Source: Haloterrigena gelatinilytica
Lineage (GTDB): Archaea; Halobacteriota; Halobacteria; Halobacteriales; Natrialbaceae
Assembly (NCBI RefSeq): GCF_013342145.1
Contig: NZ_JABUQZ010000002.1
Location: forward strand, 1-64,000
DNA: 64,000 nucleotides
Direction: 5' to 3'
The translations under genes were made by a program, and so were the position numbers. Positions 1-64,000 of the stretch are shown in pieces (position 1 is the first letter of the stretch; every line of letters starts with the position of its first letter). The notes under the pieces were generated by a model. It ran no database searches and was not told where the DNA came from. It saw nothing but the letters and a program-made list of their open reading frames with translations.

Positions 1-1323
1 ATCTGGCATCGCGGCCAGTTCCGGCAACAGGGTATCGAGGTCGGCCGGCGGTTCGCCGTGGCGATCGGCGGCGATGCGCTGGCCCAGCAGCGTCAGCATG
101 ACGGCCTGTGAGGAGAACGTCTTCGTCGCGGCGACGCCGATCTCGGGGCCGGCGCGGATGAACAGCGCCTCGTCGGCCTCGCGAGCGGCGGTCGAGCCGA
201 CGACGTTCGTGACCGTGACGGTCATCGCTCCCTCGGCCTCGGCGTGGCGCAGAGCGTTTAACGTGTCCGCCGTCTCGCCGCTCTGGGTGACGGCGACCAC
301 GAGCGTGTCGTCGTCGATCGGCGGCGCCGAGACGCTGTACTCGTTGGCCAGCAGGGCGGTCGACTCGACGCCGGCCTGTTTCAGCGCGAGCGAGCCGTAC
401 AGCGCGGCGTGGTAGGAGGTTCCACAGGCGATGAACTGGACGCTATCGACGTCCGCGAACGTTCCCGGCTCGAAATCTGCGAGCGCGATCCGGCCGTTCT
501 GGGTGTCGATCCGTCCCTCCAGGGCCTGGCTGAGGGCGGTCGGCTGCTCGTGGATCTCCTTCAGCATGAAGTGGTCGTACTCGCCCTTCCCGGCCTGCTC
601 GGGGTCCCACTCGACCGTCTCGGGTTCGCGAACGACCGGGTTTCCGTCGAGGTCGGTGAACTCGACGCCGTCGTCGTCGACGATGACGACGTCGCCGTCC
701 TCGAGGTAGACGACGCTGTCGGTGTACTCGAGGAACGCGGGGACGTCGCTGGCGAGGAAGTACTCGCCGTCCTCCATGCCGACGACCAGCGGCGATCCCT
801 GGCGGGCGGCGTAGAGGACGTGTTCGCCGGAGAGCATCGCCGTGACGGCGTAACTCCCCTCGAGTTCGTCGATGGCGCGGCGGAACGCCGCCTCGTTGTC
901 CATCCCCTCGTCGAGATAGAACTGGATGAGATGGGGGATGACCTCGGTGTCGGTGTCGCTGGTGAACTCGTGGCCGTAGTCGGCCAGTTCGGACTTGAGC
1001 TCGGCGTAGTTCTCGATGATGCCGTTGTGGACGACGGCGACGTCTTTCGTCTCGTCGGTGTGCGGGTGGGCGTTCTCGTCGGTCGGCGGGCCGTGGGTAC
1101 TCCACCGCGTGTGCCCGATCCCGACCGAGCCCTCCAGCGGCGTGTCGTCGATCGACTCGCGCAGCTCGTCGACCTTGCCGGAGCGCTTTTCGACGTTGAT
1201 ACCCGACCCGTTCTGGACGGCGATGCCGGCCGAATCGTAGCCGCGGTACTCGAGGTTCTCGAGGCCGGTCAACAGCGATTCGAAGGCGTTTCCGTCGCCG
1301 ACGCGGCCGATGATTCCACACAT
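1..1323 (-). CDS. glmS: Glutamine--fructose-6-phosphate aminotransferase (isomerizing), C-terminus cut by window edge
   Basis: Makes glucosamine-6-phosphate from fructose-6-phosphate and glutamine, the entry step to UDP-GlcNAc for surface glycans. The product starts MCGIIGRVG, so Cys2 is the N-terminal nucleophile of a class-II glutamine amidotransferase domain (about residues 1-220, with GHTRWSTHG and a conserved NGIIENY). The first SIS sugar-isomerase domain follows (ACGTSYHAALYGSL, then VTQSGETADTL). About 441 codons are present against roughly 600 in the family, so the second SIS domain lies beyond base 1. The start at 1323 is fixed by the required Cys2. A nucleotide-sugar role fits the glycan cluster from 7.4 kb on, but the gene is not adjacent to it. 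Confidence 0.97.
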   Translation of the reverse strand, partial: MCGIIGRVGDGNAFESLLTGLENLEYRGYDSAGIAVQNGSGINVEKRSGKVDELRESIDDTPLEGSVGIGHTRWSTHGPPTDENAHPHTDETKDVAVVHNGIIENYAELKSELADYGHEFTSDTDTEVIPHLIQFYLDEGMDNEAAFRRAIDELEGSYAVTAMLSGEHVLYAARQGSPLVVGMEDGEYFLASDVPAFLEYTDSVVYLEDGDVVIVDDDGVEFTDLDGNPVVREPETVEWDPEQAGKGEYDHFMLKEIHEQPTALSQALEGRIDTQNGRIALADFEPGTFADVDSVQFIACGTSYHAALYGSLALKQAGVESTALLANEYSVSAPPIDDDTLVVAVTQSGETADTLNALRHAEAEGAMTVTVTNVVGSTAAREADEALFIRAGPEIGVAATKTFSSQAVMLTLLGQRIAADRHGEPPADLDTLLPELAAMPD

Positions 1324-2187
1324 CGACGGTCACCCCCCGTACGGTCGTCCGGGAGCGCGGCTCCCCCGGAACGCCACAGCAGTTATCGAACGGGACGTCG
1401 CAGTTGCGGAGACGGGAGATCGAACGGTCGCTCGCGATAGCGCCATCGATCGGTGCGCTTCCGGGGCGACTGTTCGAGACGGCGGGCGGTACACGGACAT
1501 ATTGCATCCCTTCCCAGCAGCACCCATTACTATAGACGGGCTACTAGAGGCGGTAGTTGACGGGTAACAGTCGGCCTCGGCTCCCCCTCCCCGATATCCG
1601 AATACGAGACACTCATCGATTCGACCACGTTTCGAACATGTCCGTACAATTCAAGCAGAAAAACCGACGATAATTCGTCCAAAACCGGTTTCTATGACCA
1701 GTATGTCAAACAAACAACAAGCAATTACTGCGTACGGAACCGCAACCGAACGGGCGAACCGAGACCGACGAAAACCGCACGGAACGCGCCGACGGTAGCG
1801 GCTTCGGATCACGGACTCGCGGAGACTCGCGAGAGAGCGCGATCGGTTCCCCTACTGATAGCGGGGGCCGTAAAGGAAACACTATCGAGAATGAATCGAT
1901 CGACCGGGACCGCCGGCTCTCGGTGTAGCCGGTCCGTTCGCCCCGTCGATACCCGCCACGCGACGAGATCCCGCGGACTCCGCAGCGCGCAACCCGAGGC
2001 CGAAACCGACCGGCGAACACACCGGGGTTCCGGTCGAAACCGCCGGCGGGCGCGTCGCCGGCGGCGGTCCGGAAACGCGGTCGGGCGACCCGATCGCGCC
2101 GTCACGTTGGCGACCCGAAATGTGGGGATTCGCCGCGGGGACGTATCGAATCGGCACACCTTTGGCAGTCGCTGGTGAAGTGCGTGT
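1324..2187. other. Intergenic region, no gene supported
   Basis: About 860 bases between glmS and the DUF5786 gene. Open frames exist on both strands but are arginine- and serine-rich and look like chance frames in GC-rich DNA. An AT-richer stretch near 1640-1720 could hold promoter elements. No RNA gene was recognised. Confidence 0.5.
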
Positions 2188-2379
2188 ATGGGTTTTGGTA
2201 GCTACGACGAATCCGAGCAACAGCAGCAGACGGCGGACGACGAGGACGACGTCGAAGCCGTCAACGTCCACGAAAACGATCACGACGGACAGCTGTCGTT
2301 CGAGTCCGACGCCTCGACCGACGAGCTCGTCTCGCAGCTCGGCTCGATGAAAGACGACGAGGACGAGACCGAGGAGTAA
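2188..2379 (+). CDS. Small acidic haloarchaeal protein, DUF5786-like
   Basis: A 63-residue, extremely acidic protein starting MGFGSYDESEQQQ, with a conserved-looking middle (LSFESDASTDELVSQL) and a DDEDETEE tail. The N-terminus and size match my recollection of the haloarchaeal family DUF5786; its function is unknown to me. It has no membrane segment and no cysteines. It stands alone between glmS and a convergent Bat-type regulator. The composition is typical of a soluble halophilic protein. Confidence 0.75.
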   Translation: MGFGSYDESEQQQQTADDEDDVEAVNVHENDHDGQLSFESDASTDELVSQLGSMKDDEDETEE

Positions 2380-2568
2380 GACTCGAGGATCGGCGTCGTC
2401 ACCGTCTCGCGATCGGCGGGGCGCGGCGACGAGCGGGGCCGGGTCGGCGAGCGGACCCGATTCGAAGCCGAATTTTCTCATTTCGTGCGCGTATCGCGAC
2501 CGATCGGTTCGACGGGAAACCAGAATAGAATACGTAGCTGCCGGCTCGGTACGAGACGGGGCGACGGC

Positions 2569-3354
2569 TCAGCAGAGTTTCGACGCGCAGAGTTCGCCGA
2601 TCGCGCGTCGGAGCCGCTGGGAGACCGCGGACTTCGAGACGCCGAGCCGGTCGGCCAGTTCGTCCTGGGAGATACCGCGGGGAACGTCGAAGTAGCCCTC
2701 CTCGTGGGCGACGGCCAGCAGTTCCTCCTGTTTTTCCGTCAGGGCGACGACGCAGTCGTCCTCGTCGTCGGAGAGTCGCAGGTGGTCGACCGTAACGGAG
2801 ATATCGCGGTCGCGGCAGTGGTCGTTGAAGGAGACGAGATCGTCTCGGCTCGGGAACTGGAGCTGGACGCGCCAGCCGTCGCGGGAACTCGAGAGGTCTA
2901 ACAGTCGGCCGCCGACTTCGGCCGTCGCCGCGATGAACGTCACCGCTCGGTCGGTGAGTTCGACCCGGTAGACGCGCCGGTCGGGGTAGCGGTCCGCGAG
3001 CACCGGATCGGCGACCGTCGGATCGAGTTCCAGCGCCGACTCGAAGTCCTCGAACGACTCGCCGGAGACGCTACAGAAGACGAGCGTCCGGCCCGTGCCG
3101 AGGGTGGTCCAGTACTCGGGTTCGACGGTGACGTCGGTCGCTCGGCGAAGGGTCGGGCGCAGGAACAGCGACGAGTGATCGAGGCGGAGTTGGGTGACGA
3201 TGCCGCCGTCGGCCTGCGACCGAATTCCCGTGCGGTCGTCCTCGTATTCGGTGACGTCGATGCTCACAGGTCGATCCCTCCCGCCGGATACCGGCTGTAA
3301 TTCCTCGTTACCGCGAACTCGCTCATCGACTACTGAATTCGGCCGCGAGTACAT
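2569..3354 (-). CDS. Bat-type helix-turn-helix transcriptional regulator (HTH-10)
   Basis: A DNA-binding regulator of the bacterio-opsin-activator family. The last 60 residues carry the HTH-10 domain (LTEKQEELLAVAHEEGYFDV, then SQDELADRLGVSKSAVSQ). The preceding 150 residues look like the usual Bat sensory beta-domain (LDLSSSRDGWRVQLQFPSR). The longest frame gives 261 residues. A GTG at 3267 (VSIDVTEYED) would give 232 residues and removes an unconserved-looking leader, so the start is uncertain. It is followed on the same strand, across a gap, by a second HTH-10 protein, but the two share no visible operon. The target genes cannot be read from the sequence. Confidence 0.85.
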   Translation of the reverse strand: MYSRPNSVVDERVRGNEELQPVSGGRDRPVSIDVTEYEDDRTGIRSQADGGIVTQLRLDHSSLFLRPTLRRATDVTVEPEYWTTLGTGRTLVFCSVSGESFEDFESALELDPTVADPVLADRYPDRRVYRVELTDRAVTFIAATAEVGGRLLDLSSSRDGWRVQLQFPSRDDLVSFNDHCRDRDISVTVDHLRLSDDEDDCVVALTEKQEELLAVAHEEGYFDVPRGISQDELADRLGVSKSAVSQRLRRAIGELCASKLC

Positions 3355-3515
3355 GGTGGTAGACGCTATACACGGAACCGACGCCGGCGAGACCCCCTAT
3401 ATCTATTCACGCGTCGTTTCCCCTGAACGTCTACCGGTGGAAGAAATAGCGCCTTACGCTCCGAGTCACCGATTTGAACCGCAGTAAGCCGCTAATACCC
3501 ACACGGGTTCTGATA

Positions 3516-6500
3516 CTACTCCTCGGCGGCGTCGGGTCGCTCGTCGAACAGCAACGCGAAGACCTTCCGCTGGGCCAGCCGCAGGTGGCGGCTGAACGTC
3601 GGCTGGGAGACGCCGAGCGAATCGGCGATCTCCTCGCCGGTGCTCTCGCGGGGCCACTCGAAGAAGCCGCCGTAGTAGGCGGTCTCGAGGGTCCGGAGCT
3701 GTCGTTCCGAGAGCCGCGTGCGGAGTTCGGCGTCGAACGCGCGGGCGGGCTGGACCGACCGGTCGCGTTCCCGGCGGGCGACCAGGTCCGCCCCCGGCTG
3801 GCGGCGCTCGATCAGGCGGACGAACGACCGGACGTCGACCGTACTCGAGAGGTCGACGACGAGGCGGGTGCGATCGTCGACCGGGACGACGGAGCGCAAC
3901 ACGCCGCCGTGCTCGGCGAGCGTGGTCGCGAGCGTCGACGTCGTGAGGACGAGTTCGAGCAGCGACGCGTCCGGTCGCTCGCCGACGATCCGTCCGGACT
4001 CGACGCCTGACACCGGTTCGACGGCCGCTCGGAGCGCGTCCTCGGTGACGTCGGTCGCGGTACAGAACACCGTCGAACCGGACGACGATCGCGGGACGAC
4101 GGCCTCGACGTCGAGCCGGCGATCGAGTCGGTGGGCGACCGCCGACAGGGGTTCGTCGGTCCCCTGCAGGACGATCTCGAGTTCGGTGACGCGCTCGGAG
4201 AGCAGCGCTCGCTTGCGCTCGACGGCGGCGATCGCGTGGCTGGCGACCGTCGCGAGGTGGGTACAGACCGCCCGCGCGGCGTCGTCGAACGCCGCCGGCT
4301 GCTCGGCGTAGACGGTGAGGGTGCCGTAACAGAAGTCGTCGATCGCCAGCGGGACGCTCAGCGCGGATCGGAACTCGCGTTCGGCGGTCCGGCGATCCCA
4401 CGCCTCGGTCGCGTCGGCGGCATCGACGGCCGCAGCGGCGGTCGGCTCGAGCGCTGTCGCTGCCCTCGCGGTCGGATGCGCCGGCCCGTCGTCGCCGTCC
4501 ATCGGAACCGACAGCGACTCGATCGCGTCGCCGTTCCGGCCGGCCCAGGCGTCGGGCGTGATGCGGTCGGAGCCGGCCGAGACGTCGCCGATCCAGGCCA
4601 GATCGATCGTGCCGGGGGCCTCGTCGAACGAGAGGGAAACGAGCGCCTCGCAGAGCGAGGACTCGATCTCGCGGCGCGTCTCGCCGGCGAGCAGCGTCCG
4701 CTCGATCTCGCGGAGCCGGCGACAGCGGTCGACGACGGACTCGAGGCGCTCGAGCTCCGTCCGACACGATCGCGCCGCCGCCGCGCCCTCGAGGGCCTCG
4801 AGGGCCGTCGCGGCCGCGTCGACGACGATATCGAGCGGGAGCCGGTCGCGCTTCCCGAAGGCCATCGGCTCGGTGCTCGTCGCGAGCACTACGCCGCGGT
4901 CCCCGACCGGGACGGCGACGACCCGCTCGGCTCTGATCCCGGCGTTCGCGAGCACGGACTCGAGTTCCGAACGGTCGAAAGCGACGGCCGGTCCGCCCGC
5001 GTCGGTTCCGGTCTCCGCTTCGACCTCGACGAGACGCTCGAGCAGCTCGGTCTCGTCGGGATCGATCGGCGGCAGGTCGACCGAACCGGCGGCCGACGCC
5101 GTTTCGACCGCCGCCGGCCTGAGGCGGTCGTCCTCGCGGAGATACCACGCGGTGAGATCGGCGCCCGCACAGGTCAGCGCCGCCTCGACGGTCGCCCGCC
5201 GAACGGCGGCCGGCGAGTCGGCGGCGCGGATCGTCGCGACCGTCTCCCCGACGGTCGACAGCGCGGCCGCCGCCGAACGGCGCCTGTCGCGGACGACGCA
5301 GAGAACTCGATCGTCAGAAAGCGGGGTCACGAAGACGTCGACCGCCCGTCCGTCGAGGGCGAGCGTCCCCGAAACCGGCTCCATCCACCTGGCGACCGTC
5401 GCCGACGCCCGCTCGCGAACCGCCGCGGCGAGGTCGTCGTCGAAGAGCGCGTCCAGTTCCCGGCCGACCAGCGGCTCCGCGTCGGGCGACGCGAAGAGGC
5501 CGGCGCTGGCGAAGCGGATCGTCGATCCCTCGAGCACGACGAGTCCGTCCTCGACGGCGTCGACGACCGACTCGAGGAGGTCGAGCCGCTCGCTGTCGAC
5601 GGGAGACGCCGCGGCGTCCGCCTCGCGCGCGTACACGGTGACGCCGTCCGCGCCGGGATGGACGGACACCGACAACCGGGTCTCGAGCGACGGATACGAG
5701 GTCTCGAAGGCGACGACCCGCTCCGTCGCGGTCGCCTCCTGGAGCCGTTCGGCGAACCGGCCGCGAACGGCGTCGTCGAGGAGGTCCCAGACGACGGTTC
5801 CGGGCTCGGCCGCTCCGTCGGCGTCGAACAGCCGGTCGGCGGCCGCGTTCGCGTAGCGGAGCTCCCAGGCCGGTCCGAGGGAGAACACCGGTTCGTCGAA
5901 CCGGTCGAGCGCCCGTCGAGCGGGGCCGTCCGGGTCGCGGGCCAACGCGGCCTCGAGCGTACAGACGAGCCCGTCGACGTCGCGGTCGCCGAGCCGGTTG
6001 GTACAGCGCAGGTCGTAGACGTTCCAGGTCCCGTCGGCGTGGCCGATCCGGACGGTCTCGCGCTCGGTCGCCCCGAACGCGGCCGCCGCCGCGGTCTCGA
6101 GGAGGTCGGTCGCCGACTCGCGGTCCTCGGGGTGGACGAGTCGCGCCAGCGGCGTCCGCTCGAGTTCGGCCGGCGCGTACCCCATCCGCGGTTCGACCGC
6201 CGAACTGGCGCTCTCGAGGTCGCCGTCCGCGTCGACCACCCAGACGAGCGCGTCGGATCGCTCGAGCAGCGACCCGTCGCGACGGTCCGGCGCGGTCTCG
6301 AGACGGGAGCGATCGGCCAGGTTCCTGACCCGCGTCGCGACGAGCGACGGCGGATCGTCGGCTTCGACGACGTCGGTCGCGCCCGCTTCGAGAGCCGCTT
6401 CGGCGGCCGCGCCGTCGACGACGGCGACGACGGGCACCTCGCCGTTCCGGTCGCGAACGGCCGCGAGCGGCGACGGATCGGCCCCCGCCTCGAACGGACA

Positions 6501-6686
6501 GACGACGCAGTGGATCTCGAGTTGCGCGAGCCGCTCGACGGCTGTCGCGAGCGTCCGCTCTCTGACGATCGAGATCGACTCGAGCTGCGAGGAGAGCGCG
6601 TCCGTCGCGGCGTCGATCCGCCGCGCGTCGCCGACGACGAGCACCCGGAGGACGTCGCCGGCGACGGTCGCGGTCCCGCCGCTCAT
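3516..6686 (-). CDS. Multidomain PAS/GAF sensor with C-terminal Bat-type HTH-10 domain
   Basis: A 1056-residue one-component regulator. In order: a receiver-like domain (about 1-125, VLRVLVVGDARRID), three PAS-like modules (about 140-260, 260-380 and 385-480), two GAF-like regions (one around ALSTVGETVATIRAADS and one around RRLREIERTLLAGETRREIE), a Bat linker and the C-terminal HTH-10 (LSERQLRTLETAYYGGFFEW, then SLGVSQPTFSRHLRLAQRK). The receiver-like domain lacks the usual phospho-acceptor Asp (HCVVCPF at that position), so it is probably a non-phosphorylated pseudo-receiver. I chose ATG 6686 (MSGGTATVAGD) over the longer frame because the extra 24 residues are low-complexity. No cognate kinase lies next to it. 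The stimulus is unknown. Confidence 0.88.
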   Translation of the reverse strand: MSGGTATVAGDVLRVLVVGDARRIDAATDALSSQLESISIVRERTLATAVERLAQLEIHCVVCPFEAGADPSPLAAVRDRNGEVPVVAVVDGAAAEAALEAGATDVVEADDPPSLVATRVRNLADRSRLETAPDRRDGSLLERSDALVWVVDADGDLESASSAVEPRMGYAPAELERTPLARLVHPEDRESATDLLETAAAAAFGATERETVRIGHADGTWNVYDLRCTNRLGDRDVDGLVCTLEAALARDPDGPARRALDRFDEPVFSLGPAWELRYANAAADRLFDADGAAEPGTVVWDLLDDAVRGRFAERLQEATATERVVAFETSYPSLETRLSVSVHPGADGVTVYAREADAAASPVDSERLDLLESVVDAVEDGLVVLEGSTIRFASAGLFASPDAEPLVGRELDALFDDDLAAAVRERASATVARWMEPVSGTLALDGRAVDVFVTPLSDDRVLCVVRDRRRSAAAALSTVGETVATIRAADSPAAVRRATVEAALTCAGADLTAWYLREDDRLRPAAVETASAAGSVDLPPIDPDETELLERLVEVEAETGTDAGGPAVAFDRSELESVLANAGIRAERVVAVPVGDRGVVLATSTEPMAFGKRDRLPLDIVVDAAATALEALEGAAAARSCRTELERLESVVDRCRRLREIERTLLAGETRREIESSLCEALVSLSFDEAPGTIDLAWIGDVSAGSDRITPDAWAGRNGDAIESLSVPMDGDDGPAHPTARAATALEPTAAAAVDAADATEAWDRRTAEREFRSALSVPLAIDDFCYGTLTVYAEQPAAFDDAARAVCTHLATVASHAIAAVERKRALLSERVTELEIVLQGTDEPLSAVAHRLDRRLDVEAVVPRSSSGSTVFCTATDVTEDALRAAVEPVSGVESGRIVGERPDASLLELVLTTSTLATTLAEHGGVLRSVVPVDDRTRLVVDLSSTVDVRSFVRLIERRQPGADLVARRERDRSVQPARAFDAELRTRLSERQLRTLETAYYGGFFEWPRESTGEEIADSLGVSQPTFSRHLRLAQRKVFALLFDERPDAAEE

Positions 6687-6919
6687 CGTCCGATCGCCTC
6701 CGCTGGCGAACGCCGGGGACGCGGCTGCGCAAAACCGACCCGGAGCGGCCGGCGGCACGGTCGATCGGCCGCCGAGCGCCCGCGACTCGTCGGAAACCGT
6801 ACGGCCACGATAGCGCGGGATTCGGGATCGCGGTGGTTAATTATCGATTCCGTACCCGGAGTGTAATCCGTCATTAGCGGCGGGCCGACCGCCCGGCCCT
6901 CGCGAACGAGGCGCTACGG

Positions 6920-7336
6920 CTACTCTCGAACGGTGACGACCGGAACCGTCGCGTTCCGGACGACCTCCTCGGCGACGCTGCCGGTGACCAGGTGATCGAG
7001 TCCCGAGCGGCCGTGGGTCCCTATGACGATCAGATCGATCGCGTTCGTCTCAGCGACGTCGACGATCTCCTCCTGGGGGACGCCGTGACGGACGACGGTG
7101 GACGTCTCGACCCCGCGCGACTCGGCGGTCCGTTCGGCCTCCTCGACGGCCTCGTTGGCCTGCGCCTGGTGGTCCGTCCGCATCTCGTCCTGTTTATCCG
7201 TCGCCTGGGGGCCGTCTTCGGATACCGAGAGGAGGTGGAGCTTGGCTCCGAGTTGGTCGGAGAGTTCGATCGCGTGTTCGGTCGCTCGACGAGCGGCGTC
7301 GCTCCCGTCGGTCGCGAGCAGAATGTTCTGATACAT
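6920..7336 (-). CDS. Universal stress protein, UspA family
   Basis: A 138-residue single-domain Usp protein (MYQNILLATDGSDAARRATE). The nucleotide-binding signature G-2x-G-9x-G-S is intact (GTHGRSGLDHLVTGS), so it belongs to the ATP-binding class. Length is normal and the start is the only sensible ATG. These small cytoplasmic dimers are linked to stress survival, but the specific role is usually unknown. It lies between the PAS/HTH-10 regulator and the glycan cluster, on the same strand as both but with gaps, so it is likely monocistronic. Confidence 0.95.
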   Translation of the reverse strand: MYQNILLATDGSDAARRATEHAIELSDQLGAKLHLLSVSEDGPQATDKQDEMRTDHQAQANEAVEEAERTAESRGVETSTVVRHGVPQEEIVDVAETNAIDLIVIGTHGRSGLDHLVTGSVAEEVVRNATVPVVTVRE

Positions 7337-7410
7337 CGTGTGGCTGAACAGTCAACGGACAGGCGGTTACATATCGCACTTGCCGTTGCCGGCCAAGCGT
7401 CCCGACCGCC

Positions 7411-8520
7411 TCAGAGCTGGGGCTGCTCGCGCCGTTTGGGCTGCAACGCGCCGCGGGTCGGCGAACTGAGCCGGTCGATAGCGCCGCGGGACAGGGCGAC
7501 CTCGACGAGCAGATCGGAGAGGTTCACCAGCTCGGCGACGTACTCCCGGCGACGGCGCTCCCAGCGTTCGCTCACGCCGTCGTCCGCGAGGATCTCGAGC
7601 GAGCGGTCCCGAACCGCGGCGTAGTCGTCGAACTGCTCGGCGATGCCGGCGCGCTCGAGTTCCTGGAACTCGCCGTACTCGTGGTCGTCGGTGCCCCGGT
7701 AGCGGAACGCGGGCGTGCCCAGGAGCGCGGCCTCGTTGACCATCGTCCCCGTGTCCGCGACCAGCAGGTCGGCCTCGGCCATCGCGTCGTGGATCATGGC
7801 GGGGTGGAGGTCGTACGGCCGCGCGGGGAGTTCGCGGAGGTCCATCTCGTCGCCCTCGTCGGAGACGAAGACGGTCGCGTGCTCGCTCAGGCGCTCGATC
7901 AGATCGCGGCGCTGCTCGGGCCGGAACCCCTCGAGGTCGGTGTCGTGGAGGGCGTCGAGGGCGTTGAACCGGACGAGGACGTACGGTTCGTCCGGGCCGA
8001 CGCCGAGGAACTCGCGGACGTTCGCGTCCGGCTCGAACACGTCGGGGTGGAGGTACGAACACTCGATGAACCCCTGAAAGGTGTAGTGGTCGTCGCCGAG
8101 ATCGCGCCGCGTGACGGCGGGCGAGAGGATGCAGTCGGCGAAGGGCCGGGAGACGGTGTGGTTGAAATCGCCCGGCTCGTCGTCGAGGACGAGGACGACC
8201 GGCGTGCGGGTCAGCGTCCCCGCGTACGCGGCGTAGGGACCCCGACCGAAGACGACGTCCGGATCGAACCGCAGCGCCTCGCGACCGATCGTGTAGAACT
8301 GGCCGCCGAGCTCGCGGGCGAACCGCGCCGTCGAGTAGCCGTCGGTCTCGTGTTCGCCGTACACCCGATACGGCATGCCGAAGAACTCGAGTAAGTCCGT
8401 CGTACAGGCGTACTCCCGAGTCAACACGAGCACGTCGTGTCCCGCGTCCTCGAGGCGGTCGACGGCGTGTCGGTACAGATGGACGTGTGCGGGCGTATTG
8501 GCAAAGACGAGGATCCGCAT
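7411..8520 (-). CDS. DUF354 family protein, glycosyltransferase/epimerase-like fold
   Basis: A 369-residue cytoplasmic protein starting MRILVFANTPAHVHLYRHAV, the typical opening of DUF354 proteins, which resemble the GT-B fold of UDP-GlcNAc 2-epimerases and glycosyltransferases. The C-terminal half has the donor-site-like stretch DLLVADTGTMVNEAALLGTP, also typical of that family. DUF354 genes commonly sit in archaeal surface-glycan loci, as here, so a role in making or transferring a sugar is inferred. The reaction is not established. An ATAACAAA-type element lies 23 bases upstream of the ATG, implying a near-leaderless transcript. It is divergent from the GT4 gene at 8958. Confidence 0.85.
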   Translation of the reverse strand: MRILVFANTPAHVHLYRHAVDRLEDAGHDVLVLTREYACTTDLLEFFGMPYRVYGEHETDGYSTARFARELGGQFYTIGREALRFDPDVVFGRGPYAAYAGTLTRTPVVLVLDDEPGDFNHTVSRPFADCILSPAVTRRDLGDDHYTFQGFIECSYLHPDVFEPDANVREFLGVGPDEPYVLVRFNALDALHDTDLEGFRPEQRRDLIERLSEHATVFVSDEGDEMDLRELPARPYDLHPAMIHDAMAEADLLVADTGTMVNEAALLGTPAFRYRGTDDHEYGEFQELERAGIAEQFDDYAAVRDRSLEILADDGVSERWERRRREYVAELVNLSDLLVEVALSRGAIDRLSSPTRGALQPKRREQPQL

Positions 8521-8543
8521 CGATAGAGCGTAGCCCGGAGCGA

Positions 8544-8555
8544 CGTTTTGTAATA
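8544..8555 (-). promoter_or_regulatory. Cluster promoter element, TATTACAAAACG (minus strand)
   Basis: On the minus strand this reads TATTACAAAACG, ending 23 nt before the DUF354 start at 8520. It is one of seven similar sites ahead of glycan-cluster genes. The distance fits a TATA-box position for a leaderless transcript. Confidence 0.55.
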
Positions 8556-8913
8556 GGACGGCTACGTCGATCGGGCCGACGAGAGCGGCGATCGTCGCCG
8601 TCGCGAGCCTCGGCGCGCGCTGTTCTCGGCGAAACGCGACTCGCGGAGTGTGGAATACCGGGAAGGGGTGTGACGAGCGCGCGGAATCAGCGGTCGACTA
8701 CCGATTCGGCGTCGATCCCGGCTCCGCCCAACGGACGGGTTCTGGCGGGGTGAACGGACGATTCTGAGCCGCGACAGCGCCGTGGAAAATATATAAGAGT
8801 AGGTGAATATAACCCGAGCGCTAGCGATCGTTTCGTCGTCGGGGACGGAAGTCTCAGTCCGATCATCGGAGGTATACGGCGATTGATCGAGCCCGCAACG
8901 CGGCTGACCGCTC
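8556..8913. other. Divergent intergenic region
   Basis: This separates the DUF354 gene from the GT4 gene. It holds an AT-rich stretch near 8783-8815 with TATA-like sequence (AAAATATATAAGAG), which could be another promoter. No open frame here looks coding. Confidence 0.4.
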
Positions 8914-8925
8914 TATAACAAAACG
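8914..8925 (+). promoter_or_regulatory. Cluster promoter element, TATAACAAAACG
   Basis: This lies 32 nt before the ATG of the GT4 gene at 8958 and is the clearest instance of the motif shared by the surface-glycan genes in this window. Confidence 0.6.
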
Positions 8926-8957
8926 CCGCCGACCGGTAGACTCGGGGAGAGTCGGCA

Positions 8958-9929
8958 ATGGACGTCCTCACCCTCACGGCGAACGCCGACGCACCGTTTA
9001 TGAACCAGCAGATGACGGCGCTCGAGGAGCGCGGCGTCTCCTTTACGACGCTGCCGGTCGCCGGGGAGGTCGCCGCCGACGTCGATCGCAGTCCGATCGA
9101 CTACCTCCGGACCGTCCCCGACGTGATCCGCGAGGCGGGCAACGGCTACGACCTGATCCACGCCCACTACGGGCTGACGGCGCCGATGGCCCTCGCGCAG
9201 CTGCGGACGCCGGTGGTGCTGTCGCTGTGGGGATCGGACGTGCACGGCCCGGTCAAACCGGTCAGCAGCGTCTGCGCGCCGCTGTGCGACGAGGTCGTCG
9301 TCATGTCCCGGGAGATGCGCGAGGAACTCGGCCGCGACTGTCGGATCATCCCCGACGGCGTCGATCTGGATCGGTTCCGGCCGGAGCCCCGAGAACGGGC
9401 CCGCGAGAAGGTGGGGTGGGACGACGTCGGCGACGCCTACCAGGTGCTGTTTCCCTACCCGCCCGAACGCGGGGTCAAGAACTACCCGCGGGCGAAGCGG
9501 ATCGTCAAGGCGGCCGACGACCTGCTCGAGCGGCCGGTCGAACTCCGGACCGTCTACGGCGTCGACCACGACGCGGTCCCCGACTACATGAACGCCGCCG
9601 ACGCGCTCCTGTTGACCTCCGACAGCGAGGGATCGCCGAACTCCGTCAAGGAGGCGCTGGCCTGCAACCTCCCCGTGGTCGCCCTCGACGTCGGCGACGT
9701 CCGGGAACGGCTGGCCGGCGTCGACCCCTCCCGCGTCGCGACCGACGACGCCGACCTGGTCGAGGGGCTGGTGGACGTCCTGCGACGCGAGGAGCGCTCG
9801 AACGGCCGCGAGGCCGCCCGCGAGGTGAGCATCGAACGGACCGCCGAACGGATGCTCGACGTCTACGAGACGGTCGCCGGCGAGCCGGTGACGACCCGAC
9901 CCGCTCGAGAGGCGCCGGAACTCGAGTGA
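8958..9929 (+). CDS. Glycosyltransferase family 4 protein
   Basis: A 323-residue GT-B glycosyltransferase that should transfer a sugar from a nucleotide donor to a growing surface glycan on the cytoplasmic face. The N-terminal acceptor half contains the family pattern YDLIHAHYGLTAPMAL. The C-terminal donor half has the EX7E signature in SEGSPNSVKEALACNLPVV, with the surrounding ADALLLTSD. At 323 residues it is slightly short for GT4 but both lobes are present. It is transcribed away from the DUF354 gene from its own ATAACAAA-type promoter. Donor and acceptor cannot be told from sequence. Confidence 0.93.
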   Translation: MDVLTLTANADAPFMNQQMTALEERGVSFTTLPVAGEVAADVDRSPIDYLRTVPDVIREAGNGYDLIHAHYGLTAPMALAQLRTPVVLSLWGSDVHGPVKPVSSVCAPLCDEVVVMSREMREELGRDCRIIPDGVDLDRFRPEPRERAREKVGWDDVGDAYQVLFPYPPERGVKNYPRAKRIVKAADDLLERPVELRTVYGVDHDAVPDYMNAADALLLTSDSEGSPNSVKEALACNLPVVALDVGDVRERLAGVDPSRVATDDADLVEGLVDVLRREERSNGREAAREVSIERTAERMLDVYETVAGEPVTTRPAREAPELE

Positions 9930-10043
9930 ATCGCCGCTCCGAGGACGTACAACGGACTCGAATTTCCGCCAGAAGACGCGATCGAAAACCTTCCGTCGCC
10001 GCCGTCACTCGCCGATAGCTGCCGGCTTCTCCGTTCGGCGCGC

Positions 10044-11018
10044 CTACGCTTCCGTCCGGTACCACTCGAGGGTCTCCGGCAGGTGGTCCTCGATCGGCCG
10101 GTACTCGTAGCCCAGTTCGGCCTCGGCCTTCCGCGAGGTGTAGAAGAGCCGCTCGGTCGCCAGCCGGGCCATCTGGCGGTCGAAGGGGAACATCCGCACG
10201 TCGGCGACGGCGCTGGCCGCCTCGGCGACCGGGCCGGCGGCGTGGATCGCCGTCGCGGGCACCTGGATCCGGGCCGGAGAGCCGTCAGCCGCGTTGGCGA
10301 TCCGCGAAACGGCCTGCCGGTAGGTGAGGTTCTCGCCCCCGAGGATGTAGTGGTCGCCGCTGGCGCCCCGCTCGGCGGCCAACAGGAGGCCGTCGACGAC
10401 GTCCGAGACGCCGACGATGCTCAGTCCGCCCGGGAGGTAAGCGGGCATCGTCGGCTCGAGGCCCATCGAGAGCAACTGGACGGTGAACTCCTCGTCGCCG
10501 GGACCGAAGATCGACGTCGGGTGGACGGTGACGGCGTCGCCGCCGTCGGCGGCGTAGTCGTCGACCAGCCGCTCGGCCGCCGCCTTCGACTCCTGGTAGG
10601 CGCCGATCGGTTCGGTGACGTCGGTCTCGTCGGCGAACGCCGCGTCGCCGTCGGGCCGGCGGGTCCCGGACGTGCTCGTGAAGACGAGTCGCCCGCAGTC
10701 GGCGTCCCGGCAGGCCGCGAGGACGTTCTCGGTGCCGTCGGCGTTGACCCGATAGACGGTCTCGGGGCCGGCGGTCCAGAGCCCGATTCCGGCCAGATGG
10801 AAGACGACGTCGGCGCCGTCGACGAGTTCGTGCAGCGTCGGAACGTCGAAGAGGTCGCCGACGTACCAGTCGATATCGGCGTCCGCGAGGTCGCCCCGGT
10901 CCGACGAGGGGCGGCTCAGGCCGCGAACGTCCCAGCCGTCAGCGAGCAGCCGCTCGCAGAGGTGGGAGCCGAGAAAGCCCGTCGCGCCGGTGACGGCGGC
11001 GGTCTTGCCGCCCGTCAT
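10044..11018 (-). CDS. NAD-dependent epimerase/dehydratase (extended SDR)
   Basis: A 324-residue extended short-chain dehydrogenase. The Rossmann motif is AVTGATGFLGSHLCERL near the N-terminus, the catalytic YxxxK is in YQESKAAAERL, and the C-terminal substrate-binding half is complete. Members act on nucleotide sugars or related substrates, and some are closer to dihydroflavonol or hopanoid-type reductases, so the substrate is open. It is the third gene of a tight operon (oxidoreductase, DUF362, SDR). Its start codon overlaps the stop of the DUF362 gene by 4 bases (ATGA type), implying translational coupling. A role in building a precursor for the neighbouring glycan genes is inferred. Confidence 0.9.
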   Translation of the reverse strand: MTGGKTAAVTGATGFLGSHLCERLLADGWDVRGLSRPSSDRGDLADADIDWYVGDLFDVPTLHELVDGADVVFHLAGIGLWTAGPETVYRVNADGTENVLAACRDADCGRLVFTSTSGTRRPDGDAAFADETDVTEPIGAYQESKAAAERLVDDYAADGGDAVTVHPTSIFGPGDEEFTVQLLSMGLEPTMPAYLPGGLSIVGVSDVVDGLLLAAERGASGDHYILGGENLTYRQAVSRIANAADGSPARIQVPATAIHAAGPVAEAASAVADVRMFPFDRQMARLATERLFYTSRKAEAELGYEYRPIEDHLPETLEWYRTEA

Positions 11019-11956
11019 CGCTGCTCGAGCTGTGGCGGAACGGCGTCGCCGGCCACTGCGGCGTACAGTCGGTAAGCGGTCGTGACGGCGGGGTGGGTGT
11101 CGTCCCGCGGCGGCAGTCCGCCCTCGGGCAAGCGGCGTCTGAGCGCCGCGAGATCGACCTCGGCGTCGGGATCGTCCGCGGCGCTCTCGAGGGAGATCGA
11201 CGGCTCGTCGTCGCCGTGTATCCGCCGAAGCACGGGATCTTCCTCGATCGGTCGCTCGAGCAGCGACGAGCCGATCGCGTCGACCTGCGCCGTCGGCCCC
11301 GCGAACAGCGCGTCGGCCGCGACGGGATCGCCGCTGTAAACGGTCGTCGCGTCCAGCACGGAGAGGGCCGGTTCGACGGCCTGCGTCGCCGCGACGGCGG
11401 TGGGATCGGCGTCGGCGACGCTGCTCACGAGCCGACCGAGCGCGCGGCTGCCGCCGGCGACGGGGCCGGCTTCGGTCGGCCGCAGCGTGGGCACGACGAC
11501 GACGGTGCTCTCGACGAGCCGGTCGGGGACCGACACCGACACCTGCTCGTCGCCGACGGCGACGACCGTGTTGCGCCGGCCGCCGTCCGCGAGGTCGACG
11601 AGGTCGACGTCGAACCGCTCGGCGACGGCCGGATAGTCCAGGTAGGCGGCGGTTCGATCGAACGCGATCCGCTCGTCGCTCGCGCCCGCGATGGCGACGT
11701 CGGCGTCGGTCCAGGTCTCGAGCCGTCCGGCGATCGAGCCGACGACCGCGGGGTCGGTGACCATCCCCGACGACGGGTGGTACGGGTAGTGGGCGTCGGG
11801 GACGAGCGTGATCCGATCGCCCGCCGTCAGCGAGCTCACGTAGGGCTCGAGAACCGCGCGGACCGGCGACTCGAGGGTCGCCAGCCGGCGGTCGACGTCG
11901 GGCGTCCAGCCGCCGCGTCGGTCGGGATCGTCGACGCCGGTCACGTGGACGCTCAC
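11015..11956 (-). CDS. DUF362 domain-containing protein
   Basis: A 313-residue protein resembling DUF362 (a large family of unknown reaction, often with an added ferredoxin module). Conserved-looking stretches include GDRITLVPDAHYPYHPSSG and VVVVPTLRPTEAGP. No CxxCxxC cluster is present, so this is the cofactor-free form. It sits between the Gfo/Idh oxidoreductase and the SDR gene with 4-base overlaps on both sides, so the three are surely cotranscribed. Because of that linkage I infer a step in the same sugar or lipid-precursor pathway, but the family gives no reaction. Confidence 0.75.
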   Translation of the reverse strand: MSVHVTGVDDPDRRGGWTPDVDRRLATLESPVRAVLEPYVSSLTAGDRITLVPDAHYPYHPSSGMVTDPAVVGSIAGRLETWTDADVAIAGASDERIAFDRTAAYLDYPAVAERFDVDLVDLADGGRRNTVVAVGDEQVSVSVPDRLVESTVVVVPTLRPTEAGPVAGGSRALGRLVSSVADADPTAVAATQAVEPALSVLDATTVYSGDPVAADALFAGPTAQVDAIGSSLLERPIEEDPVLRRIHGDDEPSISLESAADDPDAEVDLAALRRRLPEGGLPPRDDTHPAVTTAYRLYAAVAGDAVPPQLEQR

Positions 11957-13056
11957 GGCATCACCTCCGGCGTCTCGATGTCGGCGTCGTCGCTCTCGGC
12001 GGCCAGTTCGTAAGCCGCCTCGGCGAGTTCCAGCGTCCGCCGGCCGTCGGCGCCGTCGACCGGCGGCCGCTCGTCGTTACGGACGGCCTCGCAGAAGTCT
12101 TCCAGCGCGTCGTAGTGGGCCTGCAGGTAGAAGGCGGGGCCGAAGACGTCGGGCTCGTCGCCGGTGAACCGGCTCGCGACGTTCGACAGCGCGGACTTGG
12201 CCGCGCCCGCGTAGAAGTTGTCCCGGAGGTGGTCCCGGTTGCTGACCGTCCCCGTCACGCCCTCGAGGCGCAACCGGGTGTTGACCTCGGGGAGTTGCTC
12301 CCACTGGTAGGTACCGCAGTGGAGCGTGATCGTCGTCTCCGTCTCCGGCGCCCGGAGGAGGACGGTGGCGGCGTCCTCGGCGGGAATGTCGAGGGTTCGC
12401 CCCATCGTCGCGTCCCGGACCTCGAGGTCGCCGAACAGCCACTCGAGGAGGTCGAAACAGTGGACGCCGAGTTCGACCAGCGAGCCGCCGCCGGCGGCGT
12501 CGGGATCCATCGGCCACTCCGGCGGGGCCTCGTCGGCCGGCGGCTTCCCCAGTGGGTGATCGTTGAGCCGCGTGATCGAGGCGTAGGGCACGTGGCCGAC
12601 GCTGCCCTCGTCGTACTCGTCTTTCACGCCGACCATGTCGGGCTGGTAGCGCAGCGTGTGGTCGACGCCGACGGCGATCCCCGCCTCCCGGGCCGTCTCG
12701 AGCATCCGGTCGGCCTCCTCGGTCGACCGCGCCAGCGGTTTCTCGACGAAGACGTCGACGCCCTCCTCGGCGGCGCGTTCGACCGCGTCGGCGTGGAGAA
12801 ACGGCGGGAGCGCGACGACCGCCGCGTCGAGGTCCTCGTGTTCGAGCAGCGTCGTGTAGTCGTCGTACGTCCGCGCTACGCCGGCGCGATCGGCCCGGTC
12901 GCGGTTTTCCGGGACCGCGTCGGCGGCCGCGACGACCTCCACGCCGGGCATCGAAAGCGCCGACTTCAGGTGAACCATGCCGATGTTCCCGACGCCGAGC
13001 ACGCCGAGTTCGAACGCGCTCGAGTCGGTCCATCGACGCAGAACTGTCGGTGGCAT
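11953..13056 (-). CDS. Gfo/Idh/MocA family oxidoreductase
   Basis: A 367-residue NAD(P)-dependent oxidoreductase that heads the three-gene operon. The Rossmann motif GVLGVGNIGMVHLKSA lies near residue 20, and the family EKP motif is in DVFVEKPLARSTEEAD. The C-terminal alpha/beta domain is complete with a GGGSLVELGVHCFDLLEWL pattern, which includes the conserved DxxxxxxG/HxxD-type catalytic region. Members oxidise or reduce sugars such as UDP-GlcNAcA or inositol. In a glycan locus the likely product is a modified nucleotide sugar (inference). The start at 13056 follows the ATAACAAA-type element by 24 nt. Confidence 0.92.
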   Translation of the reverse strand: MPPTVLRRWTDSSAFELGVLGVGNIGMVHLKSALSMPGVEVVAAADAVPENRDRADRAGVARTYDDYTTLLEHEDLDAAVVALPPFLHADAVERAAEEGVDVFVEKPLARSTEEADRMLETAREAGIAVGVDHTLRYQPDMVGVKDEYDEGSVGHVPYASITRLNDHPLGKPPADEAPPEWPMDPDAAGGGSLVELGVHCFDLLEWLFGDLEVRDATMGRTLDIPAEDAATVLLRAPETETTITLHCGTYQWEQLPEVNTRLRLEGVTGTVSNRDHLRDNFYAGAAKSALSNVASRFTGDEPDVFGPAFYLQAHYDALEDFCEAVRNDERPPVDGADGRRTLELAEAAYELAAESDDADIETPEVMP

Positions 13057-13080
13057 CTGCCCGAAAACGGGCCGGGAGCG

Positions 13081-13092
13081 GGCTTTGTTATC
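13081..13092 (-). promoter_or_regulatory. Cluster promoter element, GATAACAAAGCC (minus strand)
   Basis: On the minus strand this reads GATAACAAAGCC, 24 nt before the ATG of the Gfo/Idh gene. It drives the three-gene operon down to 10044. Confidence 0.55.
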
Positions 13093-13179
13093 GTCGGCAT
13101 ACCTACGGTCCGAGGCCGGTAGCAGTCCCCTTCTCGCGACGCCCTCGCGGCGGTACCGCGACGGATCGATCGGTGTCGG

Positions 13180-14151
13180 TCAGTTCGAACGCACCGTCGC
13201 CTGGCCGTCGACGCCGCCGGCGGCACCGTCGATTCCGGTACCGCGCGATCGCTGGATCCGGCGTGCGACGTCGCCCATCGTTTCGACGGTGAGGTCGGTC
13301 TCCGAACGGCGCCGCTCGAGGTGCGAGAGGATCGACCGCATCCGCTGGTCGTCCCGCTCGCTCGTGAGGTTGTTCGGGTGGAGCCACATGTGGAAGACGC
13401 CGTCCGATCGAACCGCCTCGTCGATCCCGCGGCGGGCCAGTTCGAGCATGGGATCCGTCCAGATCGACTCCGCGACGGTCCGAGCCGGTCCCTCGAAGCC
13501 GAAGAGGAACAGCGAGGCCGGCACGTTGACCAGCCCGTGCTCGTCGGTTCGGGGGGTGGTCACCAGCGACTGATCGCGGACCGTCGAGTCGAAGACGCCG
13601 CGGACGCCGTCCCGGGTCGGCGACCGACCGCGGTACGCCGAGACGCCGTACTCGGCCAGCACGTCCCGGTGGCCCACGTCGTTGCGCGGGTAGACGAACG
13701 AGTCGATCGACTCGCCCCACTCGGCGGCGATTTCGGTGGCTCGATCGAGCTCCGCGGCGGCGAGTTCCCGGTCCGTCTTCGGATCCCCGAAGAGGACGTG
13801 CGAGAAGGTGTGACTGGCGAGTTCGTGGTCGGCGTCGGCCTCGAGAACGCCCTCGACGAGGTCGGGGCCGAACCGGAGGTCCTCCCGGTCGGCCCACGCG
13901 CCGCGTTCGCGGTCGAACCAGCCCGGCGGCGCGGGATGGTCCGCGTGGACGCCGTCGCAGGACTCGAGCATGAGGTGACCGACGACGGCCCACGTCGCCG
14001 GAACGTCGAACTCGTCTAGCAACTCGAGCATCACCGACCAGCCGCGACGGCCGGACTCGACGCGCTTGGCCGGCGGCTCCGGGAGATCGTGGAAGCCCCA
14101 GCCGAGTTCGGCGTCGAGGGAGACGACGACGCTACCCACGGCACCCACCAC
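13180..14151 (-). CDS. Polysaccharide deacetylase family protein (NodB-like)
   Basis: A 323-residue carbohydrate esterase 4-type protein that would remove acetyl groups from amino sugars in a polysaccharide or precursor. The first metal-binding motif is VVVSLDAELGWGF (a D-x-E form of the usual DD), and the HxxxH motif is in LASHTFSHVLFGD. No signal peptide is seen, so it may act inside the cell. GTG codons at 14151, 14148 and 14139 are all possible starts, and none is an ATG. It is on the same strand as the downstream operon, 123 bases apart, but has its own promoter element at 14198. Confidence 0.88.
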   Translation of the reverse strand: MVGAVGSVVVSLDAELGWGFHDLPEPPAKRVESGRRGWSVMLELLDEFDVPATWAVVGHLMLESCDGVHADHPAPPGWFDRERGAWADREDLRFGPDLVEGVLEADADHELASHTFSHVLFGDPKTDRELAAAELDRATEIAAEWGESIDSFVYPRNDVGHRDVLAEYGVSAYRGRSPTRDGVRGVFDSTVRDQSLVTTPRTDEHGLVNVPASLFLFGFEGPARTVAESIWTDPMLELARRGIDEAVRSDGVFHMWLHPNNLTSERDDQRMRSILSHLERRRSETDLTVETMGDVARRIQRSRGTGIDGAAGGVDGQATVRSN

Positions 14152-14197
14152 CAGCGGCCACTTGGATGCGTCTCATATACGATTCCTGATGAACGAA

Positions 14198-14211
14198 CCG
14201 TTTTGTTATGG
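14198..14211 (-). promoter_or_regulatory. Cluster promoter element, CCATAACAAAACGG (minus strand)
   Basis: On the minus strand this reads CCATAACAAAACGG, 46 nt before the deacetylase start. A transcript starting about 24 nt downstream would have a leader of about 20 nt. Confidence 0.55.
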
Positions 14212-14366
14212 ATCACCTGTACGGGCGACGAGGGGACATAACGGTGCGTGTATGGTGCAAGTACACAAGAGACACACGAGAAACTGGCGCCGAACGCGAC
14301 GTCGGGAATTCGACAGCGAACCGACCGTATCAGCCGAGTATCGGCCCGAATACGGGTGAAATCTCC

Positions 14367-14378
14367 CCATAACAAAGC
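14367..14378 (+). promoter_or_regulatory. Cluster promoter element, CCATAACAAAGC
   Basis: This lies on the plus strand, 56 nt before the ATG of the phosphodiesterase-superfamily gene at 14435. It faces away from the deacetylase site at 14198. Confidence 0.5.
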
Positions 14379-14434
14379 ACTGATCCCGTCATTCCCAGGA
14401 CAGCAGGCGTCTTCGACGTCACACCTATCCAATC

Positions 14435-16027
14435 ATGAGCAGGTCTTCCCCGACAGCCGAGCGCGCATTCGTGCTCGGGTTCGACGGCGTACCGTGGCGA
14501 CTGATCGATCAATGGAGCGAGGAGGGCGAGCTCCCGAACTTCGCTCGGATGCGCGAGGAGGGCGCCGCCGGAACCCTCGAGAGCACCCAGCCCGCGACGA
14601 CGCCGCTGGCGTGGCCGTCGATCGCGACCGGCGTCTGGCCGGACAAACACGGCGTCTACGGCTTTCAGAACCTCTCGTCGGACTACACCCACGAGATGTA
14701 CACCAGCCACGATATCGCGCAGCCGACCCTCTGGGAGCAGGTCGCGCCGGCCCACGTCGGCAACGTTCCGATGACGTACCCGGCCCAGGCGATCGACGGC
14801 ACCATGGTCACCGGGATGATGACGCCCTCGACCGAGAAGCGGTACGCGCACCCGTCCGACCTCCAGGACGAGATCGAGGCGCGGATCCCCGACTACGAGA
14901 TCAGCCTCGACTACCCCGACTACGCCGACCGCCTCGACGAGTTCGAGGTCGCCGTCGACGAGATGCTCGAGAAGCGCCGCGAGCTGATGAACCTCCAGAT
15001 GGCGGAGGCCGGCGACGACTGGCGGCTGTTCTTCTTCGTCTTCACCGCGCCCGATCGCTTCCAGCACCTCATCTGGGACATGGACCGGCTGCTGGCCCAC
15101 TACAAGAAACTCGACGAGGTACTCGGCGAAGTGATGGCGTACACCGACGACCACGACGCCGACCTCTACGTCGTCTCCGACCACGGGTTCGGGCCGATCG
15201 AGGAACTGGTCTACGTTAACACCATCTTGGAGCAGGACGGCTACCTCTTCGAACAGGAGGACGAGGGAACCCGCGGCGCGCTCGCGAGCCTGGGGATCTC
15301 TCGAGACCGCATCACCGACGCGCTCAACCGGGTCGGGATCTCCGAGGAGAAGATCGTCTCGACGCTGCCCCGGTCGCTCGTCGACACGGTCGCCGAACAG
15401 ATCCCGGGCGATCACGCGCTCTACGACGTCGACTACGACCGGACCGTCGCGTTCGTCCACGGCGCGGGCTGTCTGTACGTCAACGACACCGAGCGCTTCG
15501 AGAAGGGCGTCGTCGACCCGAATCAGATCCCCGCGCTGAAGACCGAACTGACCGATCTGCTCGAGTCCACCACCGACGACGACGGCGAGCAGATGCTGCG
15601 GGTGCTCGACGGCGACGAACTGTTCCCGACCGACGACGAGGCGCCCGACCTGATCGTCATCGGGAAGGGCACTTACGAGGCGCGCAACGCGCTCACCGAC
15701 TCGGTGACCGGCGACACCGGCACCTACGACGCCAGTCACCGCAAGGAGGGGATCGTCCTCTGTCGCGGCCCCTCGATCGACGCCGGCGCGGAGCTGCGGG
15801 GCGCTCGCGTCGTCGACATCGCGCCGACCCTGCTCCACGGGATCGGCGAGCCCGTCCCGAAAAACGCCGACGGCCGCGTCCTCTTCGACGCCTTCGACGA
15901 GGACGCGATCCCCGCGTCGACGAAAGTCGAGCGGACCGGCGTCTCGAAGGAGGACCGCGACGGCGACGTCGACGACGACTTCGACGACGTCGAGGACCGG
16001 CTGAAGGGCCTCGGCTATATGGAGTGA
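14435..16027 (+). CDS. Alkaline phosphatase superfamily / type I phosphodiesterase-nucleotide pyrophosphatase
   Basis: A 530-residue metal-dependent phospho-ester hydrolase or transferase. The metal site starts at VLGFDGVPWRLID. The nucleophile Thr lies in PATTPLAWPSIATGVWPDKH, and the second metal site is at VSDHGFGP with a further His in TYDASHRKEG. No signal peptide or membrane helix is seen. Proteins of this type recur in archaeal and bacterial polysaccharide loci next to glycosyltransferases, and a role in processing phosphate-linked glycan intermediates is inferred. The C-terminus ends in an acidic linker (DGDVDDDFDDVEDRLKGLG). The promoter element at 14367 is shared with the cluster. 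Confidence 0.92.
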   Translation: MSRSSPTAERAFVLGFDGVPWRLIDQWSEEGELPNFARMREEGAAGTLESTQPATTPLAWPSIATGVWPDKHGVYGFQNLSSDYTHEMYTSHDIAQPTLWEQVAPAHVGNVPMTYPAQAIDGTMVTGMMTPSTEKRYAHPSDLQDEIEARIPDYEISLDYPDYADRLDEFEVAVDEMLEKRRELMNLQMAEAGDDWRLFFFVFTAPDRFQHLIWDMDRLLAHYKKLDEVLGEVMAYTDDHDADLYVVSDHGFGPIEELVYVNTILEQDGYLFEQEDEGTRGALASLGISRDRITDALNRVGISEEKIVSTLPRSLVDTVAEQIPGDHALYDVDYDRTVAFVHGAGCLYVNDTERFEKGVVDPNQIPALKTELTDLLESTTDDDGEQMLRVLDGDELFPTDDEAPDLIVIGKGTYEARNALTDSVTGDTGTYDASHRKEGIVLCRGPSIDAGAELRGARVVDIAPTLLHGIGEPVPKNADGRVLFDAFDEDAIPASTKVERTGVSKEDRDGDVDDDFDDVEDRLKGLGYME

Positions 16028-16300
16028 GCGGCTCGACTCGAGACGGCGTCGCGATCGGTCGTCGGAGTCGGAGTCGGACGCTCGCTCGCGGCATCGTGAC
16101 CGATGAAATGCGCCACGTTTTGATCGGAGCCTTCGGCACACTGTCGGGTAAACGAACACAGTCTCGTAACTGACACCGGCCAACGCTCGTTACCGACGGC
16201 CTGTAGCGTATTCAGGCTCAATCTCTTTTGGTCCGTCTCTTGAAATAGCAGTATCGAGCGCGTCGGGACGGCGACCGTCACCGGCGCGTCGGTTCCGTCT

Positions 16301-17527
16301 ATGAAAGATCTGACATCGAAGCCTTCGACGTCGTCGTGTCGGGTTCGCCCCTTCGAGCCGAGCGATCGGGCGCCGCTGCTGGGGCTGTACGAGCAGGTGT
16401 TCGGCCGGGAACGAAGCGTCGACTGGTTTCGCTGGAAGTTCGAGGACAATCCCTACGCCGACCACGTGCCGATCGTCGTCGCCGAACGGGACGGCGATAT
16501 CGTCGGCTGTCGGGCGTTTTTCGCCCAGGAACTGCGCATCGACGGGACCGAACGGATCGCGTTCCAGCCCTGCGATACGATGGTCCACCCGGACCACCGC
16601 AACGAGGGGCTGTTCAGCCGCATGAACGAGTACGCCCTCGAGCGGTACGCCGGCGCCGACGGGCCGCCGGCCTGTTGTTTCAACTTCCCGAACGAGAACT
16701 CCAAACCGGGGAACCTCAAACACGGCTGGCGGGAGATCGGGACCGTCCCGGTCTACTACCGGCCCCAGGACCCCATCGGAAGCGTCAGGGCGTTGACCGA
16801 CGGCGAGGACGGCCGCGACGAGAGCGGCGGCTTCGATCGCAGCGCGCGCGGCGAGGAGTGGGTCGTCACCGACGAGTTCGGGCCGGGCGTCGACCGCGAT
16901 CTGCCCGGCGGCCGCGAGCCGTCCGCGGACGCCGAGACGAGCGTCGCGGACGCGCTCGCCGACGTGGTCGCCAGTTCCCAGCAGGCCGGCGACCGTCTGG
17001 TCACCGACGCCGACGGCGAGTTCGACGTCGTCCGGTTCGAGACGCCGCCCCCGGACGTCCTCGAGTCGATCTACCGACGATCGATTCCGCCGGGGATCCA
17101 CACGAACCGGACCGCCGAATTCTACCGGTGGCGGTGTTCGAATCCGGCCCACACCTACGCGGCGTACGTCGCGATGCGGGACGGCGGGACGCCCGTCGCC
17201 GCGCTGATCTGCTCGGACGTCGACGAACACCTGCGGATCGTCGAGACCCTGCCGCGGGAGATCGAGGCCGAGGCGACGGCGATCGACCGCCTGCTGGCGG
17301 CGGTCCTCGCGGACCGGTCTGACAACCACTACGTCACCGCCTTCGGGGAGACGCTGCCGTCGCCGATCCAGTACCGGTTCTACCCCGACACGCGCTTCCC
17401 GCTGTCGACGCTGATTCGACCGAGCGCGCGGACGCTCCTCGCTCGGGACTTCGGCGGCGCCCGCGCGATCGAGGAGACGGCGGTGGACGACTGGACGCTC
17501 TCGCGACTCGATCTGGATACCTCCTGA
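16301..17527 (+). CDS. GNAT-like N-acetyltransferase
   Basis: A 408-residue protein with an N-terminal GNAT-like domain (RPFEPSDRAPLLGLYEQVFG, then MVHPDHRNEGLFSRM as the acetyl-CoA loop) followed by a second lobe that may be another acyltransferase fold. It would acetylate an amino sugar or a protein. Its length and the WFRWKFEDNPY motif are typical of GNAT proteins in polysaccharide loci. No ATAACAAA element was found upstream. A 270-base gap separates it from the phosphodiesterase gene, so it may have its own promoter or be read through. Confidence 0.85.
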   Translation: MKDLTSKPSTSSCRVRPFEPSDRAPLLGLYEQVFGRERSVDWFRWKFEDNPYADHVPIVVAERDGDIVGCRAFFAQELRIDGTERIAFQPCDTMVHPDHRNEGLFSRMNEYALERYAGADGPPACCFNFPNENSKPGNLKHGWREIGTVPVYYRPQDPIGSVRALTDGEDGRDESGGFDRSARGEEWVVTDEFGPGVDRDLPGGREPSADAETSVADALADVVASSQQAGDRLVTDADGEFDVVRFETPPPDVLESIYRRSIPPGIHTNRTAEFYRWRCSNPAHTYAAYVAMRDGGTPVAALICSDVDEHLRIVETLPREIEAEATAIDRLLAAVLADRSDNHYVTAFGETLPSPIQYRFYPDTRFPLSTLIRPSARTLLARDFGGARAIEETAVDDWTLSRLDLDTS

Positions 17528-17743
17528 CCGGTCGCCCGTCGACGCGGGCAGACGCGAACAACGCTACCGAGCGCATCCCACGGTAGCCTCGCGACCGCAC
17601 GATTCGGAACCGTGATACGCCGTCCCGTACCGCGGTTTTCCGGCCGTTCGTATTCGTGTGATCCCGAACGAAATCTCGGTAGTTCGGTGCCCAACCGGGT
17701 ATCCGTCCGACTGTATTTCTCGAAAAGCTACCATTCATTCGAC

Positions 17744-17759
17744 AAGAAAGCTTATACCG
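17744..17759 (+). promoter_or_regulatory. Promoter element AAGAAAGCTTATACCG
   Basis: This ends 21 nt before the ATG at 17781. It resembles the elements before the two beta-helix genes (GAAAGTTTATG type) at nearly the same distance, placing it in the TATA position of a leaderless transcript. Confidence 0.5.
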
Positions 17760-17780
17760 TGAAGGTCGGGTTATCGAAGT

Positions 17781-18110
17781 ATGGCACGTGACACTCCGGT
17801 ACAGGACAAAGCTGCCAGCACAGAAGCGGAACCACTCCCGAACCTCGTGACCGTCGTCGGTCGGGGCGTCCCCTCGAGTTTCGAGATCACCGTCGACGGT
17901 GAGATCGAGATGGACGCGGCCGACCCCGTCGAGGAAGCGACGGTCGTCTCCGGGAGCGTCGCGGAGGGAACGATCGACGTCGGCGTCCAGCGGTTCCGGT
18001 TCGACGGGCAAGTGACCAACGTCCACGTCGTCGACTGGAACGGGAACGCGGTGCCCGAATCGTCGAGCGTTCCGGACGTCCACGTCGATTACGGCGTTCC
18101 CCAGCGGTAA
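17781..18110 (+). CDS. Stand-alone copy of the C-terminal domain of the exported beta-helix protein
   Basis: A 109-residue protein of unknown function. Residues from about 18 on (LPNLVTVVGRGVPSSFEITV, then QRFRFDGQVTNVHVV) match the roughly 90-residue unit found three times at the C-terminus of the protein encoded at 24071, closest to the second unit. Its N-terminus (MARDTPVQD) also resembles that protein's (MARDSSVAD), but the Tat signal and beta-helix are missing. It has no secretion signal, so it should be cytoplasmic unless exported by a partner. It looks like an internal-deletion derivative or a free partner domain, and its promoter resembles those of the exported proteins. Confidence 0.8.
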   Translation: MARDTPVQDKAASTEAEPLPNLVTVVGRGVPSSFEITVDGEIEMDAADPVEEATVVSGSVAEGTIDVGVQRFRFDGQVTNVHVVDWNGNAVPESSSVPDVHVDYGVPQR

Positions 18111-18233
18111 TTCGCCGAACCCGGGTAGGGGTGCGGTTTCTGCAGTCGTCGATACGATCGCCCAGCGGTCGCTGCGGCGCGAGTTAGCACTCAGCGATGA
18201 GGAGCGGGGGCGCGCTCGGAAAACGAAGATCCG

Positions 18234-19541
18234 CTAGCGGCCGCGCCGAACGCGGCGCAGGCCGGACTTCGCGGTCGCCCAGGCGGGGTAGACGGCGTTG
18301 TAGACGCTGGCCGGAGCGTTTCGGGCGCCCGCGCGGAGGAGCCGATGGGACAGCGGCGGTTCGGATTCGGAGACGAGTTCGTCGAGATCGACCTCGTCGA
18401 GCCACGCGAAGAAGGCCGCCTCGGCCGGCGAGGAGGGGTCCGTCTCGCGCGTACGCTCGCGGATGTCTTCCCACATGTACTTCTCGTCCTGCCCGAGCAC
18501 CCACCGCCCCTCCTCTAAGGCGGTCCGGATCTCGCGGTAGTCCTCGTCGTCGAACGGGTAGCCGTGGTCGGTCGGCTCGAGCCCCGAGAGCCGCAGGCCG
18601 ACGGCCGTCCGGTAACACTTCTCGCACTCGCCGCAGTTGCCGTCCATCCGGTCGTTGCAGGTCTGCAACTGGAGGTTCGGCTCCTCCTCGCGGACGTAGT
18701 CGGCGATCGCGTCGACCCGCTCCTGGCGGGTCAGCTCGTAGCCGTCGTGGTGACACTGCGTCCCCGCCCACCGGACGTGGTCGTCGATGTCGGGACGCGA
18801 CCCCCACTCGAGGTCGATCCCCTCCCAGTGGGTCGCGGCGACGTAGAGGTCCTCCATGCCCCGCGCGTAGGCCATCGGGGCGCAGAGCCCGAGCAGGCCC
18901 AGCCCGTGGCCGACGGAGCTGTACCAGGCACCGTCGACGTAGCGCTTGTAGTGGGCCAACAGCATCGGGTGGTCGAGGAAGGAGAGCATGTTCGACTCGA
19001 CGAAGGCCGTCTCGAGGCCGTGCTCGTCGGCGAAGCCGGTGACGCGCTCGCGGAGCGCGTCCCACTTCTCGTCGTCGGCGGCGTCGGGCGTGATCGTCCA
19101 GCCGCGGATGCTGACCAGCGTCGGCGCCTCCTCGCGGTGGCGGACGTACGAACACGTCGAGTCGACGCCGCCGGTGAAGAGCAGGCCGCTCTCGCCGCCG
19201 GCCCGCGGGTCGGCGGCGATCGTCTCCTTGGCGTAGAGGGTCCCGCCCTCGAGGAAGTCGTGCATCTCGCGGAGCGACGCCTCGACGTCCCGCAGCGCCG
19301 CGGCGAAGGTGGCGTCGACCTCGTCGACGTAGACGTCCGCCCCGTTGGCCCACGCCACGGGACAGACCTGCGCGAGGACGGGGATCGCGAGCACCCCCTC
19401 CGGGACGTCCGCGATCGGGACGTCGTACTCGGTTCGGAACGATTCGGTGGTGAAGAACCGCTCGAGGTCGCCGGACGTTCGAACGTCCGCCTCGAGGGTC
19501 GTACCGTCGGCCTGAACGTGATCGATGACGATGGATGACAT
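18234..19541 (-). CDS. PP-loop (adenine nucleotide alpha-hydrolase) ATPase
   Basis: A 435-residue protein with a PP-loop in LLFTGGVDSTCSYV (SGGxDS type) about 40 percent along, and a zinc-ribbon-like CGECEKCYR near the C-terminus, as in QueC- and WbpG-type enzymes. Such enzymes adenylate a carboxyl or amide group and then transfer an amine or amidine. In a surface-glycan locus an amidation or acetamidino-sugar step is plausible but not shown. ATG 19541 (MSSIVIDHVQADG) is chosen over an upstream frame that adds unconserved residues. No ATAACAAA element is seen before it, unlike most of its neighbours. Confidence 0.8.
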   Translation of the reverse strand: MSSIVIDHVQADGTTLEADVRTSGDLERFFTTESFRTEYDVPIADVPEGVLAIPVLAQVCPVAWANGADVYVDEVDATFAAALRDVEASLREMHDFLEGGTLYAKETIAADPRAGGESGLLFTGGVDSTCSYVRHREEAPTLVSIRGWTITPDAADDEKWDALRERVTGFADEHGLETAFVESNMLSFLDHPMLLAHYKRYVDGAWYSSVGHGLGLLGLCAPMAYARGMEDLYVAATHWEGIDLEWGSRPDIDDHVRWAGTQCHHDGYELTRQERVDAIADYVREEEPNLQLQTCNDRMDGNCGECEKCYRTAVGLRLSGLEPTDHGYPFDDEDYREIRTALEEGRWVLGQDEKYMWEDIRERTRETDPSSPAEAAFFAWLDEVDLDELVSESEPPLSHRLLRAGARNAPASVYNAVYPAWATAKSGLRRVRRGR

Positions 19542-19914
19542 AGGTATCGAAGTCGGATCGGCGGCCACTGCGCGCACTGTTCGTGTCGGTTCGACCGAGC
19601 ACGAACGGGTACAAAAACCATCAGAACCGTTGATCGTTCGGAAATCGGGAACGCAACACATATCGACGGGTCGCGATCGATAGGCACTGCCTACAGCCGG
19701 ACGGCCGGGGGCGGGCCGGCCGGTACGGCCGGCAATCGACGCGTACGCGCACTCGAGGGCGGCGGCTCGACTCGGGGACGGACTCGAGCGTCGCTGCGGA
19801 GTTCACAGCCCGTTGCGAACGAATCGGATACCGGTCGCCGACCGCCGCGGAGCGACGGCAGTGAGTGAAGCGCTGACGAACGCTCTCGAGGGACGGCCTC
19901 GCGGGATAGGAGCC

Positions 19915-19926
19915 GTATAACAAACG
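19915..19926 (+). promoter_or_regulatory. Cluster promoter element, GTATAACAAACG
   Basis: This precedes the polytopic membrane protein gene. A TATA-type position implies transcription from about 19950, downstream of the ATG at 19936, which supports the start at 19999. The rest of 19542-19998 shows no coding frame. Confidence 0.5.
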
Positions 19927-19998
19927 TCGCTATCGATGACCCTCCGGTCAACACATGCGTATCGACACTGGACCGGACCGTCTCCGTCTCGAGCGAGC

Positions 19999-21798
19999 AT
20001 GAAGCGGGCAACGTTCAACGGCCTCGTTGCCGGCGGATTCCTCGCGGTCGCGATCGGGATCCTCGTCGCGAGAGCGAATCCGGCGACGAGCTACGAACCG
20101 TCGATATACGCGGCAACGCCGACGCTCACGTGGATCGGCTTCGGGATCGCCCTCGCCGTCGCCGTCAGCACGGCGCTGGTCTGTCGCGGCCGCGAACAGG
20201 CCCTCGGGATCGCGCTCGGCGGAACGACGGTCACGGCGATCGTCAGCCTCCCGGTGATCAGAAACTACCGCTTCATCGGGATGGGCGACGGACTCTCCCA
20301 CCTCGGCTGGACGCGGGACATCGTCGAGGGACAGATGGCGCCCCACGAACTGTTCTACCCCGCCGTCCACACGATCGCGTCGGTCTTCCACTACGTCGGC
20401 GGCATCCCGATCGAGCGCGGACTCCTGTTTAGCGTCGTCATCCTGTTCGTCCCGTTCCTGATCTTCGTCCCGCTGATCGTCCGGGAGATCGACGGCGACG
20501 GGCTGGCGATCGGGATCGCGGCGATCGTCTCGTGGATGGTGTTACCGATCAACAACGTCGCGACGCACATGGGCGTGCACACGAACTCGAACGCCCTATT
20601 CCTGGTGCCGGTCGTCGTCTTCGCGTTCGTCGCGTACCTCCGGCGCCGGGCGACGATCGAGCGCCTCCCGCTGGGGCTGTCGCCGTTCAGCCTCCTGATC
20701 TACCTCACGGGGCTCGGGCTCCTGCTGGTCCACCCCCAGCACATGATCGGCGTCATCGTGTTGATCGGCTCGATCGCCGGCATCCAGTATCTCGCCCGGC
20801 GACGGTACGACGATCATCCCATGCTCGATCACCCCACGATGTACGCCCACACGGTCGTGCTGGGCGCTATCTTCACCCTCTGGGCCGCGAGCAACGAGCG
20901 GTTCCGCGACGCGTTCGCCGGCCTCATCATCGGCGTCTTCGAGGAGGACATCGGCGGCGGCGCCGAGGTCGGACAGCGCGAGTCCTCACTCCAGGAGATC
21001 GGCGGCAGCATCGTCGAACTGTTCGTCACGATGTTCCTCGAGTTGGCGATCGTCGCGCTCGTCGTCGGCGTCTTCGTGTTGCTCGTCTGGCTCGGACGGA
21101 CCGCGCTCGATCCGGAGACGAAGTCCCAGATCAACTACCTCTCGCTCTCGCTGTTCCCGCTGACCGGGCTGTTCGTCGTCTACTTCGTCGGGACGCCGAC
21201 GATGGCGTTCCGGCAGGTCGGCTTCATCGCCGTCCTCCTGACGGTGCTGGCGGGCATCGCGCTGGCCCGCGGCATCGACGCGCTTTCGGGAGTCATCACG
21301 CGCCCGGGCGCCAGCGCCGTCGCGGCGCTCCTCCTCGGCGGCTGTCTCGTCCTCGGGCTGATGACGGTGTTCGCCTCGCCGATCATCTACAACCCCGGCC
21401 AGCACGTGACCGACGAGACGTTCAGCGGCTACGACTCCGCGCTGGACCACTCGAGCGAGGACACGCCCCTCGTCGGGATGGGACACAACCCGTACCGGTA
21501 CGATCACGGGCTCAACGGTCTCGAGGGCGAAGGCACCCTCTCGGCCGGCTCCGCCTCGACCGGAACCGTCGATCCGGAGACGTTCGAAGCGGGCGACTAC
21601 GAGGAGGCGTATCGCGGCATCGACTACAACTTCATCGTCACCGAGTACGACCTCACGCGCGAACTCGAGGTCTACCAGGAGCTCCACTACAGCGACGAGT
21701 CCCTCGAGGACTTCGAGACCGACTCGAGCGCCAACAAGGTGATCTCGAACGACGAGTTCCGGATGTACACCGTCGACGGCGCGGACGATCCCGAATAA
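19999..21798 (+). CDS. Polytopic membrane protein, GT-C-like
   Basis: A 599-residue integral membrane protein with roughly a dozen hydrophobic helices over the first 470 residues and a soluble C-terminal domain of about 130 residues facing the outside or the cytoplasm. The loop after the third helix (RFIGMGDGLSHLGWTRDIVE) has the acidic residues and position expected for the first loop of GT-C glycosyltransferases, which use lipid-linked sugars. I do not recognise a named family, so the GT-C call is an inference from topology, that loop and context. The start is taken at MKRATFNGL because transcription should begin after the earlier ATG. Confidence 0.7.
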   Translation: MKRATFNGLVAGGFLAVAIGILVARANPATSYEPSIYAATPTLTWIGFGIALAVAVSTALVCRGREQALGIALGGTTVTAIVSLPVIRNYRFIGMGDGLSHLGWTRDIVEGQMAPHELFYPAVHTIASVFHYVGGIPIERGLLFSVVILFVPFLIFVPLIVREIDGDGLAIGIAAIVSWMVLPINNVATHMGVHTNSNALFLVPVVVFAFVAYLRRRATIERLPLGLSPFSLLIYLTGLGLLLVHPQHMIGVIVLIGSIAGIQYLARRRYDDHPMLDHPTMYAHTVVLGAIFTLWAASNERFRDAFAGLIIGVFEEDIGGGAEVGQRESSLQEIGGSIVELFVTMFLELAIVALVVGVFVLLVWLGRTALDPETKSQINYLSLSLFPLTGLFVVYFVGTPTMAFRQVGFIAVLLTVLAGIALARGIDALSGVITRPGASAVAALLLGGCLVLGLMTVFASPIIYNPGQHVTDETFSGYDSALDHSSEDTPLVGMGHNPYRYDHGLNGLEGEGTLSAGSASTGTVDPETFEAGDYEEAYRGIDYNFIVTEYDLTRELEVYQELHYSDESLEDFETDSSANKVISNDEFRMYTVDGADDPE

Positions 21799-22443
21799 CC
21801 GCGTCGTCGGACTATTCTGCGAACCGGTCGCGACTTCCCCCGCGCGCGTTAGTCTCTTGAGTCGATGCAGGCGGAGTCGCTTCGATCGGCCGTTCCGACT
21901 CGTCACTCGCTCGGGCGTGGCGCGTTCGGCCACGCGCACACGGGTTCGGCCGGCCGACGGCTCGAGAGAACGCCAGCGTCCGAACGGACCCGAATCGCGC
22001 GAGTGGCGGCCACCAGAGCAGCGGTCGGCTACCGTCTCGCGGACCGTCGCGCCGACGCCCGACAACCGATCGTCGCACGCTCACCGACGGGGCGGTCACT
22101 CGCGCGACCGTCGCCGCGTCGACCGCCCGCTCGAAGCGCCTCGCTACCGACGCTCGAACGAGCGGCGCGGACCCGCGGTCGCTACCGAGAGACGAGGTGG
22201 CGTCTGGTTGTCATGAATGCGCGAATAATTGTCGAACAGTCGCGGCAGTCCGGTTCCACCGTCGCGAGCACCCGATCAGAATTCGCGTCTCGAATCGGCC
22301 GCTACAGGACCTCACGGCCGAAGTAATCGCATATTTCCGCGCTAAAACTCGGTTACTCGGCGGTCTGTTGCCCACCCATTATTCATAATTTCTTGAGAGA
22401 ATAGCCATATATTCTGTCTTGTTCGTCAGAGTTAGAAATATAT
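21799..22443. other. Intergenic region, no gene supported
   Basis: About 650 bases with chance arginine-rich frames only. Base composition drops sharply after about 22330, where AT-rich sequence leads into the promoter of the beta-helix gene. Confidence 0.45.
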
Positions 22444-22484
22444 TCTGTAAATTTAATCCATATTCCCAAGGAAAAGTTTATGAG
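22444..22484 (+). promoter_or_regulatory. Promoter of beta-helix gene: TCTGTAAATTT plus AAAAGTTTATG
   Basis: TCTGTAAATTT at 22444-22454 begins 65 nt before the ATG, and AAAAGTTTATGAG ends about 25 nt before it. The same two blocks occur before the gene at 24071 at 64 and 24 nt, so the pair probably forms an activator site and a TATA box. Confidence 0.6.
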
Positions 22485-22508
22485 TGCAAGACCAGGTTAC
22501 GCAAGTGT

Positions 22509-23450
22509 ATGGCGCAGAACCCCCGTACGTCCGAGACGGACACCACGCCGACTACAGGCCGTAACGACGGATTAAGCCGCCGCAGCTACGTGCGCTCGGT
22601 CGCCGCGGCCGCCGCCGCGGTGACGTCGTTCGGCGCCGCCGGCACGGCGTCCGCCCAGGGCGACTACGAGGTCATCGAAGCCAGCGGCCAGACGATCACC
22701 GTCGGCGACGGTGAGACCTGGGAGAACAAGCTCCTCGACCTGACGAACGGCCAGGACGTCGTCGTCGTCACCGAGGGAAGCGACTGGACGATCCGAAACG
22801 TCGGCGTCAAGGGCCGCAACACCTCCGGCACCGGCTCCTCGATGTTCGGTATCTCCGACGCCGGCGGCTCGAGCACCATCGAGAACGTCTACCTCGGCGA
22901 CGGCTCCGACGAGCGAAACGGGAGCTCGAGCGGCCACGGGCAGACGGCCTTCTGGGCCAACCCCGAGCACTCCGGCCACATCGACATGAAGAACGTCAAC
23001 ATCCAGAACTTCGCGGACAACGCGGTCTACGGCTCCGCGCCGGGCAACGCCGGCGGCGGGACGATCCACATCGACCGCTGTTTCGCCGCGAACTGTTACG
23101 TCTCCCACTTCCGTCTCGCGACGGCGGGAAGCAAGGTGACGAACTCCAGCGTCCTCGTCGACCAAGAGGGCTACGCCGGCCGCGGTATCTGGGCGTGGGC
23201 CCCCGGGCCGATCGAGGTCGAGAACTGCCAGATCTCGATGAACGGGCAGAACACCGCGATCGACGCCGGCGCCAACGGCAAGGGCACCGAGGTCGTCCTC
23301 CGGGACACCGACTACGACGAGCAGGCCGGCATCGCCGAACACGCCGGCTCGAACGTCCGACTCGAGGGCGACTCGGGCACCGACCCCGAGGCGTTCATGC
23401 CGGAGGGAACCCCGACCAGCGCCGAGGAAGCCGCCTCCGGTTCCAACTAA
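22509..23450 (+). CDS. Tat-exported right-handed parallel beta-helix protein
   Basis: A 313-residue secreted protein. The Tat signal is LSRRSYVRSVAAAAAAV and ends near GTASAQG. The mature part has pectate-lyase-like beta-helix turns (WTIRNVGVKG, STIENVYLGD, IDMKNVNIQN, IEVENCQISM). It aligns along its length with the first 300 residues of the protein encoded at 24071 (both have a DYEVI....GQ opening, and a TSAEEAASG-like end), so they are paralogues, but it lacks the C-terminal repeats. No catalytic triad was identified. A polysaccharide-binding or -modifying role at the surface is inferred. ATG 22509 is placed by the promoter distance and the Tat motif. Confidence 0.88.
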   Translation: MAQNPRTSETDTTPTTGRNDGLSRRSYVRSVAAAAAAVTSFGAAGTASAQGDYEVIEASGQTITVGDGETWENKLLDLTNGQDVVVVTEGSDWTIRNVGVKGRNTSGTGSSMFGISDAGGSSTIENVYLGDGSDERNGSSSGHGQTAFWANPEHSGHIDMKNVNIQNFADNAVYGSAPGNAGGGTIHIDRCFAANCYVSHFRLATAGSKVTNSSVLVDQEGYAGRGIWAWAPGPIEVENCQISMNGQNTAIDAGANGKGTEVVLRDTDYDEQAGIAEHAGSNVRLEGDSGTDPEAFMPEGTPTSAEEAASGSN

Positions 23451-23520
23451 CGCCCCGCTGACACGACGCGACAGCCCCCTCCCCTCCCCGATCGCCTCCA
23501 CGATCGGTTCGCCGCCCCCC

Positions 23521-23596
23521 GCTGACGCCCCCTCCGCCGACGCAGCCGCCCTCCCCCCGCTGACGCCCCCTCCGCCGACGCAGCCGCCCTCCCCCC
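23521..23596. repeat. 38-bp tandem repeat, two copies plus a partial third
   Basis: A C-rich unit starting GCTGACGCCCCCTCCGCCG is repeated exactly at 23521-23558 and 23559-23596, with a third copy beginning at 23597. It follows the stop of the beta-helix gene by 70 bases, and no frame through it looks coding. Confidence 0.85.
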
Positions 23597-24006
23597 GCTG
23601 ACGCTGCCCCTCCGCTCACCCCCGTTCCGTTTTCCTCGCTGATTCGGCGTTTCGTTCGCGCGCGTGCATCGACCACTTCGTCCCGCTCGACTCGAGTCGG
23701 GGCGATCCGGATCGGAACCCTATTCGCGATCAGCGATATCACTCGACGAACTACCGTCCGAGCTCGGGGCGCCGAACACACCGGTATTCCGGGGACCGAT
23801 CCGCTCGCCGGACGCTCGAAAGAGGCCGGTAATACGGTATTACTCGCTTCCGATCGGTCATCGAGAACCGATCGAGATCGTTCAGAACCGCTGTAGCGGC
23901 GGGTAATTCGCTATTACCGCCGTCCGGAAACAAATATCCGATAATACAATATCGCACGTATTTATTCGAATAGTTTTGTTTGATCACAGTCACGAAATAA
24001 CTATCG

Positions 24007-24047
24007 TCTGTAAATTTTAAGTATAATAGAAGAGAAAGTTTATGGTG
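24007..24047 (+). promoter_or_regulatory. Promoter of second beta-helix gene: TCTGTAAATTT plus GAAAGTTTATG
   Basis: TCTGTAAATTT at 24007-24017 begins 64 nt before the ATG, and GAGAAAGTTTATGGTG ends 24 nt before it. Both blocks match the paralogue's promoter in sequence and spacing. Confidence 0.6.
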
Positions 24048-24070
24048 GTAGTGTCTGATTACCTGATTGC

Positions 24071-25870
24071 ATGGCACGCGACTCTTCGGTAGCGGACGAC
24101 GATCGGTGCGTCGGCGAGGACGCGCCGACGACCGACGACGGACCGGACGGATTGCTCCACCGGCGATCGTACATGAAACTCGCCGGTGCAACGACGGCGG
24201 CGGCAGCGACGTTCGGAACGAGCGTCAGCGCCGCCGAGGACTACGAGGTCATCCCCGCGAACGGGCAGGTCGTCCGGATCGGCCGCGGCGAGACGTTCGA
24301 GAACAAACTGATCGATCTCACGACCGGGAAGAGCTTTCTGCTGCTCGTCGAGGGAGCAAACTCCGTTATCCGAAACATCGGATTCGAGGGGCTCTACCGC
24401 GGCGACCAGTTCCTGATCTCGATCAGGGCCGACCGGGGCGACGTCCTCTTCGAGAACATCTACATGGGCGACGGCGCGACCAAGGAAGGCGCGGACTTCG
24501 TCCACGGACCCGGCGCGGTCTTCATGCACAAGCAAAGTCAGGCGAACCTGACGTTCCGCCGGTGTAACGTGCAAGGGTTCCCGAACAACGGCTTCTACTG
24601 TTCGAACACCGCCTCCGGACCGAGCAGCGTCCACTTCGACACCTGTTTCGGCAAGAACAACGGCGTCACGACGTTCCGCTGTGCGAGCGGCGACGACGTG
24701 ATCGAGAACTGCGTCGCGTACAACGACACCACCGACTACGGACGGGGCTACGGCGGCTACACCGAGACCAACGGCCGCCCCGTCTGGGTCTGGTCGGGCG
24801 GCGACGTCACGATTCGCGACTCCCACTTCGCCGACGGTCCCTACCCCTACGCGATGGTCGCCGGCGCCAACGGCTCGGCCGGTCGCGCCACCTTCGAGAG
24901 CGGCGGCTACCGCGGCACGATCCAGCGGGCGAGCGGATCGACCGTCACCGTCGCCGACGCCGTCTCGAACGATCCCGATCTCTCGGTTCCCGACGGCGTC
25001 CCCACGTCGGCCGAAGCGGCCGCCTCGGGCGACTCGAGCGCTGCCTCGAGCGCCGAGGTGAACGCCGAAAGCGCCGCGAACGACGAGCAACTTCCCCACG
25101 TCGTGCTCGTCGACGGCGACGCCTCGGACGTGACGCGCTACGAGTTCGCCGTCGACGGCGCGGTCGAGGCCGCGAACTACGAGGGCGCGTCGATCGACGT
25201 CGGCGACGGGATTACGGACGGGAGCGTCAGCGGCGTCGTCGCCGACTGGAAGGACGCCTTCCGGTTCGACGGCGACCTCGAGGCGCTCACCGTCGACGGG
25301 CCGGGAACGGTCTTGGTCGACGGCGAAGCGGTCGATCCGGCCGACTACGGCGCGGAACTCCCGCACGTCCTCGAGGTCGCGGGTCGGGGCGTGCCGACGA
25401 GTTTCGAGATTTCGGTCGAGGGCGAGATCGAACTCGACGGGGAGGACGACGCGACGACGATCGCGGAGTCGACCGTCCAGAGTTCGGTCACCGACGGCAG
25501 CCGGACGTTCCGGTTCTCGGGCGCGGTGACCGACGTGACGATCATCAACGGCGGCGCCGACGTCAGCGTCGACGGCGAGGAGATCGATCCGGCGGACTAC
25601 GGCGACCACGAACTGCTCCCCCACGCGGTGGTCATCGACGGGACGGAGGCCGACGAGCCGAGCGCCTACGCCTTCGAGACCGACGGCGCGGTCGTCAAGT
25701 CCACCCACAGCGAGGCCACGATCGACGAGGACGACGTGATCGAGGACCGAACCGTCCGCGGCGTCGCCGGCAACTGGGCCGACGCCTACTGGTTCGACGG
25801 CGACATCGAGGACTTCACCCTGCGCGGTCACGCGACCGTCGACGTGCAGTACAACGTTCGCGAGCAGTAA
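24071..25870 (+). CDS. Tat-exported beta-helix protein with three C-terminal ~90-residue domains
   Basis: A 599-residue secreted protein. The Tat signal is HRRSYMKLAGATTAAAA. Residues about 60-310 form a pectate-lyase-like beta-helix (VIRNIGFEGL, VLFENIYMGD, LTFRRCNVQGF, VTIRDSHFAD). A linker rich in Ser and Ala follows, then three related domains at about 338-430, 431-514 and 515-599. Each opens with LPH, then V-x-G, runs through an FRFDGxxxxxTV-like strand, and the first two end DPADYG. The same domain occurs alone at 17781. I do not recognise a named family for it. A surface role tied to the glycan cluster is inferred from context and the shared promoter. Confidence 0.85.
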   Translation: MARDSSVADDDRCVGEDAPTTDDGPDGLLHRRSYMKLAGATTAAAATFGTSVSAAEDYEVIPANGQVVRIGRGETFENKLIDLTTGKSFLLLVEGANSVIRNIGFEGLYRGDQFLISIRADRGDVLFENIYMGDGATKEGADFVHGPGAVFMHKQSQANLTFRRCNVQGFPNNGFYCSNTASGPSSVHFDTCFGKNNGVTTFRCASGDDVIENCVAYNDTTDYGRGYGGYTETNGRPVWVWSGGDVTIRDSHFADGPYPYAMVAGANGSAGRATFESGGYRGTIQRASGSTVTVADAVSNDPDLSVPDGVPTSAEAAASGDSSAASSAEVNAESAANDEQLPHVVLVDGDASDVTRYEFAVDGAVEAANYEGASIDVGDGITDGSVSGVVADWKDAFRFDGDLEALTVDGPGTVLVDGEAVDPADYGAELPHVLEVAGRGVPTSFEISVEGEIELDGEDDATTIAESTVQSSVTDGSRTFRFSGAVTDVTIINGGADVSVDGEEIDPADYGDHELLPHAVVIDGTEADEPSAYAFETDGAVVKSTHSEATIDEDDVIEDRTVRGVAGNWADAYWFDGDIEDFTLRGHATVDVQYNVREQ

Positions 25871-26048
25871 TTCGCGCCGTCCGGTGATCGTCCCGTTCCG
25901 GATCGGTCGCGCGGGCGCGGGCGGCGGGGCGAGATCGGTCGCCCGCTCGCAGCGCATCGACGGCGGACGGTCGACGATCGACGTTCATTTTCGCTGTTGC
26001 ATTCCGCGGTACTGACCGGTACGTGTCGAGTACGTTCGGTACGAGCAG

Positions 26049-26059
26049 TATAACAATCC
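26049..26059 (+). promoter_or_regulatory. Cluster promoter element, TATAACAATCC
   Basis: This lies 23 nt before the ATG of the GT4 gene at 26083, the same spacing as at the DUF354 and Gfo/Idh genes, so it fits a leaderless transcript. Confidence 0.55.
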
Positions 26060-26082
26060 ATCTGATAGACCACCCTCGTGGT

Positions 26083-27243
26083 ATGAACATCGGTTTCTAT
26101 CACGATGCCGCCGGAACCCGCCACGCCGGCGGAATCGCCGTCTACACGCAGCAGATGGCGGCCGCACTCAGTCGGTCGAACGACGTCTATCTCTACACGC
26201 AGCGCGGAGAGCCCGCGCCGATCGTCCGCGAATCGGACGTGACCGTCGTCGAGACCCCGTCCTTCGACAGCGACTGGCCGGCCTCGCTCGAGGAGTCGCT
26301 CCCGGTCGGCTCCCAGGACTGGACGAAAGCCCGAATGACGCTGTGGGCCGAGCGAAACGGCGTCATCGACCACATCGACGACACCCTGGACGTGCTGTTT
26401 ACCGCCCACTATCTCGACGATCTCCTCCTGTCGAATCTGGTCGACGTGCCGACGGTCTACACCTACCACCGGCTCTCGGATATCGGGATCGGCGCGAAAC
26501 TGCAACAGGCGTTCTCCGCGACGGAGCTGATTCTGGCCAACTCGCCGGAGACCGCGGACCGCGTGGAATCGGCGTTCGACGTCGACGTCGCGGAGATCGT
26601 CTATCCGGGCGTCGACACGGACCGGTTCCGGCCCGACGCCGATCCCGTCATCTCGAGTCGCGATCCGATCATCCTCTTCGTCGGCCGGCTGGTCGAAGCG
26701 AAGGGGATCGACGAACTGCTCGAGGCGGTCGCCCGGCTCGAGGGCGATCAGGAGCTTCACGTGGTCGGGCGCGGCGACCAGGAGCGGATCCGCCGGCGGG
26801 CCCGCGACCTCGGAATCGCGGAGTCGGTGGAACTCCACGGCGAAGTTCCCCACCCCGAACTGCCGGGCTACCACGCCGGCGCCGACGTGTTCTGCCTGCC
26901 GAGTCACGACGAGAGCTTCGCGATGGCAAACGTCGAGGCGATGGCCTGCGGGCTGCCGGTCGTGACGACCGACCTCGAGGCGATCCAGACGTACCTCGCC
27001 AACGGCGACAACGGACTCCTGTCCCGCGTCGGGGACCCGCAAGATCTGGCCGACAAACTGAAGCTCGTCCTCGAATCGCCGGAGCTGCGGGCGCGGCTCG
27101 GCGAGCAGGCCCGCACTGACGCGCAGGCGTTTGCGTGGCGGACGCAGGCCCGTCGGCTCGAGGCGTTCTGTGCCGACGCCCTCGACGTCGAGGAGGAGAT
27201 CGAGGCGGTTCGGCCCGATCAGCCGCGCCCGAACACGGTCTGA
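26083..27243 (+). CDS. Glycosyltransferase family 4 protein
   Basis: A 386-residue GT-B glycosyltransferase. The N-terminal acceptor lobe starts MNIGFYHDAAGTRHAGGIAV with the glycine-rich GGIAVYTQQMA. The donor lobe has ILFVGRLVEAKGIDELLEAV and the EX7E signature in ESFAMANVEAMACGLPVVTT. The start at 26083 is chosen because the ATAACAAA-type box lies 23 nt before it and the family begins at this point. It closes the surface-glycan cluster. The specific sugar is unknown. Its nearest upstream neighbour is the exported beta-helix protein, not another transferase. Confidence 0.94.
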   Translation: MNIGFYHDAAGTRHAGGIAVYTQQMAAALSRSNDVYLYTQRGEPAPIVRESDVTVVETPSFDSDWPASLEESLPVGSQDWTKARMTLWAERNGVIDHIDDTLDVLFTAHYLDDLLLSNLVDVPTVYTYHRLSDIGIGAKLQQAFSATELILANSPETADRVESAFDVDVAEIVYPGVDTDRFRPDADPVISSRDPIILFVGRLVEAKGIDELLEAVARLEGDQELHVVGRGDQERIRRRARDLGIAESVELHGEVPHPELPGYHAGADVFCLPSHDESFAMANVEAMACGLPVVTTDLEAIQTYLANGDNGLLSRVGDPQDLADKLKLVLESPELRARLGEQARTDAQAFAWRTQARRLEAFCADALDVEEEIEAVRPDQPRPNTV

Positions 27244-27559
27244 ACGGCGACGGCGCGGCTCGTCGAGTGCGACGGACGGCGATAGTAATGAGTATCCCCT
27301 CAAGCGGCGGCGGGTCGCGCGGATCTCGAGCGGGCGTCGAGATGAGTGGAAAGGTGGCTCCCGCGCCTGAATCGGAAACAGATGCTGGCACGCGAACTGC
27401 TCCGGTACGGATGACGGTCGTCGGGAGCCGTTCGTCCGTTCGAGTGCCGTGAATAAAAGTCCTTCTTACCTGCCACCGCGAGAAATCGTATCAACCGCTG
27501 CGAGAACCCGCGATCGTCGACGGCTCGAGCGAGCCGTCGACCCACTCCCGACCGAACAG
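27244..27559. other. Intergenic region, no gene supported
   Basis: The 316 bases between the convergent ends of the GT4 gene and the DUF7344-type regulator hold no frame with coding character and no evident repeat. A T-rich run (AAAAGTCCTTCTTACC) near 27456 could serve as termination signal. Confidence 0.4.
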
Positions 27560-28156
27560 TCACTCGATCCGCGATAACTTGCCGTCGACGTTCCGTTCGC
27601 GCCGTCGATTCGACACGGCGTGTGCCACCGAGAGGGCGAAGAAGGCGACGACGACGACGCCGGCGAGCCCGAGCGTCGGGACGGCCGACAGCGGCGGAAC
27701 GCTAAGGAACGCACCGGTGACGAGTGCCGCACCGACGACGCTCAGGGCCGCGTACCACCGATCCCACCGATCCTGCTGGTGGGTATCCGTGTCCAGATAC
27801 ATCATCAGCAGGTCGGCGTTGTCCGAAAGCGAGATCAGTCCCCGATCCTGATCGTACTCGACGATACCGGCGTCGTCCATCTTCGGTAGATGCGTCTGGT
27901 AAAGGGCGACGTACACGCGCTTGCGTTGATCGGAGCTGAGCGCGCTGACTTCGGTATCGTTCTCCCAGGCCGCGATCTGTTCGGCGAGTTCGCCGAGGGT
28001 GACCGTATCGTCGGCCTCGAGTAAGTACGCGAGGACTTCGCGTCGACGTCGGTTCTTCAGGAGCTCGAAAATGACGTCTTTCGACAGTCGTTGCTCCTCG
28101 TTCGAATCGGCGACCGATGCGATCTCGTCGGGCAGAGACGTATCGATCGACGACAT
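27560..28156 (-). CDS. DUF7344-like winged-helix membrane protein
   Basis: A 198-residue protein. Residues about 25-125 form the archaeal winged-helix module seen in DUF7344 proteins (DVIFELLKNRRRREVLAYL, then KRVYVALYQTHLPKMDDAGI, VEYDQDRGLISLSDNADLL). Two hydrophobic helices follow (YAALSVVGAALVTGAFL and LAGVVVVAFFALSVAHAV) and a basic C-terminus. It is probably a membrane-anchored transcriptional regulator facing the cytoplasm. The family is frequent in haloarchaea but its targets are largely unknown. It stands alone, divergent from the TFB gene across a long intergenic region. Confidence 0.85.
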   Translation of the reverse strand: MSSIDTSLPDEIASVADSNEEQRLSKDVIFELLKNRRRREVLAYLLEADDTVTLGELAEQIAAWENDTEVSALSSDQRKRVYVALYQTHLPKMDDAGIVEYDQDRGLISLSDNADLLMMYLDTDTHQQDRWDRWYAALSVVGAALVTGAFLSVPPLSAVPTLGLAGVVVVAFFALSVAHAVSNRRRERNVDGKLSRIE

Positions 28157-28906
28157 TACGATCGACCCCCTGTAGCCGGGATCGCGCTCCGGTTCGATTC
28201 ACACTGGTTACCGTACACGAAACGGCTGCCAAACTGTCGAATCGACGGAAGCCGCTGTCTGCTCGGTCGGCAAGTCGCAGTCACGATTGACACACCAAGT
28301 TGTACACCAATACTGAAACTCTTAAGGACGGCCACGTTTCGCACCGGCTGCAAAGCAGGTATGGAACGGCTTCGATCGGTCGCCGACGGCGTCGGGTATC
28401 GAGGTGGCGTCGGACGGTCTCGAGAATCGCTCGGCGAGAACAGTATTGGACGATTGTTCGACTGTACCGAGCGCGTACACGCACGACCGTTAGGGTAGCA
28501 GGGGCGTGAGCGGGGTCGAGGGACTGAACTGGGACACGACACTGGTTCGAAACGTTTGGTGCCGGCGACATAAAGGCGAACGACAGTTCGCCGGCGAAAG
28601 CCATATTTACGCGATGAACACGCGATTTACGTCCCGTTCATGAGGGAACGATGACCACATTTCATGTAGCATGTTCACTATAGACACAGTAGGGCGACGG
28701 CGCTACGCGATAGCGCTACGCCCGAACGCGACCGATGGGACACGGTCTCGGCACGGTTCGATCGACGCCACACAGCAGCGTCAGCGGCGATATGTCGCTT
28801 CTCTCATCTTCTCGCTTTCGAGCGAGGACGGCCGACTCGTAAGTCTGCGTTTCCCGCGAAACCATGTTAACCCCTTACAGTGCCTGCACCGATTCTTCCA
28901 CTACTG
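28157..28906. other. Long intergenic region with a hairpin
   Basis: The 750 bases upstream of TFB have no credible gene. At 28692-28724 an imperfect palindrome centres on GCGCTACGCGATAGCGC, with outer GGGCG and CGCCC arms, and could be an operator or a structured leader. The rest is unremarkable. Confidence 0.5.
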
Positions 28907-29863
28907 ATGACGCGGTCCATTATCGATCACACCACGAGCGAATCAACCGAGACAGAGACCGGTCTATGTCCGGACTGCGAAACCGATACGATCGTCCACG
29001 ACCCGGACCGCGGCGAGCGAGTCTGCGAGGAGTGCGGGCTCGTTCTGACCGAAGATCCGATCGATTACGGCCCCGAATGGCGAGCCTTCAACGCCCAGGA
29101 ACACGACGAGCTCTCCCGCGTCGGCGCGCCGCTGACCCAGTCGATGCACGATCGGGGACTGACGACGACCATCGACTGGCGCAACAAGGACGCCAACGGC
29201 CACTCGATGTCGGCCGACAAACAGGGCCAGCTCCACCGACTCCGCGTCTGGCAGGAACGCATCCGCACGAAAAACGCCGGCGAACGCAATCTGAAGTACG
29301 CGCTCTCGGAAATCGATCGCATGGTCAGCGCGTTAGGAGTTCCAAAGCCCGTCAAAGAGACCGCAAGCGTCATTTACCGACGCGCGCTCGAGCAGGATCT
29401 CATCCGCGGCCGATCGATCGAGGGCGTCGCCACCAGCGCGCTGTACACGGCCTGTCGTAAGGAGGACATTCCGCGGAGCCTCGAGGAAGTAACCTCCGTC
29501 TCCCGGGTCGACCAGCGGGAGATCGGCCGGACGTATCGGTATATCGCCGACGAACTCGACATCAATCTGGAGCCGACGAATCCGCGCCAGTTCGTTCCCC
29601 GCTTCTGTTCCGAACTCGACGTCGGCAAGGACGTCGAGACGAAGGCCGTCGAAATCATCGACCAAACGACCGAGCAGGGGCTACACTCGGGAAAGTCGCC
29701 GACCGGCTTCGCCGCCGCCGCCATCTACGCCGCCGGGTTGTTGTGCGACGAGACGATCCCCCAGCGGGCCGTCGCCGACACCGCCCAGACGACCGTGGTC
29801 ACGGTACGGAACCGGTACCGCGAGCAACTCGAGGCGATCGATCAGCAGCCGGCGACGACGTGA
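28907..29863 (+). CDS. tfb: Transcription initiation factor IIB (TFB)
   Basis: A 318-residue general transcription factor that bridges TBP at the TATA box and RNA polymerase. The N-terminal zinc ribbon uses Cys21, Cys24, Cys40 and Cys43 (CPDCETDT, then VCEECGLVL). The B-finger region follows with the conserved VGAPLTQSMHDRGL. Two cyclin-fold repeats fill residues about 125-310 (VKETASVIYRRALEQDLIRG and GLHSGKSPTGFAAAAIYAAG). All parts are complete. ATG 28907 is preferred because the nine residues upstream are not family-like. Haloarchaea carry several TFB paralogues, so which promoters it serves cannot be told. Confidence 0.97.
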   Translation: MTRSIIDHTTSESTETETGLCPDCETDTIVHDPDRGERVCEECGLVLTEDPIDYGPEWRAFNAQEHDELSRVGAPLTQSMHDRGLTTTIDWRNKDANGHSMSADKQGQLHRLRVWQERIRTKNAGERNLKYALSEIDRMVSALGVPKPVKETASVIYRRALEQDLIRGRSIEGVATSALYTACRKEDIPRSLEEVTSVSRVDQREIGRTYRYIADELDINLEPTNPRQFVPRFCSELDVGKDVETKAVEIIDQTTEQGLHSGKSPTGFAAAAIYAAGLLCDETIPQRAVADTAQTTVVTVRNRYREQLEAIDQQPATT

Positions 29864-29873
29864 TCGGCCGCGG

Positions 29874-30050
29874 TCACATGATCGATCGCTCGTCTTCTTC
29901 GTAGAGTCCCTCGTCGGCCAGCGCGTGGAGGTTCGCGTACGGCACGAACGCGATGAACTCGTCGTCCTCGTCGTAGAGTTCGACGCCGTCGTCGACGTGG
30001 TCGTACCGCTCGCACTGGATCTGTCCTTCGGGGAGGATTGCGCGATACAT
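29874..30050 (-). CDS. Small conserved haloarchaeal protein
   Basis: A 58-residue acidic protein (MYRAILPEGQIQCERYDHVD, then FIAFVPYANLHAL) that I recall as a recurrent small haloarchaeal protein without a known function. ATG 30050 is chosen over a longer frame, whose extra 30 residues run through the promoter. On the minus strand a TATA-like AGCTATATTTGGG lies about 25-30 bases before it. It is convergent with the TFB gene, with 10 bases between the stops. Confidence 0.75.
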   Translation of the reverse strand: MYRAILPEGQIQCERYDHVDDGVELYDEDDEFIAFVPYANLHALADEGLYEEDERSIM

Positions 30051-30211
30051 ACTCCCTAGGACGCCGTCCACCCAAATATAGCTGGGCGGTGGTTTCGGTC
30101 GCGGGGAGCGGATTTCGCGTGTTCTCGCATCCGCACGCAACCACGGCGACGAGCCGCTACCGTGAGGAAATCGTTACAGTGATGACACTACGATGTCGAA
30201 CGGAATTCAGA

Positions 30212-31225
30212 ATGAGCGAGGATACCGAGGTCGACGTCGAAGTCCACGAGGACGTCACGTACGCGACGCGCGACGCCGGCGAGCTGGGGCTCGATCTGTT
30301 CGTCCCCGCGGTCGACGATCCGCCGCTGGTCGTCTACGTCCACGGCGGCGGCTGGATCGCCGAGACCCGCGACAACGTTCCGGAGCCGGAACGGTACGCG
30401 GCCGAGTGGGAGTGTGCGATCGCCAGCGTGAGCTACCGATTGGCCGCGATTCCCGACGCCCTCGAGGACGGCGTCGAGTTCGCGATCGACCCGGCGAACG
30501 ACACGCCGCGGGGCGTCTTCCCCGACCAGTTCGTCGACGTGAAGGCGGCGATCAGGTGGCTGCGGGCGAACGCCGACGAGTACGGCTACGACGCGACGGA
30601 CGTCGCGGCGTGGGGCGCGTCGGCCGGCGGTCACCTGGCCCTCCTCGCGGGAGTCGTCGACGACGTCGAAGCGCTCGCGGGGGACGCCTTCTCGGAAGCG
30701 GACCTCGAGAAGGCGGTCGCCCCCGACGAGTCGGGCGCCGTCCAGGCGGTCGTCGACTGGTACGGCGTCGCGGATCTCACGCTGGTCCCGGACGACCCGA
30801 CCGATCCCGCCTCGCTGCTCATCGGCGGCCCGAAATCGGAGCGCGAGGCCGCGTTCGTGCAGGCGAGTCCGGTGACCCACGTCTCCGCGGAGACGCCGCC
30901 GGTCCTCTGTATGCACGGTCGCGAAGACGCGGTGGTTCCGATCGAACACAGCCGCGTGCTGTTCGACGCGCTGGACGAGGCCGGCGTCGACGCGGCGCTG
31001 TACGAACTGCACGACCGCAACCACGTCTGGGTGACCGGCGGCGTCGAGGAGATCGAGTCGGAACGGGTAGCGATGGACCTCCTGACCGCGGATCCGACGC
31101 CCGCACAGTCGATCACCGAGACCGTCCACCTCGAGGAAGGCGGCTCCGCGACCTCGCTCATCGACGGGACGCCCCCGGCGGGACCGGACGCGATCGAGCG
31201 ATTCCTCGAGCGCACGATCGAGTAA
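30212..31225 (+). CDS. Alpha/beta hydrolase (esterase/lipase type)
   Basis: A 337-residue hydrolase of the hormone-sensitive-lipase-like group. The oxyanion-hole motif HGGGWIAE is near residue 47, the nucleophile elbow is GASAGGHLALLAG, the acid is in GREDAVVPIEHS and the catalytic His in DRNHVWVTGG. No signal peptide is seen. ATG 30212 (MSEDTEVDVEVHED) was chosen because the frame's upstream extension is basic and overlaps the neighbour's promoter. The substrate is unknown. The C-terminal 50 residues after the catalytic His (DPTPAQSITETVHLEEGG) are an extension of uncertain role. Confidence 0.9.
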   Translation: MSEDTEVDVEVHEDVTYATRDAGELGLDLFVPAVDDPPLVVYVHGGGWIAETRDNVPEPERYAAEWECAIASVSYRLAAIPDALEDGVEFAIDPANDTPRGVFPDQFVDVKAAIRWLRANADEYGYDATDVAAWGASAGGHLALLAGVVDDVEALAGDAFSEADLEKAVAPDESGAVQAVVDWYGVADLTLVPDDPTDPASLLIGGPKSEREAAFVQASPVTHVSAETPPVLCMHGREDAVVPIEHSRVLFDALDEAGVDAALYELHDRNHVWVTGGVEEIESERVAMDLLTADPTPAQSITETVHLEEGGSATSLIDGTPPAGPDAIERFLERTIE

Positions 31226-31352
31226 TCCGGAATCGGCGTCCGGTGGCTGAATCGGGAGCAGCGGACGTCGGTCGTATGCGCGAGAGACACTGCTTTCCTC
31301 CCCCTGCGTCCGCATCCTTCCGAAAGCGCGGCCCCGCGAATCAGCGACAAGT

Positions 31353-31373
31353 CGGACACCCCGCTATCGACGT
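31353..31373. repeat. Direct repeat copy 1, CGGACACCCCGCTATCGAYGT
   Basis: Twenty of 21 bases match the copy at 31453, exactly 100 bases away. No gene frame explains it. Confidence 0.7.
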
Positions 31374-31452
31374 GTTCGGCGTTACGTGGCGAGACGGAGA
31401 GAGTGGATTTCGTGTGTTCTCGTTCTCGAGCCACACCCGATACCGAGTGTAG

Positions 31453-31473
31453 CGGACACCCCGCTATCGATGT
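31453..31473. repeat. Direct repeat copy 2, CGGACACCCCGCTATCGAYGT
   Basis: The second copy of the 21-base repeat in the 500-base gap (31226-31728) after the hydrolase gene. The gap also holds a GTGGATTTCGTGTGTTCTCG block at 31403-31422 that recurs with two differences at 30108-30127. Nothing else recognisable is in the gap. Confidence 0.7.
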
Positions 31474-31728
31474 CTTCGATCTCACTTTGATTGAGGGGGA
31501 GGATTCACGACCGGGTCCGTCTCCCGTGGACAGCCGTCGTCTCCGGCCAGCACTCGCTGGCCCGTCTGCGGGATCGACCGCCGACGACCGCTCGAGACGG
31601 ACCCAGAGCTACCGAACCCGAGCGAACACCCGCGAGCGGTTGCATCGCGTGTCGGTGGAACCGTCTCGAGTCCCGGTCGGGGACTAGATCACCCGCGCTC
31701 GAGGGCGGGCGCGGTCGCGTGGACGGCG

Positions 31729-32706
31729 CTAGCCGTGGACGCCAGTTGTCTCCGGGTCGGGCGGGTCCGGCTCGCCCGCCTCGTCACCGGTGGTCGTCGC
31801 ACCGTCGCGGCTCCCCGCGCCGGGGATCGAGGCGTCCGCGGGGAGGAGCAGCCGTCGTTCGGTGTACTCGAGGCCGTTCTTGCGTTCGGTCTTCCGGCGC
31901 ACCGCGAGCCGGTTCTTCGAGAGGTCGAGGACGGCGTCGATCGTCCGGGAGACCAGCTTCTTCGCGTAGCTCTCGGAGATGCCCGGCTCCCGGCGGCGGA
32001 TCCAGTGTCGGAGGTCGCTGGCCGTGACGTACTCGGCGACGTCCTTGCAGCCGCGTTCCCACGGATCGTCGCCGACGCTCGGGTCGGTCCGGGCCTGCCA
32101 GAGCTTCGCGGCCAGTCTGGTGGGCAAGGAGTTCGCCGCGGCGCGGCGGCGATCGTCGTCCATCCGGGCGAGCTGCTGGATCGGGAGCAAGTCGCCGAAG
32201 GCGAGCGACACGTCGCCGCCGCGCTCGAGCGGGTCGGCGCTCTCCGGGAGGCGGTAGTAGGCGTTCCCGTCGTCCTTCTCGATGCGCTCGAGGCGGCCGT
32301 CGGCGACGGTGACCGCGCACTCGTCGACGTTGTCGGTCTCGAGGTGGGCGCCCTTCTCGAGTTCGCGGGACTGGAGCTCAGCGATCCGCTCCTTGTTCGC
32401 GGTGGCCTTGTTGCACGCGGCTTCGGCGAGGCCCTCGAGTCGCCGCGTTTCCGACTCGAGGTCGTCGGCTCGCGTTTCGACGGCCTCGGTCCGCGTCTCG
32501 CAGTCCGCGAGCTGGTCCTCGAGTTCGGCGACGGTGTCGGCGAGTCGGTCGCGGTCGCGTTCCAGTTCCTCGATGCGGTCGTCCTTGCGCTCGAGTTCGG
32601 TCTCGAGGGACTCGAGGCGGTCGCGAAGGCGTTCGAACTCGCCGCTACGGGCGGGGTCGGAATCGGTCGACGGCGATGCGTCCGTGTCGGGTGCTGACGA
32701 TGGCAT
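31729..32706 (-). CDS. Coiled-coil protein with putative DNA-binding C-terminus
   Basis: A 325-residue protein I cannot assign to a family. Residues about 20-125 are a strongly predicted coiled coil (FERLRDRLESLETELERKDD onward). The centre is a globular domain (LAFGDLLPIQQLARMDDDRR, SLPTRLAAKLWQARTD). Near residue 220 is a helix-turn-helix-like pattern (DVAEYVTASDLRHWIRRREP) followed by SYAKKLVSRTID, suggesting a DNA-binding role. The tail is disordered. The coiled coil should mediate dimerisation. It follows the small coiled-coil gene at 32782 by 75 bases and may be cotranscribed. Proteins of this layout are frequent in haloarchaeal accessory regions (recollection, moderate certainty). Confidence 0.65.
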   Translation of the reverse strand: MPSSAPDTDASPSTDSDPARSGEFERLRDRLESLETELERKDDRIEELERDRDRLADTVAELEDQLADCETRTEAVETRADDLESETRRLEGLAEAACNKATANKERIAELQSRELEKGAHLETDNVDECAVTVADGRLERIEKDDGNAYYRLPESADPLERGGDVSLAFGDLLPIQQLARMDDDRRRAAANSLPTRLAAKLWQARTDPSVGDDPWERGCKDVAEYVTASDLRHWIRRREPGISESYAKKLVSRTIDAVLDLSKNRLAVRRKTERKNGLEYTERRLLLPADASIPGAGSRDGATTTGDEAGEPDPPDPETTGVHG

Positions 32707-32781
32707 TGAACTGTCTGCTGTGGGGAAAGATGGTCGGACGGCGATACGACGGCTCGAGCGACGCTGCGGGCGGCGTCGAAC

Positions 32782-33042
32782 TCAGGTCGAGTCCCGCAGC
32801 TCGTCGGTGGCGTGGGGGTGATCCCGAAGCGCGAGCGTCAGCGGGTGGAGCTGGGCTCGGATCTCGCGCAAGTGACGCCGCGCCCGTGCGCGCGTCGGCT
32901 CGTCGAAGGGCTCGGTCTCCGCGATCGACTCGAGGAGCCGTTCGGTCTCCCGATCGAGCGCCTCGAGTCGCTCGATATACTGGCGGACGAGCATGGCCTC
33001 GAGGCGCTCGCGCTCGGTCGGGACCCGCGGCTCGTCGGTCAT
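32782..33042 (-). CDS. Small coiled-coil protein, paired with the downstream coiled-coil gene
   Basis: An 86-residue, almost wholly helical charged protein (RLEAMLVRQYIERLEALDRE, then ARRHLREIRAQLHPLTLAL). No membrane segment or metal site is present. The frame lies directly upstream of the 325-residue coiled-coil gene on the same strand, 75 bases apart, so a shared operon and a physical interaction are reasonable guesses. A TATA-like stretch (GTATTATTCC on the minus strand near 33112-33124) lies upstream. No function can be assigned. Confidence 0.6.
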   Translation of the reverse strand: MTDEPRVPTERERLEAMLVRQYIERLEALDRETERLLESIAETEPFDEPTRARARRHLREIRAQLHPLTLALRDHPHATDELRDST

Positions 33043-33435
33043 CGGCGGTCACCTCTCGGTTTGTGGGTGGCCGGGTCTCGAGAAAGTCTAATCGCCCGCG
33101 CGTACGTGCGGAGTGGAATAATACGTTTCAGTGTGTCGTACGTGTAGCCATCGCCGTGATGGGCAGCCGCTACGCCTGACTCGTGAGCCCTACAGTTATG
33201 GGCCCGTGGGCTTTCTTGTCGCATGGCTTCTGAAATCCCTGGTGTGGGATCGGAAGCCGCGTCCGACGTGCTCCTACACGTCGGGCAGTTCTCGACGAGT
33301 GCCCGGAGGACCGGCTTCCATACGTCTCATCACAGCGTGACAGTAAATAGCTTACTCACTATCTCTGCGTCATAACGCAGTATTTCAGTCTAAAAAAGCA
33401 GTGTTAGTGAGTAGTTCACACACATCGTAGCGCAT
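33043..33435. other. Intergenic region with an 8-bp stem-loop
   Basis: A hairpin CCGACGTG-ctccta-CACGTCGG lies at 33263-33284. The surrounding GGAAGCCGCGTC resembles the stem-loop at the end of haloarchaeal TnpB-type insertion elements, but no transposase frame is attached, so an element remnant is only a guess. A 50-codon frame from 33223 runs through it and is not supported. GC content falls from here on. Confidence 0.4.
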
Positions 33436-33732
33436 ATGAATACAGTTCGTAATACTGCAAGCGTGGTTCGACAACCTGCGGAGTGGATGCAACCCGTCGA
33501 CGACCGAATCCTCGAGATTTTCCGCGACCACGGAAATCTCACCCCCGCAGCAGTCGAGAAATTCGGTGGTCCCTCGAGTAGCCACGCCAGCCGTAGGTGC
33601 AAACAGTTAGCTCGGTACGGCCTCCTCGAGCAGATCGTCACCGGCCTCTATACGATCACTGACGAGGGAAAGGCATATCTCGATGAGGAGTTGGATGCGA
33701 GCGAACTCGAAGCATCAGCCGAGACTTCGTAG
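33436..33732 (+). CDS. Winged-helix regulator, phage PhiH1-repressor-like
   Basis: A 98-residue DNA-binding protein. The winged helix is clear: WMQPVDDRILEIFRDHGNLT, then SSHASRRCKQLARYGLLEQI and VTGLYTITDEGKAYLDEEL. It matches small haloarchaeal repressors of the PhiH1 type, often found on proviruses and integrated elements. It marks the left edge of the AT-richer accessory region. An AT-rich run (TCTAAAAAAG near 33390) precedes the gene. Next downstream is a membrane protein on the same strand, after 324 bases with no gene. Target unknown. Confidence 0.85.
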   Translation: MNTVRNTASVVRQPAEWMQPVDDRILEIFRDHGNLTPAAVEKFGGPSSSHASRRCKQLARYGLLEQIVTGLYTITDEGKAYLDEELDASELEASAETS

Positions 33733-34056
33733 CAACTTCCCGTGCGACAATTGAGATACTGTCTCTTTACTTCATACCGAATTTGTGATCACGAACCTCT
33801 CTTTCCACCCATATCTTCATTGAAATCTACAATGTTGAGAGATGAAAGTGGACGGAGAGACCTTATTCTAGAGATAACGGTAAATCGGAATATGAACACG
33901 GAAAACCCGTCCTCGTGTTCATATTCGAGAAATTGATCCTCGCGATGTACAACTGCAGGGGAAGAAAAGAGTTGGCCATGACTTGAATTATCTGTTTCAG
34001 TAAATGGAGGGGTTTTGGCAATAACACATATTATTTTACAGGATAGTATCTTGACT

Positions 34057-34635
34057 ATGATATCGCTGTTGGGGGTTGCTTGCAACTTCGTAGGGTCGGC
34101 ATTTATGGCTGTTCCTCAAATACCAAGTGTCTTCAAATGGTTCCATTCTTATTATCCAATTTCGAACATCGATGCCGCAGAGACCAAACTATATACTGAC
34201 GAAGAAATCACCAAGAAAAATCCGAACTTCGGATATATGTCTAAAATTCTCCGTTCGATGCCAGAACCGTTTAATCAAGGGAGACACCAATTCCTTTCTG
34301 AAACTACTGCAGTATTCTATTCTGAGTCATTTGATGAGGAAATCAGGGTCGAAACAGCCGAACTAAATCTAATAAAAATAGAGAAAATAGGTGATGATTA
34401 TGTTTCTGACTCTGACTTTCGGTTGATATTTGAACCTAAGAACAAGCGCGAGATGCGATCAAAACTTCCGGTTGTAGGGGAAGACATAAGTTTCCGTACT
34501 GAAGTTCCAAATGGGCGATTCCCAGATATGGTAGAAGAATATAAGGAGACTTTTTTCGTCAAATGGGGAGTTATCATACTGACGATAGGGTTTCTAATTC
34601 AGCTCTCGCCATATGCACTGTCACTCATAATATAA
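34057..34635 (+). CDS. Two-TM protein of unknown function, AT-rich gene
   Basis: A 192-residue protein I do not recognise. A hydrophobic segment opens it (MISLLGVACNFVGSAFMAVP) and another closes it (WGVIILTIGFLIQLSPYALS), with a soluble middle of about 140 residues between (SETTAVFYSESFDEEIRVET, then KLPVVGEDISFRTEV). Codon use is clearly AT-rich compared with the flanking core genes, which points to acquisition. ATG 34057 is preferred to an in-frame TTG 14 codons upstream. The topology, with a soluble domain held by helices at both ends, is seen in some membrane-associated defence effectors, but no such family is identified here. Confidence 0.7.
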   Translation: MISLLGVACNFVGSAFMAVPQIPSVFKWFHSYYPISNIDAAETKLYTDEEITKKNPNFGYMSKILRSMPEPFNQGRHQFLSETTAVFYSESFDEEIRVETAELNLIKIEKIGDDYVSDSDFRLIFEPKNKREMRSKLPVVGEDISFRTEVPNGRFPDMVEEYKETFFVKWGVIILTIGFLIQLSPYALSLII

Positions 34636-34688
34636 TTTATAGGTACCGTGGGTTGTGTCTAAATTACACTACTTAAGTTACCGAATCG

Positions 34689-34985
34689 CATCACTTACTG
34701 TAAGCCATGCTGGTCCGCGATTTCGACGCAAGGCTCAAGGCCAGATATTCTTTCTCCATTCCTTTGTGCTCCTGCGTGAGCAGTACCAGTGCGAGGACGA
34801 TCAGAAGATCGTCTTGTGGGTGCCGCATGACGCACACGGCTGGCTGCGGCTTTACTGATAAACCCTCGTAGGCGTATCCGACAATCATAGTTACCGAGGT
34901 TCCACCTCTTCCTACCAGCAGGGTAGCGCTGCTGTGACGTCCAATATCTGCCGGCTCAATTTTTCACTAGCGCGGCACGCAGAGC
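34689..34985 (-). pseudogene. Decayed repeat, copy 1 (MRHPQD sequence)
   Basis: On the minus strand 34930-34689 carries a frame with CVMRHPQDDLLI that matches CVMRHPQDNLLI in copy 2 at 37.0-37.2 kb. After DDLLI the similarity continues only in another frame, ending at a matching WLTVSD/LAVSD. That shows frameshift decay. Bases 34930-34985 also resemble the 3' end of the membrane gene at 36513 (GAAAAATTGAGCCGGC against GAAAATTGGCCGGC). I cannot name the parent gene. The rest of 34986-35193 holds nothing recognisable. Confidence 0.6.
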
Positions 34986-35193
34986 GCGCGCTGCGCAATT
35001 ACCCTGCCCCCTTAGGCCCCTATCAGTACTGGCACTACACCTATCTGATTGTCATTGTTGTCATTGTACACACGGATTTTCACAGTTCGTGTGCATATTC
35101 AAGAGCCAAGATTTGTCGGCGTGCATCCGTAGGAGAAAGGAGAGGAGATATTAAAATCAAACATTACCTAGTATGATTGAATATTTCTTCCCC

Positions 35194-36363
35194 CTATACC
35201 TCATCCTCTATTTCTAGTTCATCTTCTACTTCAACATGTTCCATCATAGAGCTTATTGTTTCAGAAGCCATTGCAACTGTTACCGCTGCTTCGTGAAGAG
35301 ACGGTGATCTATTTGGATGGTTAACCTCATTCCTTTTTCTACGCAAATAATCTAGATTAGATAAAACATCTGGATCGTCTCCTCGATTGTTGAATTCACT
35401 TTGCAATTTCCCTAATACAGTTCCCCAGGTGTCATCAGCTGCTTCTTCATCTAACTCCTGCTTATACCATTCACGTAAAATATACTCAATACTTCTCAGG
35501 ACCATTATGACACTTGCTGTAGGACAGTTCGCTGCAAGTGCTGAACATCCTTCGTGCAAGTCTTGTTTTGTCTGTTCTGGAATTTCCTCCCACATATTGC
35601 CTTCAAATAGATGATCCGGCGATTGTAGTATCTCTTCAATATCTATTATCGGGGCATCAGCGATTGTGAATCTCCGCTGTTCGGCTAATTCGTATCTTAG
35701 AACAGTCCGCCAAGTTTCAACTTTATTTGATAATCTATTACCATATTGGGCCGACAGAGTAGGGAGATCGCCATCATTGTTCTCATCTTCAGAAGTATCT
35801 TTTTCATCGTTCTCTTTCGGAGAATCACCTTTAGAAGTGTCTTCTTCAGATTCAATATATGCTCTTTCAAGTTCACTTTCAAATGACCTAATCTCACTCT
35901 TTACCGCAGGGGATGATCCAACTGTATCTAACATATCTCTTACTTCCGATAATGCTGATATAATATAGTTATCATCTTTAGAATAAACCTGATATCTATT
36001 ATATCCTGCCTGACGTAAATACTGTAATTTCCAGCCGAGGTTAAATGCACCGTACAGAGTTAGATTTAGTTCGTCTTCACTCTCTTCTGAACCAGTTTCG
36101 GGAGAGTCCTCTTCGGAAGAATCATCTTCGGGAGATTCCTCGGGAGAGTCCTCTTCGGAAGAATCATCTTCGGGAGATTCCTCGGGAGAGTCCTCTTCGG
36201 AAGAATCATCTTCGGGAGATTCCTCGGGAGAGTCCTCTTCGGAAGAATCATCTTCGGGAGATTCCTCGGGAGAGTCCTCTTCGGAAGAATCATCTTCGGG
36301 AGATTCTTCGTCAGGAGGTCGTGAGTCTGCTTCCTCTTCCTCTGAAATTCCTTCATTCGCCAT
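35194..36363 (-). CDS. HEPN-like protein with five acidic 14-residue repeats
   Basis: A 389-residue protein. Residues 20-89 are five identical copies of ESPEDDSSEEDSPE, encoded by a 42-base unit. A middle region of unknown fold follows (LYGAFNLGWKLQYLRQAGYN). From about residue 270 on the sequence resembles DUF4145/HEPN proteins (QDLHEGCSALAANCPTASVI, then VLRSIEYILREWYKQ). The motif RNEVNH at 35317-35334 fits the RX4-6H signature of HEPN ribonucleases. HEPN proteins act as RNases in toxin-antitoxin and abortive-infection systems, so a defence role is inferred. Codon use is AT-rich. No nucleotidyltransferase partner is adjacent. Confidence 0.75.
   Translation of the reverse strand: MANEGISEEEEADSRPPDEESPEDDSSEEDSPEESPEDDSSEEDSPEESPEDDSSEEDSPEESPEDDSSEEDSPEESPEDDSSEEDSPETGSEESEDELNLTLYGAFNLGWKLQYLRQAGYNRYQVYSKDDNYIISALSEVRDMLDTVGSSPAVKSEIRSFESELERAYIESEEDTSKGDSPKENDEKDTSEDENNDGDLPTLSAQYGNRLSNKVETWRTVLRYELAEQRRFTIADAPIIDIEEILQSPDHLFEGNMWEEIPEQTKQDLHEGCSALAANCPTASVIMVLRSIEYILREWYKQELDEEAADDTWGTVLGKLQSEFNNRGDDPDVLSNLDYLRRKRNEVNHPNRSPSLHEAAVTVAMASETISSMMEHVEVEDELEIEDEV
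36097..36306 (-). repeat. Five 42-bp in-frame tandem repeats
   Basis: A 42-base unit recurs five times, preserving frame and encoding ESPEDDSSEEDSPE each time. The copies are nearly identical at the DNA level, which suggests recent expansion and likely copy-number variation. Confidence 0.95.
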
Positions 36364-36512
36364 ATGTAACTAATTCTTGAGTTACTGACTAAATTAAGTT
36401 TCCATTATAACTCTTTGGCGGAACATCCCCATATTTTAATTCACCTGAGGTTAGCCACAGCTAGACTTCTAAGTAGACTTGACAAACACGATAATCAAGA
36501 TACCTCCACGGA

Positions 36513-36932
36513 CTACTGATAAGGTAGGACCTCTGTGGCTTCCGTAATTAGCCGGCCAATTTTCGCGGGCGCAGCGCGCAACCATTCTAATTTGTGAAGG
36601 AAATCATGTTCTATCATCATTCTGAGATTGGCACTGATATCGGAGTAATGGTGGCGAAGAACTCGGCTGATCAAGGCGTCTGTTGATACTAAGTCATCCT
36701 TCTCGGCACACCTTTCGCTAAGTGTAGAATCGATCCAGTCCGGTGCTACTGATATTGTATAGAAAGACCCGAGAACGAGTATAAAAGCCACTAACCCAAA
36801 ACTGTGCAGATACAAAACCCCATGTTCCATATATCCTGAAGCAGCTACCCCTCCCATTACTCCGCCAATAAGAGTTTTACTAGCATTCTCTAGTGCTTCT
36901 CGAAACGTATTATCCATCAAGTCAAATTTCAA
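36513..36932 (-). CDS. Small membrane protein of unknown function
   Basis: A 139-residue protein with two hydrophobic segments near the N-terminus (TLIGGVMGGVAASGYM and YLHSFGLVAFILVLGSFYTI) and a soluble C-terminal half (SRVLRHHYSDISANLRMMIE). I do not recognise it. Its gene is AT-rich like its neighbours and lies upstream of the HEPN-like gene on the same strand, about 150 bases apart. A diverged fragment of its 3' end seems to be present at 34930-34985, so the unit may have been duplicated. Decayed copy 2 of the MRHPQD sequence lies just upstream. Confidence 0.65.
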   Translation of the reverse strand: MKFDLMDNTFREALENASKTLIGGVMGGVAASGYMEHGVLYLHSFGLVAFILVLGSFYTISVAPDWIDSTLSERCAEKDDLVSTDALISRVLRHHYSDISANLRMMIEHDFLHKLEWLRAAPAKIGRLITEATEVLPYQ

Positions 36933-36999
36933 CTGGAGTTCTGTTGTGCGGAGGTGGAGGTGGGGCGCTGTCCCCTTGGGGATGTTCTCTACTCGAGCC

Positions 37000-37235
37000 C
37001 ACTAATACGTCGCTCACTGCAAGTCCATGTGAATCGGTGATCTCGGATACAAGACCCAGTCTTCTTTCTCCCTCTCTTCTGCTCCCGAACGAGCGATGAC
37101 AGTGTGTGAATATCAGTAGATTGTCTTGTGGATGCCGCATAACGCACCCGGCTACGGCTCTACTGCGACCCCTTGAGACGTATTCGGCAACTACAAATGT
37201 CGATTTTCTACCACGTCTGACGAGCAGGACACGCT
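37000..37235 (-). pseudogene. Decayed repeat, copy 2 (MRHPQD sequence)
   Basis: On the minus strand the open stretch RVLLVRRG, then CVMRHPQDNLLI, then DSHGLAVSD continues in one frame but has no plausible start. It aligns with copy 1 at 34689-34930 over about 230 bases with many changes. Copies 1 and 2 flank the HEPN-like and small membrane genes as direct repeats. The rest of 36933-37439 has no gene. Confidence 0.6.
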
Positions 37236-37439
37236 CGGAGGACGGGACGCCGAAACAGCGTTCTCACAGTCTGTTCCGGCCGAGATTCCCCAGAAACGGC
37301 GATAACAACGGGCGTTACAGCAGCTCTAAGAATACTTGTGAGACAGGAAAGCGAGAAATTCCGTTAAACTGGGATAGAACCACCAAACGCAACTGAACCG
37401 AGATACGCCCTTTTTGCCGTATAGCCCGAACCCGGTGAC

Positions 37440-37841
37440 ATGGGTGAAGGGGCTGCGGAGAGCGCGGAGATCCTCTTAGTCGAGGACAATCCCGGAGACG
37501 TGCGGCTGGTCGAAGAGGCGCTTCAGGGGACCGACAGTACCCTTCATATCACGAGAGACGGGACGGAGGCGCTCGACTTCCTGCACCGACGGAACGAATT
37601 CGCCGACGTTCCGCATCCGGACATCGTGCTGCTCGATCTGAACCTGCCGCAAGTAGACGGCACGCAGATCCTCGATGAAATCCGGAGCGATCCCGAACTG
37701 GAGCAGCTTCGAGTGACCGTCTTGACCAGCGTCCCCGAGGAATACGCCGCTCCCGAGCTGGACGAGCTCGGCGCGAACGGCTTTTTCGCCAAACCGGCAG
37801 ATCCCGACGAATTCATGGCCCTCGTGCGTCGAGTGATCTAG
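37440..37841 (+). CDS. Stand-alone response regulator (CheY/Rcp1-like receiver)
   Basis: A 133-residue single receiver domain. The acidic pocket is in LLVEDNPGD, the phospho-acceptor is Asp66 (DIVLLDLNLP), the conserved Thr/Ser is in VTVLTSV and the Lys in FFAKPADPDEF. The NPGDVRLVEEAL and LDFLHRR pattern is typical of Rcp1-type regulators used with phytochrome-like or multidomain kinases in haloarchaea. It has no output domain, so it must signal through a partner. A PAS/GAF kinase lies 3 kb downstream but is not linked. The gene is GC-rich, unlike the sequence on its left. Confidence 0.93.
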   Translation: MGEGAAESAEILLVEDNPGDVRLVEEALQGTDSTLHITRDGTEALDFLHRRNEFADVPHPDIVLLDLNLPQVDGTQILDEIRSDPELEQLRVTVLTSVPEEYAAPELDELGANGFFAKPADPDEFMALVRRVI

Positions 37842-37956
37842 CACTGGACGACGGGACTTCGCTTTCTCGGTCCATCCGAGCACTGCCGCGTACCCTCCCC
37901 CGGCTGTAACAATACACGAACCCATTTTATAAATTACCTTCGTACAATGTTACACC

Positions 37957-38883
37957 GTGCTCCGAAGTAGCGAACTCGAGGCCCTCGCCGCAATCGAACG
38001 GGGCGACACGATCGCCGACCTCGCGGCCAGACTCGAGCACAGCGAGAGCTACGTCTCCCGAGTCGTCGCGGACCTCGCCGCGAAGAACCTGCTCTACGCG
38101 GATCGCGACGGCCGCCGAAAGCGGGTCAGACCCTCCGACGGCAAAGCGGTCGCGGTGTACCGGGATCTCGTCCGGCAGTACTCCCACATCGACTTCCCCG
38201 AGCTACTGGCCGGGAAAGCCCTCGAGGTGTGCTACTACCTGGATCGACCGCGAACGGTCGCCGACATCGCCGCGCGGAGCGACAACTACCGCAATACCGT
38301 CAACCGCGTGCTCGCGCGTCTCCGGGACCGCGGGCTCGTCGGCAGCGACGACGGAACCTACAGCTTCAACGGGGACTTCGACCGACTCCACGAGTTCGCC
38401 CGCGAACTCGGTCACCATCTCCATCGACAGCGACTCGAGGCGGTCGCGCCGAGCGGGACGATTCTCTGGGCGGATCACGACGAGTTCCTGGCCCAGACCG
38501 CGACGGAGATCGACGCCGACGGCTTTCACGAGACCGGCCTCGCCCGATTCGCGGCCTTCGACCTCCAGTTCCTGCTGCCCGATCGTCGCTACTACTTCTA
38601 CGCCGACGATCTGGAATCGATCCCGCCGGCGGACCTGTGCTGTCACACGCTCCTGATCGACGACGGCACTCGCCATCGCTCCTACTGCCTGCTTCTGCTC
38701 AGTCGCGTCGACGTCGACGCGGACGAACTCCGAGATCGGGCGACGGCGTACGGACTCGAGGACGAAATCGACGCCCTGTGTCGGTATCTCGAGACCGGTG
38801 GCGGCATCGAGGATGACCGTCTCCCTGACTGGGACGAGTTCCGAGAGCTGGCGACTGACTACGGAGTAGCGGTCACCTCATAA
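37957..38883 (+). CDS. Two-winged-helix regulator, antitoxin-like
   Basis: A 308-residue protein with two successive winged-helix modules (LEALAAIERGDTIADLAARL with SYVSRVVADLAAKNLLYADR, then RTVADIAARSDNYRNTVNRV with ARLRDRGLVGSDDGTYSFNG) and a C-terminal domain of about 140 residues (GTILWADHDEFLAQTATEID, DLCCHTLLIDDGTRHRSYCL). I recall similar proteins beside nucleotidyltransferase-type toxins, but none is present here, so the antitoxin idea is only a suggestion. The start is GTG 37957, with no better start codon nearby. It lies upstream of the Fic/Doc gene on the same strand. Confidence 0.7.
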   Translation: MLRSSELEALAAIERGDTIADLAARLEHSESYVSRVVADLAAKNLLYADRDGRRKRVRPSDGKAVAVYRDLVRQYSHIDFPELLAGKALEVCYYLDRPRTVADIAARSDNYRNTVNRVLARLRDRGLVGSDDGTYSFNGDFDRLHEFARELGHHLHRQRLEAVAPSGTILWADHDEFLAQTATEIDADGFHETGLARFAAFDLQFLLPDRRYYFYADDLESIPPADLCCHTLLIDDGTRHRSYCLLLLSRVDVDADELRDRATAYGLEDEIDALCRYLETGGGIEDDRLPDWDEFRELATDYGVAVTS

Positions 38884-38979
38884 TAACGGCTCACCGTGAA
38901 CGACGGGATTGTATTCATTTCGAGTGCACTCAAATACGAACACTACATTTTACAACGGCTACACTACAGTAGTCTATAA

Positions 38980-39773
38980 ATGAAGACGAACCGGTCTCTT
39001 GGGGAGATCGATAGGCATATTCTCCGATACTTGAAAACGGACTCACCGTCTACTCCGAAAGATATCAGTGAAATCGACTCCGGGAAAACGTCGTTCGTCT
39101 CCGCTGTCAGCAATTAGTCCGTGAAGATTTGGTGATGGGAATCACTCACGATCTCTATGGATTGTCGGATATGGGTAAAGAGTATGTGGATTCAGATAGG
39201 GACCTACAGGAATTTCGAGAACATATTTCCGATTCCGAAGTCGAGCGAATTACTGATTTTAGCGAGTTAGATCCTGAAGATATCAAGTGGCGAAACCGGG
39301 AGTATTTCAAAAATCCAGACCACAGATACGATCACGGGGATATTCTGTCGTACCACCAAGTTCAACATCAAATCTCAGTGGTTCGTAATGCCGATCTCGA
39401 TCGAGTTATGAGAGAATTCCCCACGAAGGAACCAGTAACACAGCAATGTGCACATTGGGTACGGGCTATCGTCGGCTTGCATTTCTTTCCTGACGCCAAT
39501 CACAGAACAGCAATGGCGACATTAAATCTTCTCTTAGGTTTAAACGGAATCGAACGATTCAGATGGAAAGATGATCAGTACAAAACAGCGATCTTCAAGT
39601 CTAAATTGCTTCGAAAGTACATCATCGATGTTCGATTCGATAATCTGTGGAGTAAAGACGAGCTATATTATCTCTGGCACCGCTATTTCGTAGACCAGTT
39701 CTATGATATCGCTGACTTTAGTCACCACTCGCCGGACTACGAAAGACTGGACCAAGCGTTAGAAGAACTGTGA
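38980..39773 (+). pseudogene. Fic/Doc family protein with frameshifted N-terminal winged helix
   Basis: A long frame from 39135 encodes a Fic/Doc domain: the active-site motif LHFFPDANHRTAMATL (family HxFxDANKRTA) at about 39477-39512, with DHGDILSYHQVQ before it. The winged helix that should precede it is split. ATG 38980 opens MKTNRSLGEIDRHILRYL but ends at a TAG near 39114, while the following half (RLRCQQLVREDLVMGITHDL) is in another frame. A shift near 39095 would join them. This may be decay, programmed frameshifting or an assembly error. Fic enzymes transfer AMP or phosphate to target proteins. The gene is AT-richer than its surroundings. Confidence 0.7.
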
Positions 39774-39881
39774 TTAGTCCTGGGAGCGCTCTTCATCCAA
39801 CTGAACTTCTCCCATAGCAACGTAGGCATCGTAATTTTCCTTCTCATCTTCTCGCATTAATTTCCGAGCTAGTTGTCCCAT
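39774..39881 (-). CDS. Candidate 35-residue small protein, convergent with Fic/Doc gene
   Basis: MGQLARKLMREDEKENYDAY is followed by VAMGEVQLDEERSQD and a stop that directly abuts the Fic/Doc stop. It is charged and helical, with no membrane segment. It could be a small antitoxin or a trivial chance frame. Its convergent orientation argues against a simple toxin-antitoxin operon. Confidence 0.4.
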   Translation of the reverse strand: MGQLARKLMREDEKENYDAYVAMGEVQLDEERSQD

Positions 39882-39981
39882 CGTTACTGATCTACACCCA
39901 GATTAGAGGCTTGTCAACTTAGCCTTTGTTATCAGCATCAAAATAGGATCTCATCTGAGCCAATTTCCTCCACGAAACACG

Positions 39982-40740
39982 TTAAGCGGGCGACTCGTCG
40001 CCGCCCTCGTCCTCGAGGTCCCCGAAATCGACGTCTGAACCGGCCCCGAGATCGATCTCGCCGCCAGTTGGCGCGCCGCTCTCGAGCACCACCGTCTCAC
40101 CGGCCGTCATCGAGTCGCCTTTCTCCACCGAAATATCCTCGAGGTCCACCTCTGGGGGAAAGAGCACGTCCACCCGACTCCCGAACGCGATGTGGCCCAA
40201 CCGCTCGCCGCGCTCGAGGTCGTCGCCGGGCTCGACGTAGGGGAAGATCCGGCGGGCGAAGGCGCCGGCGATCAGCGTCACTTCGGCGTCGAAGGCCGGT
40301 TCGTCGGGCCTCGAGTGCGGGTCCTCGTCGTCCCTCTCGTCGGCGTCGGGCAGGTTCGACGACTCGGTCTCGCAGCGGACGTGGACCCGTTCGTTCCGAT
40401 CGGACTCCTTCGAGAACGCCGGTCGGTTCGCGCCGGAGACGTGCTCGAGGTCCGTCACCGACGCGTCGAACGGCGAGCGGACGACGTGGACGTGCCAGAC
40501 GTTCATGAAGACGCCCAACCGAACGCGATCGCCTTCCTCGCGGAGCACCGAGACGGTGCCGTCGGCCGGCGAGACGACGCCCGTCGGCGGCGGGGTGCGG
40601 TCGGGATCGCGGAAGAACGCGAGGGTGCCGGCCCCCACCGCGAGGGCGATGAGGCTCACCGTCGCGCTGAACAGCAACGCGAACGGCGCGGCGAGCAAGG
40701 CCGGGATCGCGTACTTCCAGGCCCCGGGAGCGAAGTTCAT
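39982..40740 (-). CDS. asd: Archaetidylserine decarboxylase, PGF-CTERM sorting system
   Basis: A 252-residue membrane-associated decarboxylase converting archaetidylserine to archaetidylethanolamine, the lipid used when archaeosortase attaches PGF-CTERM proteins. A hydrophobic N-terminus (YAIPALLAAPFALLFSATVS) is followed by the PSD signature FFRDPDRTPP and VVSPADGTVSVL, then NVWHVHVVRSPFD. The Gly-Ser self-cleavage site is in IAFGSRVDVLFPPE, giving a pyruvoyl cofactor. An acidic disordered C-terminal tail follows. ATG 40740 is chosen because the frame's longer version adds unrelated residues. A PGF-CTERM protein is encoded at 50772, so substrate and enzyme share this window. Confidence 0.93.
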   Translation of the reverse strand: MNFAPGAWKYAIPALLAAPFALLFSATVSLIALAVGAGTLAFFRDPDRTPPPTGVVSPADGTVSVLREEGDRVRLGVFMNVWHVHVVRSPFDASVTDLEHVSGANRPAFSKESDRNERVHVRCETESSNLPDADERDDEDPHSRPDEPAFDAEVTLIAGAFARRIFPYVEPGDDLERGERLGHIAFGSRVDVLFPPEVDLEDISVEKGDSMTAGETVVLESGAPTGGEIDLGAGSDVDFGDLEDEGGDESPA

Positions 40741-40899
40741 ACGGACATACACGCGATCGATTCGTATGGCCGTTACGGTGCCCCGCGGCCGCTCCGGGAC
40801 GCTACCGCCCGCGTCACCGCCGAGACCCGCCGGTCTGCACACCATCCAAAACAGTACTGACGACCCCACCCTCGAGACGATGACGCCGTCCCCGAGCCG

Positions 40900-42996
40900 C
40901 TACACGTCCGTCTCGGCTCGAGGCAGGGTAAACGAGAACGTCGCCCCCTCGCCTGATTCGGCGTCGACCCAGATCTCGCCGCCGTGGCGCTCGACGATGC
41001 GCCGACAGAGCGCGAGGCCGATGCCGGTCCCGTCGTACTCCTCGCGGCTGTGCAGCCGCTGGAACACCTGAAAGATCCGGTCGGCGTCCTCGGGGTCGAT
41101 TCCGATCCCCTCGTCTTCGACCGAGACCCGCCACCTTCGGCCACACCGTTCGGCCTCGAGGTGCACCCGCGGCGGCTCGTCCCCCGAATACTCGATCGCG
41201 TTCGACAACAGGTTCTGCAGTAACTGCCGGAGCTGCGTGGGATCGCCGCGGACGGTCGGCAGCGACTCGGCGGTGATCTCCGCGTCGGACTCCTCGAGCA
41301 TCATCTGCAGGTCCGTCAGGACGTCCTCGAAGACGGCCTCGAGATCGACGGGCTCGAACGGTTCGCCCTGCGTGTCGATCCGGGAGTACTCGAGCAGGCC
41401 GTCGATCATCTCGCGCATGCGCTCGGCGCCGTCGACCGCGAACTCGATGAACTCCCGCCCGTCCTCGTCGAGCTCGTCGGCGTACCGACTCTCGATCAGC
41501 CCCAGATAGCTCGAGACCATCCGCAGGGGTTCCTGGAGGTCGTGGCTGGCCGCGTAGGCGAACTGCTCGAGTCGTTCGTTCGAGGCCTCGAGCTCGTCGA
41601 CCGTCTCGCTCAGTTGGCGTTCGTACGCCTGGCGTTCGAGCGCGGTCGCGATGATCGTCGCGGCGCTCTCGAGGAAGTCGACGTCGTGGTCGGCGAACTC
41701 CCCGTCTCGGTCGTCGTAGGCGACGAGGACCCCCCACGGGTCGGTGATCGGGCCGATCGTCACGCCGAGCCCGCTGTGGATCCCCTCGTCGGACAGGTGG
41801 GGCGCGTCGATCCGGTCGTCGGTCGCGACGTCCTCGACGACGATCGGCTCGTCCGACGCGAGCGTGGCGCCGGCCAGCGACTCGGTCGACGCCGACCGCT
41901 CGCACTCGCGTTCGAGCAGGGGCTCGTCGCAATCGGTGGTCGCGCGAACCCGAAAGGCGTCGTCGTCCGAGCCGGCCATCCGGATGCCGACATCGGTCGT
42001 CGGAGCGCCCGGTCCGACCGTCCCGGGGGCGGTTCCGATGCTGTCGTACTCGAAGGCGACGCAGCAGTCGACCTCGAGGGCCGCGCTGGCGAGTTCGGTC
42101 GCCTTCTCGAGGAGGTCGTCGGCGTCGCCCTCCTCGAGCGCGTGGCGGCCGAGGTAGGCGATCGACTCGAGCTGGGCGACCTTGGCCTTGAGCGTCCGTT
42201 CGGCCTCCTTTCGCGGCGAGATGTCCCGAAAGAGCCCGACGAAGTAGCGGTCGCCGTCGTAGGTGAAGTCGTTGAGCGAGACGCCCAGCGGGACCTCGTG
42301 ACCCGACTTGTGCTGCCCGGGCAGCTCCACGTAGGTCCAGTTTAAGTTCCGCTCGCCGGTCTCGAGGTAGTTCTGCAGGGCGTCGAGGTGGGCCTGTCGC
42401 AGCCGCGGCGGGATGATGTTGACCTTGCTCGAGCCGACGAGTTCGTCCGGGTCGTGGCCGAGAATCCGTTCGACGGCGGGGTTGGCGTACTGGACGTCGC
42501 TGTTCGTATCGAGGATGATGATGCCGTCGGGGAGCGCGTTGGCCAGCGCCTGAAACGTCCGGCCGTAGGTGAGATCCGAGTCGGAAACCGACTCCGTGGA
42601 GGTCGGCCGCCGGTTGACGACGCCCGCGAGGTGGGGGCCGTCGTCGGTCTCGCGGACGTCGAGGTGGACGGTGACGACGATCGTCGTCTCCGCGTTCGTC
42701 CGGAGCGAGAACTGCTCCGAGAGCGGGCCCGCATCGGCCGCGTCGTCGACCAGCGACTCGAGCGTCGGCTCGTCGTCCGCCGTGAGCTCCGTGAACGACG
42801 TTCCGACCAGCTCCGAGCGGTCGTGGCCGGTCAGCGACGCGAAGGCGTCGTTGACCGCGGCGATCGTTCCGTCCGCTCCGACGCGAAAGGCGGCGACGTC
42901 CGCCGCACCGAGCAGGTCCCCGGTGGCGAATCCGCTCGAGAACACCTGCTGGTCCGTATTTCCGGCGGAGGGCGTCGATGGAGGGCCCGATCCCAT
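40900..42996 (-). CDS. PAS/GAF sensor histidine kinase
   Basis: A 698-residue soluble kinase. Two PAS domains occupy about residues 30-150 and 165-290 (ANALPDGIIILDTNSDVQYA), followed by a GAF domain (YLGRHALEEGDADDLLEKAT) at 300-450. The HisKA phospho-acceptor is in FAYAASHDLQEPLRMVSSYL, and the HATPase domain has N box LLQNLLSNAIEYSGDEPP, G1 EDEGIGIDPEDADRIF and G2 GTGIGLALCRRIVERHGG. No membrane helix is seen, so it senses an internal signal such as redox, light or a ligand. ATG 42996 is chosen because the upstream 17 residues are unusual. No response regulator is adjacent. Confidence 0.93.
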   Translation of the reverse strand: MGSGPPSTPSAGNTDQQVFSSGFATGDLLGAADVAAFRVGADGTIAAVNDAFASLTGHDRSELVGTSFTELTADDEPTLESLVDDAADAGPLSEQFSLRTNAETTIVVTVHLDVRETDDGPHLAGVVNRRPTSTESVSDSDLTYGRTFQALANALPDGIIILDTNSDVQYANPAVERILGHDPDELVGSSKVNIIPPRLRQAHLDALQNYLETGERNLNWTYVELPGQHKSGHEVPLGVSLNDFTYDGDRYFVGLFRDISPRKEAERTLKAKVAQLESIAYLGRHALEEGDADDLLEKATELASAALEVDCCVAFEYDSIGTAPGTVGPGAPTTDVGIRMAGSDDDAFRVRATTDCDEPLLERECERSASTESLAGATLASDEPIVVEDVATDDRIDAPHLSDEGIHSGLGVTIGPITDPWGVLVAYDDRDGEFADHDVDFLESAATIIATALERQAYERQLSETVDELEASNERLEQFAYAASHDLQEPLRMVSSYLGLIESRYADELDEDGREFIEFAVDGAERMREMIDGLLEYSRIDTQGEPFEPVDLEAVFEDVLTDLQMMLEESDAEITAESLPTVRGDPTQLRQLLQNLLSNAIEYSGDEPPRVHLEAERCGRRWRVSVEDEGIGIDPEDADRIFQVFQRLHSREEYDGTGIGLALCRRIVERHGGEIWVDAESGEGATFSFTLPRAETDV

Positions 42997-43155
42997 TGCC
43001 CGTCCTTTGCCGGTCGCAATAATAAGGACTGGGTTCGCGAGCCGCACTATCCCTTGGCAATCTAACCGCTTTGGGCCCGAAACGATCGATGAGGCGGCGC
43101 CGGTTCGATCAGGGCCGGCCGCACCGACGCCGGCGAGCGGCGGTCGACATCCGGT

Positions 43156-45999
43156 TCAGTCCCAGAACGACTGGGTGCGCGCGTACTCGCGTTCCTTCGA
43201 GAGGATGTCGCGGTAGAACTCGTCCTCGTCCTCCCGGAGCTTGTTGATGATCTGGGCGGCGTTGTGCGGGCCGACGCCGCGGGCCGCCATCGCGATGACG
43301 GCCTGCTTGCCGTGGCTCTGGACGAGACTCGCCGACCGGTAGGCGCGCTCGGTCATCTTCTCCTGCTCCTCGTCTTTCTCCGCGGCGCGGACCGCGTCGA
43401 CGACCTCGTCGGCCCACGGGTTCAGCGCCGCGATCCGGGTCGAACCGCAGTTCCCGCACTCGGGCTGGTCGGCCACGCGGCGGACCTTCGTCTTCACCTT
43501 CCACTCCTTGCAGTGGGTACACAGCAGGATGATCCGATCGTTCTGCAGGCGCTCGCGGACCGTGTTGATGACGCTCGCGTCGGCGTTCTCCGGTGCCAAC
43601 AGCTCCTTCCCGCCCGAGGAGCGGCCGCCCTGCCCGACCGGCGTCCGCCCGCGGTGGGTCACCAGTTCGATCTCGCCCGACTGGATTCCCTCGAGGACCG
43701 CGCTCGCCCGCTCGACGTCCAGATCCTCGTGGAACACCTCGCGGATCGACTCCCGGTACATCGGCGTGTCCTCCAGGGCCGCGAGCAGCCGCTCGTTCGA
43801 GAGCCGGCCGGAACCGTCGCTCTGCCAGCGCTTGAGCGCGCCGAACTTCGCCGAGACCTGCGCCAGCCGGAAGGCCAGCGCGTCGGAGTTCTTCAGCCCG
43901 AGTTCGACGATCGCCTCGACGTGGCCGGGATCGGTCTCCTCGAGCACCGCCAGAATATCGCTGGTCGCGATCGAGTTCGGCACCTCGAGTTCGATCCGGT
44001 AGGGATCGGTCTCCAGCCCCACGGAAGAGCCCGCCTGCTGGCCGAGCAGCGAGGAGAGCACGCGACCGAGCGTCTCGTTGGCCGTGTGGCCGAAGGGGGC
44101 GTTCAGGACGACGGTCCGACCCCGGCGCTCTAAGACGAGCCGGTCGGCCGTCGGCATGGGCGCCTCCGCGTCGACCTGTCGCTCGAGTTGCTCGCAGGCC
44201 TCGGTCAGCGTGTACTCGTCGCCGGGATACCGGCCTGACAACTCGCGGCCGACCGCGGCGGCGTCCGCACCAGCCGATAACTGCGGCTCCGCGACGGCCC
44301 GAATCTCGCCGACCTCGCCAGCCACCGCGGCGGGGACGGGGATCTCCTGGCCGATCCACGACGGCACCTCGCCGGCGGGGTCCTCGATCGGGCTGACCTT
44401 GACGCGGGCCTCCTCGTCGTCGATCTCGGCGATGCGCCACATCTCGCCGCGCTGGATGAAGACCTCGCCGGGCTGGGCGAAGTTGACGACGAACCGCTCG
44501 TCTAAGGTCCCGATCTGTTGGCCCGAGGCGATGTCGTGGACCTCGTAGGTCTCCTCGTCGGGGATCATCGAGAGGTTCGAGTAGACGTACTGCCAGGTCC
44601 CGCCGGTCGTCTCGAGGCGGTCCTCGCCCTCGTCGAACCAGACGATCCGGTTGCGGTGGAGCTCCGAGGCGACCTCGCGGACCGTCTCCTCGGGCACGTC
44701 GCGGAACGGATACGCGCGCGTGATCGTCTCGTAGGCCTCTCGAAAGCGGGTGTCGCCGCGGCTCTGGACGATCCCCGGGATCTGGTTGGCCACGACGTCA
44801 AGGCTCCCCTCGTGGATCGCGGCCGGTTCGACCTCGCCGTCGCGGGCCCGGCGGGCGATCGAAAGCGCCTCGAAGGTGTCGTCCGGCCGGGTCGTGACGA
44901 TGGTGCCGCTCGAGACCTCGTCCTGTCGGTGCCCCGCCCGTCCGATTCGCTGCAGCAATCGCGTCACCTGCCGCGGGCTCTTGTACTGGACGACGTGGTC
45001 GACCCGACCGACGTCGATTCCCAGTTCCATCGAGGACGTACAGAGCAGCCCGTCCAACTCGCCCGCTTTGAACCGATCCTCGACCTCGATGCGGGCCTCC
45101 TTCGAGAGCGAGCCGTGGTGGACCCCGATCGGCAGGTCGAGTTCGTTGAACCGCGATCCCAGCGCCTCCGCCGTCTGTCGCGTGTTGACGAATATCAAAG
45201 ACGACTCGTTCTCGGCGACGATATCGCGAATCAACCGGACGTGGCTGGCCGTGTCCGGTTCGGTCATCAGTTCGCCCGCGAGCCGCTCGTCCTCGTCGGT
45301 GATCTCCGGGTTGCGAACGGCGACGTCGACGTTGCTCCCGACGTCGATCTCTCGAATCTCGCAGGGACGGCCGCCCGTCAGGAACTGGCCGACCTCCCCC
45401 GGATCGCCCACCGTCGCAGAGAGACCGATCCGCTGCATGTCGCCGGCGAGGTCGTGCAGCCGCTCGAGGCCGATCGCCAACTGTGCCCCCCGCTTGGAGG
45501 CCGCGAGTTCGTGGACCTCGTCGATCACGACGTGGGAGACGTCCTGCAACGCCTCGCGCAGCCGCTCGCCGGTGAGCATCGCCTGAACGGTTTCGGGGGT
45601 CGTGACCAGGACGTCTGGCGGGTCCTCGGCCTGTTTCCCCCGCTGGTACTGGGTCGTGTCGCCGTGGCGAACGTCCACCTCGAGATCTAAGTACTCGCCC
45701 CACCACTCGAGGCGCTCGCGCATGTCGCGGTTGAGCGCCCGCAGCGGGGTGATGTAGAGCGCGCCGAACCCCTCCGGCGGCCCTCCCTCGGCGACGAGGT
45801 GGTCGAAAACGGGCAACATCGCCGTCTCGGTCTTGCCGCTCCCGGTCGGCGCGATCACGAGCGTGTGCTGGCCGGCCGACAGCGGCGGAATCGCCAGTCG
45901 CTGCGGTGCCGTCGGCGTCGAGAACCCGCGTTCGGACAGCGCCCCGCGAACGGTCGATCCGAGGTGCGTAAACGCCGCGACGTCGCCCTCACTCATCAC
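43156..45999 (-). CDS. lhr: Lhr-type superfamily 2 DNA/RNA helicase
   Basis: A 947-residue ATP-dependent helicase of the Lhr group implicated in replication-coupled repair and RNA work. Walker A APTGSGKT is at residues 50-57, the DEVH box at 160-163 (VVIDEVHELAASKRG), SATVGDPGEVGQF forms motif III, and the C-terminal helicase lobe has LLQRIGRAGHRQDE. The Lhr-specific winged helix and C-terminal region are present (TLGRVLSSLLGQQAGSS and onward). A zinc-binding CTHCKEWK with CGNCGSTR lies near the C-terminus. Length fits the family. Either of the two first Met codons (45999 or 45996) may be used. It stands alone. Confidence 0.94.
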   Translation of the reverse strand: MMSEGDVAAFTHLGSTVRGALSERGFSTPTAPQRLAIPPLSAGQHTLVIAPTGSGKTETAMLPVFDHLVAEGGPPEGFGALYITPLRALNRDMRERLEWWGEYLDLEVDVRHGDTTQYQRGKQAEDPPDVLVTTPETVQAMLTGERLREALQDVSHVVIDEVHELAASKRGAQLAIGLERLHDLAGDMQRIGLSATVGDPGEVGQFLTGGRPCEIREIDVGSNVDVAVRNPEITDEDERLAGELMTEPDTASHVRLIRDIVAENESSLIFVNTRQTAEALGSRFNELDLPIGVHHGSLSKEARIEVEDRFKAGELDGLLCTSSMELGIDVGRVDHVVQYKSPRQVTRLLQRIGRAGHRQDEVSSGTIVTTRPDDTFEALSIARRARDGEVEPAAIHEGSLDVVANQIPGIVQSRGDTRFREAYETITRAYPFRDVPEETVREVASELHRNRIVWFDEGEDRLETTGGTWQYVYSNLSMIPDEETYEVHDIASGQQIGTLDERFVVNFAQPGEVFIQRGEMWRIAEIDDEEARVKVSPIEDPAGEVPSWIGQEIPVPAAVAGEVGEIRAVAEPQLSAGADAAAVGRELSGRYPGDEYTLTEACEQLERQVDAEAPMPTADRLVLERRGRTVVLNAPFGHTANETLGRVLSSLLGQQAGSSVGLETDPYRIELEVPNSIATSDILAVLEETDPGHVEAIVELGLKNSDALAFRLAQVSAKFGALKRWQSDGSGRLSNERLLAALEDTPMYRESIREVFHEDLDVERASAVLEGIQSGEIELVTHRGRTPVGQGGRSSGGKELLAPENADASVINTVRERLQNDRIILLCTHCKEWKVKTKVRRVADQPECGNCGSTRIAALNPWADEVVDAVRAAEKDEEQEKMTERAYRSASLVQSHGKQAVIAMAARGVGPHNAAQIINKLREDEDEFYRDILSKEREYARTQSFWD

Positions 46000-46148
46000 T
46001 GCGCGCTAGGGGCGAGACCCGGATAAGCACCACGTTCCCGGTCAGACCGGCTGGCGTTTCGACGGCCGGTCGAGGGACTCGAGCATCTCGCACAAATTCG
46101 ACCGCGGGGACGACGCGCACCGCGCGTTCGGCACGCCGGCGAACACCG

Positions 46149-46772
46149 CTACTCCTCGTCGGCGTCCGATTCGTCCGCCTCTGATATCTCCGACTCGTCC
46201 GTCCCCGACGCCTCCGTCTCCGATTCGTCAGCGTCCGCTTCTTCGCCGTCCACGTCGTCGACCAGTTCCTCGACGTCCTCGTCGACCGCCATCTCGCCCG
46301 GTTCGGCCGGTTTGTCCTGAATCTCCTCGCTGGTTCCCGAGGAGACCTTGGTGGGCGACGGCTCGTCGGCGAGGTCGGCGTTGACGTCCGACTCGTCGAT
46401 CGGTGCGGCGTCGCCGATATCTGCGGACTCCGCGCCGCTGTCGGCTCCCTCGGAGCCCTCGCCTTCGTCGGACCCGCGGCCGCCGATCGGAATCGGCTGC
46501 GACTCCGTGGGCACGGCCGCCGCGACCCGCTCCTCGACCGCGTCCGGGACGGTGGCCGCGGTCCGCTCGCGAACCGACTCGAGCGGCGCGTCGACGCCCC
46601 CGCCGTCGCCCGACGAGCGAAGTCGCGAGAGGACGTACGCGACGGCGGCGGTTCCGACGGCGACGAGCAGGAACGTTCGAACGGGCGACTCGCTCGGGGC
46701 GGATTCGGTCGCGTCCGGTGTCGATTTACGCGTCGATTGGTCGGTCTCGCCGGCGGCGGATCGAAAGCGCAT
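46149..46772 (-). CDS. Single-pass membrane protein with acidic tail, unknown
   Basis: A 207-residue protein with one hydrophobic segment near residue 35 (TFLLVAVGTAAVAYVLSRL), a short linker (VPDAVEERVAAAVPTESQPI) and a long Asp/Glu/Ser-rich tail. No family is recognised. The N-terminus is polar and lacks a cleavable-signal appearance, so the helix is probably a membrane anchor with the acidic tail on one side. The tail composition could make this a halophile-specific spacer. Downstream of the aminotransferase gene on the same strand, with a 135-base gap, so cotranscription is possible but uncertain. Confidence 0.6.
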   Translation of the reverse strand: MRFRSAAGETDQSTRKSTPDATESAPSESPVRTFLLVAVGTAAVAYVLSRLRSSGDGGGVDAPLESVRERTAATVPDAVEERVAAAVPTESQPIPIGGRGSDEGEGSEGADSGAESADIGDAAPIDESDVNADLADEPSPTKVSSGTSEEIQDKPAEPGEMAVDEDVEELVDDVDGEEADADESETEASGTDESEISEADESDADEE

Positions 46773-46907
46773 CGAACGGCGTACGGACTCGATCCCGAAG
46801 TCGGTTCGGCCCGCGGACGCAAGCGCTCCGTCGTCAACGTCGACTCGGCGACGGTGGGTATCGGCGATGGTCGACGTCGCCGATGACTGAGATCGCCTTC
46901 CGAGCGA

Positions 46908-48242
46908 TCAGGTCGCCGCCTCGAGCGCCGACCGGAGCCCGTCGAGAGCGACCTCGAGCTGGTCGCGCGTGATCGTCAGCGGAGGCTGGAACCGCATGAC
47001 GTTCTTGTAGTAGCCGCCGACGCCCATGACGACGTTCGACTCCTCGCGGAGGTGTTCGCTGACGGCGGCGGCGAGGTCGGCGTCCGGTGCCGGGGCGACG
47101 TTCTGGGGCCCCGTCGTTCCCGGTTCGACGAGTTCGACGCCCCACATCAGGCCGAGGCCGCGGGTCTGACCGACGACGCCATATTCCTCCTCGAGGGCCG
47201 CGAGTTCGTCGCCGAGCCACTCGCCGCGCTCGCGGGCGTCGTCGACGATCCCGCCCTGTAGTTCGTCGATGGTCGCCAGCGCGGCGGCGCAGGCGACGGG
47301 GTTGCCGCCGAACGTCGAGAGGTGATCGCCGGACTCGAAGGCGTCGGCGATCTCCGCGGGCGCGGTGAAGGCGCCCAGCGGGAGCCCGTTCGCGATGCCC
47401 TTCGCCTGCGTCAGGATATCGGGCTCGACGTCGAAGTGTTCGCTCGCGAATAGCTCGCCCGTCCGACCGTACCCGGTCTGGACCTCGTCGAGGACGAGCA
47501 GGGCGCCGTGGTCGTGGGTGATCTCTTGAACCCGTTCGAGCCAGCCCTCGGGCGGGACGATGATACCGGCCTCGCCCATTACCGGTTCGACGACGACCGC
47601 GGCGAGGTCGCCGCTCGTGTGCGAGCCGATGACCCGCTCGAGTTCGTCGGCGCAGTCGGCGTCGCACTGCTCGCCCTCGCAGCGCGGGCAGCGGTAGCCG
47701 TACGGCGGCGCCGTGTGAGCGACGTCGTTGATCGTCGGCGCCATTCCCTGTTTGTACGCCTTGTTCCCCGTCAGGGCGAGGCTCCCCAGCGTCCGACCGT
47801 GGAACCCCATCTCCAGGGCGATGACCTCTTTGGAGCCGGTGTACTTCCGCGCCAGCTTGATCGCACCCTCGACGGCCTCCGTCCCGGAATTACAGAAGAA
47901 CGACTTCTGCAGATCACCCGGCGTCACCTCAGCGATCCGCTCGGCGAGGTCAGCGACCGGTTCGTTCGGGTGGACGTACGAACAGCCGTGAACGAACGTG
48001 TCGAGTTGTTCTTTCGCCGCGTCGACGACGGCCTCGTTCCCGTGACCGACGTTGGTCACCGAGATCCCAGAGAAGACATCGAGATACTCGTTGCCGTCGG
48101 CGTCCTCGAGCGTACAGCCCGAAGCGCGTTCGACGGGAACGTTCAGCGACTTCCAGATCGGCGTCACGTAGTCGTCGTAGGCCGCGACGACGGACTCGTT
48201 CGACGACCGTCCGCCGGCCGAATCGGTTTTCTGTTCGGACAT
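46908..48242 (-). CDS. Class III PLP-dependent aminotransferase (GABA/aspartate aminotransferase family)
   Basis: A 444-residue aminotransferase of the class-III (ornithine/GABA) group. The PLP Lys is in ILTQAKGIANGLPLGAFTA, the preceding acid in LVLDEVQTGYGRTGELF, and the glycine-rich cofactor loop is in FFCNSGTEAVEGAIKLAR. A Cys-rich loop (CPRCEGEQCDADC) sits near residue 200 and may bind zinc. Substrate is likely GABA, ornithine-like or beta-alanine-type amines. ATG 48242 lies 25 nt after a TATA box, consistent with leaderless transcription. A near-perfect palindrome around that box suggests control by the divergent Lrp/AsnC protein. Confidence 0.93.
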   Translation of the reverse strand: MSEQKTDSAGGRSSNESVVAAYDDYVTPIWKSLNVPVERASGCTLEDADGNEYLDVFSGISVTNVGHGNEAVVDAAKEQLDTFVHGCSYVHPNEPVADLAERIAEVTPGDLQKSFFCNSGTEAVEGAIKLARKYTGSKEVIALEMGFHGRTLGSLALTGNKAYKQGMAPTINDVAHTAPPYGYRCPRCEGEQCDADCADELERVIGSHTSGDLAAVVVEPVMGEAGIIVPPEGWLERVQEITHDHGALLVLDEVQTGYGRTGELFASEHFDVEPDILTQAKGIANGLPLGAFTAPAEIADAFESGDHLSTFGGNPVACAAALATIDELQGGIVDDARERGEWLGDELAALEEEYGVVGQTRGLGLMWGVELVEPGTTGPQNVAPAPDADLAAAVSEHLREESNVVMGVGGYYKNVMRFQPPLTITRDQLEVALDGLRSALEAAT

Positions 48243-48253
48243 ACCATACACTT

Positions 48254-48298
48254 CTGGACTGCATACTAATAAAATATATTGTGTAGGATGCAGTTCAG
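48254..48298. promoter_or_regulatory. TATA box with flanking inverted repeat, likely operator
   Basis: On the minus strand TATATTTTATTAG (48267-48279) lies about 25 nt before the aminotransferase start. CTGGACTGCAT at 48254-48264 and ATGCAGTTCAG at 48288-48298 form a 10-of-11 inverted repeat around it. A TTGAACTGAG half-site occurs again at 48368-48377 before the Lrp gene. Confidence 0.65.
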
Positions 48299-48415
48299 TT
48301 CAGCGGCCGCCACCGCCGTTCTCGATCCGCGGCGATCGACGCGAGGAAGCCGCCCGCGACAGACCCATTGAACTGAGTCCGACTTTCGGCCCGAAACGGA
48401 GGCAGCGTTCGAACA

Positions 48416-48425
48416 TTGTTTATTG
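48416..48425 (+). promoter_or_regulatory. TATA box of the Lrp/AsnC gene
   Basis: TTGTTTATTG ends 21 nt before the ATG at 48447, the normal TATA-to-start distance for a leaderless haloarchaeal transcript. Confidence 0.5.
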
Positions 48426-48446
48426 CCGTATTTCATTGGTTAGGAC

Positions 48447-48935
48447 ATGGACGAGCGAAACGTGCGTATCCTGCAGGCCGTCGCGGAACTCGGAACGGGA
48501 AGTCCCGACGAGATCGCGGAGTACACGGACATTCCGAAGTCGACCGTCCACTACCGACTCTCGAAACTCAAAGAGGACGGCGTCGTGACCAACGACCTGC
48601 TGGACGTCGACCTCGAACAGTTAGGGCTCGATATCACGGTCGTCACCGAAGTGACCGCGGAGTACGACGAGCAGTATCACGAGGAGGTAGGCGAGAAACT
48701 CGCCGACATCGAAGGCGTCAATCAGGTGTATTTCACGATGGGGGACACCGATTTCATCGTCATCTCACACCTGTCCGACCGGAAGATGGTCCACCGTCTC
48801 ATCAGCGATTACGAGTCGATCGACGAGGTCGTCCGGACGAGTTCCCAGTTCGTCGTCGAGACGGTCAAGAACGAGTCCTATCCGCTGAACGACTTCGAGT
48901 TCGACACGCTGATCGAGGCCGTCGACGACGACTAA
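48447..48935 (+). CDS. Lrp/AsnC family transcriptional regulator
   Basis: A 162-residue feast/famine-type regulator. The N-terminal helix-turn-helix is MDERNVRILQAVAELGTGSP with EIAEYTDIPKSTVHYRLSKL. The C-terminal ligand-binding RAM-like part includes VNQVYFTMGDTDFIVISHL. It is transcribed away from the aminotransferase gene across 200 bases holding a palindrome and shared half-sites, so it probably regulates itself and that gene, perhaps also the APC permease gene that converges with it. The likely ligand is an amino acid. Confidence 0.93.
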   Translation: MDERNVRILQAVAELGTGSPDEIAEYTDIPKSTVHYRLSKLKEDGVVTNDLLDVDLEQLGLDITVVTEVTAEYDEQYHEEVGEKLADIEGVNQVYFTMGDTDFIVISHLSDRKMVHRLISDYESIDEVVRTSSQFVVETVKNESYPLNDFEFDTLIEAVDDD

Positions 48936-48983
48936 CTGCGCCGCGAGCGATCGCCGAACGACGGCTCGGAGACGCCCGCGGTC

Positions 48984-50381
48984 CTACTCGAGTTCTTCCG
49001 TTTTCAGGTCCGCCAGCTCGAGGTCCGAGTCCGTCGACGAGACCCCGTACAGCACCGCGCCGAGTACCGCCCAGAGGAGGACGATCGCCCACTCGTAGGG
49101 CCAGACGAGCGCCGACGGACCGCCCGGGAGGTAGAGGCCGATGAACACGGCCGTCAGGACCAGTCCCGCGGCGCCGAACGCGTAGCCGAACGGGAGCTCC
49201 AGCGGTCGGTTCAGTTCGGGCTCCCGGTAGCGGAGGACGAAGAACGAGATGACGACGAGGAACCACGCGACGACGAGTCCGAGGCCGCTCGCGTTGACGA
49301 TCCAGACCAGCATCTGTTCGCCGAACAGCGGCGCGAAGATCGAGAGTCCGCCGATGAGGACGACGGCCGTCGACGGGGTGTTGTACTCCGGATGGAGCGA
49401 GCTGATCCGTCGCGGAATCATCCCGGAGTCCGAGAGCGCGAAGACGGCGCGGCTGGCACCGAGGAGGAAGGAGTTCCAGCTCGTCAGGATGCCCGCGATA
49501 CCGGCCAGCGCCATGATACGGCCGATCAGCTGACTGTCGAAAATCGCTTCCATGGCCGCGGCGGCCGGCAGCGGGCTCTCGACGAGTTCGGCGCCGGGCA
49601 TCGCCTGGCCGGACGCCCAGATCACGCCGATGTAAAACAGCGCGGCCAGACTTACCGACGCCGGAATGAGGAGCCCGATGAGACGCGGCGAGACGTCGGC
49701 CTCCTCGGCGGACTGCGGAATGACGTCGAAGCCGACGAACATGAACGGCGTCATGATCGCGACCGTGGCGACGCCGGCCGTTCCGACGGACGACAGCGGC
49801 GGGTTCGCCTGTGACTGGCCGTTGAACAGGGCCCCGACGACGAGCATGACTCCCGCAAGGCCGATGACGAGCGTCAGCAGCGTCTGGAACTGTGCCGCCG
49901 GTTTGACGCCCCGGTAATTGAGTGCGGTCATCACGATCGCACCGAGGCCCCCGACGACGATCCACGACGCGTACACGGGTTCGCCGGCGACCGTCCAGAG
50001 CTCGAAGACGTTGAATCCGGGTACGATGTACGCCATCGCCGAGGGGAGCGCGACGACTTCGAAGACGACCACGCCGACGTAGCCGAGGACGAGCGACCAC
50101 GTGCATACGAACGACCAGAGCGGGCCGAGCGCGCGGAAACTGTACACGTGTTCGCCGCCGACGAACGGCATCGCCGAAGCGAGCTCTCCGTAGATCAGTC
50201 CGACGACACTGACCATGATCGCGCCCGCGACGAAGCCGAGCACCGAACCGGACACGCCCGCCTCGTCGATCCAGAACCCCGTCTGAATGATCCATCCCCA
50301 ACCGATCATCGCGCCGAACGCGAGCACGAAAAGATCTTTCTTCGTCAAGATCCGCTCGAACTCACTGTTGTGTTCTGCCAT
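48984..50381 (-). CDS. APC superfamily amino acid/amine permease
   Basis: A 465-residue polytopic transporter of the APC superfamily with about twelve helices. The N-terminal glycine-rich motif is LFVALFGAMIGWG-like (FVLAFGAMIGWGWIIQTGFW). It carries helices such as VSVVGLIYGELASAMPFVGG and LALAGIAGILTSWNSFLLG. It probably imports amino acids or related amines; nearby aminotransferase and Lrp genes suggest an amino-acid catabolism link. ATG 50381 (MAEHNSEFERI) is chosen. On the minus strand an AT-rich TATA region precedes it by 30 bases. It converges with the Lrp gene. Confidence 0.93.
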   Translation of the reverse strand: MAEHNSEFERILTKKDLFVLAFGAMIGWGWIIQTGFWIDEAGVSGSVLGFVAGAIMVSVVGLIYGELASAMPFVGGEHVYSFRALGPLWSFVCTWSLVLGYVGVVVFEVVALPSAMAYIVPGFNVFELWTVAGEPVYASWIVVGGLGAIVMTALNYRGVKPAAQFQTLLTLVIGLAGVMLVVGALFNGQSQANPPLSSVGTAGVATVAIMTPFMFVGFDVIPQSAEEADVSPRLIGLLIPASVSLAALFYIGVIWASGQAMPGAELVESPLPAAAAMEAIFDSQLIGRIMALAGIAGILTSWNSFLLGASRAVFALSDSGMIPRRISSLHPEYNTPSTAVVLIGGLSIFAPLFGEQMLVWIVNASGLGLVVAWFLVVISFFVLRYREPELNRPLELPFGYAFGAAGLVLTAVFIGLYLPGGPSALVWPYEWAIVLLWAVLGAVLYGVSSTDSDLELADLKTEELE

Positions 50382-50410
50382 ACCACTCAGTGGCAAACAA
50401 CCGGTGTTAA

Positions 50411-50425
50411 GTTTAACTATATTAG
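50411..50425 (-). promoter_or_regulatory. TATA region of the APC permease gene
   Basis: CTAATATAGTTAAAC on the minus strand lies about 30 bases before the start at 50381. The overlapping GTTAAGTTTAAC (50406-50417) is nearly palindromic and could be an operator. Confidence 0.45.
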
Positions 50426-50653
50426 ATACAGAGAGACCTTGTTCGGCTATCTGTATTTTTGCTAGACTCTATACAACAACCGCGTAGACGCTAACTGACC
50501 GAAGCGACGAAACGAACGGGTCGGCCGCTCCAGAAACCGGATCACACCGCGCCGCGGTAGCCGGGTTCGGATAGCGACCGGTTTCGGCGACTGTTATCGT
50601 TTCAGTGACCGCCTACTTTCCGTAGCCGGCCGATACCGGTCGGGTATGCGGCG

Positions 50654-50662
50654 TATATAAAG
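50654..50662 (+). promoter_or_regulatory. TATA box upstream of the PGF-CTERM protein gene
   Basis: TATATAAAG lies 110 bases before the GTG start at 50772, implying a leader of roughly 85 bases. The remaining part of 50426-50771 shows no gene. Confidence 0.4.
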
Positions 50663-50771
50663 AACGACCGATTCGGTACCTCGATTCGATGATCTATATC
50701 GAAGGGGGACAGTCATCGTCCCAAACTGGTAACGGAATCGACCGCCCGAGGTTCGAAGCCAGAGGGGGTGA

Positions 50772-51764
50772 GTGACCGTGGTCGGAACGCGCGGCCGCGA
50801 CCGTTCGAACAAGCGGAACGCGCTCCTCGCGCTCGGTCTCGGACTGGCCGTGGTCTGGATCCTCGTCGCAGCGGCCGGGACCGCCGGCGCCGTCGATCAG
50901 ACCGCCAATGAGACCGTCTCGGAAGAGGCGTACGTCGAGCCGGCGCCCGAGGAAGGCGAACTGTACTACGAGGCCAGCAACGGAGACTGGGTCAGCTACG
51001 TCAACCCGCGAGACGAGTACCGGTCGCCGTATCTCGGCGACGGCTCCGGGAAAATCGGCGTGACGCTGCTCAACGAGGCGGGCGAGCCGATCGTCGGCGA
51101 AACCGTTCCCAACACGACCGTCACGATTCCGACCGGCGAGACGACGTCGTGGCACTCACACGCCGACCCGGTGACTGTCCAGCTTCCGCTGACCGAGCAC
51201 TACGATCGACCGCTCGACGCCGACCAGTTCGGCACGACCGACGATCTCCCGCAGGGCGACGGCTACATGGACTCCCACACCATCGAGATGCACGGCCACC
51301 CCGAGAACGCGACGATCGAGTACGGCGAGGCGCAAGTCAGCGGCGAGCACGCCGACAAGATCGAGGTCGTCGGCTACATCCAGAAGGCCCACGACACGTG
51401 GGAGACGGACATCGACCCGCTCGAAGCCGCCGAGCCCTACGAGGAAGCCGGGGGCGGTTGGACCTACGAACCCGACGGCTCGCACGGCCAGGTCATCGTC
51501 GTCCTCCAACTCGACGGCGACGTGACGGGTGCCGACGGCGGCTCCGCCGTTGACGACGGCACGAACGACGGCGACACCAATTCGACCGACGGCGAGAATA
51601 CCAGCGATCCCGACAACGAGACCGAAACGTCGCCCGCGGACGAGACGAACGGCGACGACGGGGGCGACGACGACGGGAGCAGCGAGATGCCCGGGTTCGG
51701 CGTCCCCGCGGTCGTCGTCGCGCTGACGGCCGCGGCGCTCGTCGCCGTCCGGCGGGCGGGCTGA
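50772..51764 (+). CDS. PGF-CTERM-anchored surface protein
   Basis: A 330-residue exported protein. An N-terminal signal (ALLALGLGLAVVWILVAAAG) ends near TAGAVDQ. The extracellular part is of unknown fold, with a transport- or ligand-like HSHADPVTVQLPLTEHYDRP stretch rich in His. An acidic Asp/Thr/Asn/Ser stalk follows. The C-terminus is MPGFGVPAVVVALTAAALVA, then VRRAG, the PGF-CTERM tripartite sorting signal (PGF, helix, basic tail) used by archaeosortase ArtA, so the protein should end lipid-linked at the surface. The start is GTG. Asd, from the same pathway, is encoded at 39982. The function of the mature protein is unknown. Confidence 0.88.
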   Translation: MTVVGTRGRDRSNKRNALLALGLGLAVVWILVAAAGTAGAVDQTANETVSEEAYVEPAPEEGELYYEASNGDWVSYVNPRDEYRSPYLGDGSGKIGVTLLNEAGEPIVGETVPNTTVTIPTGETTSWHSHADPVTVQLPLTEHYDRPLDADQFGTTDDLPQGDGYMDSHTIEMHGHPENATIEYGEAQVSGEHADKIEVVGYIQKAHDTWETDIDPLEAAEPYEEAGGGWTYEPDGSHGQVIVVLQLDGDVTGADGGSAVDDGTNDGDTNSTDGENTSDPDNETETSPADETNGDDGGDDDGSSEMPGFGVPAVVVALTAAALVAVRRAG

Positions 51765-51829
51765 CGCCGTCCGGTCCGTTCGACACCCAACCAGTGCGAT
51801 TTTTGACGGTGCGCTCGAGAGGAGGGGAC

Positions 51830-52048
51830 ATGACAGCTCCGAACGACTCGGACGAGCCGCAGGTACCGATCGTCTGCCCCGAGTGCGAGACGACCTCCCG
51901 CGTGTCGCTGCCGGACGTCGCCGACGCGGTCGAGCGACACAACGCGCAGCTCCACGACGGCGAGGACGTAGCGACCGTCGATCCCGACATCGCCGAACGC
52001 ATCGCTGACTTGGCCGCCGACGATCTCGGATTGCTCGAGGAGCCGTAA
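51830..52048 (+). CDS. Small protein with one CxxC motif
   Basis: A 72-residue acidic cytoplasmic protein (MTAPNDSDEPQVPIVCPECE, then TTSRVSLPDVADAVERHNAQ). It has one CPEC pair, so it would need a partner or a dimer to bind zinc. ATG 51830 is supported by a good ribosome-binding-like AGGAGGGG just before it. It is one of several small zinc-ribbon-type proteins in haloarchaea (family recollection). It may be cotranscribed with the PGF-CTERM gene, 65 bases upstream. Confidence 0.75.
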   Translation: MTAPNDSDEPQVPIVCPECETTSRVSLPDVADAVERHNAQLHDGEDVATVDPDIAERIADLAADDLGLLEEP

Positions 52049-52056
52049 TCCAACGG

Positions 52057-52194
52057 CTACCGTCCCAGAAGACTGCGCAGGCGCTCGAGCAGCGAATCGG
52101 ACTGCGACGTCGCGGACGAGTCGTCCCGTTTCGTCACGATTCCGTCTTCGTCGGGCGAGTCGTCCAGTCGAACGTCGGGTCGTTTGGAGTCCAT
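52057..52194 (-). CDS. Candidate 45-residue small protein
   Basis: MDSKRPDVRLDDSPDEDGIV, then TKRDDSSATSQSDSLLERLR, ends SLLGR. It is acidic, helical at the C-terminus and ordered like other halophile small proteins. Its stop nearly meets the stop of the CxxC protein at 52048. No homologue is recalled, so this is a tentative call. Confidence 0.5.
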   Translation of the reverse strand: MDSKRPDVRLDDSPDEDGIVTKRDDSSATSQSDSLLERLRSLLGR

Positions 52195-52284
52195 CCTTCT
52201 TAGATAGGGACACGAGCGCAACGACGGCTTGCCTTGCGTGTGAATGGGGACGGCGAAGACGAACGCTTGCGGCCACGCCGGCCG

Positions 52285-52983
52285 CTACCACGGCACAGTC
52301 GGCACCGAAATGACGTCGAGGACGACGACGGCGAGGTACAGCTGGCCGAGTCCGGCGACGATCATGACGACGCCCGCGAGTCGCTCGAGGAGCCTGCTGT
52401 ACGCGGCCAGTCGGCCGGCGCCGGCGACCAGCCCCATCCCCGTCGCGACGGTCAGCGAGACCATCAACATGACGATGCTGCCGACGTAGGTGCCGACGAC
52501 CAGCGCCGCCGAGACCGGCGGGAGCGAGACCGCCTGTGCGACGACGCCGATAAACAGCGGCGCCACGCAGCCCGCCGCCGCCAGCGCGTAACCCGCGCCG
52601 AAGACCGCGAAGCCGAGCACGCTCGAGCGGCGTTTCGGTAAGGTCACCGAGAGCGAGGGAGCCCGGTCGAAGAGGATCAACACCCCGAACGCGATCAGGA
52701 TCGCGCCGACGATCGGTTCGAAGAGGACGATCCCCGAGAGCCGCGAGTGGCCGACCCAGTAGGCGGCGACCAGGAGGGCGGCGAACGTCCCGAGGACGCC
52801 GAGCCCGGCCACGAGACCGCGACCGAGCGCGCCGGACAGGGACGCCTCGTCGCCCTCCGTCTGGCTCACGTAAAAGCCGACGTACCCCGGCAAGAGGGGA
52901 TACGAACACGGCGAGAAGAACGTCGCGATCCCCGCGGTCAGCGCGAAGGCGATCGGCGTGAGCAGCGACGCGTCGGAGATCAT
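52285..52983 (-). CDS. ccdA: Cytochrome c biogenesis protein CcdA (thiol-disulfide relay)
   Basis: A 232-residue membrane protein with six helices that carries reducing equivalents across the membrane to an outside thioredoxin. The two catalytic cysteines are in FFSPCSYPLLPGY (first half) and AAAGCVAPLFIGV (second half). Length and helix pattern fit the small CcdA family. Its start overlaps the stop of the TlpA-like gene (ATGA at 52980), and that gene follows the Sco gene closely, so the three form one operon. The module matches copper-centre or cytochrome assembly in the cell envelope. Confidence 0.95.
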   Translation of the reverse strand: MISDASLLTPIAFALTAGIATFFSPCSYPLLPGYVGFYVSQTEGDEASLSGALGRGLVAGLGVLGTFAALLVAAYWVGHSRLSGIVLFEPIVGAILIAFGVLILFDRAPSLSVTLPKRRSSVLGFAVFGAGYALAAAGCVAPLFIGVVAQAVSLPPVSAALVVGTYVGSIVMLMVSLTVATGMGLVAGAGRLAAYSRLLERLAGVVMIVAGLGQLYLAVVVLDVISVPTVPW

Positions 52984-53534
52984 GCCGATTCGACGTCGCT
53001 TTCCGCGATTGCCCGTTCGATCCCGTCGACGAGTTCGTCGGCGCTCTTGATCCCCGTACCGGACCACTGCACGACGCCCCCGTCGTCGAGGGCGACGGCC
53101 CGGGGCACGCCGCCGGGGTATTCCGAGGTGAGTTCGGCCGAGGGATCGACCCCCACCGTCCAGCTCCCGCCGTGCTCGTCCCACCAGTCGGCCAGTTCCG
53201 CCTCGGGGATCGACTCGTTGGTGACCGAACAGAACAGGACCTCGTCGCCGAACTGCGCGGCGGCCTCGCCGAGCGCCGGCATCTGTTCGATACAGGGCCC
53301 ACACCAGGTGCCGAAGAAATCGACGAACGTCACGCGACCCAGGTCGGGGATCGAAATCGTTCCGGCGTCGCTTCCGGGCGCGTCGATCGTCTCGATCTCG
53401 ATCGGTTCGCGCGAGTCGTCCTCGTTCTCGTCGAGGAGGCGATCGACCGACGGGAGCCCGTACACCGCCGCGGCGCCGCCACCGACGACTACGCCCGCGC
53501 TACCCAGTCCAGCGAGGAGTTCTCGCCGGCGCAT
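52980..53534 (-). CDS. TlpA/ResA-type thioredoxin
   Basis: A 184-residue exported thioredoxin-like protein. A twin-arginine signal (MRRRELLAGLGSAGVVVGGG) opens it. The active site is in FVDFFGTWCGPCIEQMPALG with a WCGPC motif, and the cis-Pro is in YPGGVPRAVAL. It should act on the outer face, reduced by CcdA next to it, and act on the Sco protein encoded just upstream or on cytochromes. The start at 53534 lies 2 bases after the Sco stop at 53537, so translation is probably coupled. Length is typical of the family. Confidence 0.94.
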   Translation of the reverse strand: MRRRELLAGLGSAGVVVGGGAAAVYGLPSVDRLLDENEDDSREPIEIETIDAPGSDAGTISIPDLGRVTFVDFFGTWCGPCIEQMPALGEAAAQFGDEVLFCSVTNESIPEAELADWWDEHGGSWTVGVDPSAELTSEYPGGVPRAVALDDGGVVQWSGTGIKSADELVDGIERAIAESDVESA

Positions 53535-53536
53535 CC

Positions 53537-54343
53537 TCACTCCACCCCGACGACCGTGCCGACGTCCTCGAGGAGCTGGTCTTTGGTCACGGCCATCTCG
53601 GACTGGACGGCTTTCGGATAGGCGCGCTCGACGTAGCCGTCCTCGTTGACGAGCGTGATCCGTTTGCTGTGGACGATTTCGGTGTGACCGGCGTGGGCGC
53701 CGTCGCCGTGACTCTCGTTGCCGTCGTGGCTCTCGTTGCCGCCGTGGTTCCCGTCGTCGTGACTCTCGTTGCCGTCGTGACCGTCGTCCTCGGCGCTTTC
53801 GTCGCCGTCGTTCGCCTCGTCGGCGGTCGTGATCGGCATGCCGAACTTCTCTTCCATGATCTGTTTTGCCTCCTCGTTGGTTTCGGGCCGGAGGAAGTGG
53901 AAGTTGTCGGCCTCGTAGTCGAGGTGCTGTCCCTCGGCGTGGTCCTTCAACGCCTCGGCGGTGTCGTTTTTCGGATCGAACGTGAACGCGAGCAGGGCGA
54001 TATCGTCCGCGTAGTCGCGCTCGGCGGCGTCTTCCTGGACCCACTGCAGCCGCGTCAACAGCGCCGGACAGACGCCGTCCGGACACGAGGTGTAGAAGTA
54101 CGTCAGCAGGAAGGACCGTTCGCCGACGAAGTCCTCGAGCGAGACGGTCGTTCCGGCGACCGGGTCGGGAATCGAAAACGACGGGAACTCGTCGCCGTGG
54201 CTCGGATAGCTGGGATCGGACGGATGATCGTCGGCCGGTTGGAGGGCCGTGTTGCTATCTCCGAGACCCAAACTGTTGAGACAGCCGGCGATACCCGCGA
54301 AACCTGCGACTCCGAGTGACCCGAGATACGTCCGCCGTTCCAT
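53537..54343 (-). CDS. SCO1/SenC family copper chaperone, Tat lipoprotein
   Basis: A 268-residue exported protein for delivering copper to the CuA site of a terminal oxidase. A Tat/lipoprotein signal opens it (MERRTYLGSLGVAGFAGIAG, then Cys). The Sco copper cysteines are in YFYTSCPDGVCPALLTRLQ, and the conserved His is in EIVHSKRITLVNEDG. The spacing CPDGVC has four residues between the cysteines, against three in classical Sco. A Gly/His/Asp/Asn-rich insert of about 35 residues (residues about 185-215, several HDGNESH-type runs) lies before the His and may hold more metal. First gene of the sco-tlpA-ccdA operon. Confidence 0.92.
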   Translation of the reverse strand: MERRTYLGSLGVAGFAGIAGCLNSLGLGDSNTALQPADDHPSDPSYPSHGDEFPSFSIPDPVAGTTVSLEDFVGERSFLLTYFYTSCPDGVCPALLTRLQWVQEDAAERDYADDIALLAFTFDPKNDTAEALKDHAEGQHLDYEADNFHFLRPETNEEAKQIMEEKFGMPITTADEANDGDESAEDDGHDGNESHDDGNHGGNESHDGNESHGDGAHAGHTEIVHSKRITLVNEDGYVERAYPKAVQSEMAVTKDQLLEDVGTVVGVE

Positions 54344-54603
54344 ACGAGAGACGTAGCAGCGCGCGATCAAAGGTTCGTTGGTTCACTCACCGAATACGGC
54401 GCGCAACGACACGGATCGGCACGGATCAACGCGGCACGCCGGCGGCGGCTCGACCGACGCCGACGGGCTGATCGACAGCGGTGGACGTCAGTGACGAACC
54501 GACCACTACGCGCGTATGAAAAGTACTATCGAAGAACCTCGAGTCCGCGATTCGAGGGGTGAACCAACAGGGGTTTTGCGGCTGCCGCTCCAAGACGCGG
54601 ACG

Positions 54604-55710
54604 ATGAACCGTCGGGCCTTTCTCCGTGGTACGGCCGTCGCCGGTACCGCCGCGGTCGCCGGCTGTCTCGAGCGCCTGGGTTTCGAAGAGGAGTCGGCGT
54701 GGGACAACCCGCCGCTCGTGGAGGATCGCCCCGACGCGGTCTACCTGCCCTCCAGCAAGGAGGAGATGGGCCACTACGGTCGCGCGAGCGACGGCGAGTA
54801 CGCCGTCGAACTCTCCTATACGATTCCCCACCGGTTCTGGACCGTCTCCGGCGACACTCAGCGGATCGACGTGGACACCGACGACAGCATGCACCTCATG
54901 CTGACCGTCTGGGACGAGGAGACGGACACCATCCTTCCGGTGAATACCGACCTCGAGCTCCGGCGCGACGACGGCTCGGTCGTCGAACGGCTGACGCCGT
55001 GGTCGATGCTCTCCCAACGGATGGGGACCCACTACGGCGACAACGTCACGCTACCCGAGGAAGGAACCTACACCGCCCGCGTGCGGGTCGGTCCGGTCAC
55101 GACCGAGCGGACCGGCGCGTTCGAGGGTCGGTTCGAGGAGACGAGCACGCTCGAGGTCGAGTTCGAGTTCGAGCGCTCGGACATTCACGACCTCGAGTTC
55201 AATATGGTCGACGAGGAGCGGCGGGGCGCCCGCGAGGCCCACGAACTGATGGATCCCAGCGGACACGACCACGGCGGCCACGACGAGCACGGCCCCGGGC
55301 ACGCCCCGACCTCCGACGGGCCGCCAGTTTCGGACCTACCCGGCGAACGGCTCGGGACCGAACGCAGCGCGGACGCGAAGATCACCGCGATCCGGGCGAG
55401 CGACGATCGGGTGGCCGGCGACGGCGACTATCTCGTCGTCTGCCCCCGAACGCCGTACAACGACGTGAGCCTCCCGTCCGCGACGCTGAGCGCTACGGTC
55501 GAGCGCGACGGAACGACCGTCCTCGAGGGCGAGTCGCTCGCGGAGACGATCGATCCCGAGTTCGGCCACCACTACGGCCTGGATCTCGAGCGCCTCGAGA
55601 GCGGCGACGAACTCACCGTCGCCGTCGACCGTCCGCCACAGGTAGCGCGCCACGACGGCTACGAAACCGCGTTTTTCGACTTCGACGACGTGCAGTATAC
55701 CGTCTCCTAA
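54604..55710 (+). CDS. Tat lipoprotein, DUF7350-like, His-rich linker
   Basis: A 368-residue exported protein divergent from the Sco gene. The signal is MNRRAFLRGTAVAGTAAVAG with a lipobox Cys. A beta-rich domain of about 180 residues follows, reminiscent of the haloarchaeal DUF7350 family (Tp34/P19-like metal-binding periplasmic proteins, from memory). Then come a linker with GHDHGGHDEHGPGH and a second beta-rich domain (SATVERDGTTVLEGESLAET). The His-rich linker and the neighbour's suggest metal, perhaps copper or iron, handling. I could not place it in a named family with certainty. ATG 54604 is chosen because the Tat motif begins there. Confidence 0.7.
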   Translation: MNRRAFLRGTAVAGTAAVAGCLERLGFEEESAWDNPPLVEDRPDAVYLPSSKEEMGHYGRASDGEYAVELSYTIPHRFWTVSGDTQRIDVDTDDSMHLMLTVWDEETDTILPVNTDLELRRDDGSVVERLTPWSMLSQRMGTHYGDNVTLPEEGTYTARVRVGPVTTERTGAFEGRFEETSTLEVEFEFERSDIHDLEFNMVDEERRGAREAHELMDPSGHDHGGHDEHGPGHAPTSDGPPVSDLPGERLGTERSADAKITAIRASDDRVAGDGDYLVVCPRTPYNDVSLPSATLSATVERDGTTVLEGESLAETIDPEFGHHYGLDLERLESGDELTVAVDRPPQVARHDGYETAFFDFDDVQYTVS

Positions 55711-55858
55711 CGCGATCAGTGGACGGAACGACTGCGGCCCGTTCCGAACTGTTCAGTTCGTGTAAATTCGATACTACAGTAGTGAAACGATTGAAATCTG
55801 ATGCTGAGCGAACGTACGGTTGGTATAACTATGCGGAATTCTCCCCAATCTCGGATGC

Positions 55859-56035
55859 ATGTCCCAGTCAAACCGCTCAGAGATGCGTATCGGTTGTCCC
55901 GAGTGCGAGGCAACGGTCAACGCATCCGTTCCCCCTGGGCCGGGAATCCACGACGATCGCACCGCGAACCGACTGCAAGGTCGGGAGACGGCCTGTCGGA
56001 ACTGCGGTCACGAACTCGAGCTCTACTACTACTGA
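55859..56035 (+). CDS. Small zinc-ribbon protein beside the origin
   Basis: A 58-residue protein with two CxxC pairs: CPECEATVNAS near residue 13 and CRNCGHELELYYY near residue 46, a four-Cys zinc ribbon. It begins MSQSNRSEMRIG. The frame is short but coding by composition and cysteine layout. It sits immediately left of the first origin box and reads into the origin region. Nucleic-acid binding is plausible; a link to replication is only positional. Confidence 0.75.
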   Translation: MSQSNRSEMRIGCPECEATVNASVPPGPGIHDDRTANRLQGRETACRNCGHELELYYY

Positions 56036-56091
56036 CCGATAGCGGCGACGTCGATCGACGTCCCCACACCGGTAGTCGTCCCTCTAACTCA

Positions 56092-56111
56092 CACACCACG
56101 TTTCCGGTGAA
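56092..56111 (+). repeat. Origin recognition box 1
   Basis: CACACCACGTTTCCGGTGAA, exact consensus of this origin. Confidence 0.9.
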
Positions 56112-56174
56112 ATAACACGCCGCTGAACGGTCGATTCTCGAGGCGGTGCCGCGCCGCGGGCGGCCTCGCAGTGA

Positions 56175-56194
56175 CACACCACGTTTCCGGTGAA
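56175..56194 (+). repeat. Origin recognition box 2
   Basis: Identical to box 1. Confidence 0.9.
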
Positions 56195-56266
56195 GGTGGG
56201 ACGGCGGAGCGCGAGGACGGTATTGAGGAGATGGATGGACGGAAGATCGTAACACCCCCTCACGGA

Positions 56267-56286
56267 CACACCACGTTTCCGGTGAA
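56267..56286 (+). repeat. Origin recognition box 3
   Basis: Identical to box 1. Confidence 0.9.
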
Positions 56287-56459
56287 CGCACTTTCGGTGA
56301 ATAATCGAGTGGTGAATAATCGAGTAGCAAATCCGGATGTCCGCTCGAGCAGTACGGTCTCGAGCCAGTTCGGATCGATTGGTTAGTTCAAGCACAGGTG
56401 GTGCTCGAATTGCGAATTGTGAACAGATATCGTGATAACGGTCGTACTGCCAGCGCGCG

Positions 56460-56479
56460 CACACCACGTTTCCGGTGAA
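56460..56479 (+). repeat. Origin recognition box 4
   Basis: Identical to box 1. It is followed at about 56490 by a G-rich run. Confidence 0.9.
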
Positions 56480-56517
56480 ACGCGATGAGAAGGGGCGGGG
56501 GGAAGAAAGGAGAGACA

Positions 56518-56537
56518 CACACCACGTTTCCGGTGAA
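56518..56537 (+). repeat. Origin recognition box 5
   Basis: Identical to box 1. It closes the left array. Confidence 0.9.
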
Positions 56538-57126
56538 AGAGGGTTCGAAGGGGGAAAAGAACTGAGCGTTTCAGAGCGAGAGAGAATAGAACGGGTTGCC
56601 TAAGATTCGAGGGAAAAGAGACTATTCAGAAGATATTCCTGGCGACTTGTAGATTTGTCTGCACTTACGATAGGATTCAGACAACAGTTGGAAGTTGTTT
56701 TCCGGATCCCTAGTGTCACGGTTTCCTTTCCTAGCATATCAATAACTATAATACACTGCACAGTAAAAAGTCCATTGAGTAGAAAACAGATGAAGAAAGT
56801 CGACGTTAGTCGACGACAGCTCTTTCACCGGAAATCCTCTCATTGCTTTGTCGCTTCGTGCAGAAGATACCTCTAAAGCGTCGATAGAATCCTCCATACG
56901 GTTCCCGTCGGCTTCCTTCTCGGTGCAGTCCTTCTCTGGTCTTCTCTCGAGTCGTGTTGGGACCACCGATCTGACTCGAGCAGCTGTCACGATCGGAAGG
57001 CGGCACGAATTCGCGTCTAGCGAGCCTATCGAATACCCTCTACGGCCGGCATACCGGCCGTATTACCGCTGATACGCCGGTATACTGATCGCTCTACGCT
57101 GCTCCTCTCCGTCGCAAGTTCGACAC

Positions 57127-57146
57127 CACACCGAGTTTCCGATGAA
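57127..57146 (+). repeat. Degenerate origin recognition box
   Basis: CACACCGAGTTTCCGATGAA differs from the consensus at three positions. Confidence 0.6.
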
Positions 57147-57192
57147 TCTCAACCCCCGTTTCAACTGGAACCCCCTCCCCCGATTTTCCCCG

Positions 57193-57212
57193 TTCACCGG
57201 AAACGTGGTGTG
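57193..57212 (-). repeat. Inverted origin recognition box
   Basis: The exact consensus in reverse orientation (plus strand TTCACCGGAAACGTGGTGTG), facing the left array. Confidence 0.9.
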
Positions 57213-57334
57213 TGTGTCTTCGCCCGCCGATTCCGCTACCCTAACTACTATATAATCGCTTGAAACGCTCTCTTTCGCCCGTAATTTACCGTTGTGAGCG
57301 ACGAACCCACCTCGAGTCCAAACAATAAAGACGT

Positions 57335-57354
57335 TTCACCGGAAACGTGGTGTC
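57335..57354 (-). repeat. Inverted origin recognition box at the orc1 start
   Basis: TTCACCGGAAACGTGGTGTC on the plus strand ends 7 bases before the ATG at 57362. Orc1 binding here would cover the start, so autoregulation is likely. Confidence 0.85.
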
Positions 57355-57361
57355 TACGATC

Positions 57362-58567
57362 ATGTCGAGTTCCGGCGACGACCTGTTTACCCGTGACGAC
57401 CCCATCTTCGAGAACAAGGAGCTGCTCGAGATCAACCACCTCCCGGAGGAGGGGCGGATCGTCGGCCGGGACGACGAGATCGCCGATCTCGCCAACGCAG
57501 TCAACCCGGCGATCTTCGGGCAGAGTCCGAGCAACCTGCTCATCTACGGGAAGACGGGTACCGGCAAATCCCTCTGTGCGAAACACATCTCCGAACGGCT
57601 GGTCCGCGTCGCGACGGAGGAAGGCGTCACCGCGGAGTTCGCCTACGTCGACTGCGCCCAAGACAGCACGGAGACGCAGGCGGTCCAGACGATCGCCCAC
57701 TCGCTGAACGATTCCGACCGGACCGACATCAAGATCCCCGACAAGGGGCTCAGCACGTCGACCTACTACAAGCGCCTCTGGACGGTGCTGGACTCCCAGT
57801 ACGAGGTCGTCCTCATCATCCTGGACGAGGTCGACAAGCTCGACGACGACGACATCCTCATGCAACTCTCGCGCGCGGGCGAGGCCGGCAAACTCGAGAA
57901 CTGCAAGATCGGCGTTATCGGGATCAGCAACAAGATCAAGTACAAGGACCGGATGGACGAGCGGGTCAAGTCCAGCCTCTGCGAGCGGGAGTTCGTCTTC
58001 CCGCCCTACGACGCGAACCAGCTCCGGGACATCATGCAAGCTCGCAGCGACGCGTTCAAGGACGGCGTCCTCGAGCCCTCGGTCATCCCCCGGGCCGCGG
58101 CGCTGGCGGCCCGGGAACACGGCGACGCGCGGAAGGCGATCGACATCCTCCGCTACGCCGGCGAGATCGCCCAATCGAACGGCAGCGAAACGGTTCGCGA
58201 GGAGTACGTCGTTCAGGCCCGCGAACGGGCCGAGACCGACCGGTTCCGGGAACTCATTCGGGGATCGACGCCCCACTCCCGGTACGTCCTGCAAGCTCTC
58301 GCAGTTCTCGCGCTCAACACGCCCGACGAGGACGGCTTTCGGACGACCAGAATCTTCGACGTCTACGAGGAGATCTGTCGGCAGGAGGGATCGGACACGC
58401 TCTCCCTGCGTCGCGTCCGCGACCTCCTGAAGGAACACGCGTTCCTCGATATCATCGAGCAGTCCCGCCAGAGCGGCGGCAGCGCCGAGGGAAGCTACAC
58501 CGAACACCAACTGCTCGAGGATCCGGACGTCGTTCGGAAGGTGCTCGTCGAGACCGACGACGCGTAA
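57362..58567 (+). CDS. orc1: Orc1/Cdc6 origin-binding replication initiator
   Basis: A 401-residue AAA+ initiator that binds the origin boxes next to it and loads the MCM helicase. Walker A is GKTGTGKS at residues 63-70, Walker B LIILDEVD at about 151-158, and sensor I in GVIGISNKI with the arginine finger region after RVKSSL. The C-terminal winged helix (about 290-400; PHSRYVLQALAVLALNTPDE, then RRVRDLLKEHAFLDIIEQSR) contacts the box. ATG 57362 begins MSSSGDDLFTRDDPIF, as in haloarchaeal Orc1 proteins. Length is normal. It lies at one side of the origin with boxes on both its flanks. Confidence 0.97.
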   Translation: MSSSGDDLFTRDDPIFENKELLEINHLPEEGRIVGRDDEIADLANAVNPAIFGQSPSNLLIYGKTGTGKSLCAKHISERLVRVATEEGVTAEFAYVDCAQDSTETQAVQTIAHSLNDSDRTDIKIPDKGLSTSTYYKRLWTVLDSQYEVVLIILDEVDKLDDDDILMQLSRAGEAGKLENCKIGVIGISNKIKYKDRMDERVKSSLCEREFVFPPYDANQLRDIMQARSDAFKDGVLEPSVIPRAAALAAREHGDARKAIDILRYAGEIAQSNGSETVREEYVVQARERAETDRFRELIRGSTPHSRYVLQALAVLALNTPDEDGFRTTRIFDVYEEICRQEGSDTLSLRRVRDLLKEHAFLDIIEQSRQSGGSAEGSYTEHQLLEDPDVVRKVLVETDDA

Positions 58568-58623
58568 TCGTCCCTTCGCGACGCACCGACGTCCGTCGGC
58601 AGTCAGGCCGGCTTCCCGGCCGT

Positions 58624-58643
58624 TTCAGTGGAAATCCGGTGTC
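58624..58643 (-). repeat. Variant origin box A downstream of orc1
   Basis: TTCAGTGGAAATCCGGTGTC on the plus strand, related to but different from the main consensus. Confidence 0.7.
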
Positions 58644-58668
58644 GGTTCCGATGGCGAGCCGCGCCGGA

Positions 58669-58688
58669 TTCAGTGGAAACGCGGTGTG
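58669..58688 (-). repeat. Variant origin box B downstream of orc1
   Basis: TTCAGTGGAAACGCGGTGTG on the plus strand. Confidence 0.75.
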
Positions 58689-58690
58689 TT

Positions 58691-58710
58691 TTCAACGGAA
58701 ACTCGGTGTC
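58691..58710 (-). repeat. Variant origin box C downstream of orc1
   Basis: TTCAACGGAAACTCGGTGTC on the plus strand, separated from box B by two bases. Confidence 0.7.
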
Positions 58711-58717
58711 TCCGCGC

Positions 58718-59914
58718 TTACTGAACGCCGCTCCCGGTCTCCCAGCCGCGCGGCGACTCGTTCAGTCGCTCGGCGCCGTCCTCGGTGACGACGACAAGGT
58801 CCTCGATCCGGACGCCGAACTCGCCCTCGAGGTAGATCCCCGGTTCGACGCTGAAGACCATCCCGGGCTCGAGTTTCCGGTCGTTGTCCGCGACGATGTA
58901 GGGCGGTTCGTGGACCTCGAGGCCGACGCCGTGTCCGGTTCGGTGGACGAATTCGTCGCCGTAACCGGCGTCCTCGATGACCGATCGCGCCGCCCGATCG
59001 ACCGCGCCGGCGGTCGCGCCGGGTTCGACAGCTTCGACGGCGGCCCGATGGGCCTCGCGGACGACCTCGTGTACCCGTTCGTACCGATCGTACTCGTCCC
59101 CGGGCGCGTCGCCGACGACGATCGTTCGCGTCTGATCGCCGGGGTAGCGGCCGGTTCCGTCCTCGAGGTCGGCGTCGACGAACGCCCCGAAGTCCAGCAC
59201 GATCGGATCGCCGCGTTCGATCTCCCGGTCGCCGCTGTGGTGGTGGGGTCGGGCGCCGTTCGGTCCCGACGCGACGATCGTCTCGAACGCCGGATCGCCG
59301 CCGCCGTACTCGGCGAGCAGCCGCTCGATCTCGCTCGCCAGCTCCGCTTCCGTCCGCCCGACCAGTTCGGTCCCGCGCGAACGGATTTCGAGCGAAACGC
59401 GGTCCGCGATTTCCCCGGCCCGTCGGAGCGCCTCGAGTTCGACGTCGTCCTTCCGGATCCGGAGGTCCTCGAGAACGCGACTGGCGAGGTCGAACGTCGC
59501 CGCCGGCGCACACGCCCGCAGATCCTGCGTGAACGTCGCCCACATGCGGTCGTCGACGAGGATCGTCGGCGCGTCGCCGTCCCGCGACGAGCCGGGATCC
59601 CCGTCGCCCGCCGGCAGTAGCTCCGCCAGCACTGCCTCGATCTCCTCGAGCGGGTCGTCATCGTCGTCCCACAGCCGTACCGCCAGCGTTTCGATCGGCA
59701 GCGTCCGAAGTTGGGCATCGTACATCGCCGGCGCGACGACGACCGGATCGCCGACCCGCGGGACGAACAGCAACAGGTGGCGTTCCGACGGCGATTCCTC
59801 GAAGCCGGTCAGGTAGGTGAGATTCGGGCCCGGCACGAGGGCGGCCAGCGCGGCGTCGACGCGCTCGAGTCGGCGCTGACACGCCTCGAGACGGCGTTCG
59901 AACGGGGATCGCAT
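58718..59914 (-). CDS. M24 family Xaa-Pro peptidase (creatinase-like)
   Basis: A 398-residue two-domain peptidase that cleaves N-terminal residues before proline. The N-terminal creatinase-like domain covers about 1-150. The catalytic pita-bread domain follows with metal ligands in PIVLDFGAFVDADLEDGTGR (Asp), THGVGLEVHEPPY-type HRTGHGVGLEVHEPPY (His), and VFSVEPGIYLEGEFGVRIED (Glu). All expected motifs are visible. Its C-terminal stop lies 8 bases from the variant origin box C at 58710, so its transcription runs towards the origin boxes. Start at the ATG 59914 looks normal. Physiological substrate unknown. Confidence 0.94.
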   Translation of the reverse strand: MRSPFERRLEACQRRLERVDAALAALVPGPNLTYLTGFEESPSERHLLLFVPRVGDPVVVAPAMYDAQLRTLPIETLAVRLWDDDDDPLEEIEAVLAELLPAGDGDPGSSRDGDAPTILVDDRMWATFTQDLRACAPAATFDLASRVLEDLRIRKDDVELEALRRAGEIADRVSLEIRSRGTELVGRTEAELASEIERLLAEYGGGDPAFETIVASGPNGARPHHHSGDREIERGDPIVLDFGAFVDADLEDGTGRYPGDQTRTIVVGDAPGDEYDRYERVHEVVREAHRAAVEAVEPGATAGAVDRAARSVIEDAGYGDEFVHRTGHGVGLEVHEPPYIVADNDRKLEPGMVFSVEPGIYLEGEFGVRIEDLVVVTEDGAERLNESPRGWETGSGVQ

Positions 59915-60129
59915 ACGCGGGGATTCGGCCGGCCGCGGAAAGAACGTTCGGTCGGGACGGCGGTCCCGCTCTCGAGCCGGAGTACCGACGCGAATTGATA
60001 CTGCCGCGACCGGCCGGAAATCGCCGTGCAGCGCCCGTCAACGGATATCGATAGGTAGCAGCGCCTATATGACTCCCATGCGGTTGCAGGCCGCGAACCG
60101 ACCCGGGACGAGGTTGTCAATAGCAGCGA

Positions 60130-61893
60130 ATGCGATCTATCGATGCGCGGTTGCCGTCGACGCATCCGAGCAATCGTCAGTTACGGACGGACGGATACGG
60201 CCGTTCGACTGCGGATTCGCGGTCCGACGGGTCCGTCTGTCCCGGTTCTCTAATCGTCGTTTCGAACCGCCAGCCGTACCGCCACGAGTACGATACGGCG
60301 TCCGAAGACTCCGGTGGCGACGGCGACCGATCGACCGGTACGTCGTCGATTACGGTCGACGAGCCGACGGGCGGTCTGACGGCCGGTCTCGATCCCGTTG
60401 TCCAGGCCTCCGAGGGGACCTGGATCGCCTGGGGCGACGGCGAGGCCGACTTCGACGTCGCCGACGACGACGGCTGTATCGCGGTGCCGCCGGACGACGA
60501 GTCGTACACCCTCCAGCGGATCGATCTCTCGGAGGAGGCGGTCGACTCCTACTACTACGGGTTCAGCAATCGCGTGCTCTGGCCGCTCTGTCACGGCTTC
60601 GTCGATCTCGTCGAGAACCGATCGAACGATTTCGAGTGGTACCGGACGGTAAACGAGCGCTTCGCCGACGCAGTGGCCGAACACGCCGAGGCCGACTCGA
60701 TCGTCTGGGTCCAGGACTACCACTTCGGCCTCGCGCCGCGGATGATCCGGGAGTCGGTTCCCCGATCGACGACCGTCGCCCAGTTCTGGCACATTCCGTG
60801 GCCGACGCCGGCCTCGTTCCAGCACTGCCCGGCCGGCCGGGCGATCCTCCAGGGTCTGCTCGGCAACGACCTGCTCGGCTTTCACGTCGACCGCTACGTC
60901 GAACGGTTCCTCGACTGCGTCGAGCGATACCTGCCGGGGGCAGACGTCGATCGGACCCAGCGAACCGTCGCCTACGGCGGGGAGACGACGCGGATCGTCG
61001 CGACGCCCATGGGCGTCGACGCGCCGACTCACGACGGGAACGCGCGGGCGGTCGAGTCGGACCAGCTGTCGTCGCTGTTCGACCGCTACGACATCTCCCG
61101 CGAGAACGTCATCGGACTCGGCGTCGACCGCCTCGATTACTCGAAGGGGATCCCCGAACGGCTGGCCGCGATCGAACGGCTCCTCGAGCGCAATCCGGGG
61201 TGGCACGGCGAGTTTACGTTCCTCCAGACGGCGACGCCGTCCCGGACCGATATCGACGCCTACCAGCGCCACGGCGACCTCGTCAGGAGCGAAGTGACGC
61301 GAATCAACCGGCGGTTCGGAACCGACGACTGGGAGCCGATCGTCTACACCGAAGACTACCTCTCGAACGAGGAACTGTCCGGGCTCTATCGCCGCGCTGA
61401 CCTGATGGTCGTGAGCCCCCTGGTCGACGGGATGAACCTGGTCGCCCAGGAGTACGTCGCCGCGAGCGTCGACGGCGACGGTGTGCTCGTCCTGAGCGAG
61501 GGAACCGGAGCCCACGAGCGGCTCGGGTCGCACGCGCTGACGATCGACCCGACCGACGTCGACGGCTTCGCGTCGCAACTCGAGGCGGCGGTCACGATGG
61601 CGCCCCGCGAGCGCCAACGCCGGATGAACACGCTCCGAAACCGCGTCTTCGACGGCGACCTCGAGTGGTGGATGGAGACCCAGTTCGACTGGATTCGCCG
61701 GGTCCACGCCGATAAACGACGTGACGGCGGGGCTCGCGGCTCCGGCTCCGACTCCGATCCCGATCGCGGTCCCGGTTCCGACGCCGGTTCGGATACCGAC
61801 GCGGGCCGGAGCACCGACCGCGTCGGCGACTCCCGATCGGAGTCCCGGTCGAACTCGGACGGTGACACGAACGAACACCCCTCGACAGCGTGA
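60130..61893 (+). CDS. otsA: Trehalose-6-phosphate synthase, GT20
   Basis: A 587-residue enzyme joining UDP- or GDP/ADP-glucose and glucose-6-phosphate to trehalose-6-phosphate. The catalytic part begins LIVVSNRQPYRHEYD at about residue 41. It has the acceptor-side FHVDRYVERFLDCVERYLP, the nucleotide-side IGLGVDRLDYSKGIPERLAA, and the donor-side SPLVDGMNLVAQEYVAA with GTGAHERLG. An acidic, Ser/Gly-rich tail of about 60 residues ends the protein. The first 40 residues are of unknown role. It is followed after 3 bases by otsB, so the two form an operon for the compatible solute and osmoprotectant trehalose. Confidence 0.95.
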   Translation: MRSIDARLPSTHPSNRQLRTDGYGRSTADSRSDGSVCPGSLIVVSNRQPYRHEYDTASEDSGGDGDRSTGTSSITVDEPTGGLTAGLDPVVQASEGTWIAWGDGEADFDVADDDGCIAVPPDDESYTLQRIDLSEEAVDSYYYGFSNRVLWPLCHGFVDLVENRSNDFEWYRTVNERFADAVAEHAEADSIVWVQDYHFGLAPRMIRESVPRSTTVAQFWHIPWPTPASFQHCPAGRAILQGLLGNDLLGFHVDRYVERFLDCVERYLPGADVDRTQRTVAYGGETTRIVATPMGVDAPTHDGNARAVESDQLSSLFDRYDISRENVIGLGVDRLDYSKGIPERLAAIERLLERNPGWHGEFTFLQTATPSRTDIDAYQRHGDLVRSEVTRINRRFGTDDWEPIVYTEDYLSNEELSGLYRRADLMVVSPLVDGMNLVAQEYVAASVDGDGVLVLSEGTGAHERLGSHALTIDPTDVDGFASQLEAAVTMAPRERQRRMNTLRNRVFDGDLEWWMETQFDWIRRVHADKRRDGGARGSGSDSDPDRGPGSDAGSDTDAGRSTDRVGDSRSESRSNSDGDTNEHPSTA

Positions 61894-61896
61894 TCG

Positions 61897-62781
61897 ATGT
61901 CGGACGATACCCCTCCCCGTCCGGTCGACGAGGCGCGGGACCGGATCCGGTCGCGACTCGCCGCCGGCTCGAGGCTGTGTTGCTGTCTGGACTTCGACGG
62001 CACGCTCGCGCCGATCGTCGAGGACCCCGACGCGGCGGCGCCGACGGCGGAAAACGAAGCGGCGGTCGCGTCGCTGTCGGCCGATCCGGCGGTCTCGACG
62101 GCGATCGTCAGCGGTCGCGCGCTGGCCGACGTTCGCGAGCGCATCGACGGCCCGTCAATCTACGCCGGCAACCACGGGCTCGAACTCGAGCGAAACGACT
62201 CGCTCGCCGTCCACCCGGTCGCGCGCAAACGCGCCGCGCGCATCGACGAGGTGTGCGGGATCCTCGAGTCGGTGCTCGCGCCGATCCCGAACGCCCGAAT
62301 CGAAAACAAGCGATTGACCGGGACGGTCCACTACCGATCCGTGCCGCCGGCGATGCGGCCGATCGTCCAGCGGCGGACGCACGCGGTCGTCGACCGGTTC
62401 GGCGGCGACGCCCTCGAGGTGTCCTCCGGGAAGCGCATCCTCGAGATCGGGCCGTCGATCCCGTGGGGGAAGGGGAACGCGGTCGCGTTGATCGCGGCCG
62501 ATATGCCGCCGGGGGCCGTCCCGATCTATATCGGCGACGACGTGACCGACGAATCGGCGTTCCGGACCGTCGAATCCGACGGGATCGGGATTCGCGTCGG
62601 CGGCGACGAGCCGTCGGCCGCCTCCTATCGGCTCGACTCGCCCGACGCCGTCGCTCGATTCTTGGAGTGGCTCGCATCGATCACGACCGAAACCCTCGAG
62701 CGGACCGAGTCGCAAGCGAGTACGCCGGCCGGAGCCGCGATCGCGGTCGACGGGTCGACGGATGATTACTCCGGGTCCTAA
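61897..62781 (+). CDS. otsB: Trehalose-6-phosphate phosphatase, HAD family
   Basis: A 294-residue phosphatase that removes phosphate from trehalose-6-phosphate made by the upstream gene. HAD motif I is CCLDFDGTLAPIVEDPD with the catalytic Asp pair, motif II is in TAIVSGRALADVRERI, and the acidic motif IV is in YIGDDVTDESAFRTVES. The cap carries NHGLELERNDS. It starts 3 bases after the otsA stop, so translation is probably coupled. A C-terminal extension of about 40 residues (LERTESQASTPAGAAI) is of no known role. Together with OtsA it completes the pathway. Confidence 0.95.
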   Translation: MSDDTPPRPVDEARDRIRSRLAAGSRLCCCLDFDGTLAPIVEDPDAAAPTAENEAAVASLSADPAVSTAIVSGRALADVRERIDGPSIYAGNHGLELERNDSLAVHPVARKRAARIDEVCGILESVLAPIPNARIENKRLTGTVHYRSVPPAMRPIVQRRTHAVVDRFGGDALEVSSGKRILEIGPSIPWGKGNAVALIAADMPPGAVPIYIGDDVTDESAFRTVESDGIGIRVGGDEPSAASYRLDSPDAVARFLEWLASITTETLERTESQASTPAGAAIAVDGSTDDYSGS

Positions 62782-63058
62782 GCGATATCGAGAACACGTC
62801 CGTCCGCGTTCGCTGCCACGGCGACACCGGCCAGCGTCCTCCGGTGACACCGGCTGATTACCGTCGGCCGGTCTCGAGATCGCCGTCGGTCTCGACGCCG
62901 ATACGAAAACCGTTTAGCCGGTCACTACTGAGTGACTCCGATCGATTATTCGAGGCTATCTCTCGTTTTCAACACCTTTCCTGACGTATAACCCAATCGA
63001 TAAAGCCGAAACTATTAGTTACCACTGGAAATATAGTTCGTACCGAGAGTGAACGATA
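62782..63058. other. Intergenic region
   Basis: Holds an AT-rich stretch at about 62940-63040 that probably includes the promoter of the winged-helix gene at 63059 (AACTATTAGTTACCACTGGA). No other feature is seen. Confidence 0.4.
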
Positions 63059-63409
63059 GTGAAACTGCGTCAACCTACTGATTTCCTGATCCTTGAGGCG
63101 CTCGAGGAGAAAGGCCGAAACGTCGCAACGAATCTCGCCGAACACACGGGGAAGAGCCGCAAGAACATCAATACTCGGTTACCGGTACTCGAAGATTACG
63201 GGCTGGTCCGCAAGATCGGTCCGGCCGAACGGTCCGGACTGTACGAGATTACGTCGTCGGGTAAGGCGGCGCTCGTCTATCGCGACCAGTACGACGAGGT
63301 TGACGACTTCGAGTCGCTCATCGAAGGGCCCAGCGCCGGCGGAGTCGACGACAACGACCCGCAGGCGAGTTTCGTCCGCGGCGAGGACGACAGCGACGAC
63401 GACGAGTAA
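63059..63409 (+). CDS. Winged-helix regulator, PhiH1-repressor-like
   Basis: A 116-residue DNA-binding protein with a GTG start. The winged helix is PTDFLILEALEEKGRNVATN with LAEHTGKSRKNINTRLPVLE, then DYGLVRKIGPAERSGLYEIT in the wing. It resembles the regulator at 33436 in fold and size but not closely in sequence. The tail is acidic (ASFVRGEDDSDDDE). It stands alone, between the trehalose operon and the protease gene, on the plus strand. No target can be named. Confidence 0.82.
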   Translation: MKLRQPTDFLILEALEEKGRNVATNLAEHTGKSRKNINTRLPVLEDYGLVRKIGPAERSGLYEITSSGKAALVYRDQYDEVDDFESLIEGPSAGGVDDNDPQASFVRGEDDSDDDE

Positions 63410-63562
63410 TCCGTTTCTGCCTCGGTCCGTTCGGACGATCCGCCTCGAAGCTGCGAGTAGCGTGACGTTGTGTCGCCGGCCGGCCGCCGATAGCGCCGAT
63501 GAGCCGACCTCGAGGACGGTCGGAGCCGGCTTTCGACTCCCGCGTTCCACTGCTCTCCTCGC

Positions 63563-64000
63563 TTATCCGAGCCCGCTGCCGCTGTACGCGGCGAGTTCGC
63601 GTCGCGCGCACGCGGAGAATTCCAGACTGAGTTTTCGCGGTCGATGCGCCGGCTCCGGATACGGACGCCCGCACGCCGAGCGGTCGACGTCGGCGTCGCC
63701 GTTCCAGGCGTAACTGCTCAACATCGGCGTCGCGACGATCGCGCCCCCGTGCCGGAAGGAGACGCCGTGTTCGTGATCCAGCCCGAGCGCGTGGCCGATC
63801 TCGTGGACGAGCACCTGTATCGAGCGCGTGGCCGGTTCGTTCGGCACGATAACTCGCTCGGCGTCCGCTGCCGGCGTCGAGAGCAGGTCGTCGAACGACG
63901 CGAGCGCGGCGAGGTGCCGGGCGCCGCCGACCGACGCGACGTGCGGGAGCCCGTACCCGGTCGGCGTCCGTCGCATCTGGCCGTCCGTGACGAGCAGGTT
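63563..64000 (-). CDS. Metzincin-type metalloprotease, N-terminus beyond window
   Basis: At least 145 residues of a zinc protease, 5' end cut by the window edge. The zinc motif is HEIGHALGLDHEHG (HExxHxxGxxH), followed by a possible Met-turn in TPMLSSYAWNGD, where the Met is in position. Four or more residues before it look like a pro- or substrate-binding segment. The C-terminus ends SGLG. The motif is that of matrixin- or archaemetzincin-like proteases, and which subgroup cannot be told from this part. Composition is not unusual for the organism. Confidence 0.85.
   Translation of the reverse strand, partial: NLLVTDGQMRRTPTGYGLPHVASVGGARHLAALASFDDLLSTPAADAERVIVPNEPATRSIQVLVHEIGHALGLDHEHGVSFRHGGAIVATPMLSSYAWNGDADVDRSACGRPYPEPAHRPRKLSLEFSACARRELAAYSGSGLG

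Follow-up and report, generated by a model that had tools for sequence, protein, structure and literature searches.

A probable replication origin, conserved and presumably the main one, on a 179.5-kb chromid-type replicon of a Haloterrigena-type haloarchaeon

The window analyzed here, a stretch of 64,000 nucleotides, carries an orc1/cdc6 gene preceded by an array of repeated boxes. The locus raises two questions, namely to which replicon it belongs and whether it serves there as an origin of replication. The genome is represented by three contigs (C1, 4,294,945 bp; C2, 179,538 bp; C3, 77,522 bp) and the window corresponds to the initial 64 kb of C2. A 606-aa glmS frame reads across the two joined ends of C2, and the contig is therefore circular. 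It is largely collinear with pHTUR04 of Haloterrigena turkmenica, as 126/137 pHTUR04 proteins were matched on C2 with at least 50% identity and at least 60% coverage (137 of the 155 annotated features were compared, 18 short or unnamed ones being omitted). Among named complete records, those with the closest Orc are plasmids as well, with sizes of 161–240 kb, in Haloterrigena, Natronorubrum, Halostagnicola and others. The original prediction had described a chromosomal origin. Its observation was right and the origin function is probably right too, but the replicon was misidentified, since the window lies on a circular secondary replicon of 179.5 kb and a separate oriC1-like region is found on the 4.29-Mb main contig. 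We consider it likely that the locus is a conserved origin, and probably the main one, of a circular 179.5-kb chromid in a Haloterrigena-type haloarchaeon. This reading rests on features present in the sequence: the layout of the boxes, the intact initiator gene, conservation and the identity of the replicon.

Organization of the box array, core and initiator gene

The 20-base box CACACCACGTTTCCGGTGAA was matched nine times, whereas 100 dinucleotide shuffles gave no match. Five exact copies are located on the plus strand to the left of the core, at 56092–56111, 56175–56194, 56267–56286, 56460–56479 and 56518–56537, of which the last two (boxes 4 and 5) flank the core. On the right, a degenerate direct box with 3 mismatches (57127–57146, +) faces an exact inverted box (57193–57212, −), with a start-to-start distance of 66 bp. 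A promoter-proximal inverted box with 1 mismatch (57335–57354, −) ends 7 bases before the ATG of orc1 at 57362. Hence the five left copies, the additional degenerate direct copy and the 7-base distance were all found as originally predicted; the two inverted copies are both present as well, although only the one at 57193 is exact. Overlooked at that time were a half-box and a covarying hairpin within the core, the G/C runs beside the core-flanking boxes, and three inverted boxes past the orc stop (58624–58643, 58669–58688 and 58691–58710, all −, with 6, 3 and 4 mismatches, respectively). By hand count, 25/33 loci have downstream boxes with no more than 5 mismatches, one such box lying at +1949; the loci used for the counts were 33 of 64 (L030–L061 and L089, with at least 78% identity; 31 more distant ones were omitted) and are non-independent, as L051 and L055 are identical and L044 and L060 represent one species. 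A lone box (CACACCGGGTTTCCGGTGAA, 2 mismatches) is located at C2:64994 (+), 6.4 kb past the orc gene and about 1 kb to the right of the window, and is a possible distant Orc1 site. Just ahead of the array there is a 58-aa zinc-ribbon-like frame (55859–56035, +), and Haloterrigena sp. KLK7 has an annotated gene of the same size at the corresponding place.

Most positions of the box are nearly constant. In 290 boxes from 38 loci, constancy reaches at least 97% at 16/20 positions; no constraint is apparent at positions 7 and 8 (50% and 48%), position 1 is loose (79% C), and all positions other than these three are 90–100% constant. When the left arm, core and promoter of the window were compared with four Haloterrigena relatives, identity was 94.7% in the boxes vs. 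69.5% outside them, and for three more distant relatives the values were 87.1 and 40.8%. Box 4 is identical in 6/7 aligned relatives and 90% identical in the other one. Each of the five window boxes has different flanking sequence, so the five copies are not the product of a fresh duplication. Left arrays in which all boxes are identical were found in 4/32 loci with at least four left boxes, all of them being Haloterrigena or the window itself. The claim that exact identity implies strong selection can thus be kept in part: selection accounts for the constant positions, whereas the identity at the free positions 7–8 is lineage-specific.

The predicted AT-rich core between the facing boxes, which is the presumed unwinding region, is real but modest. 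It spans 56601–56900 (58% AT over 300 bp, 99.0th percentile of C2), its most AT-rich 200 bp start at 56601 and reach 61.5% AT (99.6th percentile of C2), and several other C2 stretches are richer in AT. G runs are located 12 nt after box 4 (GGGGCGGGGGG, 56492–56502, +) and 12 nt after box 5 (56550–56554, +), while on the right side C runs are found at 57153–57157 (+) and, just inside the inverted box at 57193, at 57171–57181 (CCCCCTCCCCC, +). The window boxes themselves end, when the complement is read, in GTGGTGTG and not in a G stretch, the G/C runs being separate and placed 11–12 nt inside the core-flanking boxes. Runs of at least four Gs follow within 25 nt 30/68 core-proximal left boxes vs. 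4/87 outer left boxes, and in 24/34 loci a run of at least four Cs is found no more than 25 nt to the inner side of the inverted box. The corresponding frequencies for randomly chosen 25-nt stretches are 7.1 and 5.8%, and 0/68 core-proximal left boxes have a C run beside them.

Within the core, a hairpin or palindrome GTCGAC(GTTA)GTCGAC (56799–56814) is followed, about 10 bases further on, by an inverted half-box (TTTCCGGTGAA, minus the CACACC end; 56824–56834, −), which is conserved beside it. Among 13 aligned chromid-type loci, 3/6 pairs of the hairpin change on both sides with 98.7% of the cells paired, a covariation score reached by 0/500 shuffles; these 13 sequences were picked for showing the hairpin and are close kin, with perhaps three independent double changes, and 6-bp hairpins are otherwise common in these regions. 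Single-sequence folding of the core, either as DNA or as RNA, performed no better than shuffles and the energy of the hairpin was unremarkable, so the evidence for it consists of covariation and position. The core and the hairpin had no Rfam match with E up to 1 (positions 55500–59000). The hairpin is absent from the Natrinema loci, which were both aligned and hairpin-scanned. Tentatively, and with considerable doubt, we propose that the hairpin beside the half-box has a structural role in chromid-type origins, marking or regulating the opening of the strands, and that it was lost from, or never present in, the chromosomal Natrinema form. Such an element may be read as an extruded DNA hairpin or as the site of a dimeric regulator; a palindrome bound by a dimeric protein can likewise show covariation. 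If the proposal is true, nature offers a paired experiment, in which a single initiator family acts at a chromid origin that has the hairpin and at a chromosomal origin that lacks it.

The orc1/cdc6 initiator gene (57362–58567, +) encodes a 401 aa protein with AAA+, Cdc6 lid and winged-helix domains. The closest solved chains are 2v1u_A and 2qby_A, the latter being Sulfolobus Cdc6-1. A TATA-like element (AAACAATAAA, 57320–57329, +), conserved and aligned among relatives, presumably belongs to the orc1 promoter, and the stretch starting at 57313 that includes it is among the most conserved 20-bp stretches. In 34/34 loci an inverted promoter box is located at −25 to −30 relative to the start of orc, which makes it the most position-constant element of all, and this makes the predicted autoregulation of Orc1 likely. 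In most chromid-type loci a conserved AAACARTAAAG lies just upstream of it. The facing box pair is 63–74 bp apart in 24/34 loci.

ORB repeats beyond chance, some of them inverted, an AT-rich stretch between facing boxes and, right beside them, an intact orc1/cdc6 gene coding for AAA+ and winged-helix domains are expected of an ORB-type origin and are present here, and the layout accordingly looks like that of a haloarchaeal Orc1-type origin, in line with the original prediction. We infer binding, opening, repression and titration, as well as primacy over the other origins of C2. The Orc1/Cdc6 encoded at 57362–58567 would bind the boxes, and the core-flanking ones (left, 56460 and 56518; right, 57193), all of which have a G/C run on the inner side, would hold the initiator round the core. 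The core would then open and load two MCM helicases, leading to bidirectional replication. Orc1 on the 57335 box would sit on the orc1 promoter, past the TATA-like element and ahead of the start codon, and in this way repress its own gene, while boxes 1–3 and the three downstream boxes may raise, buffer or titrate the initiator. The promoter box, the G/C runs and the hairpin are precise sites for mutation. A feature that seems to speak against this reading is the absence from the window boxes of the long G-string known from haloarchaeal ORBs. Concerning strand composition, GC skew shows no extremum at the origin site on C2. Purine disparity on C2 peaks at 56819, in the core (one of four curves looked at), and in the other 7 replicons the peak is 5–61 kb off the core; the combined p = 0.0002 is dominated by C2 and presupposes independence among replicons that are in fact related, and we place no weight on it.

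The Natrinema ortholog and other candidate origins of C2

An ortholog of the window Orc is present in 79/125 genomes of the family (E up to 1e-200). The Natrinema rows form one clade in the Orc tree (99/94), and their boxes carry GGG/GTG where the window boxes have ACG. Long contigs with a chromosomal ortholog were found for N. ejinorense (3.99 Mb) and Haloterrigena sp. H1 (3.04 Mb), and of the 137 proteins of pHTUR04, 27 and 63 have matches in the stretches of ~200 kb round these orthologs, which indicates that a piece of the chromid sits in the chromosome there or that it left the chromosome elsewhere. Since the tree places Natrinema among other Natrialbaceae without a settled position, integration and excision are both possible.

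Plasmid data exist for Natrinema J7, whose predicted oriC5 and oriC6 are reported to flank a gap of 1206 bp (PMC5350488), the exact length of the window orc gene. In N. gari (L059) the reverse primer of pFJ3 has a match with 1 mismatch, the end of which lies 210 bp beyond the stop codon of orc. The GC content of this 210-bp interval is 66.67%, equal to that published for J7 oriC6; the upstream GC is slightly different (60.21 vs. 59.37%), and the forward primer of pFJ3 (PARS-3) has no match in L059 within 4 mismatches. From these data we infer that pFJ3 (oriC5/oriC6) carries the ortholog of the window origin. The J7 oriC4 in pFJ2 (8 boxes, 1305 bp) was rejected as the ortholog, as its coordinates imply a gene of ~1.8 kb and oriC5/6 fits instead. 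According to that report, pFJ3 gave 39 colonies per microgram and replicated independently but weakly, and pFJ4, whose forward primer resembles the orc_B boxes of C2, gave about 2000–2100 colonies per microgram but may have integrated (PMC5350488). Origin activity of the J7 ortholog is therefore likely, although it is low in a host already carrying this origin.

At least two further orc genes with ORB-like repeats are located on C2, at 72 kb (orc_B) and at 164 kb. An additional orc-like gene (C2:123024–124189, −) was matched as two adjacent pieces in different frames and is probably a broken orc relic. C2 could be replicated mainly from orc_B or from the 164-kb orc, with the window locus being a dormant or minor backup, and the ORB-like repeats at both genes make this a genuine alternative, albeit an unlikely one. 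Dormant origins are known in Haloferax mediterranei (PMC4595724), and the J7 plasmid with the orc_B-like origin is reported to have transformed ~50 times better than pFJ3 (PMC5350488); however, J7 hosts have a chromosomal copy and the low efficiency of pFJ3 may reflect competition with it. Conservation argues against the alternative too, because the window orc is present in 8/8 related replicons and orc_B in 3/8 at 50% identity or above (one of them a 53% match), while in pHTUR04 the genes that flank the 164-kb orc have no equivalent of it between them.

It is known that some origins in haloarchaea are inactive, and no element is as constant in position as the promoter box (34/34 loci), so the boxes might merely regulate orc1 and its neighbours or titrate Orc1, the locus being no origin at all. 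We regard this as very improbable, because about ten boxes over 1.3 kb round an AT-rich core, together with inward G/C runs, exceed the needs of autoregulation, the locus is conserved along with its replicon, and the J7 region that we consider orthologous supports plasmids (PMC5350488).

Replicon identity and chromid character of C2

The main contig C1 encodes an Orc of ~600 aa, a kind found in 10/10 genomes searched, and GTTTCGAGTGGA-type boxes and long G runs lie upstream of it. Judging by the size of this Orc, its ubiquity and the upstream boxes, the C1 region is presumably oriC1. That the window locus should be oriC1, the primary origin of the main chromosome, is hardly credible and was ruled out: general anatomy is shared with oriC1 and the orthologous origin of Natrinema is chromosomal, but the locus is neither on the main chromosome nor adjacent to an oriC1-type Orc, its 179,538-bp contig is circular and collinear with pHTUR04, C1 has the separate region just described, and the best C1 Orc is just 57% identical to the window Orc.

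The locus is thus read further as an origin of C2, which is best called a chromid because the genome's only full pyrD and its only above-cut-off archaeal shikimate kinase are there. Specifically, the only full-length dihydroorotate dehydrogenase (pyrD) of the genome is on C2, the matches on C1 covering at most ~60/291 positions, and the only match above the cut-off for the archaeal shikimate kinase is on C2 as well. The glmS gene is not unique to C2, as a second full copy is found on C1. A tRNA-Gln on C2 was rejected as a chromid marker, since the match falls inside a thioredoxin-like reading frame. Besides carrying core genes that the rest of the genome lacks, C2 shows conservation across species: the window orc, pyrD, the shikimate kinase (aroK), chorismate mutase, SSB, arfC, cobQ, otsA and otsB are present in 8/8 related replicons, and 40/137 pHTUR04 proteins are common to all 8. 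The trehalose synthesis genes otsA-otsB (60130–62781, +) lie next to the origin in each of the eight chromid-type replicons compared. As regards base composition, in which a chromid should come close to its chromosome, the GC content is 65.2% for C2 and 62.0% for C3, and ranges from 57.3 to 66.6% in the four 20-kb stretches sampled from C1.

No account of this replicon as a chromid was found in the literature searched (on pHTUR04 and haloarchaeal chromids; most subscription journals fall outside its coverage). A predicted origin is hereby reassigned from the main chromosome to a second replicon that bears essential genes and recurs across several Natrialbaceae genera, and the same pair of origin and initiator is seen in chromid and chromosomal settings. 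The two settings can be compared to learn how second chromosomes of archaea keep step with the main chromosome or merge into it.

Comparison with known haloarchaeal origins

The type of origin is already known and the pHTUR04 counterpart was very probably predicted before. All 3 Orc proteins listed for pHTUR04 are origin-associated (Wu et al., 2012, Table 1, PMC3528665) and the plasmid is the replicon collinear with C2; the predicted origins therefore almost certainly include the direct ortholog. In the available part of that paper, pHTUR04 is treated as one plasmid among many and there is no mention of chromid gene content, the hairpin or the Natrinema chromosomal form (PMC3528665). The J7 oriC5/oriC6 is chromosomal with GGG/GTG boxes and the Natrinema loci have no hairpin, whereas the window locus is on a chromid, with ACG boxes and a hairpin.

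Haloarcula hispanica oriC1-cdc6A, like the window, has an AT-rich region between inverted boxes adjoining the orc gene (PMC3936714), although its Orc belongs to a different family. A long G-string inside each of its boxes is reported to be essential (PMC3936714), whereas the window boxes end in GTGGTGTG. The layout of the G/C runs in the window matches a G-rich inverted repeat, described as an enhancer of that origin (PMC3936714). As in the window, boxes are also located downstream of the orc gene in H. hispanica oriC2-cdc6E, where those of oriC2D are reported to titrate the initiator and restrain the origin (PMC3936714). By comparison, the window has just three degenerate downstream boxes and titration there is putative. 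The downstream region of another orc on C1 (L003; C1:2941472–2942665, −) is ORB-rich like oriC2D, with fourteen ACCCC-N4-GTGTCGAGTGAAAT repeats at flank positions 533–1458, including a 94-bp tandem duplication. In a Halorientalis marina plasmid (L058), seven inverted boxes with an exact 39-bp spacing lie at +1418 to +1652 from the orc start; they resemble plasmid iterons and form a natural titration array of the same box family. Plasmids of Salinibaculum litoreum (L051, 100,260 bp) and Halostella pelagica (L055, 100,265 bp) have an identical Orc and the same box layout, and an identical Orc across different families reads as either a recent transfer or a mixed-up culture.

Finally, the fusion of pHV4 with the Haloferax volcanii chromosome is a precedent for a secondary replicon joining the chromosome together with its own origin (PMC6063281). 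That fusion is described as a laboratory event (PMC6063281), whereas the Natrinema state is common to a whole clade.
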